Below, piece by piece: positions 1 through 33,228 of a stretch of 33,228 bases of DNA. The stretch spans positions 1 to 33,228 of the forward strand of contig JAKALX010000003.1 of the NCBI GenBank assembly GCA_021823905.1. The letters run 5' to 3'. The stretch is from Chloroflexota bacterium (GTDB taxonomy: Bacteria; Chloroflexota; Dehalococcoidia; Tepidiformales; Tepidiformaceae). Each line of letters begins with the position of its first letter. Within the stretch, counting starts at the first letter, position 1. Made by a program: the position numbers and the translations under genes. The notes beneath the pieces are model-generated. The model saw only the letters and a program-made list of their open reading frames with translations. It was not told the DNA's origin and searched no databases.

Positions 1-74
1 GCGACGGGGGTGGACGCAAGGCTCGCCCGTCTCGCCCGGGAGCGACGCCGGCGCTGATGAATTGGGGTGATGGG

Positions 75-118
75 TGGTGCGCCCGGGGCGATTCGAACGC
101 CCGGCCTTCAGATCCGGA
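75..118 (-). other. 3' half of a tRNA-Arg(CCG)-like gene (anticodon loop to CCA); probable att-site scar of an integrative element
   Basis: Minus strand reads TCCGGATCTGAAGGCCGGGCGTTCGAATCGCCCCGGGCGCACCA: anticodon-loop TCCGGA, 3' anticodon strand TCTGA, a full T-arm GGGCG-TTCGAAT-CGCCC, and acceptor 3' strand CGGGCGC-A-CCA. The matching 5' half (GCGCCCG acceptor, D-arm, TCAGA) is absent upstream; instead a GGCTC-TTTC-GAGCC hairpin (119-132) adjoins it. Confidence 0.7.
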
Positions 119-386
119 GGCTCTTTCGAGCCTTTTCGGCTGAGTTGTGCCCAGTCCCAATCAGGTGTTCAACTTACAGCAAAGATTTAGCTTACAAAAC
201 GAACCTACGCTGCCGAGTTCTGCCGTCATGGGGGCAGTTCGGCTGAGTTCGTGTCCTGGCTGTGTCCTGGCAGCGCGACGGCGACGCTGTTGCATTTATC
301 TCGCTCCGGGCTCGCAACCACGACCGCTTTGATGGGAACCAGTCACCAGGCACTACAATCCAAGAGAAAGGCAGGAGCCACCACCG

Positions 387-1217
387 ATGGGCCAGTGCAT
401 TTTCTGTGGCGAGAAAGCCGGGTTGTTCAAGAGGGAACACGCAGAGTGCAGGCAGAAACACGAGGAAGGTGAGAAGGCAGTCTGGGCGCTTGCACTTAAG
501 AGCACGGAGGACCCCCAGAGCCTCACCAGCGCGGTCCAAGAAGTCGAGAAGATCTCAGCCTCCGCGTGGCTATCCAAAGACCGTCTCAAGCAGCTCATTG
601 TGGCGGCCTGGGAGAAGGGAGCCGAGGCCGCCGTTGACCGCGGCATGCTAACCAGGGAGGAAGAGAGCCTCCTTGGGAAGTACGCCCACGATTTTCGCCT
701 GACCCAGGACGACCTGAATCTTCATTCATGGCAGCAGCGGATCGCCGTTGCTGCAGCACTTCGAGATCTGGACGATGGGAGGTTCCCCGACCGGTGTCAC
801 CTCACTGGCGATCTGCCGTTCAATCTTCAGCCCAAGGAGCGGCTCGCGTGGCTGTTTCACGCAGTCTGCTACGAACAGCGAACGCGAACGCAGTATGTCG
901 GCGGGAGCCAAGGGTTCAGTGTCAGGCTGGCGAAGGGGCTCTACTACCGCACGTCGGTGTTTAAGGGTCGGCCCGTTGTGACCTCGTTCATGTCGCAGGT
1001 GGGCTCCGGAGCGCTGGGTCTGACCGACAAGCACATCTATTTCCATTCTCCCCAGAGCGCCTTCCGTATCGCCTACGCGAAGATCGTGGCCTTCGACCCG
1101 TTCACGGACGGGATCGAAATCCACCAAGTCGCCGCCTCGGCAAAGCCGAAGGTGTTCGTCACAGGTGATGGGTGGTCGGTGTACCACCTCGCAGCCAAGC
1201 TCGCACAACTCGCCTAG
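387..1217 (+). CDS. Hypothetical protein with N-terminal Cys/His motif (CIFCGEKAGLFKREHAEC) and C-terminal PH-like region (GLTDKHIYFHSPQSAFRIAYAKIVAFDPF..DGIEI)
   Basis: 276-aa ORF; zinc-ribbon-like start and conserved-looking C-terminal segment ending VFVTGDGWSVYHLAAKLAQL. Confidence 0.75.
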   Translation: MGQCIFCGEKAGLFKREHAECRQKHEEGEKAVWALALKSTEDPQSLTSAVQEVEKISASAWLSKDRLKQLIVAAWEKGAEAAVDRGMLTREEESLLGKYAHDFRLTQDDLNLHSWQQRIAVAAALRDLDDGRFPDRCHLTGDLPFNLQPKERLAWLFHAVCYEQRTRTQYVGGSQGFSVRLAKGLYYRTSVFKGRPVVTSFMSQVGSGALGLTDKHIYFHSPQSAFRIAYAKIVAFDPFTDGIEIHQVAASAKPKVFVTGDGWSVYHLAAKLAQLA

Positions 1218-1288
1218 CTCTGGTGGCGGAGCGCACTGCACCCTTGATCAGCCCAGGTTGAGGCTCGTATTGGACTGAATATGAAAGA

Positions 1289-1317
1289 CCTCCGCTGCCA
1301 CGGAGGAGGCCGTTTGT
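1289..1317 (+). terminator. Possible intrinsic terminator after the 387-1217 gene
   Basis: CCTCCG-ctgcca-CGGAGG stem followed after six bases by TTTGTTT; imperfect spacing. Confidence 0.35.
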
Positions 1318-1547
1318 TTCCTGGCTGCGGGGACTCGCAACTTCGGAATATACGACCTTTCCACAATCCATATCACGATTATCGTCAACTAGTTAAGAAA
1401 GGAAGCGCCAAGTAGTGTCCCGTTAAGTATGGAAAAGGGGGAGGGCCAACCTGAGGGCCACGGTTAACCGGTGCAGACTGAAAGCCGAAGTTGATCCTAC
1501 GGCCCACGGGTCCGCCGCATGGAATGGACATGCCTGGGGGGCCAATC

Positions 1548-1576
1548 TTGCCAATCAGTTCGCTTCAGAGTATACT
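1548..1576 (+). promoter_or_regulatory. sigma70-type promoter of the caspase/PLD operon
   Basis: TTGCCA (1548-1553), 17-bp spacer, TATACT (1571-1576); first gene with a good SD starts at 1660. Confidence 0.65.
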
Positions 1577-1659
1577 ATCTCACAAAGTTCGGCGAACTTA
1601 GCCGTGCATTTGAACGGACCGGTTCCGTTGGTCCCTGCTACGCGGCGAAGGAGGTTCCA

Positions 1660-2703
1660 ATGCCTGTCCCCTCCACGACTCTGTTTGGGACTCTCCGAGA
1701 AGACCCTATCACGTCGTTCTTCGCACTTCCGCCGTCCGCCAATGAAGGGGAGCCTCCGGCCTTCGCAACCCCCACCCACCCTGGCGGGATCGTCGCATTT
1801 GGTGCAGACAGCGGGGTGATCGCGTCGGAGGACGACCTCAACGACCAATTCGTCCTCTTTCAGTTCAGCGGAGAAGAGGGGGCGGCTCTTCTCGAGCCAT
1901 CTTCGGTCAAACCGAGGATCAAGGGTTCCGAACAAGCCCCTGACGTCTTAGCCAAGCTCCAGCTCGCTGCCTTCCATATCGGGGAGAACGAGGAGATAGA
2001 CAAGAACACCCGCGCCACCATCCGTCTTGACTTCGGGAAGGACGATAAGTCGAACTCCCGGCTCGACACCCTCTTCTGGTCCATCGCCGCTGGCCTCAAC
2101 CTGTACAACTCTGCAAAGACCAAGAAAGCGGAACCCAAAGATCTCAACGCCGACCTGTCGGCGGCGTTTTCACGGAGGCCGATCGAAATCCCCGGTGGAC
2201 TTGGCCGTTTCTCGTTTGAGGTCGTGAAGCACGAGGAACCCAAGTGGTGGCAGCGCGTCTTCAGCTTCCTCCAGAGCGGCACCGGTCAGCTACTCACGTC
2301 GACTTTAGGCTTTCCGGCAATCACGTCACAGGCCATCTCTTTCATCAATGAGCTGGTCGGACGTCTCCAGAGTGACAAGCCGAGCGTCCTGTTTAGGAGC
2401 CGCCCCCTCGTACTAGCGTTGAGCGAAATGGCACGCGACGATTTCACTGGCGGAGCCACGGGGGTGAGCGTAGGTGCGCTCAACCCCGGTTTCTGCCTTC
2501 TCGCCCGTGGCAGGGACTACCAGGGACTGATCACACACGATCCCGTGTTCATGGCGTCCTATGGAGTGATCAAACCGAAGACGGTGACTCTGCCTGACTT
2601 CCTCGCCGGCCGCTATGAGAACCCATTCAAGGACATGACTTACGCGGTCCTGAAGGTCGGTTGCCGCGAAACCAAGATCGACACCGCAATGCTGTGGGGC
2701 TGA
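1660..2703 (+). CDS. Hypothetical protein, first gene of the caspase/PLD operon
   Basis: In-frame ATG at 1660 after AAGGAGG; the longer ORF start (1519) lies upstream of the predicted promoter. No family recognised. Confidence 0.75.
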   Translation: MPVPSTTLFGTLREDPITSFFALPPSANEGEPPAFATPTHPGGIVAFGADSGVIASEDDLNDQFVLFQFSGEEGAALLEPSSVKPRIKGSEQAPDVLAKLQLAAFHIGENEEIDKNTRATIRLDFGKDDKSNSRLDTLFWSIAAGLNLYNSAKTKKAEPKDLNADLSAAFSRRPIEIPGGLGRFSFEVVKHEEPKWWQRVFSFLQSGTGQLLTSTLGFPAITSQAISFINELVGRLQSDKPSVLFRSRPLVLALSEMARDDFTGGATGVSVGALNPGFCLLARGRDYQGLITHDPVFMASYGVIKPKTVTLPDFLAGRYENPFKDMTYAVLKVGCRETKIDTAMLWG

Positions 2704-2829
2704 GGCTGGCATCGGGAGCGTTCCAAATGACCATGACCTGGAATGGTGGACACCGGGCCGCGCAAAGGCACGGCGGGGCAACGTGGCCAGCCCCGCCACT
2801 CCCACCAGCGATGCCCAGGAAAGACTAGC

Positions 2830-3927
2830 ATGCCCCGACAACCCGTAGTCCATCGTCAGTTGCCGAACGGCACCCCTGCTGTGCACGCTCTCGTCATCGG
2901 TGTCGGGCGTTACAACACGGCTGGGCCACCGCCGCTCAACGGCGCAGCTGATTCCGCAATCGCTTTCGCCGCGTGGCTCCTTCAGAAGCAGCATGCGCCG
3001 GGGTTGGAATTGGGCTCTGTCGACATCCTGGCTTCCCAAGCTTCCGGCGTGCCGGTGAAATGGAACGGCCACGACCTCGATCCGCCCAGCAGTGCTCTCG
3101 TGCAGCAGGCCGTAGACGCCTGGCACGATCGCGCCGCAGCAATGCGCGAGAACCTCGCTGTCTTCTACTTCTGCGGGCACGGGGTCGAGGTCGGGGCACT
3201 CGAGAGCCTACTCTTGGGGGACGTGGATCTTACGTGTCAAGATCCGTTCGCCAACGCCCTAGCGTTCGACGACTTCATCCGCGGCATGGACAGCTGCGGA
3301 GCACGGAAACAGCTCTTTGTCATCGACGCTTGCCGCGAGCTCCCCCCCGGTTACGGCGCGTGGGACGACGCCGTTGGCCTGGGCCGCCCAATGGTCCGCT
3401 TCAACCTGAAGCGGAGGGCTGCGATGAGGCCGAGGCTTCACGCGGTGCTGCAAGCCACGTCTTCGACGCAAAAGGCTTGGCCTGGAAGGCAGCAGGGCTG
3501 GTTCACTGAAGCGTTGTTGCTCGTTTTGGACGGCGCCGCAGGGAACAACCGTTACGCCGCAAGTGTGAATGAATTCCCTGTGAATACCCGCGAAATTGTG
3601 CCCACGATTGAGCTCCTCATGCAGCGCGAGTTCATCCCGCCTCCTGTCGGCGACCAACAGCCGGTCCGGCGCGGGGAGGGCGACTTCGATCTACACCTAC
3701 CTGATCCCCCCCAGGTACCTGTCCTCGTGACCCACGAGCCAGCAGCCTTGAACCAGGGGCGCCAGATGTCCGCCAAGAGGGCTGGCGTCGAGGTGGCCAA
3801 CTACACCTGGACGGATGCCAGACCGTGGCAGTCCACGCTTGCGGTCGGAGTCTACGAGTTCTGCAGCGAGAGCGGCGTACACCGTGAGGAGATCGTCGTG
3901 CCCGCACGGAAGGTGGTCCTGCAATGA
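2830..3927 (+). CDS. Caspase-like (peptidase C14, clan CD) protein with C-terminal beta-rich extension
   Basis: HALVIGVGRYN, FYFCGHGVE (His) and KQLFVIDACRE (Cys) are typical C14 motifs; start M at 2830 (MPRQPVVHRQL) preceded by AGGAAA. Confidence 0.85.
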   Translation: MPRQPVVHRQLPNGTPAVHALVIGVGRYNTAGPPPLNGAADSAIAFAAWLLQKQHAPGLELGSVDILASQASGVPVKWNGHDLDPPSSALVQQAVDAWHDRAAAMRENLAVFYFCGHGVEVGALESLLLGDVDLTCQDPFANALAFDDFIRGMDSCGARKQLFVIDACRELPPGYGAWDDAVGLGRPMVRFNLKRRAAMRPRLHAVLQATSSTQKAWPGRQQGWFTEALLLVLDGAAGNNRYAASVNEFPVNTREIVPTIELLMQREFIPPPVGDQQPVRRGEGDFDLHLPDPPQVPVLVTHEPAALNQGRQMSAKRAGVEVANYTWTDARPWQSTLAVGVYEFCSESGVHREEIVVPARKVVLQ

Positions 3928-5372
3928 ACGCAACTCTGGAGATCCAGTTGGAGCGTCGAGGACGATGGGATAGCCTTTCACAAGCCGCCTTGGTACGGAT
4001 CCGCCCGGCCCGCGGGCGCAGCATTGACGGGGTCTTGGCTTTGGGAAGCCGCTCCCCGCTCGAGGTCCATGTGGAAGCGGGTGAGATCGATCTCGAGGTT
4101 ACACTTCCATCTGGGACAGTCCTTACGCAGTCCCTCAACGTCACGGATGGCGAATTCAGAGCGGTGAGCTTCGAGGTGCCGGAGTCTCCGAGGGAATCAC
4201 TGAGGTGGTTGAGCCTGACGCGAGCTATCGATCTCCAGCGCCCGGTGCAGCACAGGACAATCCATCCCAAGGAGCAGAAGCAAGCTACCCAGCAAGTCCA
4301 AGAGTTCAGAACGCGGGGGCCCGTCGAGCGCCGGTCCTTCGACTTTACATCGGCCGAGCTTCCCTACCTCGATCGAGAGCAGCCAATGGGGCAGGGGGCA
4401 ATGCAGCGCGAGTGCCCTGACACTGAAGGCCTCGAGCTACCTACTCTCATTCCCGAAGAACTCCCGGAATTGGTCGAGGACGTGAGAGCAATCCAAGTGT
4501 CGCTCCTGGAGTCTGGGCCGGAACAGTCCTCCCTGGCCCTCCAGACCATGCACGAGGATTCGGACCTTCGCGTGTTGGCGGTGACGGACCGCAGGATCGC
4601 TAGGTCACTCCAGGGGGTTCCTGGCTCCGTGCTCCCCGCCCTCGCTCTGCGTGCCCCCTCCCTTCGGAGTGTTCTTCGCGTGTGCATGCTCCCGAGCCCG
4701 GGCTCAAACGGTGGGGCTGATCAGGAGGTTCACGTAGCCCTGCGATTCGTCCCGGGTGACCCCTTCCCCGATCTCCAAGTGATCCCTGCCGACCAGGATC
4801 TAGCCCCGCTTGTGGGTTTCATGGAGCGCGGTGACCAGCGCGCTTTGGAAGCGCTAAGGAAGGACTACGTCGAGAAGGCAAAGGCTCTCCTGTACGAAAA
4901 GATGAGCAGTCCAACCAACGCTGCACTGGGGCTCGCTCTCCTCTTGCGTCTCGGCGAGCTTGAAGGGACTGAGGACTGGCCGGCCAACCTGTGCCACTGG
5001 TTCCCGAATCTTCCCGATGCCGCTGCCCTGTACTCCGCGGTCCTGTTGCGCCGTCCTAGCGATACTTCCGCTTGGTGGTCAGATCTGCGACGGACAGCTC
5101 TGCAAGCCGCTCGGACCGGGCTGCCGTTCCTGACTGATTCTCTGCGGTATCTGCAGGGATCGCTGGCGGTACTTGACGAGGCGCCGGATGCGTCAGTTGA
5201 CGAAGATGAAGTTGCGCTTGCGAGACGCTGGTGCGACCGGCTCTTGAGGTCGGTTGACAGCCGTGCGGTCTTTACTACCGCAACGCTTCCCGAGAGTTGG
5301 AGCAGAGCGATCTGGGGCTACCGCCAACACGAGACGCGGGAGGACGCCGATGGACCAGTCGCGACTGGATGA
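3924..5372 (+). CDS. Hypothetical protein, translationally coupled to the caspase; predicted N-terminal beta-sandwich and C-terminal helical region
   Basis: 482-aa ORF whose ATG overlaps the caspase stop (ATGA); N-terminus ..LEVHVEAGEIDLEVTLPSGTVLTQSLNVTDGEFRAVSFEVP reads as beta-rich. Confidence 0.75.
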   Translation: MNATLEIQLERRGRWDSLSQAALVRIRPARGRSIDGVLALGSRSPLEVHVEAGEIDLEVTLPSGTVLTQSLNVTDGEFRAVSFEVPESPRESLRWLSLTRAIDLQRPVQHRTIHPKEQKQATQQVQEFRTRGPVERRSFDFTSAELPYLDREQPMGQGAMQRECPDTEGLELPTLIPEELPELVEDVRAIQVSLLESGPEQSSLALQTMHEDSDLRVLAVTDRRIARSLQGVPGSVLPALALRAPSLRSVLRVCMLPSPGSNGGADQEVHVALRFVPGDPFPDLQVIPADQDLAPLVGFMERGDQRALEALRKDYVEKAKALLYEKMSSPTNAALGLALLLRLGELEGTEDWPANLCHWFPNLPDAAALYSAVLLRRPSDTSAWWSDLRRTALQAARTGLPFLTDSLRYLQGSLAVLDEAPDASVDEDEVALARRWCDRLLRSVDSRAVFTTATLPESWSRAIWGYRQHETREDADGPVATG

Positions 5373-8300
5373 CCTCCGCAGGATCTTTGCACCCGTGCTC
5401 GCGGTTCTCAAACAGCACGGAGCAGAGATCACGGCTTTGCAGGGGCTCGCCGTGGCACGCCCCGGGTATGCCCTGGAGGGTGACACCTCCACCCCAGCAC
5501 TTGTGCTGGCGTTTCACCCGCCTCGCCCTCAGATCGATCTGACAGAACTCACGACCCGGTTCGGAGTGCGCGTGGATTCCGTCGATGCCTCTCCGCCCGA
5601 ACAGATTCGCGGCCAAACCACACCAACGTTTGTTTCTCCCTTGAGGTGCTTGCTCGAACCGATGGAAGTGCCCAGTTTCGCCCCAAGACGCGGCACCTAT
5701 CAACCTCCCGCTGGCGAGAATGCGCCGCGGTTGGACCCCGTGGATGCCGACATGGAGGTCACCGTCTGTGCCAGCCCTGACGCTGGCTGGCCTACACTAC
5801 GGGACTTCCTGCAAGAGGGGGTGCGAGAACGCCTCACTGTTGCTATGTATGACTTCACTGCCCGGCACGTGGAGGAGACGTTGCGGGCCCAGATGCGAGA
5901 CTCCAAGGCGACCCTTCGGCTCGTGCTTGATGCGAGGCCGGCCTCCAACCTCGGCGGCCCCACCGGTGTCAACGGACATGATCGTGTCGAGGCCGACGTA
6001 GTCGAGCGGTTTCGGGCACTCCTCGGTGAACGCTTCGAGGTTGCACGTGCCTCGGTAGGGGCGCATGGCGCTGTGCCCAAGGCCTACCACATCAAGGTCG
6101 CCTCGGCCGACGGCGAGCGTGTCTGGCTTTCTACGGGCAACTGGCAGTCATCCAACCTAGCGCCGTTCGACTACGCCAAACCCGGTGATGCCCCACCGTT
6201 GCCACTTTCCCGGTACAACCGCGACTACCATGTGGTGGTCCGTCATCCCCCCTTAGCGACGTGCTTTGCAGGTTTCATCGAGTACGATGCGACCCTCGGC
6301 GGCGATTTCGCGGAGCTGGAGACTGATGACGGTCCGATGCTGCTCGTGCCCGTCGCCGAGGCCCCGGAGGACTTCGCCGCGATCAAGCGTTACGAACCTC
6401 TGAAGGTGCAGGGGAGGATCAAGGTCTCGCCTTTGCTCACCCCCGATAACTTCCCCACATTCGTGAACTCGCTCCTCCAGGGCGCAAGGAGGCGGGTCTG
6501 GATTCAGAACCAGTACCTCACCCCCAACGAAGACGGCGACAACTTCCCCGAGTTTGACCGCCTGCTCGAGCTCCTTGGGCGCCTTGCCGGGCAGGAGCTT
6601 GACGTCCGGCTATGTCTCCGCGCGTGCCAGCCTCAGCATCGCGACCTCATCCTGGCCGCCGGCGTAAAGGCCTCTCAGATTCGGCTGCAGCGCAACTGCC
6701 ATGCGAAGCTCCTCGTCGTTGACGACGACTGGGTAGTGGTGGGAAGTCAAAACCTTTCGAATGATGGCTTTGTGGCCAACCGCGATGCCAGTCTGGCGTT
6801 CGAGCACAAAGAGATCACGGACTACTTTGCGACGATTTTCGAAGCCGACTGGGAGCGGGCATCGCCTGTCAGCCGGGGCGATTCCTTCGCGGCGCGCCTG
6901 GCAACGGGCGAGAGCGTCCCAATGGGGTGGACTCGAGTCCCCTGGCGGAAGCTATATGACTCAGATCCTCCCCGCCCGACGGTTGCAGTCTCCGTACCCA
7001 CCCACCCGACCATCACCGCGGCAGGGGCGGAAGAGGACTTGCCATTCTTCGGCGTCGACGCCGCAACGGGTCATCGCCGCCGTGAACGGACGAAGGACGT
7101 CGCCAGAGCCATTCGCAACAACCAAGGCATGCCCGGCGCCGACCTCCAACGGGTAGGAGCCGTTGCCTCGACACCCAGCTTTGGCCTTCCTCTTGCTGTC
7201 AATCCGGAGAGTCTTTCTGACATGGGGTGGGCTGTCGTGTGGGCACCTTCGGTTTCGAACGAAACAAAGGGAGCGCTGCGCCCTCTGCTAGAACTCAGGT
7301 ACCGCCAAGTCAACGACGACACGCTCTTCCGTGAGTTCGATTACCTGGATGACGAGACAGCCCGAGGCTTCCTGCAGCGGAACTCCGTGGACTTCGGGGG
7401 CGTGCGACCAGAAGCCGTGCCCTTCTACCTTCTGCTGGTAGGCGATCCGGCCGAGATGCCGTTCACCTTCCAGACCGTGCTGGACGTGGAGTATCGGGTC
7501 GGGCGACTGCATCTTCCCACCCCTACCGCTTATGCCCGGTATGCCGAGTCGGTCATCGGGGTTGAAAATGGTGGCGCTCGGCCGAGGGATCGCGTACTCC
7601 ATGCGTTCGGTCCGGCCCACCCCGGTGATAGCGCGACGACACTGAGTTGTGATCAACTGGTGCGCGCAGCCGCCGGATGGCTGGCCACGTACGGTGCGAT
7701 TACGGCCAGCAATAGACTCCGGGTCCAGACCGATGCGGGTGCCAGCGCAACGAAAGCGCGACTGCAGATGTTGCTGCGCGGCAAAGAGAGCCGTCCGGAG
7801 CTACTGTTCACGGCAGGCCACGGGTTGGTCTTCCCGCCCAACAGCAAGCAGCAGAGCGCCGAACAGGGAGCACTGGTCACCGCGGATTGGGACGGGTTCA
7901 GTAGCATTCGTCCCGCGGACCGAATGGCAGGCGCAGATGTGCCATCGGACGCGGATGTGCTAGGTCTGGTGGCATTCCTCTTTGCGTGCTTCGGGGCGGG
8001 GACCCCGAGAATGGACTCTTTTCCCACCGCGCAGGGTAGGCTGCTGGCTGACAAGCCTCTTGTCTCCGCACTGCCACAGGCGCTGCTCTCCCATGACAGA
8101 GGCGCTGCAATAGGCGTCTTCGGGCACATCGACCGCACATTGACCTGGTCGATCCAGCCTCCTGGGGCTCGGGTCGCAACGGATCCGTTTGCTCGGGCGG
8201 CGCTGGCCGTGCTGGCTGGGTACCGCCTTGGAAGCGCTTTGGAGGACCTCAATCAGCGCGGTGCCTCCTTGGCTGCGACTCTGGCTTCGACGCTGGCCCC

Positions 8301-8409
8301 ATCTGCACCACCTTTGAGCGACGCCGAGCTGGTTCGTACGTGGGTGCAGCAACGCGATGCTGTGGCGTTTGTCTTGCTCGGTGACCCCGCGGCGCGCCTT
8401 CCGCGGTAG
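5350..8409 (+). CDS. Phospholipase-D-family (two HKD motifs) protein fused to a C-terminal C25/CHAT-like cysteine-protease region
   Basis: HKD-like YHIKVASADGERVWLSTGNWQSSN and CHAKLLVVDDDWVVVGSQNLSNDG; C-terminal FYLLLVGDPAEMPFTFQ..VGRLHLPT, LLFTAGHG, VAFLFACFGAGTPR, VFGHIDRTLTWSI. ATG at 5350 with GGGAGGA SD; overlaps the previous gene by 23 bp. Confidence 0.8.
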   Translation: MDQSRLDDLRRIFAPVLAVLKQHGAEITALQGLAVARPGYALEGDTSTPALVLAFHPPRPQIDLTELTTRFGVRVDSVDASPPEQIRGQTTPTFVSPLRCLLEPMEVPSFAPRRGTYQPPAGENAPRLDPVDADMEVTVCASPDAGWPTLRDFLQEGVRERLTVAMYDFTARHVEETLRAQMRDSKATLRLVLDARPASNLGGPTGVNGHDRVEADVVERFRALLGERFEVARASVGAHGAVPKAYHIKVASADGERVWLSTGNWQSSNLAPFDYAKPGDAPPLPLSRYNRDYHVVVRHPPLATCFAGFIEYDATLGGDFAELETDDGPMLLVPVAEAPEDFAAIKRYEPLKVQGRIKVSPLLTPDNFPTFVNSLLQGARRRVWIQNQYLTPNEDGDNFPEFDRLLELLGRLAGQELDVRLCLRACQPQHRDLILAAGVKASQIRLQRNCHAKLLVVDDDWVVVGSQNLSNDGFVANRDASLAFEHKEITDYFATIFEADWERASPVSRGDSFAARLATGESVPMGWTRVPWRKLYDSDPPRPTVAVSVPTHPTITAAGAEEDLPFFGVDAATGHRRRERTKDVARAIRNNQGMPGADLQRVGAVASTPSFGLPLAVNPESLSDMGWAVVWAPSVSNETKGALRPLLELRYRQVNDDTLFREFDYLDDETARGFLQRNSVDFGGVRPEAVPFYLLLVGDPAEMPFTFQTVLDVEYRVGRLHLPTPTAYARYAESVIGVENGGARPRDRVLHAFGPAHPGDSATTLSCDQLVRAAAGWLATYGAITASNRLRVQTDAGASATKARLQMLLRGKESRPELLFTAGHGLVFPPNSKQQSAEQGALVTADWDGFSSIRPADRMAGADVPSDADVLGLVAFLFACFGAGTPRMDSFPTAQGRLLADKPLVSALPQALLSHDRGAAIGVFGHIDRTLTWSIQPPGARVATDPFARAALAVLAGYRLGSALEDLNQRGASLAATLASTLAPSAPPLSDAELVRTWVQQRDAVAFVLLGDPAARLPR

Positions 8410-8665
8410 AAGGGAGGCCATCGGCTGAGTCCAATGGCACAACCGGCAGCGCCCTCACAAGGAATTCGGGGATGTCAGCCTTCCTGACTCCGCGGAAGCC
8501 TCTCGAACGAAGACTGAGCAACGCGGGCTGGGTCAGTGGATCCGGCACGAGGCTCCTTTCGGCGGCTCGAAGCCCAGACTCTAGCGCTTCGTCGGTCGCT
8601 ACGGTTATCGGTGCCGCCGGGACATGACGACAGGGTGACTGTGCCCTGCTGAGAGGACGAGCAAA

Positions 8666-9682
8666 ATGGCTGTCATGATCAACGCACAGACGAAGCGAAT
8701 CGGCCTGGCTCTCTCGGGCGGAGGCTTCAGGGCCGCGGCATTCCACCTCGGGGTTCTTAAGAAGCTCTACACACTCCACCTCTTGGACAAGATTGACCTC
8801 CTTTCGTGCGTGAGCGGGGGAAGCATCGCCGGCGGAGTTATGGTCACCCATCGTGATCCAGCGGAGGCCCTTTTGGCCCTTGAGAACTACCTCGCAACTC
8901 GATCAGTCGCTGTCGCTTCAGTGATTGGTGGCCTTCTCGACCCATTTGAGTCTCGCCTCGATAAGCTCGCCGAGTCGTACGATCGGGACCTCTTCAACGG
9001 GCGAACTCTCTCAACACTTCGCGACGGGCCACGGATTTACTTCAACTCGACAAACCTAGCTACAGGTAACCTCTTCTTCTTCGTCGCGGGTGGCGGACAT
9101 CCCGAGGAGATGGGTGACCATGAGTTCGGCGTGGCTGATGCATCAGGGTTTCCCCTCTGCAAGGCCGTCGCGGCCTCGTCGGCGTTCCCGCCGGTCTTTC
9201 CACCGCTTCGGCTGGATTCAGACATTTACCCGCCGGCAGGGAGGTCTGAGTATGTCACGCTGACCGATGGGGGCGTTTACGACAACATGGGAGTAAACCC
9301 ACTGCTCCTGGCTCGGAACCAGCTTGACTACCTGATCATCAGTGATGGAGGCAAGCCATTCGCGGTTGAGGACCGCCCGACCGAGCATGGGCTTGTCGTG
9401 CTGAGGGAAAGCCTTTCAATCATGATGGAGCAGATCCGCGGCCTCGAGTTCGATCGAATCGAATACAGGCACAAGGCTGGGAAAGGCCCTACGCCCCTGT
9501 GGTTCTCGATCGACAGCACCGAAGGCGAGGCGACCCCTGGCGACGCAGCCTTTGCATCCGCCATCCGCACTGACCTTAAGCTGCTCTCTCCAGCACAGTT
9601 GAACGTGCTTGCGCGACATGGGGCGAGCCTCCTGGAAGCACGTCTGACCCGGTATTCCCCGGAACTCCTCCAGGCTCACTAG
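8666..9682 (+). CDS. Patatin-like phospholipase
   Basis: LALSGGGFRAAAFHLGVLKKL (oxyanion hole), SCVSGGSIAGG (nucleophile elbow), LTDGGVYDNMGVNPLL (DGG motif); SD GAGAGGA. Confidence 0.92.
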   Translation: MAVMINAQTKRIGLALSGGGFRAAAFHLGVLKKLYTLHLLDKIDLLSCVSGGSIAGGVMVTHRDPAEALLALENYLATRSVAVASVIGGLLDPFESRLDKLAESYDRDLFNGRTLSTLRDGPRIYFNSTNLATGNLFFFVAGGGHPEEMGDHEFGVADASGFPLCKAVAASSAFPPVFPPLRLDSDIYPPAGRSEYVTLTDGGVYDNMGVNPLLLARNQLDYLIISDGGKPFAVEDRPTEHGLVVLRESLSIMMEQIRGLEFDRIEYRHKAGKGPTPLWFSIDSTEGEATPGDAAFASAIRTDLKLLSPAQLNVLARHGASLLEARLTRYSPELLQAH

Positions 9683-9881
9683 AAGCTCACCTACCCGCAC
9701 CACAACCCAATGCCACGGCCTGCAACTTCGACACCTATGGCCTTGGTGCTCCCGTTATCTCAATAAGAGGACCTACTTACGCGACGGCGACCGTGGTGCA
9801 GCAGCCGGATCATACGCCTTCTTCGTCCCCGCCCACACCTGAACTCATTACCTACGTTTGCACCACCTGCCGGCACGTTCC

Positions 9882-11402
9882 TCAAATGTAGTACTTGAAG
9901 TTAGGGAGCCGAGTTGTCACGGTCGGGTTGCTCACCAGGATCTCGCCGACAGCATCGCTGAATTTCACGGTTACCGGCGAGGATTCGCCCAAGCGGCAAG
10001 CGTTGTAGTTCAGCTTCGTAAGGCCGAAGATATCCTTCACAACCTGTTCGATATCTGCTTGCCCGTGCTGGACATCGATGCGCAGCGGAGCTGGCACCTC
10101 CCAGCCATCGTAGGTGAGGACTGACGGTTTGAAACCGCTAGCCCACAGGTATGCCGTGCGGCGGTTCAGAATCCACGTCGACCCACGAATGACAGGCCAC
10201 CTCCCTCGTCGATACAAGCGCACACCGTCCCCGCCCGGCCGTACTCGCACGCCGACGAGCTTTGTTCCGGCTGGACATGCCTCTCTGTAGCCGCTGAACT
10301 CTTCGTCATCGATGTTCGAGCGACAATGAAGAAATATCTCACGGAGGCCTTTCCCTCCAAGCGTGCCATAGTTTTCTAGGACGCCCGAGAGCAGGTCGCG
10401 AGCAGCGGTCCGGGAAAGGTGGTACTCACCATGTTCCGGCGAGTACCAGGGGCCGAATTCCCCACGGAATACAACGCCGTCTCCTGTGTCGAGGAACATC
10501 TGTGCTGCGCAGCAGGCGGTCGCCTTGTTAACTCTGTCGTCTGCTCGGCGAAAGGCGATACCCACATAGCACACGCCCTCCCGAGCCGTGACAAGTCGCC
10601 ACGGCTTCCCACCGGCCTTGTAGTAGATGGCCGTCGACAAATTCCATGCTCGGTCGGAGAGCGGAGTGAGTCCTCGCTTTCCACCCGCTGCTGAGCCGCG
10701 CAAATCTAGCGTTGATTCCCTGATGATCTGCATGGGAACTCGGAGTTCCATTGCCCTCGCCTTGATCTGGCGGCGGAAGTCGGGCGAGAGTCTGTACTGT
10801 ACCGGATCATAGGTTCCGAAGAGGTCTGGCTGAAACACCCTCAAGGCCCGATCCCTCGCTGAAACACGCTCGCCGTGACCGGTGGGGACGGAAGAAAGTG
10901 GGCGGCAAGTCAGCCACACCTCATCCGGCACAATACAAAACATCACGTCCAAATGCTCGTCGACATTTGCCGCCAGACGCAGTGCATCTAGGTACTGATT
11001 GACAACGTCGTACACGCGTCTATGCCGATCATTCAGTGTGGCCGCCTCTAGGAGGCGATCCCGGTTAAGTATGCGCGCCCAAGCCGCTTGTCCTTGCCAC
11101 GTCGAAACAAAAGCAGCCTCAAATCCCGGAAACGGTGGCCACAGGCGGTGCTCCTTGTCCTCGTTGCCTGGCTCTCCGTACGAGCACGACACGATCGGGT
11201 TGGTAAGAACCTTCGAAAACAGCTCGAATCCAGCGATACCCTCCGGAGTACCAACCAATCCATACGCGACTCCCTTGGGTCCGGACGGCAAATCCGCATC
11301 GAACGGCCCAAATAGTCCGAGTCCCGCGTGTGGGTCCACCAAACGCTGCCCGAACCGAAATTCGAGCTGGGGCTCCTCAAGTATTGTGACCCCGCCGGGC
11401 AT
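9882..11402 (-). CDS. Short prokaryotic Argonaute (MID-PIWI), SPARTA-type
   Basis: ~506 aa; LEFRFGQRLVDPHAGLGLFGPFD, KPWRLVTAREGVCYVGIAFRR, LREIFLHCRSNIDDEEFSGYREA, RRTAYLWASGFKPSVLTYDGWEVPAPLRIDVQHG..VVKDIFGLTKLNYNACRLGESSPVTVKFSDAVGEI. ATG overlaps the upstream TIR-APAZ stop (TGATG). Confidence 0.88.
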   Translation of the reverse strand: MPGGVTILEEPQLEFRFGQRLVDPHAGLGLFGPFDADLPSGPKGVAYGLVGTPEGIAGFELFSKVLTNPIVSCSYGEPGNEDKEHRLWPPFPGFEAAFVSTWQGQAAWARILNRDRLLEAATLNDRHRRVYDVVNQYLDALRLAANVDEHLDVMFCIVPDEVWLTCRPLSSVPTGHGERVSARDRALRVFQPDLFGTYDPVQYRLSPDFRRQIKARAMELRVPMQIIRESTLDLRGSAAGGKRGLTPLSDRAWNLSTAIYYKAGGKPWRLVTAREGVCYVGIAFRRADDRVNKATACCAAQMFLDTGDGVVFRGEFGPWYSPEHGEYHLSRTAARDLLSGVLENYGTLGGKGLREIFLHCRSNIDDEEFSGYREACPAGTKLVGVRVRPGGDGVRLYRRGRWPVIRGSTWILNRRTAYLWASGFKPSVLTYDGWEVPAPLRIDVQHGQADIEQVVKDIFGLTKLNYNACRLGESSPVTVKFSDAVGEILVSNPTVTTRLPNFKYYI

Positions 11403-12742
11403 CACGGTTCTTCTTCCCTGAGCTCATCGAGATCATCGATGCCGGCTTCCGTTGCCTGTTGTGCCTGTAGTCGTGCCCTCAAAGGCGCCAGGGCCGCCTC
11501 GTTCACCCGAGTCTCTACCTCTGCCTCAATGGGCTTCGCCTCGAGCACGACCTGTTCTCCAGGAATCTCCCCGATGGTGATCCTGCCAGAGCCCGCCGCA
11601 AGATGGGCCCTTAATGCCATCTGCCTGCTTAGCCATTGGTGATTCCACCAGCTCTTGACGATTGCCTTGCGACGAGCATTTACTCTCGTGGGTTCTACTT
11701 CCAGGCCTGCCGCATCAACCAGATGCAAATGAATCTTCACGACAGCCGCGAACGGGTCCACGATGTTGCGCCGAATTGAGAACGACACGCCGAGGTGGTG
11801 AACAATAACAATCTGACCTATCTTCCGCCGCCCAACAACAAGAAGGCCGGTCTGACGGCCCTTGTAGCCCATATAGCGCATTCGATCGCGCGCGAGCAAT
11901 CCACTGGGAAAATAGAAGTACGCACCCCTCTCATTGAACATCAGGCCTCTTTCGAAACACTTCACCGCGAGGGATTTCCGCAGGAGAGAGCTCACCACGT
12001 CACGAGCCGGCACTCCGTCCACTGACTCGGCCTCGCGCCAGCAAACTCCAAGGGGCGTCCCTGTCCGGATTTCCAGGCCAAGCTCCGCTGGTGGTGAGGT
12101 GAACGCTAGAAGCAGCGTGTTCGAAACTGGGTAATGCGCCCAGCGCTTTGGCAACACTCCCAGGGTGGCAGGATCGACTCTCCCTGCCATCTCAAAGCGT
12201 TGCACCACTTCAGGCACCTCGAGGAACCTCAAGACGTTCGACTCGAGGATCTCCGGTTCGTCGAGAACCGCCTCAATGTTGAGAAACGCAGACACACCCA
12301 CCTTCCGCCCCTCTTCGACACTGTGCCGAGGTACCTGGCACACCTCGAGTTTCTTGAGCAACTGGCAGAGTCCATCCGCCCAGTTTTCAAAGGGAATGTA
12401 GGTGATATCGGTGAGCTGCCATGGGAGATTAGCGGGCTGTGTCCCATCCACATTGAGCGGAATCAGGAATTCCTCCCCTCGTTGCTTCCCTAGGGTGAGG
12501 GCAAGTTGGCGTTCCTTCGAAGGATTCTCCTTGCGGATTGAGTGACTGGAAATGAGGTGCAGCATTCGGTAGGTCCTGGCCTTGATCGCACGATCGATAT
12601 CCTCTGGCCACCGTTCGCCGCCGAGAAGCTTCAGCCGATCGCACCAGACCATGTATCCCTCGACCGTGAGCTTCAGCGCCAACCACTCCGCCAAGGCGCC
12701 ATCCTCCCAGGCATAGCTTATGAACAGATGATCCCGTAGCAT
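11402..12742 (-). CDS. TIR domain - APAZ protein, partner of the short pAgo (SPARTA-type)
   Basis: N-terminal TIR: HLFISYAWEDGALAEWLALKLTVEGYMVWCDRLKLLGGERWPEDIDRAIKARTYRMLHLISSHSI; ~300-aa C-terminus and direct coupling to pAgo fit APAZ. Start M at 12742 (MLRDHLFIS). Confidence 0.87.
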   Translation of the reverse strand: MLRDHLFISYAWEDGALAEWLALKLTVEGYMVWCDRLKLLGGERWPEDIDRAIKARTYRMLHLISSHSIRKENPSKERQLALTLGKQRGEEFLIPLNVDGTQPANLPWQLTDITYIPFENWADGLCQLLKKLEVCQVPRHSVEEGRKVGVSAFLNIEAVLDEPEILESNVLRFLEVPEVVQRFEMAGRVDPATLGVLPKRWAHYPVSNTLLLAFTSPPAELGLEIRTGTPLGVCWREAESVDGVPARDVVSSLLRKSLAVKCFERGLMFNERGAYFYFPSGLLARDRMRYMGYKGRQTGLLVVGRRKIGQIVIVHHLGVSFSIRRNIVDPFAAVVKIHLHLVDAAGLEVEPTRVNARRKAIVKSWWNHQWLSRQMALRAHLAAGSGRITIGEIPGEQVVLEAKPIEAEVETRVNEAALAPLRARLQAQQATEAGIDDLDELREEEP

Positions 12743-12838
12743 AGGTTGATCGCCTTCGTTTGGCTGTCCAGGCACCCGCCTCGCCCCCACGCCCGCGCGC
12801 CTCTGGGAGGCATCCCCAGACTCGAAGCGGGCCGTCTT

Positions 12839-13015
12839 CTAGCTCTTTTCTTTCCGAACTCCCTTGAACGGGTCACTGCCCTGTTTCTGATCGATGAACT
12901 GGCCGGTGTCGGAATCCCGCTTGATCCAACGCTCGACCTTTGGGTTGTACACCTGCGACCGCCTCCGAACTGCTCCCTGGCGGTGTCCGTCACCGGTCGG
13001 TGGGTTCTTGGCCAT
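12839..13015 (-). CDS. Small basic conserved-looking protein (MAKNPPTGDGHRQGAVRRRSQVYNPKVERWIKRD..)
   Basis: 58 aa; overlaps the PIN gene end by 26 bp in the same operon; sequence resembles a small family I recall from bacterial accessory loci. Confidence 0.65.
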   Translation of the reverse strand: MAKNPPTGDGHRQGAVRRRSQVYNPKVERWIKRDSDTGQFIDQKQGSDPFKGVRKEKS

Positions 13016-13538
13016 CTCGCTTCCCTCCATGGCGTTGGGTCACCAACGCACGCACCTTGCGCTCGAACTCCGTGACAACCTCCTCCGTGATGAAGGCGTT
13101 GTTGTCCCTGATTCTCCTTGCGGTGGTGCAGCCATCCTCAACACCCAGCACCGCCAGCGCAATGAGATCGACCATCACCTCGAGTCCCCATGCAATCCCC
13201 ACACCCTCACTTGTGCAGGCCTTCCGGAGCGCCTTATCGTTCGTCATACAGCACCAGCCGTGGTCCCGTGCCAGGATCAGACAGAGCGCGTCGTCGAAGG
13301 CAATCCCTGGCCTCCCCTGGCCCGCTTCAAGCAGTTGCTCGATGGTCGGAACGACAACCGTCAAACCCAGCCGCTCGCACTCATTCACGCTGAGCTGTTC
13401 CACTTTCTCGACGACGGCTGTCGCGACGTACACGGGGCCGGTATGCCGAACCAGCAGGCTCAGAATCGATCGGTCCGCGTCCGCGTAGTCGATGAGGACG
13501 TTTGCGTCGGCAATGAGAGGAACGCGCGATCGCTCCAC
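12990..13538 (-). CDS. PIN-domain-like (DUF4411-type) protein, putative toxin
   Basis: VPLIADANVLIDYADAD.. and ..GIAFDDALCLILARDHGWCCMTNDKALRKAC.. match PIN acidic motifs; GTG start abuts the XRE-ImmA stop (TAG GTG). Confidence 0.8.
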   Translation of the reverse strand: MERSRVPLIADANVLIDYADADRSILSLLVRHTGPVYVATAVVEKVEQLSVNECERLGLTVVVPTIEQLLEAGQGRPGIAFDDALCLILARDHGWCCMTNDKALRKACTSEGVGIAWGLEVMVDLIALAVLGVEDGCTTARRIRDNNAFITEEVVTEFERKVRALVTQRHGGKRDGQEPTDR

Positions 13539-14678
13539 CTATAGATCTCCGACCCAGCTCGCGGCACGCGCTCGCATCTCGGGAAGTCGAAGGGCCAGGA
13601 TATCGGCGCCACGAGACAAGCTCACCGCTCCGGTCTCGATCCCCCTTCGGACGAGGAACGAGAGGCGATCGCCCCGAAAGTCACTCGGAGAAAGGTCATC
13701 CGGCTCTCCTGACCTTGAGCTCTCAGGAAAGCTCCCGTGGTAGGCGTCGACCCTGAGCCCTTCCGGCTCCGCGTCCTTACCTAGCGTCCGTCCATGGGCC
13801 ACTCGGTACGCATTCTGAAACATCTGCCAGACGTTCACATCCCCGCCAACCTCCTGCTGGAGACGGTACAGCACGGTCTTGTAGGAAACACGGAAGATGC
13901 GTTTCACCTTGAGGACACGCTCTACGAACGCCATTCCAGCCGTCTCGCTCCATTCCTTCCTGAACGACCGGTCGGGCATTAGGAAGTGCGCCGCAAAGAG
14001 GTTGGCTTCCTGCTCACGGCCTCTTTCCTCGGTAAGCTCCGCCACATCGTAATCGCCAGGATGAAGGACAAGGTGCCCAAGCTCATGTGCGGCGGTAAAG
14101 ATCCAGCGCTCGACCGAGATTCGCTCCCAGGTGTTTACGACGATTGCTGGACCGCCGTCCTCAGGGCCCACGGAAAGTCCGAAGAAGCTCGGTGAGGCCA
14201 GTACCAGCGAGAACAGTTTGATTCCCTTGGACTCCAAGAGCCCACAGATATCTCTCACCGGCTCCTCTGAACCGATACCAAACGCCCTGCGCACACTGTT
14301 GGCCGCTGCCACCGGATCACTGGGCACCTGCCCTGGCACCTTCGATCCCGTCCGGGCATCCAGGAGGTCTTCGAGTTCGTTGAAATCCTTTAACCAGCCC
14401 GCCACTGAGGCAAGGATCTGCTCTCGGGTGGTCAGCTTCTTCAGCGCCCTAAACCTCACCTGCTTGAGCTGCGCCACAGGGGTGACGATCTGCTGGACAC
14501 GAACGTCTAGCGCGGCGGCGAGCGCCTGCAGGGTGTCGACCCGAGGTAGAGACTGTCCGGACTCGATGTTACGGTAACCGACTCGAGACAGCCCCGCGCT
14601 GTCAGCCAGTTTCTCCTGAGTCAGCCCCTTTGAGACGCGCAAGCGGCACAGGTTTGACGCAATCGCCTGCGAGCCCAT
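13539..14678 (-). CDS. XRE-family HTH regulator with ImmA/IrrE metallopeptidase domain
   Basis: HTH: IASNLCRLRVSKGLTQEKLADSAGLSRVGYRNIESGQSLPRVDTLQALAAALDV; HEXXH-type AAHELGHLVLHPGDYD. ATG 14678 with GGGAGGTG SD. Confidence 0.92.
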   Translation of the reverse strand: MGSQAIASNLCRLRVSKGLTQEKLADSAGLSRVGYRNIESGQSLPRVDTLQALAAALDVRVQQIVTPVAQLKQVRFRALKKLTTREQILASVAGWLKDFNELEDLLDARTGSKVPGQVPSDPVAAANSVRRAFGIGSEEPVRDICGLLESKGIKLFSLVLASPSFFGLSVGPEDGGPAIVVNTWERISVERWIFTAAHELGHLVLHPGDYDVAELTEERGREQEANLFAAHFLMPDRSFRKEWSETAGMAFVERVLKVKRIFRVSYKTVLYRLQQEVGGDVNVWQMFQNAYRVAHGRTLGKDAEPEGLRVDAYHGSFPESSRSGEPDDLSPSDFRGDRLSFLVRRGIETGAVSLSRGADILALRLPEMRARAASWVGDL

Positions 14679-14697
14679 ACGACACCTCCCAATACAC

Positions 14698-14726
14698 AAG
14701 ATAAGTCATGATACAGGCATTGTCAA
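14698..14726 (-). promoter_or_regulatory. sigma70-type promoter of the XRE-PIN-SPARTA operon
   Basis: Minus strand TTGACA, 17-bp spacer, TATCTT; about 12-nt leader to the ATG at 14678. Confidence 0.7.
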
Positions 14727-14744
14727 GATGATAATACCCGTCGG

Positions 14745-15260
14745 TTAGAACTTCTTCAGCCCTTCTGCGGCCGCTTTGGCTTCCTCGCTCAGCTCTTCGC
14801 TCCCCTCCTGGCTCTTCTCCTGGTGGTCCTCGCTCAAGTCTGCAATCTCTCGCAGGAACTCCGCCGCTTCGGAGCGTGCCCGGGCCGTCTGCTCCATCTC
14901 GGTCAGGTACCGGCCGGCGGCGGCGCCGCGCCCCTCGAGCTCATGGGCAGCGTTTTCCTCGTCAGCCGAGGCTTCGTTGGTCGGCGTACTTACGTCCCGC
15001 TGTTCCTCCCCGACACCCTCCATGACCTCTCCGTGGTGCCGCTCTGCCTCGCCGGCCACATGTCGCTCGATCACATCGGCGATTTTGCGGAGCTGCTCGG
15101 CCGTCTCGCTGAGCGCGGGATCCTCCATTCCATCCCAGGCGTCCCGCGTCGCCTCGACCTCCTTCTTGTGGTCTTTCGCACCCTCGAGCCGGTGCTCAGT
15201 CTCGTCCTCGGCATGCTTCTCCTTGTCGGCCACGTCTTTCTTGGACCCAAGCTCACGCAT
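14745..15260 (-). CDS. Highly charged, probably coiled-coil hypothetical protein coupled to the HerA-like ATPase
   Basis: MRELGSKKDVADKEKHAEDETEHRLEGAKDHKKEVEATRDAWDG..; ATG overlaps the ATPase stop (ATGCGTGA). Confidence 0.7.
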   Translation of the reverse strand: MRELGSKKDVADKEKHAEDETEHRLEGAKDHKKEVEATRDAWDGMEDPALSETAEQLRKIADVIERHVAGEAERHHGEVMEGVGEEQRDVSTPTNEASADEENAAHELEGRGAAAGRYLTEMEQTARARSEAAEFLREIADLSEDHQEKSQEGSEELSEEAKAAAEGLKKF

Positions 15261-18075
15261 GCCCGCCTCCTTTGGGATCGTCAGCAGCATGGGAACTCTT
15301 GCCGGCACCCCTGCCGTCCAGCGCTCTGCTGACCGCGCGCACAAGGTCGTGCAGGCGTTCCCGATAAACCTTTCCGACGGTCCCGATCCCTTCTTCGCCA
15401 AGGACGCGCCCCAGCCATCCAAGGCGCCGCTCCAGCCGCCGTCTCGTCAACTCCGTCTGTGCCACAACGCGCTGGAGCGAGTGGTGATCCTGGTACCCTT
15501 TCCGGGCCAGAACGCCTCTGCACTCCTCCAGAAGCTCATCCTTGCTGCTGACCAGGAGGCTTTCGAGCTCCGCTGAAAGTCTCCTTTCGGTTGCCTCACG
15601 GAACCACTCCTGTTCCGCAAGGATCGCGAGGACCTGGTTGTCGTCGGGAGGATCTCCGGCCCCGTTTGAACCGTCCACCTCGAGGTGCACCGCGCGGTAG
15701 ATCCCGTTGAAGAACACCAGAGCCTCGCCGGGCATCAGACGCGACAGGGACTCTTCCACCGCGGGTTCCAGGAGCATCGCTGCTGCAATCGTGTCCCGCT
15801 CTTCACCGTCCGCCACGCCGTGCGTGATCTTCACATTGGTGTTCTTGACCACCTCGGGGGCGACCGCCGAAGGGATTTGATCCACCACAATGATGCCCAC
15901 CCCATAGGCGCGAATCTCCGCGAGGAGCTTGACGAGGAAGCGCGCCGCGTGACCTTCCGGGTCGGCCTCCTCGTTCCCCCGCGAGACCCCGCGGTGCGCC
16001 GGAATGAGGCCGTGTGCCTCCTCGATCACGATCACGAGACGGAGCTTCCGGCTCGGACCGAGGGTGCGCAGGTCGCGCAACAGCGAGCTGAGGTAGAGAA
16101 GGGTGAGGAAGCTCTGCTGGCGCGAGCTCAAGGCCTGCAACTCGATGATTGTAGGCCATGCAAGGAGGTCCGAGATGGCTGGAAACGGCGCCGACGTCCG
16201 AAATATCCGTCCCACGCTGCCCCAGGTCAGCGGTTGTACCCTCTTCCGGATCGCGGCATCGAGGTTTCCCGCCACCTCTCCCTGGTACCCGGCCTCCTTG
16301 GCCACCGCGCGGACCCCCCGCAGCAGGGCGTCGATGTCCGGGAACCGATTGCACTCTTCGCAAAGGTCCTCTTCGTCGTCCCCGGCCTCCTCATATGCCC
16401 AGCGCACCCCGGCGTCAAGGAACGCGTCCAGCGGGCCACCCAGCGACATCGTCGCCGCCAGGCACATGGTCAGCGTGGCAATGTGCTCCTCCACCGTGCA
16501 GCCGTGGGGAACCACAAACGGGTTGAACCGAAGAGGGGACAGACGCTCCAGCCCAGGCGTGAAGATCCGTAGCGACCCCGCCCAAGCGTTGCCGCACTGC
16601 AGCAACGCCCGGTATTCCGCCTTGGCTGGCTCCAGTACGACAAACGGGATCCCGAATTTCTCCCAGAGCTGCCTCAACAGGACCTTGATCGTCGTCGTCT
16701 TGCCGGAACCCGTAAACCCCGACGTGAACACGTGCCGCAGAAGCTCGTTGACACCCATCGAGAAGAGGTGGCCTGTCTCGACGGCGCGCCCGATGACCAG
16801 CGCAGGCTCCCCAGTTGTCGCTCCATTGGCTGCGCCCTCGGCTGTGGTGTCGAGGTTGATCGTCCGGAACGCCGCGCCCCGGCTCGTCGGCAACCGCAGC
16901 ATCGCGCCCCCCACCTCGCGTCCGACGATGCGGTTGAGGCTCCTGATCCGCTGGAGGCGGAGCCCCCGTGCCGGGTCCGTCCCGCGCAGCGCTTCTAGGC
17001 GCTGCTCGGCATCGCGGGCCGCGCCCGTCAGAGCCGCGACAGGGCGCTGCCCCTCGCCGTACCCCGAAAACGACCGCCCCAGACCAAGCGCGGCCTCATG
17101 CCCCGAGTCTCCCGGACCGAGGTGCACCACGTCGAACCGCTGCCCGCCGGCCAGCGAGCTTCCGATCACACGACTCAGCAGCTCACCAGCAGCGGGGGAC
17201 GAACACATGACCCGGATCGTGAACTCGTAGACCAGGCCGCCGAGCAACACTTCGAGCAACGCCTCGAGATCCTTCCGCAGGCGACCGGCGATCGGGTCGC
17301 CGCGTCGGGCCAGATCCACCGATCGGCCGGTGCTCCGCCGCTCGCTGGTGTATGCCGATTCAAGCAGGCTGAGATGCTCGATCTCCTCGCGCAGAGCTGC
17401 GACACCGGCCTCCGGAAGCGAGACCGGCCTCACGATCAGGTCGGCCACACAGGGGACACCGATTGAGGGCAACACACCGTCAAGCAGCTCGCGCCATTCG
17501 AGACCCGCACCCTCGCCGGCCAGCGGGGCAAGGCTGTAGCCGGGTTGCCCCGAGGCCAGATCCACAAGCTGTTCGCCCCCCGTCACCACGAAGACATGGA
17601 GATCGCCGCCGGCAGTGAGAAGACTCGCCGCCTCGGAGATGGACGACTCCCTGACCCGGCAGAACGCCCGGATCGCGTGATCCGGGGCCAGCCCCAGTTC
17701 GTGCTGTGGAACGCGGAAGAAGAGCTTCGCCCGTGCCTCGCCCGCACCTGCGTCCAAGGCAAGCCTGAGCCCGACCTCATTGCCGCCCCCCGGTACCGTC
17801 GCGTCAAGTGCCTTCACCAGGGCACTCGCCCCACCTTCGTCCGCTCCCTGACCGTATCGCAGACGGAACTTCGGCTGCGACAGGTCCAACAGCACGTCGA
17901 CTCCAAGGATCCTCGGCACCGGTGGCGGGCTCTTCACACCAGCACTTCCGTCAGGGGTTGCCGATGTGGCGCCCGGCCCACCGATCCTTCCGTCGTCTCC
18001 CGTTCCACGCCCGCGGCCGGCGCTCTTCATCAGCTTGAGAGAGGGAGTTCGCGGTCGAGCCGGTCTGTCTGTCAT
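15253..18075 (-). CDS. HerA/VirB4/TraC-like ATPase
   Basis: Walker A FTSGFTGSGKTTTIKVLL, Walker B LRLVIVIEEAHGLIP, ..GVGIIVVDQIPSAVAPEVVKNTNVKITHGVADGEERD..; SD GGAGGTG before ATG 18075. Confidence 0.88.
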   Translation of the reverse strand: MTDRPARPRTPSLKLMKSAGRGRGTGDDGRIGGPGATSATPDGSAGVKSPPPVPRILGVDVLLDLSQPKFRLRYGQGADEGGASALVKALDATVPGGGNEVGLRLALDAGAGEARAKLFFRVPQHELGLAPDHAIRAFCRVRESSISEAASLLTAGGDLHVFVVTGGEQLVDLASGQPGYSLAPLAGEGAGLEWRELLDGVLPSIGVPCVADLIVRPVSLPEAGVAALREEIEHLSLLESAYTSERRSTGRSVDLARRGDPIAGRLRKDLEALLEVLLGGLVYEFTIRVMCSSPAAGELLSRVIGSSLAGGQRFDVVHLGPGDSGHEAALGLGRSFSGYGEGQRPVAALTGAARDAEQRLEALRGTDPARGLRLQRIRSLNRIVGREVGGAMLRLPTSRGAAFRTINLDTTAEGAANGATTGEPALVIGRAVETGHLFSMGVNELLRHVFTSGFTGSGKTTTIKVLLRQLWEKFGIPFVVLEPAKAEYRALLQCGNAWAGSLRIFTPGLERLSPLRFNPFVVPHGCTVEEHIATLTMCLAATMSLGGPLDAFLDAGVRWAYEEAGDDEEDLCEECNRFPDIDALLRGVRAVAKEAGYQGEVAGNLDAAIRKRVQPLTWGSVGRIFRTSAPFPAISDLLAWPTIIELQALSSRQQSFLTLLYLSSLLRDLRTLGPSRKLRLVIVIEEAHGLIPAHRGVSRGNEEADPEGHAARFLVKLLAEIRAYGVGIIVVDQIPSAVAPEVVKNTNVKITHGVADGEERDTIAAAMLLEPAVEESLSRLMPGEALVFFNGIYRAVHLEVDGSNGAGDPPDDNQVLAILAEQEWFREATERRLSAELESLLVSSKDELLEECRGVLARKGYQDHHSLQRVVAQTELTRRRLERRLGWLGRVLGEEGIGTVGKVYRERLHDLVRAVSRALDGRGAGKSSHAADDPKGGGHA

Positions 18076-18093
18076 CCCATCACCTCCGCCAGG

Positions 18094-19680
18094 TCACGAG
18101 ATGCACTTCACTGGACCGGGCTTCTTGGCAATCGCGTGGCTCTCGAGACGATGCCCGGTCTCGATGAAGACCTCAACGCTCGCGTTGCGCAGCGGTGCAA
18201 AACCCGGAAGTCTCTCGAGGTCGCCGTGGTTCAGCCGGTCCAGGATTCCCCGTCCCGGTGGCACTTGGTCCGGTTCAACCACCAGACCCGAGTACACGGA
18301 AAGCTGCAACGCCCCCGCCACCAGCGCCGGGCGCACCGCGAAGACAAGGTCCGACACCTCAGGCTCGTGGCCTCCGTGCTCGACGACCACCCAAGCCCGT
18401 CCCGTTCTCGGTCCGAGCGCCTCCTCGACTCCCGTCCAGAACCGTAGCTCCAGGGCCGCCCAGTCCTCCTCCGCTGCCACCTCCATCGCCGTCGAGGCAA
18501 AAAGGTCCGAGACTGGCAGGCCACTGGTCCCGATGCTGAATTCGTTGCCGTTGACCTTCTCGAGTGAGAGCAGAATGAGGCGCCAGGCGTCCGGTCCTGC
18601 CGCGCTCACAGCCGTCAGCATGTTGATCCAGGAAGCCTCACTGATCCTGTCGTAGGCTCTCTCCACTTCGATCACTACCAGCCGGTGTGCCTCGTCCTCG
18701 GACCGTTCCGCGCCCCGACGGGGGGCCGCGAGCCGCTCCGCGCGCTCGCGCATCGTCCCGAGCGTTGGTTCCTCCGGATCCTGCCAATCCAGCAGGTTGG
18801 CGGTGATGAACGAGTCACAGACGGCAAGCGCTCCATCCGGGTTCTCATGCTTCCAGAGCTCGATCAACCGGCTCGCCGCGCCCAACATCTCCTCGCCCCT
18901 TGGCGCCTTACCGTCCTCTTGCTGCAGCATGTAGCGCCCCGCGTATTGGACGGGTCCCCCTGGCACGTCGGCGAAGAGAGCCCACCAGTCCGCCAAGGCA
19001 TTCTTCTCTCCAACCGGGTTCCTGGCGTTTCGAGCGGCGCGCGCCACGATCTCCAGGGCCGTGCTCCTGACGTCAAGCCCCACCGAGGGATCCGCGATCA
19101 GGTCCCGCGCCGCGACCGTTGCCAGAAACCCGTTCCCACGCTGGAAGCTGCTCCGTGACCGGATGAGTCCGCCGTATGCAGCCGCCTCACCCGCGGCCTG
19201 TCCCGGTTCGGCCGCGGCGATGGCCACCGCGGTGAGCCGCTCACGGACGTCGTCCTCCCCGACCTCGCCGGCGACGTCAAGGGCCGTCGCGATCCACCAG
19301 GCCTTCGCGCCTTCACCGACCTCATCCCAGGGTGCCTCGGCGAGCGCAATGAGGCACATCCCAAGCTCGTTTGCCACCGCGACCTGGCCTCCGCCGCGCA
19401 GCTCCGTGGCGAGCAACCTGCTCTCCTCCAACACGTGCCACGCACACGCCACAGCGGCCGAGTGTCGCTCCGCTGCGAGGCCTTCATCGTTGAGCCCGGC
19501 GAGCTCCTGCCACAAGACCATGAACCTTTGGAGTTCCTCCGGCAGGTGCGCGAGCGACATCCGCGCAGTCGATTCTCTCGCCCGAGGCCGGCGTGCCGCC
19601 AGCGCCCCCGACCACGGGACCAGCGCCGAGGACCGTCCTGTTGGAGCCCGCCCTTTCCCGCCATTTGTCTTTCGTGCCAT
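18094..19680 (-). CDS. Hypothetical protein, mostly alpha-helical, HerA operon
   Basis: 528-aa ORF packed between operon members (19 bp before the ATPase); no family recognised. Confidence 0.7.
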   Translation of the reverse strand: MARKTNGGKGRAPTGRSSALVPWSGALAARRPRARESTARMSLAHLPEELQRFMVLWQELAGLNDEGLAAERHSAAVACAWHVLEESRLLATELRGGGQVAVANELGMCLIALAEAPWDEVGEGAKAWWIATALDVAGEVGEDDVRERLTAVAIAAAEPGQAAGEAAAYGGLIRSRSSFQRGNGFLATVAARDLIADPSVGLDVRSTALEIVARAARNARNPVGEKNALADWWALFADVPGGPVQYAGRYMLQQEDGKAPRGEEMLGAASRLIELWKHENPDGALAVCDSFITANLLDWQDPEEPTLGTMRERAERLAAPRRGAERSEDEAHRLVVIEVERAYDRISEASWINMLTAVSAAGPDAWRLILLSLEKVNGNEFSIGTSGLPVSDLFASTAMEVAAEEDWAALELRFWTGVEEALGPRTGRAWVVVEHGGHEPEVSDLVFAVRPALVAGALQLSVYSGLVVEPDQVPPGRGILDRLNHGDLERLPGFAPLRNASVEVFIETGHRLESHAIAKKPGPVKCIS

Positions 19681-19714
19681 GTTCGCCTCCCGTGCCTCCG
19701 CGTCGGATCAACGC

Positions 19715-20221
19715 CTAGGTGCGCCCTTTGCGCCCGTGCCGCACGCCTTCCTCGATGAGATCGATGGCGGCTCGCAACGCGAAGTCGCAATCCATGTCCG
19801 ACCGCCAGACCTTCTGAAGCTGCAAGGGCAGCACAAGCCACTCGTCGGGGCCGGCGAGGAGCCGAACTTCAGGCGCGTGCTCCGGAAAAGTCCGCGGCAG
19901 CCAGGCGCATGCCTGCCGCTGTTCGCCGCCGGACAGCCTCAGAACGCCCTCGAACGCCAACGCTCCGTCGCGGAGAATCCTCACGACCATTTGAACGTCA
20001 GCGCTCTCGAGCAAGGCCCTCGCCGACTCCAACTCGCTTTGGTAGCGGCCCGGATCCGCCTGCCACCAGGGTGGAGTCCGCAACGCATCCAGCACCATCC
20101 GCCGTTCGCAAGCGTCGCGAAGACGCCCGAATGCGGGGTCTCGTTCGACCTCGATCGCCCCGCTCAATGCGTCCACCACGCGCTGCAGCGGTTGCGACCG
20201 ATAGGACACGAGTTCGTTCAT
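19715..20221 (-). CDS. Hypothetical protein, HerA operon
   Basis: Start MNELVSYRSQPLQRVVDALSGAIEVERDPAF at 20221, 14 bp after the upstream gene; 168 aa. Confidence 0.68.
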   Translation of the reverse strand: MNELVSYRSQPLQRVVDALSGAIEVERDPAFGRLRDACERRMVLDALRTPPWWQADPGRYQSELESARALLESADVQMVVRILRDGALAFEGVLRLSGGEQRQACAWLPRTFPEHAPEVRLLAGPDEWLVLPLQLQKVWRSDMDCDFALRAAIDLIEEGVRHGRKGRT

Positions 20222-20234
20222 GGGTTCCCTCCCC

Positions 20235-20930
20235 TCACAGTCGGAACCACGGCAAGGACGGTACTGACCCGGTCTCGGAAGGCGCTCTCCCGTGACCTGA
20301 ACTGTCTCGAGTCTCAGCCGGTGGCGCCAACGACCTGCCCGGCCCTGGTCCTGCACCTGACGCCGACCCCGAGTGCTGAGCGGGAAGCGCCATACCCGCG
20401 ATCGCATCCGCCTGTGCACGTTCCTTCTCCAGCGTCGCGAGCCGCTCCCTCGCGCTCCGGATGCATTCGCCTAGCTTCCTTAGCAGGTCACCGAAGAAGT
20501 TGCGCTCGGCGTGCCAGGCGGTGGTCGCGTTCCGAAGTTCGTCCGTGTATCGTCCGAAACTCCGGCGCCGCAGGGTCTCAATCCCTCTCTCGCCTTGATC
20601 CTGCGCAGCTTCGATTTCGCCGCCCAAGCGCCGTGCTTGGGTGCTCAGCGCCTCGATCTCGCGCCGTTGGGACGCGCCCTCCTTTGCCATCAGGCCCGCC
20701 ATCTCTTCGCGTTCTCTTGACTCTCGCCGAAACCTCGCAATCACCTCCGGCGTGGGCTCGTCGAAGTAGCCCGGCGCCGTGAGGAACTGGGCTGCCAGTC
20801 GCCGACAGGACGCTTCGCTTGACAGCGCCGCGCCGAGCGCCCTCAAGGCTTCTCCCATCCGCGCGCACAGTTCTTCGACCTCCCGCTCCCAGTCGTCTCG
20901 GGACTTCCTCGGCGTGTTCCCGCTTTCCAT
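20235..20930 (-). CDS. Coiled-coil hypothetical protein, HerA operon
   Basis: 231 aa, heptad-like ..REMAGLMAKEGASQRREIEALSTQARRLGGEIEAAQDQGERG.. and ..CIRSARERLATLEKERAQADA. Confidence 0.7.
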   Translation of the reverse strand: MESGNTPRKSRDDWEREVEELCARMGEALRALGAALSSEASCRRLAAQFLTAPGYFDEPTPEVIARFRRESREREEMAGLMAKEGASQRREIEALSTQARRLGGEIEAAQDQGERGIETLRRRSFGRYTDELRNATTAWHAERNFFGDLLRKLGECIRSARERLATLEKERAQADAIAGMALPAQHSGSASGAGPGPGRSLAPPAETRDSSGHGRAPSETGSVPSLPWFRL

Positions 20931-20939
20931 CGCGCCCTC

Positions 20940-22301
20940 CTACCGCACGGTGATGACAATGTTGACGTTGGCAGCCACGGGACGGCCCCACTCGTCCCTC
21001 GCGCCTTCCCAGTGCGACCGCTCCACCACTTCCCTGAACCGCTCCTGTACGAAGCCCGCCAAGGGGAATCTCGCCCCGACCGATTCGACGTGAGCGCGCC
21101 CCGCTGCGTCGATCACTGCCCTGACGGAGATCCGCTCCCCGGCGTAGGGCGCCAGCAACGACCCCACCGACGAGGGGTACTCAATACCTCCACGCAGTGC
21201 CGCCGGTTGAGGCTCTACCGGCGCGCGCACGGTGAGGGTCTCCTGGATCGAACCTGTCGGCTTCCCGTTGACCTCCCTCGTTGGTGATGATTGCGATGAG
21301 CCCTCCGGGTGAACGGCCGAGCGCCTTGGCGGTGAGGCAAATGACCGCGACTCCGCGACGGTCGACCGCCGCTTGACCACGGGCGAGCGGGAGCGCAGGA
21401 CCTTTCCTCCAGAGGCCTCACTGCGGGCCAATGGCTTGTTGTGGATCAGCGTTGGGGCGACGGTTGATGGCCGTACTGGCGGGCTCGAGACAGCTGGCCC
21501 CGTTCGGACTAGCCCTTGCCCGAGGTACCCGAGCCCCATCGCAATCAGGCATATGGCGGCCACCAGGGACAGTGCCGCGACCAGCGGCCGGCTCTTCCCC
21601 GGGACGCGACCCCTGCCGGGCGATGCGCCACAATCCAGAGCCGAGGACACGGCGCCTAGTGACCGGAGGGGAACCGACGCATTCACCGGCACCTCGACCG
21701 CCTCAACGTCAATGACCGGTCCCCCATCGGACCCGAAGACGACTTCCTCTACCTCCGAAACCGCTTCCTCGCCAGCGGTGAACCCGGCCGAGGGTTGGCT
21801 CTGACAGTCGCCGCCGTTGGGCGAAGGGTGAGCGCCGCCTGCGACAACAACGTCATCGCCGCCGACCGCGACGGCTCTGGCCTTGTCGAGCAGCCCGAGC
21901 TCCTGGAACGTCGGCTCTTTCGCAGGCGTTGCTGGCATCTGCTGGCCATTCGGCGTCGGGGTCTGTTCTGATCGCACCGGCCAGCTGTCAGGACAGAACG
22001 ATAGCGTCGACGCCGCCGGTGGGAGCGAGACCTCTCCGAAACACTGCTCCTGGCGTCTGGTCCGCAGGACCTCTTCGATTCCTTCTGGCTGAGGCAGGGA
22101 GCCTCGCGTTCCAGTACCCCACAGCCCGGCACCGTGCTCCTCGACGCGGATTGCGGCCGTAGCGATGGAGAAGCCTCCCAGACTCATGCCTGTCGCTTCC
22201 GCACACTGTCGGGTTCCGCGTCGGTGCTGCCGCCCTGGCGACCGGTTACTGCTTCGCTCTGCCTCCTTCTTCACGGCCGGCCCTTTGCTGTGTGCCTTCA
22301 T
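20940..22301 (-). CDS. Single-pass membrane protein with TonB C-terminal-like domain
   Basis: TM PLVAALSLVAAICLIAMGLGYLGQGLV, linker, then YPSSVGSLLAPYAGERISVRAVIDAAGRAHVESVGARFPLAGFVQERFREVVERSHWEGARDEWGRPVAANVNIVITV (TonB-C-like). Start uncertain (22184 also possible). Confidence 0.65.
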   Translation of the reverse strand: MKAHSKGPAVKKEAERSSNRSPGRQHRRGTRQCAEATGMSLGGFSIATAAIRVEEHGAGLWGTGTRGSLPQPEGIEEVLRTRRQEQCFGEVSLPPAASTLSFCPDSWPVRSEQTPTPNGQQMPATPAKEPTFQELGLLDKARAVAVGGDDVVVAGGAHPSPNGGDCQSQPSAGFTAGEEAVSEVEEVVFGSDGGPVIDVEAVEVPVNASVPLRSLGAVSSALDCGASPGRGRVPGKSRPLVAALSLVAAICLIAMGLGYLGQGLVRTGPAVSSPPVRPSTVAPTLIHNKPLARSEASGGKVLRSRSPVVKRRSTVAESRSFASPPRRSAVHPEGSSQSSPTREVNGKPTGSIQETLTVRAPVEPQPAALRGGIEYPSSVGSLLAPYAGERISVRAVIDAAGRAHVESVGARFPLAGFVQERFREVVERSHWEGARDEWGRPVAANVNIVITVR

Positions 22302-22907
22302 GAATCCCCCTCCAGCTCCAGGAGTCGGGGGGTTGCGTCACGGACCCTCCCCGGAAAAAACATCGCCTCCCGGAGATACAGTCGACGAGCTGTTCCGTTA
22401 CGACCCTTCCCCCTGAAATTTCCAGCTGGAGGTCTACACGCCGCGGCGACGCTAGTGACTGAGTACGTGTGCATCGACGTTTGGTGGATGGCACCGTTTG
22501 CCCCGTCGCACTGTGTGTCCCGGTTTGAGAAGGGAAACCGGCCGCGCGGCTGCTGTCTGGACGAGTCACCCGGCGCGTCGCCCCACCGCCGCGACCTGCG
22601 GCCCGACCCGAAACGGGACTTGATCTTCGCCCCGTCACCGAACCCGGAGCGCGATGGCCCGGCAAGGACAGCTCAACGGGTCAGATGCGAGCAGCGCCCG
22701 ACCACACTGCGCGCACTCGCCGTACCGGACCTTGCCCTCGGCGTCAAAGGCGCTCGCCACGTTCTCCGCCCTCCACGAGCCGTTTCTGGCCCATGTGGCA
22801 GACAGGCGAATTCCCGTCGCAACCCTGGGAGACCAGGCGGCTGTGGGCTACCTCGTGTTGTTTAAATGGAGAAGACGGGTGTTCAGCTCAGTTCGCAGCC
22901 GGAATCT

Positions 22908-23126
22908 TCAATGCCGAGCCGGGCGTCCCGGCTGTTTCGCCTTCCCTCGAGCCTGACGGTCGCGCAGGTGCTGCACCATGGCATCGCGGCGACGCTCTCT
23001 GATCAGCTTCACGTTGCGTTTGCCGATCTCGCGAAGTTGCTGCGTTTCCCCTGTCGTCAGTTCGCGCGGATGGCCATCCTCATCAACGAGGAGGTGGATC
23101 GCTTGGACCAAGTCTTTCGTTCGCAT
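22908..23126 (-). CDS. Small hypothetical protein
   Basis: 72-aa ORF, colinear with the minus-strand cluster; charged helical sequence. Confidence 0.45.
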   Translation of the reverse strand: MRTKDLVQAIHLLVDEDGHPRELTTGETQQLREIGKRNVKLIRERRRDAMVQHLRDRQARGKAKQPGRPARH

Positions 23127-23327
23127 ATGCGCCTTATTAACCCTACCACAGCTGCACGCCGGGCTGATGCAACACCTCCAGCGTGGCGCCTCTTGGAGGC
23201 GCTGGCAAGGAACTGCTCTTCATATGGGGGCAGCGACAACTCACTATGATCACTTCACTTTCGTGCCATGTCGCTCTCCCGGCTCTCGTTCAGGCAGGCT
23301 CATCTTTCCTCCTCCTGCCGCTCCAGT

Positions 23328-24695
23328 TCATCCACGTTCGCCCTCCCCCTTCTTCTTCTTCGGCCGACGCTGCTCCGAGCCACGCGCGTCTCGGAGTCTC
23401 TTTGCCAACCGCCGGACTGCACGGCTCGCTTCATCCGGCTTTCCCTCGAGTTCGACGCCCCGAAGGTGTTCTTCCACGACGCCCAGCAGACGGTCGCGTA
23501 TGTGTTGGAGCCGCGACGCAACCCGCCTCGGCTTCTCCTGGAGGTACTGATTGCAAAGGTACTCGGAGACTTCGACCTCCTTCCACCCCGGGTGCTCTGC
23601 CCTCACAGCCAGGATTGCCTTGGTCAGACGGCTCCCCTTGCAAAGCGCACGCAGAAGCTTGCACTGCAGGTCCCGGTCAATCGACTCACCCCAGCGGCTG
23701 AATTCAGCCGCAACCGGCGCGAGATCCGACATCAGGTCCTCGACCGAGTCGAACTTCTCGGCCACGCGCTCCACTGTTCCCAGCTCCTCTGGCAGAAACC
23801 CGAGCGCGGGTTCCCGATCGATCTCGGCCCACTTGGCGCCGATCTCTCCGTGCCAACTGGTCAGGCTGTCGATGGAGACCTCAACCCCGCGAACACCGTC
23901 GCTGGTCGTCTGTTGCCGCTTCTCCCGCCGGAGAACGTCAATCGTCTTGTTCTTGCAGATGCTCTCAAGAAAACTCGACAGCGCTCCGACCTTCGGGCGG
24001 CTCCCCTTCCGGCCGGTCATGCAATCGGTGACAGCCTCCGCCAGAAGATTGAAGATCTCTCCAGAGTGGTACTCGTCGAAATACCTCCCACCGATCGTGA
24101 CTATGACCTCATCCAGAGCCTCCATGAACGACATCACGATCTCGACCGCGGCTTTCACGTCACCGCTGGAGGCGACCTCGATGAGATTCAGCCCCAGGAC
24201 TCGCTGCAGGCCCGCCTGGCTCCTCACCGTCTTGTAAATGTAGGTCTGTCGCTCTGCTGCGCTCCACACCCATTGCCCACCCTTTGCGGCCTGCTCGGCA
24301 AGCTTCTCCTGGGCCGCAACACGGGTCTGCTCGCGCCATTGCCACGCGTCCCACCGACGCAGATCCTTTTCGAAAACCGGCCACAACGAGTCGAACGCAC
24401 CCAAGACCAGCTCCACGGCGCTCCGGTGACCTTCGTTGGGAGCTGTCCCACCTGTGGACTTGCCACCGATTCGGCGCCGGCCACCAACCCCTACTCGCGC
24501 ACCAGAAACCCGCTCCTCCCTCGGTTCTTGTGACTCGACCCGCTGGCGAGATGCGGACGCCCCCTCAGGGCTCACCTCGCGCCGGTCTGGTTCCTTTTCC
24601 ACGCTCTCACTGTTTCGAGCGGCCCCTTCGAGGTCCCGTCCACGACCTCTGGGGCCAATTTGGATGAAGTGACCTGGCTCTCCTCGCTTCCTCAT
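23328..24695 (-). CDS. Divergent sigma70/ECF-like RNA polymerase sigma factor
   Basis: Region-2-like VGALSSFLESICKNKTIDVLRREKRQQ and region-4-like YLCNQYLQEKPRRVASRLQHIRDRLLGVVEEHL; ATG 24695 with GGGGAGGG SD. Longer ORF start (25040) not supported. Confidence 0.6.
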   Translation of the reverse strand: MRKRGEPGHFIQIGPRGRGRDLEGAARNSESVEKEPDRREVSPEGASASRQRVESQEPREERVSGARVGVGGRRRIGGKSTGGTAPNEGHRSAVELVLGAFDSLWPVFEKDLRRWDAWQWREQTRVAAQEKLAEQAAKGGQWVWSAAERQTYIYKTVRSQAGLQRVLGLNLIEVASSGDVKAAVEIVMSFMEALDEVIVTIGGRYFDEYHSGEIFNLLAEAVTDCMTGRKGSRPKVGALSSFLESICKNKTIDVLRREKRQQTTSDGVRGVEVSIDSLTSWHGEIGAKWAEIDREPALGFLPEELGTVERVAEKFDSVEDLMSDLAPVAAEFSRWGESIDRDLQCKLLRALCKGSRLTKAILAVRAEHPGWKEVEVSEYLCNQYLQEKPRRVASRLQHIRDRLLGVVEEHLRGVELEGKPDEASRAVRRLAKRLRDARGSEQRRPKKKKGEGERG

Positions 24696-25205
24696 GGCTG
24701 CCTCCCTCCCCCGGCGAAGGGGATCGCGCAGGGGAATGTCCCCGTCACACGTTGAGTTCAACTGGGTCTTGGCGAGCCTCTGAAAACGAGAACAGCCACC
24801 ATTGGCCCGAGTGAAGTCCGCGAGCGCTTTGGTGGCTCTGATCGAGCTGAGCTCAGCGGCCGTGAACCCGCGAGCACAACCCTTGCCTGCCCGCCCTGGA
24901 GGGCGTCGGCATCCTACGAGAGATGCGGTTGCGACACTTCTGCCGCAGGCATGGCGATGGGCGGTCTCCTCCTTTCGATTGCTAGGGGTCGTTCCGACGT
25001 CTGTGTGTTGGGCTGTCGCCTGGACGCGAGATCCCGTCACCGTGAGTGGCCATCACGTGGGCGGGATCACACTGCATCGTGGCTTCGCGTTGAACCCCTC
25101 GGCATCCCCTGCGGTGCGTCCCCGAGAGACGGACCACAGGGCAGGCGTGGCCCAGATTGGTGGTGGGTGGTGCCTTCGACGTCAGCGGCATCGCGGCCTC
25201 CCTCC

Positions 25206-25231
25206 ACCCCCAGATTCTTTGGGGGTAATTT
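25206..25231 (+). terminator. Possible intrinsic terminator in the 1.2-kb intergenic gap
   Basis: CCCCCA-gattctt-TGGGGG followed by TAATTTT. Confidence 0.4.
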
Positions 25232-25291
25232 TCAGGATGGGGCATTGTATGAGATTTGTCAAGACCCGCACCAAATATCGAGTAGCCCTCC

Positions 25292-25319
25292 ACACAACGT
25301 CGGCCCGGCAACGTTGTGT
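25292..25319. repeat. Perfect 9-bp inverted repeat (ACACAACGT..ACGTTGTGT)
   Basis: ACACAACGT-CGGCCCGGCA-ACGTTGTGT between the divergent sigma-like and M1PDH-like operons. Confidence 0.8.
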
Positions 25320-25642
25320 ACGGGCTCCCACACTGAGGAGAGACCGTGGACTCTGTGAACGTCTTTCACGCGGTCCGCGTGCCCCAGGCGACTCTCGCCT
25401 CGCACTGCTCACCATCCGCCGGGAAAAACGACACCTCCCGGTCAAACTCCTGCTGAGCCAGCCCCCCGGCCCCGATCCTCCCACGTGTTCCGACAGGATG
25501 ATGACTGGAAAGTGATACGCATCCCATTACTAAGGTGGACGAGGTGGCACAACCCAAGGTAAGAGACTAAAAACAGGAGCCTTGCGTCCCTTCTGGCCCG
25601 TCCCGTCCATCCTGGCTGGTTGTCTCTCTCCACCTTCATCGC

Positions 25643-25670
25643 TTGACACGCAACCCGCTGGGACTACGAT
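25643..25670 (+). promoter_or_regulatory. sigma70-type promoter candidate for the 25.9-28.1 kb operon
   Basis: TTGACA (25643-25648), 16-bp spacer, TACGAT (25665-25670). Confidence 0.45.
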
Positions 25671-25903
25671 ACGTACCAAGGGTGGCGTTCTTCGGGCGCA
25701 GGCCTTGACAGACTGGCCCGACTGGCCCACGATGGGCACTAGTAAGGCCACGTTCACGGTTCAACGGAGGAGCGGACAGGCTCCGAGGAGCCTATCTAGA
25801 AAACTTTATGAACTCGAGGGCACCCATGAAGATGAAAGCCGCGGCCCTGGCGTCGGGGAATGCCATCGCCAGCCCGCCTAGTTGGAACGCGGGGAGGAGT
25901 TAC

Positions 25904-26227
25904 ATGCGTCCGCATGATCAGAGCCCTGAGGAACAAAGGGTCCTCGCGCTGTTTGCGGAACGCAACGGTCCGGTGGCATCGCCGGATCGTGATGCTCTGC
26001 TGCGCGCGCTGGGTGCCCGGGGGCCTGGGTGGGTAAGGAAGCCGATCCCCATCAACCCTGAAGGTTTCAAGCCCGAAGACCACATCGACCCGCTGCTCTT
26101 GGATCTCTACGGTGACGCCGAGGAGAGACGTCGCTACCTCGACCCTTGGCAAGTCCACGCCTCTTCGTGCGCCTACTGCACTGACTTGCTCGCCGTCTAC
26201 GACATTCTCCCACCCCGTGAGGACTAA
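25904..26227 (+). CDS. Small soluble protein with zf-HC2/ZAS-like HxxxCxxC motif
   Basis: ..DPWQVHASSCAYCTDLLAVYDILPP; ATG 25904 with GGGGAGGAG SD; no transmembrane segment. Confidence 0.65.
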   Translation: MRPHDQSPEEQRVLALFAERNGPVASPDRDALLRALGARGPGWVRKPIPINPEGFKPEDHIDPLLLDLYGDAEERRRYLDPWQVHASSCAYCTDLLAVYDILPPRED

Positions 26228-27452
26228 GGCCGAGTCCCCTCTTCATCTCCACTTTGGTCTTGGCCCGTTCGGGCTCGGATTTGTTCTCCCCTTCTTCCGG
26301 CCACGCTCCCGAACTGGTCTCATGGCTGTCATCCGCAATAGCTCCGACAAACAGTATTACCCCACACTCGAGGGCGGGGGTACGGTCGAGCTCTGCTTCC
26401 CGGACGGCGCCACGGAAGCCTACCCAGCCCCACCGATCCGTCGCTATAACGACCACTCGCCACGGACCCTCCTGAAGATCCTTGACGGAACTCCGCCGCA
26501 GGTTGTCTCCTGTAGCGTGGGCGTTGGGAACCTCGAAGCCGTCTACCAAGCCCTTGAAGTCCTGCTCACCAGGCACAGCAGCTTCTACACCACAACTCCC
26601 TTAATCTTTCTCCCCTTGGAAAACAAGTCGGATGCGGGTACGCAAGCGCTGAGTCACCTCAAAGCGCGCGACCTGCCGTCGACGTGGGTCGATGACCATC
26701 TCTTTGCGGCCGACACGGTGGTTGATCGAATCTGCAGTGACAAGATCCTCGTTACCGATGCGACTTGCCACGTGGAGACTGAGAATCACCTCAACTTCAA
26801 GTTCACCTTTCCGGCGAAGGCGCACCTTGATTCGATCTGGGCACGACTTTGTGACCTCCAACTCGACCCGTTTCTCTGCGACGCGCCAGCTTTTGCGATC
26901 GAGGTCCGCAAGAAGTTCTGGGCGATGAACGGTCTCCAGTACGCCCTCGCCGCGCTGGCCTTGCGCGACGGCTTGCCTTACTCCGCGACCATTGGCGACA
27001 TCCTGCGCATTGAGCGGATCCAGCACCTCATGTTGCGTCTCCGCGCCGAGACTGCCCTCGCGCTCTATTTCTACGCTCGCAGGCGGGGGACGAAGATCGA
27101 CTTTCAGGTCCTCCAGGATCATGTCGACTCCACGTGGGCGCGGGTCATCGCTGTTAAAGGCGACACTGTTCACCGGCTCATCAAGGACCTCCAGTACGTC
27201 ACTGAGGACCTGCGGCTCATTGCGCGTGGCGGCCGCAGCGATGCGCGCCCGCCCGCCTTCAAGGATTTCGTCGAGAAGTGGCGCCAGCGTGTCTTGGAGC
27301 CAAGCGAGCTGCTCCTCGATCACGTCGAGGAGATCCAGGCGCCCCTCTACCACCCCCGCATCAGCTACTTCTTCCTTGAGCAACTCGCCCAGACTATTGC
27401 CAGCCTCCTTGGGCAGCGAACCGCCCACCCACGAAGGGGTGGCCGGCGATGA
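26217..27452 (+). CDS. Mannitol-1-phosphate/mannitol dehydrogenase-like protein (polyol-specific long-chain dehydrogenase family)
   Basis: LHLHFGLGPFGLGFVLPFF (Rossmann GxGxxG) and KFWAMNGLQYALAALAL (K-x4-N-x2-[H->Q] catalytic-type motif). GTG at 26217 overlaps the upstream stop. Confidence 0.65.
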   Translation: MRTKAESPLHLHFGLGPFGLGFVLPFFRPRSRTGLMAVIRNSSDKQYYPTLEGGGTVELCFPDGATEAYPAPPIRRYNDHSPRTLLKILDGTPPQVVSCSVGVGNLEAVYQALEVLLTRHSSFYTTTPLIFLPLENKSDAGTQALSHLKARDLPSTWVDDHLFAADTVVDRICSDKILVTDATCHVETENHLNFKFTFPAKAHLDSIWARLCDLQLDPFLCDAPAFAIEVRKKFWAMNGLQYALAALALRDGLPYSATIGDILRIERIQHLMLRLRAETALALYFYARRRGTKIDFQVLQDHVDSTWARVIAVKGDTVHRLIKDLQYVTEDLRLIARGGRSDARPPAFKDFVEKWRQRVLEPSELLLDHVEEIQAPLYHPRISYFFLEQLAQTIASLLGQRTAHPRRGGRR

Positions 27453-28057
27453 CCTTCCTCTGCGACTTCGACGGTACGGTCGCGACGCGTGACATTGGCG
27501 CGGCGCTCCTCGCGCGCTTCGGTCGCCCGGCCTGGCGCCTCTGGGATGTGCTTGCTCACCGGGGTGCGCTGCCGTTGCGGGTAGCCCAAGACCTCCAGTG
27601 GCGTGGAGTGCGCGCCTCCATCCAGGAGTTGAGGGCGGAAGCGTTCCGCGTCGGCCGCGTCCGACCAGGATTCGAGGAGTTCCTGGCGAAGACTGCCGCC
27701 GACGGGCACCGCATCATCGTCGTTTCCAGCGGCTTCTCCTTCTACATCGACGCAGTCCTCGGCCCGCTTCGGTCCCGCGTCGAGCTTATCGCGAACGACC
27801 TTCTACCTGCTGTCAAGGGCTTCCGAATTGCCTGGGCGCCTTTACGCTACGCCTGCGCCAGCCACCGTCCCTGCAAGGTGGCAGTGCTCCGGAAACTCCC
27901 GGGGTCGACCGTCCTCGTCGGCGACGGCGTCTCCGACACGTGCGGCCTGCGATCATCTGCAACGATCTTCGCCGTCGAGGGGAGCTTTCTCGCCCGACTG
28001 GCGAGCGCACAGCGACGACCCTTCACCGCATTCACCGACTTCCGCGCCGTCGTTTAG
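27449..28057 (+). CDS. HAD-superfamily phosphatase (MtnX/SerB-like)
   Basis: FLCDFDGTVATRDIG (DxDGT), IIVVSSGFSFYIDAVL, STVLVGDGVSDTCGL; ATG overlaps the upstream stop (ATGA). Confidence 0.85.
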   Translation: MTFLCDFDGTVATRDIGAALLARFGRPAWRLWDVLAHRGALPLRVAQDLQWRGVRASIQELRAEAFRVGRVRPGFEEFLAKTAADGHRIIVVSSGFSFYIDAVLGPLRSRVELIANDLLPAVKGFRIAWAPLRYACASHRPCKVAVLRKLPGSTVLVGDGVSDTCGLRSSATIFAVEGSFLARLASAQRRPFTAFTDFRAVV

Positions 28058-28197
28058 CCTCAGAGTGCGTGCGGGAGTCGAAACGCTCCTTCCGCCGCGG
28101 TAGCGAGCGACGCCAAGATTGCTTTTCCGTAGGGAAGGGATATCCCCCGTGGCTGGGCGGCCGTCGCGCAGTCGCCGCTGTGCCGGACGCGCTCCCG

Positions 28198-28245
28198 GGC
28201 TTCGTCGTTACTGCGCAGTAGTCAGTGACCGAAAGGTTTATATAG
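28198..28245 (+). repeat. 48-bp direct repeat, copy 1 (operator dyads + archaeal-type promoter)
   Basis: GGCTTCGTCGTTACTGCGCAGTAGTCAGTGACCGAAAGGTTTATATAG, identical to 32700-32747. Confidence 0.95.
28230..28244 (+). promoter_or_regulatory. Archaeal-type BRE/TATA promoter
   Basis: CCGAAAGG-TTTATATA, about 50 nt upstream of the ATG at 28294, which has a GGTGATCC SD. Confidence 0.65.
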
Positions 28246-28293
28246 GTGGAGGTCTTAGGGGCAGGGGTAAGATCTGTGTGATGGTGATCCTGC

Positions 28294-30408
28294 ATGACGC
28301 TTGACGACCTCCTCAACGGCGCGCGGCGCTTCGCGCGCGGCGCGGTGCTCGCGGCGGGCCTCAGCCTCGCGACGCTCGCGCCCGGCGCCGGCTCCGCGGC
28401 GGAGCCGCTCAAGGCCGGCGCGTTCAGCGTCGACCAGGTCGAGGCGCCCGCGGTGGCGGCGCACGTGCCGCGCAGGCACTTGCAGCGGGTGCCGCCGATC
28501 GAGGAGTACGCGTTCCGCGCGGTGAACACGCCGGACGTGGCGAGCACGATCGTCGTGACGAATCCGACGGCGACGGACGCCGCGGTCTCGTTCAACGTCG
28601 GCGGCCACCAGGTGTTCTACAGCGTCGCGGCGGGTCATGCGGAGCGCATCCCGGCGGCGGAGCTCGGCTTCGCGGGCGACGTCATCGTCTACGAGCACGT
28701 CACCGGGGCGGACCCGTCCCAGGTGGCGACGTTCGTGCGCACGGAGCGCAGCACGCTCGAGAACGGGGTGCGCGCCTGGACTGGCAGCGGCGCCTCCGCG
28801 ATCCCCCTCTCCGACTTCCTCACCTCGGGGCAGGTGGCGAAGCTGCCGCTCACGGCGGACCAGCACGAGCTCTACGTCATCGGCGGCCACGACGTCGCGG
28901 CGAACGGTCTCGTCAACCTGCAGCTGCAGGTCGTGGGCGAGAACGGCGCGGTGAAGAAGGACAGCCAGGGGAACCCGGCGCAGGGCAGCTACACGCTCAA
29001 CGCCCTCACCTTCACGCCGATCGACCCGGTGGCGGAGTGGCACATCACCCTCAGCAGCGGCGACCAGCTCATCGTCTACCCCTTCGGCGGCCAAGTCCAA
29101 GTGCTGGACGTGCGCACCCTCGCGAGCGGCGACGAGCTCGAACGCACCGCGACGACGGCGAGCCAGGTCGACAACGAGTTCGACGTGCCCATCATGCAGC
29201 GCACCGCAGGAACGACCCCGACAGCATGGACGACGTTCGGCGCGATGAACTTCACCGTTCAACAGGGCACTATTTACCTTAACTATACTGATCGCGGTAA
29301 TGGACAGACTGCTAACGCCTACAACGGGTCTAATATCATTGGCTCGACGCAGAGCGTTTGGAACGATGCGATTCAGGATTTCATCTCTCTCGGACAAACC
29401 ACTGCCCACCTTGGCGCGTCGCACGGTTCCATGACTGCTGGCTCAACTCTCCTTCCCTACAGCGAGATCTACTCCACGACTGCCGGCAGGACGGTCGGCG
29501 CCGTCGTGCCGCTCTTCCGCACGCGCGACCTCAATGGTCCTAATGGGACGCGAGCGCTGCTCCATGCGCTCAGCGAGAACAGCGACGAGACGACGCGCAT
29601 CGGCCTCATCGACGAGTCCGGCTCGCCGACTCAGAGCATCCACGGCGACTGCTACCAGGGCAGCGACGGCACCAAGACCGGGAGCTTCGACCAGAGCATC
29701 ACCCCCTACAGCAACGTCACGCTTGACCACGTCCTCACCCAGCAGTGCGGCATGACCGCCCCGGTCGAGAACGCGTACATCATCCTCACCAGCACGACGG
29801 ACAACACGAACAAGCAGTTCCACGCGTGGGCGGAGATCACGAGCACCCTCACCGGCGACGAGCACGTCGAGAAAGCGACGAAGCTCCCGGCGCCGCCCGT
29901 GACGGGGGAACAGTACGTCAGAAAGTACCTCGACCCCCTTTTCAATGATGCAACACCTGAGAATCACATCCAGTATCACCTCGAGTATGACCTCAGCCGT
30001 TGCATGCTCCGCGACGATTGTGGCATCCCTAATCTCACGCATGACTTCGCGGTCATCTTGAATAGGGGTATCGGCGAGACATGGACTGTGACACAGTTCG
30101 AGCAGTGGCTTACCGACATGACTGATGGTGTCGTCAGTTCGACGAACGAGGAACTCTGCACCCAGTACAAGCCTTTCACCCAAGGTGGCAACGGTACGGG
30201 ATGGTCGCTCACCACAAGTCCGTCAACCTGCACGGGTGCGCCCGGTGGCGTCCAGCTCACCACGACTGATAACGCCCAAGCCTACTCGCTTGTCCGCGGG
30301 GACGTCGTCAACTGGGTACAACTTCACCCGGAGCGGTACGGCGGCAACACCACCACGGGACCGAACTTGGATTTTGACCCGCAGTGGTACACCACGACCC
30401 CGCGGTAA
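28294..30408 (+). CDS. Large secreted/surface protein, beta-sandwich-rich
   Basis: 704 aa; N-terminal ARRFARGAVLAAGLSLATLAPGAGSAAE resembles a signal peptide; ASTIVVTNPTATDAAVSFNVGGHQVFYSVAAGHAERIP resembles extracellular beta-sandwich domains. Confidence 0.8.
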   Translation: MTLDDLLNGARRFARGAVLAAGLSLATLAPGAGSAAEPLKAGAFSVDQVEAPAVAAHVPRRHLQRVPPIEEYAFRAVNTPDVASTIVVTNPTATDAAVSFNVGGHQVFYSVAAGHAERIPAAELGFAGDVIVYEHVTGADPSQVATFVRTERSTLENGVRAWTGSGASAIPLSDFLTSGQVAKLPLTADQHELYVIGGHDVAANGLVNLQLQVVGENGAVKKDSQGNPAQGSYTLNALTFTPIDPVAEWHITLSSGDQLIVYPFGGQVQVLDVRTLASGDELERTATTASQVDNEFDVPIMQRTAGTTPTAWTTFGAMNFTVQQGTIYLNYTDRGNGQTANAYNGSNIIGSTQSVWNDAIQDFISLGQTTAHLGASHGSMTAGSTLLPYSEIYSTTAGRTVGAVVPLFRTRDLNGPNGTRALLHALSENSDETTRIGLIDESGSPTQSIHGDCYQGSDGTKTGSFDQSITPYSNVTLDHVLTQQCGMTAPVENAYIILTSTTDNTNKQFHAWAEITSTLTGDEHVEKATKLPAPPVTGEQYVRKYLDPLFNDATPENHIQYHLEYDLSRCMLRDDCGIPNLTHDFAVILNRGIGETWTVTQFEQWLTDMTDGVVSSTNEELCTQYKPFTQGGNGTGWSLTTSPSTCTGAPGGVQLTTTDNAQAYSLVRGDVVNWVQLHPERYGGNTTTGPNLDFDPQWYTTTPR

Positions 30409-30410
30409 AG

Positions 30411-30950
30411 ATGCCGAAATGCGATTCAGAACAACGTTCCAATTCATTCAACAACATGTTGCAGGCACTTCCCATGGACCAAGAACGACTCGAGAGACTC
30501 TTGCTCGAACCACTGCGCTCCGCGCACCCATCCCAAGCGCACAGGTACTTCATCCGATTCCTTCTCGATGAGGAAGGAACGCCATGGTCACTCAACGATA
30601 TGACGGTCGTCGCTCTTCAGGGAGTTGGCGCGCTCGGGCACCTCGAGGCCCTCGCCCAGAAGGGAGATGAACGCGCGGCCGCATTCGTCACACGGCTCCG
30701 CAGCTACCTCGATCGGCTCCACGAACCCATCACCGCCAACCGTTCCCTCACACCGGATGAACAAGCCCTCTACGACGAGTTCCGCCGCGAAACCAGCCAC
30801 GCCAACGCGTACTACCATATCTGCGGCCGTCCGCGTCCCGTCCCTGCAACGATGAGCACGCCAGCACAGCCCTCCGAGGAGGCGCAAGTCGCGCGCTATC
30901 GTCGCATCATCCACGACGCGCTCACATCGCGCCACAACAACAGGAACTGA
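30411..30950 (+). CDS. Hypothetical helical protein
   Basis: M at 30411 directly after the upstream stop; ..MDQERLERLLLEPLRSAHPSQAHRYFIRFLLDEEG... Confidence 0.6.
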   Translation: MPKCDSEQRSNSFNNMLQALPMDQERLERLLLEPLRSAHPSQAHRYFIRFLLDEEGTPWSLNDMTVVALQGVGALGHLEALAQKGDERAAAFVTRLRSYLDRLHEPITANRSLTPDEQALYDEFRRETSHANAYYHICGRPRPVPATMSTPAQPSEEAQVARYRRIIHDALTSRHNNRN

Positions 30951-31083
30951 ACGCAGCCACACGTGCGCACGGCAACGTCCCGAAACCCCCGCCGATTCTT
31001 CGCTCACACTCCAGGCTCAACGCCGCCGCCCGCACGATGAAGCCGACACGGACGAAGACACCGCGACAGAGGAGGAGCCCTGC

Positions 31084-31111
31084 ACAGAATGTCGGCGTGG
31101 CGACATTCTGT
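31084..31111. repeat. Strong stem-loop (11-bp stem)
   Basis: ACAGAATGTCG-GCGTGG-CGACATTCTGT. Confidence 0.85.
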
Positions 31112-31171
31112 ATGGGTTCGAGCGAGAACCAGGTGGTGTGCCTGGTCCGTCGCCAAAACATCGTCACAATC

Positions 31172-31179
31172 TTTAAATA
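31172..31179 (+). promoter_or_regulatory. Archaeal-type TATA box, predicted leaderless transcript
   Basis: CTTTAAATAG centred about 26 nt upstream of the ATG at 31202. Confidence 0.55.
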
Positions 31180-31201
31180 GCGTTGGAGCAAGGATTGGTG
31201 C

Positions 31202-32482
31202 ATGAGAGGTGGCCAGTGGGCGCTTGTACTCAGCATCACGCTGACCTTGGTGCTGGTCCTCGCACTTCTTCCCCGTGTCCTCGCGCCAAGTGGGTGCGGC
31301 GATAGTAATTGCATCACGCCAGAGACCTGCTCGAGCTGTCCTCAGGATTGTGGCGCGTGCCCGGGCGAGTCCTGTGCGCAGTACGCCTGTGAAGCAGGCT
31401 ATTGTTGCGTCAGTCAGGTCTGCTCGGCACAGGTCTGCACCCCGTCCGCGACGCGCACGGTGAGTTGCGGCACGATACCTAACGAGCCGCCGTACGTGAA
31501 GACGCAGACGTGCGCGACAGACGGATGTAGCTGGCAGGACACAAGCACGTGCCACTACAACTGCGGCGGCGGCACTCCAGCCGTGTGCGACGACGCGAAC
31601 CCGTGCACGACGGACAACTGTGCTGCGGCGACGGGGTGCTACCACAGCAACGTCGGCGCAGGGATTGCGTGCAGCGGCGGCGTGTGCGACGGGCAAGGGA
31701 ATTGTCTTCCATCATGTACGAGTGTTGGTGGTATGTGTCGGCTCTCCATCCCGACGAATAGCGTCGCGGTCACAGGCTATTGCGATTCAACAACTCCTTA
31801 CTGTCGCGCGTGTCCCTCGGCGTATCCGGTGTATAACGCGACGCTCAACGCTTGCGTCCCGTCGAACGTCTGCACGCCTGCGGGGTTGACGCAGTGCCAG
31901 CAGAACGCGGGCGTCTACCAGAACCGGACGTGCTCTGACCAGGGCGGGTGGCTGAACTGGGGCTCGTGGGTGAACTGCCCCGCGACGTACACGTGCAGCG
32001 GCGCGGTCTGCGCCGCCGCCGCGCCGACGACGTGCAGCTTCAACAGCACCACGTACGCCGTCGGCGAGTCGCGCTGCGACGCCGCGACGAAGTACACGTG
32101 CATCAGCGGCGCCGCCGGCGCCGCGTGGGACGGCGGCACGGCGTGCACCGGCGCCACGCCCGTCTGCGAGCAGAGCGGGAACACGGCGAGCTGCGTCGCG
32201 TGCAGCGAGACGTGCGCGTCGCACGGCTACGCGTGCGGCTCCTGGGTGTTCTGCGGGCAGGCGGTGAGCTGCGGGACGTGCGCCTCCGGGTCGTGCAACA
32301 TGACGACGGGGCAGTGCGTCGCGTCCTGCACGCCCTCGTGCACGCAGAGCGGCGCGACGCAGTGCAGCGGGAACAGCGTCCAGACGTGCACCGGGTCGTG
32401 CTTGCAATGGGTGACGACCGCGGCGTGCAGCGACCCGACGCCCGTGTGCAGCGCGGCGAGCTCCGCGATCAGGTGCGGCTGA
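31202..32482 (+). CDS. Cysteine-rich secreted protein
   Basis: Signal-type N-terminus WALVLSITLTLVLVLALLPRVLA then CGDSNCITPETCSSCPQDCGACPGESC and ~60 Cys in recurrent CxxxC patterns. Confidence 0.82.
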   Translation: MRGGQWALVLSITLTLVLVLALLPRVLAPSGCGDSNCITPETCSSCPQDCGACPGESCAQYACEAGYCCVSQVCSAQVCTPSATRTVSCGTIPNEPPYVKTQTCATDGCSWQDTSTCHYNCGGGTPAVCDDANPCTTDNCAAATGCYHSNVGAGIACSGGVCDGQGNCLPSCTSVGGMCRLSIPTNSVAVTGYCDSTTPYCRACPSAYPVYNATLNACVPSNVCTPAGLTQCQQNAGVYQNRTCSDQGGWLNWGSWVNCPATYTCSGAVCAAAAPTTCSFNSTTYAVGESRCDAATKYTCISGAAGAAWDGGTACTGATPVCEQSGNTASCVACSETCASHGYACGSWVFCGQAVSCGTCASGSCNMTTGQCVASCTPSCTQSGATQCSGNSVQTCTGSCLQWVTTAACSDPTPVCSAASSAIRCG

Positions 32483-32699
32483 CCGTCGCCAGGCATCAAG
32501 CTCCGCGTGAATGGAACCAGGGAAGGCGGAGATAGAACCTCTGCCAACCCCCTCCCCCTTCACCCTTAATCCCGCCGGACGCTCACAACCCGGGCTCCGA
32601 CGCGGACGTTCTGGCTCTGGGCGGCTTCTGGGGGCTTGTTGCCGTATGGCAAAGAAGTCCCCTGCCGGGGACGGCTGGCTCCCCCTTCAGCCCTCCTCC

Positions 32700-32747
32700 G
32701 GCTTCGTCGTTACTGCGCAGTAGTCAGTGACCGAAAGGTTTATATAG
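32700..32747 (+). repeat. 48-bp direct repeat, copy 2 (operator dyads + archaeal-type promoter)
   Basis: Identical to 28198-28245; TATA TTTATATA at 32739-32746. Confidence 0.95.
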
Positions 32748-32798
32748 CACCGAGTCTCAAGGAAGGGGGTAGAATAGCCCTTCAGAGGTGTGAGTCCC

Positions 32799-33107
32799 AT
32801 GAGCATCCTTCGGAACCGTTTCGTCCGGAACGTCGCGCTCGCCGGCGCCGCCCTCGGCACCGCCTTCGGCCTTGAGGGCCTCGTCGCGCGCTCGGCCGGC
32901 GCGGACGTGATCGTGCCGACGGTTGCGGCGACTGCGGGGCAGCATGGCAGCAACTGGCAGAGCGATCTGCGCGTCGCGAACCCGTACAGCGAGACGATCA
33001 GCTACACCCTCGTCTTCACGGAGCGGGGGCAGAGCATGAGCGCGGCTGACGCGCGCGTCAGCGCGACGCTGGGGCCGAATGAGGTGCGTTTCTATCCTGA
33101 CGGATTG
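32799..33107 (+). pseudogene. Secreted protein gene interrupted by an antisense group II intron
   Basis: MSILRNRFVRNVALAGAALGTAFGLEGLVARSAGADVIVPTVAATAGQHGSNWQSDLRVANPYSETISYTLVF..; reading into intron sequence from about 33108. Confidence 0.65.
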
Positions 33108-33228
33108 GTAGATCCTGCCGATCCCCCTCGGGATTACGAGGGAAGACCGGGACCGGCAGGACCCCCTTTCAAACCGTGCGTGCGGATTTCCCGCACACGG
33201 CTTGCCGATGGTCTTCGGGGTGTGGCGT
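33108..33228 (-). mobile_element. Group II intron 3' end (domains V and VI), truncated by window edge
   Basis: Minus-strand AAGCCGTGTGCGGGAAATCCGCACGCACGGTTT (domain V hairpin with AGC triad, about 33171-33203), then domain VI-like stem TCCTGCCG..CGGCAGGA with inner CCCTCG-TAAT-CCCGAGGG, ending CTAC. Confidence 0.82.

Follow-up and report, generated by a model that had tools for sequence, protein, structure and literature searches.

The locus raises the question of whether a caspase-like gene, tightly spaced with the gene of a coupled partner and with a PLD-protease fusion, belongs to an undescribed multi-effector operon, as proposed in an earlier note on this DNA, or to a system that is already known. 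The analysis covered the window, i.e., the whole 33,228-nt stretch of contig JAKALX010000003.1 (GCA_021823905.1, Chloroflexota bacterium, forward strand), to which all positions refer, and the reading frames, overlaps and domains of the operon were derived anew.

Organization of the operon

We confirmed the reading frames of the four genes, all on the plus strand where the earlier note had placed them. G1 (1660-2703) encodes a 347-aa protein, with a good SD sequence and a coding-like GC content by codon position. Its start is most likely at 1660, since an AGGAGG lies upstream and the 1519-1659 extension of the frame is devoid of a coding-like codon GC pattern. The open reading frame of G2 begins at 2743, and the gene probably starts at 2830 (2830-3927); with these starts, G1 and G2 are separated by 126 bp. 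The ATGA shared by the end of G2 and the start of G3 (3924-3927; G3 spans 3924-5372) was confirmed, as was the 23-bp overlap of G3 and G4 (5350-5372), and the SD sequence of G4 is located inside G3. A sigma70-type promoter had also been proposed to drive the operon. A sigma70-like TTGCCA-17-TATACT is present at 1548-1576 (+), with a 10/12 match, and the scan yielded 2 such sites versus 1.1 ± 1.1 in shuffled sequences, a number not above shuffles, which leaves this claim unsupported. ARAGORN and Rfam detected 0 tRNA in the window, and the description of the region as a tRNA-bounded island is therefore unsupported as well. At the contig end, we noted a match to the Group II intron RNA (Rfam RF00029; 33099-33205, minus strand).

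The caspase and its partner form a CanA-CanB-like core

The canu system, published in November 2025, consists of the caspase CanA, of CanB and of the pro-nuclease CanC. In that report (PMC12799240), CanB possesses TPR/Ig-like parts and co-purifies/co-elutes with CanA, and the two proteins together activate the third enzyme, the CanC pro-nuclease.

G2 is a caspase, as had been claimed (Pfam Peptidase_C14, 2.8e-10), with CGHG and DACR motifs and the catalytic residues H146 and C197 (394-aa numbering). The GHG and D-x-C (DAC) motifs were invariant in the G2/CanA alignment, and the approximately 100 residues that follow the caspase domain, the place of a C-terminal Ig-like domain in canu, also align with relatives. 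Against profiles built without any window sequence, G2 scored 1.2e-58 for CanA and G3 scored 6.7e-50 for CanB. No family was assigned to G3 in Pfam, NCBIfam or PADLOC. The AF2 model of G3 (mean pLDDT 72.5) predicted an N-terminal beta-sandwich (2-85) and C-terminal helical repeats (about 294-443), for which Foldseek returned weak Ig/prealbumin-like and TPR matches, none below E 1e-3. This predicted fold would be consistent with CanB, short of proof. Of the two proteins that the earlier note had left outside any recognised family, G3 is thus CanB-like and only G1 stays an orphan. No G1 homologue was found in plasmids, phages, 301 Chloroflexota genomes, the PDB or all the loci collected; G1 showed no relation to any ORF of these loci, and no predicted TM segment (maximum 19-residue KD of 1.27). 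A relationship of G1 to the alpha/beta-hydrolase family found upstream of other caspases (see below) was considered and rejected after comparison.

In tblastn searches against plasmids, Streptomyces, Bradyrhizobium, Sinorhizobium, Caballeronia and Agrobacterium showed a caspase homologue with, behind it, a G3 homologue and an MBL-fold hydrolase, in this order. Because the sequences of the G3/CanB alignment (A1) diverge too strongly for it to serve in a scan of the genome collection, the caspase alignment was chosen, and about 85,000 species genomes yielded 80 related caspase loci. The CanB family was adjacent to, or co-encoded with, the caspase in 76 of the 80 loci, and 64 of these 76 presented an NTGA start/stop overlap at the caspase stop. 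At one locus (L010) CanA and CanB form a single protein, and at another (L069) CanB and the MBL protein CanC do. These counts uphold the earlier view of the caspase and its coupled partner as a functional pair. Co-conservation of all four genes did not hold: CanA-CanB is retained across the 80 loci with exchanged effectors, and G1 stands without relatives. The placement of the CanA of the window in the caspase tree is uncertain, and its branch is long. CanB was found in 0 of the 300 other Chloroflexota genomes sampled (301 in all), so the operon is sporadic, as is typical of defence genes.

The G2-G3 core matches canu (PMC12799240) by its layout, its MBL family and its domain make-up. The MBL gene of one locus (L013) scored 6.3e-56 against the NCBIfam AVAST MBL hydrolase, which is the nuclease family of that report. 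Because of the matching layout, the core is not undescribed; the proposed novelty of the operon holds for the effector only. PADLOC assigned the operon to no named system. CanC itself was not found in the window by a non-self profile search, nor in the rest of its own genome (86% complete), where the best match was a generic fragment (E 0.009).

The third gene encodes a fusion of PLD and C25-type modules

G4 was confirmed as a fusion of a PLD module and a C25-type module. Its N-terminal PLD module (5350-6990, +; PLDc_2 2.4e-19, non-self PLD profile 3.7e-88) contains two HxK(x4)D motifs (H247 and H451), and its C-terminal module (7027-8409, +; non-self C25 profile 2.2e-95) is homologous to annotated C25-type (clan CD) cysteine peptidases. 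In this module H824 and C880 are present, and the His and Cys are invariant in alignments A3/A4. The Pfam C25 model (PF01364) reached 13.9 bits on the G4 module versus a cut-off of 23 (E 0.03-0.26), and matched 5/5 aligned relatives at E up to 1, with a best value of 4.5e-10. The AF2 model of G4, made from a 3-row alignment, failed (pLDDT 36.5), and a cleavage site in G4 was therefore not identified. G4 was also considered as a DISARM DrmC or Mokosh MkoB-type protein and this was rejected, only the PLD part of these profiles being matched; the scan of window genes revealed no canonical DISARM/Mokosh partner gene.

Plasmids, phages and the Chloroflexota sample yielded no second PLD-C25 fusion, and the exact architecture of G4 therefore rests on one locus. 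Each of its two modules nevertheless occurs with a CanA/CanB core elsewhere. A Verrucomicrobiales locus (L091) has the order EndoNS-CanA-CanB-C25, with a C25 of the G4 family (E 2e-116), and in Bradyrhizobium (L017/L086) the CanA caspase lies beside a CanB-trypsin-PLD protein. These loci share the core with the window and carry one module each, whereas the modules are separate there, in different companies, and not fused to one another.

C25 modules were also found in 21 other Chloroflexota genomes. CanA/CanB was absent from all eight of the C25 regions inspected in these, and the idea of C25 as a canu-specific module was rejected accordingly. C25 lies beside a conserved alpha/beta-hydrolase in four lineages (Nostoc, Sinorhizobium and two Chloroflexota genomes). 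At the loci concerned (L006, L007, L100, L126) a C25-type gene is next to a conserved hydrolase of about 440 aa, with GHSFG in 3 of the 4, which hints at a recurrent protease-lipase pair outside canu.

Effectors are exchanged at CanA-CanB loci

Among the 80 caspase loci, the MBL-fold nuclease (CanC) was encoded downstream in 49 and a shared alpha/beta-hydrolase in 22, in most cases immediately upstream of the caspase gene; the two never occurred together. The naive chance of such an absence of overlap is 7e-13, a figure that is not a true p-value since the loci are related. The presence or absence of CanC requires 10 changes on the caspase tree, and at least 4 gains or losses are forced by well-supported branches. 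Other effectors at CanA/CanB loci were a subtilase (L068, L078), an astacin (L074, L086), EndoNS (L091) and a Tle1-like phospholipase (L014).

The alpha/beta-hydrolase branch includes L044, L051, L053, L057, L060, L062, L072, L075, L077, L083, L093, L098 and others, and the accessible part of the canu report (PMC12799240) makes no mention of it. Neither of the two eLife surveys, one on NTP-dependent conflict systems and one on bacterial death domains, mentions gingipain, patatin or MBL partners in its text. At L051 (3361-6522), a CanA-type caspase forms one protein with an NB-ARC/STAND-like ATPase and TPRs, possibly a receptor form. On an Agrobacterium plasmid (L018, 7298-12474), a TIR/caspase pair resembling type IV Thoeris lies back to back with a canu operon. 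CanB also appeared in long fusions with Hsp70, ribosomal S2 or a glycosyltransferase (L072, L053, L076); these were not interpreted, as they may partly be ORF-calling artefacts.

Patatin, SPARTA and other neighbours

Both neighbours named in the earlier note were recovered. G5 (8666-9682, +), which starts 256 bp after G4, is a patatin-like phospholipase (Pfam Patatin 1.9e-20), and SPARTA, on the strand opposite to the operon, comprises a short pAgo (7e-169) and a TIR-APAZ protein (2e-66). Patatin relatives of G5 were observed beside CanABC in 7 of the 80 loci, most of them adjacent. Given a background of about 1 patatin per 4 Mb in relatives of the genome of the window, versus 7 in the about 1.4 Mb of loci searched, the association of patatin with CanC looks enriched, and G5 is a possible co-effector. 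On a plasmid of Rhizobium, the gene of an MBL-fold protein is immediately followed by that of a patatin 65% identical to G5 (L130, 8293-11032), which suggests a recent transfer and possibly a patatin-MBL system.

Beside SPARTA, we noted a PIN-like protein (recognised by eye) and an HTH-M78 protein (ImmA/IrrE-like, Pfam), encoded at 12990-13538 and 13539-14699 on the minus strand, which are probably a toxin-antitoxin-type pair. Further on (15253-22301, minus strand), a HerA/DUF87-type ATPase is accompanied by several adjacent same-strand proteins without Pfam family, a possible further defence module.

A probable canu-like system with an exchanged effector

We consider, with a probability of about 0.6, that the operon is a canu-like abortive-infection system with an exchanged effector, and our best reading is that the canu-type nuclease has been replaced by G4, a lipid/phosphodiester-plus-protease effector. 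This builds on the domains and catalytic motifs observed, the homology of G2 and G3 to CanA-CanB, the absence of CanC and the presence of the G4 modules at other CanA/CanB loci. The mechanism, in which we infer phage sensing and defence, the activation of G4 by G2, the PLD substrate and any roles of G1 and G5, would run as follows. G2 (CanA-like) and G3 (CanB-like, Ig-plus-helical-repeat) would form a sensing and protease complex which, on infection, would cleave G4 instead of a CanC nuclease. G4 would be a pro-effector, composed of a PLD-type phosphodiesterase acting on phospholipid or nucleic acid, a linker and a C25-type protease; once released or unmasked, it would harm the cell and halt the phage, and the patatin could add a membrane attack. 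That the caspase and its partner may activate the PLD fusion, as suggested before, is a reasonable inference by analogy, because the published CanA and CanB co-purify and activate a third enzyme; effector cleavage/activation by the caspase complex and phage defence are published only for the CanABC of K. aerogenes (PMC12799240).

More tentatively, CanA-CanB could be a general trigger with interchangeable effectors (nucleases, lipases, proteases), the window holding a nuclease-free version where a fused phospholipase/executioner protease would be set off by an initiator caspase, as a bacterial two-tier protease cascade. We regard this broader proposal as possible but doubtful.

It is unlikely that the genes are chance neighbours, with a CanC-less canu core lying beside an independent PLD-C25/patatin lipase-protease module that has its own function. 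Such a reading would account for the CanA-CanB pair at L019, which has the best-scoring caspase and no obvious effector, for the pairing of C25 with alpha/beta-hydrolase genes that Nostoc, Sinorhizobium and a Chloroflexota-like genome show away from canu, and for the closest relative of G5 (65%), which adjoins an MBL gene with no caspase there. However, G3 and G4 overlap by 23 bp with the SD sequence of G4 within G3, C25 or PLD occupies this slot, or is joined to CanB, at other CanA loci, and effectors at the third position are the rule in the family. A distinct division of labour, with CanA as initiator and C25 as an executioner whose targets for processing would be PLD, patatin or cell proteins, appears improbable to us: the C25 catalytic His/Cys are invariant across all aligned relatives, C25 lies beside a lipase-like hydrolase in four lineages and is the third gene after CanA-CanB at L091, but the roles could also be reversed, with C25 as activator and the caspase as accessory. 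A function other than phage defence, i.e., a hydrolase set against competitors or eukaryotes or a developmental cell death, is very improbable, since the rhizobial relatives do lie in plasmid clusters rich in proteases and lipases, plus an amidase, but the N-termini of G1-G5 are without obvious signal peptide (by eye only), secretion genes were not noticed nearby, CanA/CanB homologues work in phage defence (PMC12799240), and SPARTA adjoins the operon.

The preferred reading, a canu-like system with an exchanged effector, bears on more than this locus. The published report (PMC12799240) presents canu as a caspase-activated nuclease system; our results suggest that the caspase core is a chassis on which the effector (nuclease, alpha/beta-hydrolase, subtilase, C25, PLD) is repeatedly exchanged. 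If true, the range of damage triggered by bacterial caspases would be wider, and the question arises of whether one caspase core activates unrelated pro-effectors via a common cut site. A likely role is thereby offered for many unannotated neighbours of bacterial caspases. What is new is the putative PLD-C25 effector on CanA-CanB; the caspase-partner core matches one already known.

Comparison with known systems

In type IV Thoeris (TIR plus caspase) and in bacterial gasdermin systems, a caspase-like protease executes abortive infection. The operon differs from the former in that the TIR of the window is part of SPARTA, encoded on the opposite strand, and from the latter in that the gasdermin family was not detected here. 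The Hachiman/AVAST protease-activated nuclease pairs (PMC12799240) share the principle of a protease that unleashes a co-encoded pro-effector, whereas theirs is a trypsin-like protease with an MBL nuclease, under other sensors. Compared with canu (PMC12799240), the window is without the CanC MBL pro-nuclease, its third gene being the PLD-C25 fusion, and it has the orphan G1 upstream and the patatin downstream. The two otherwise have in common the order caspase, partner, effector with start/stop overlap, a caspase carrying a C-terminal extension, a partner made of an Ig-like sandwich and helical repeats, and a sporadic occurrence in defence islands.
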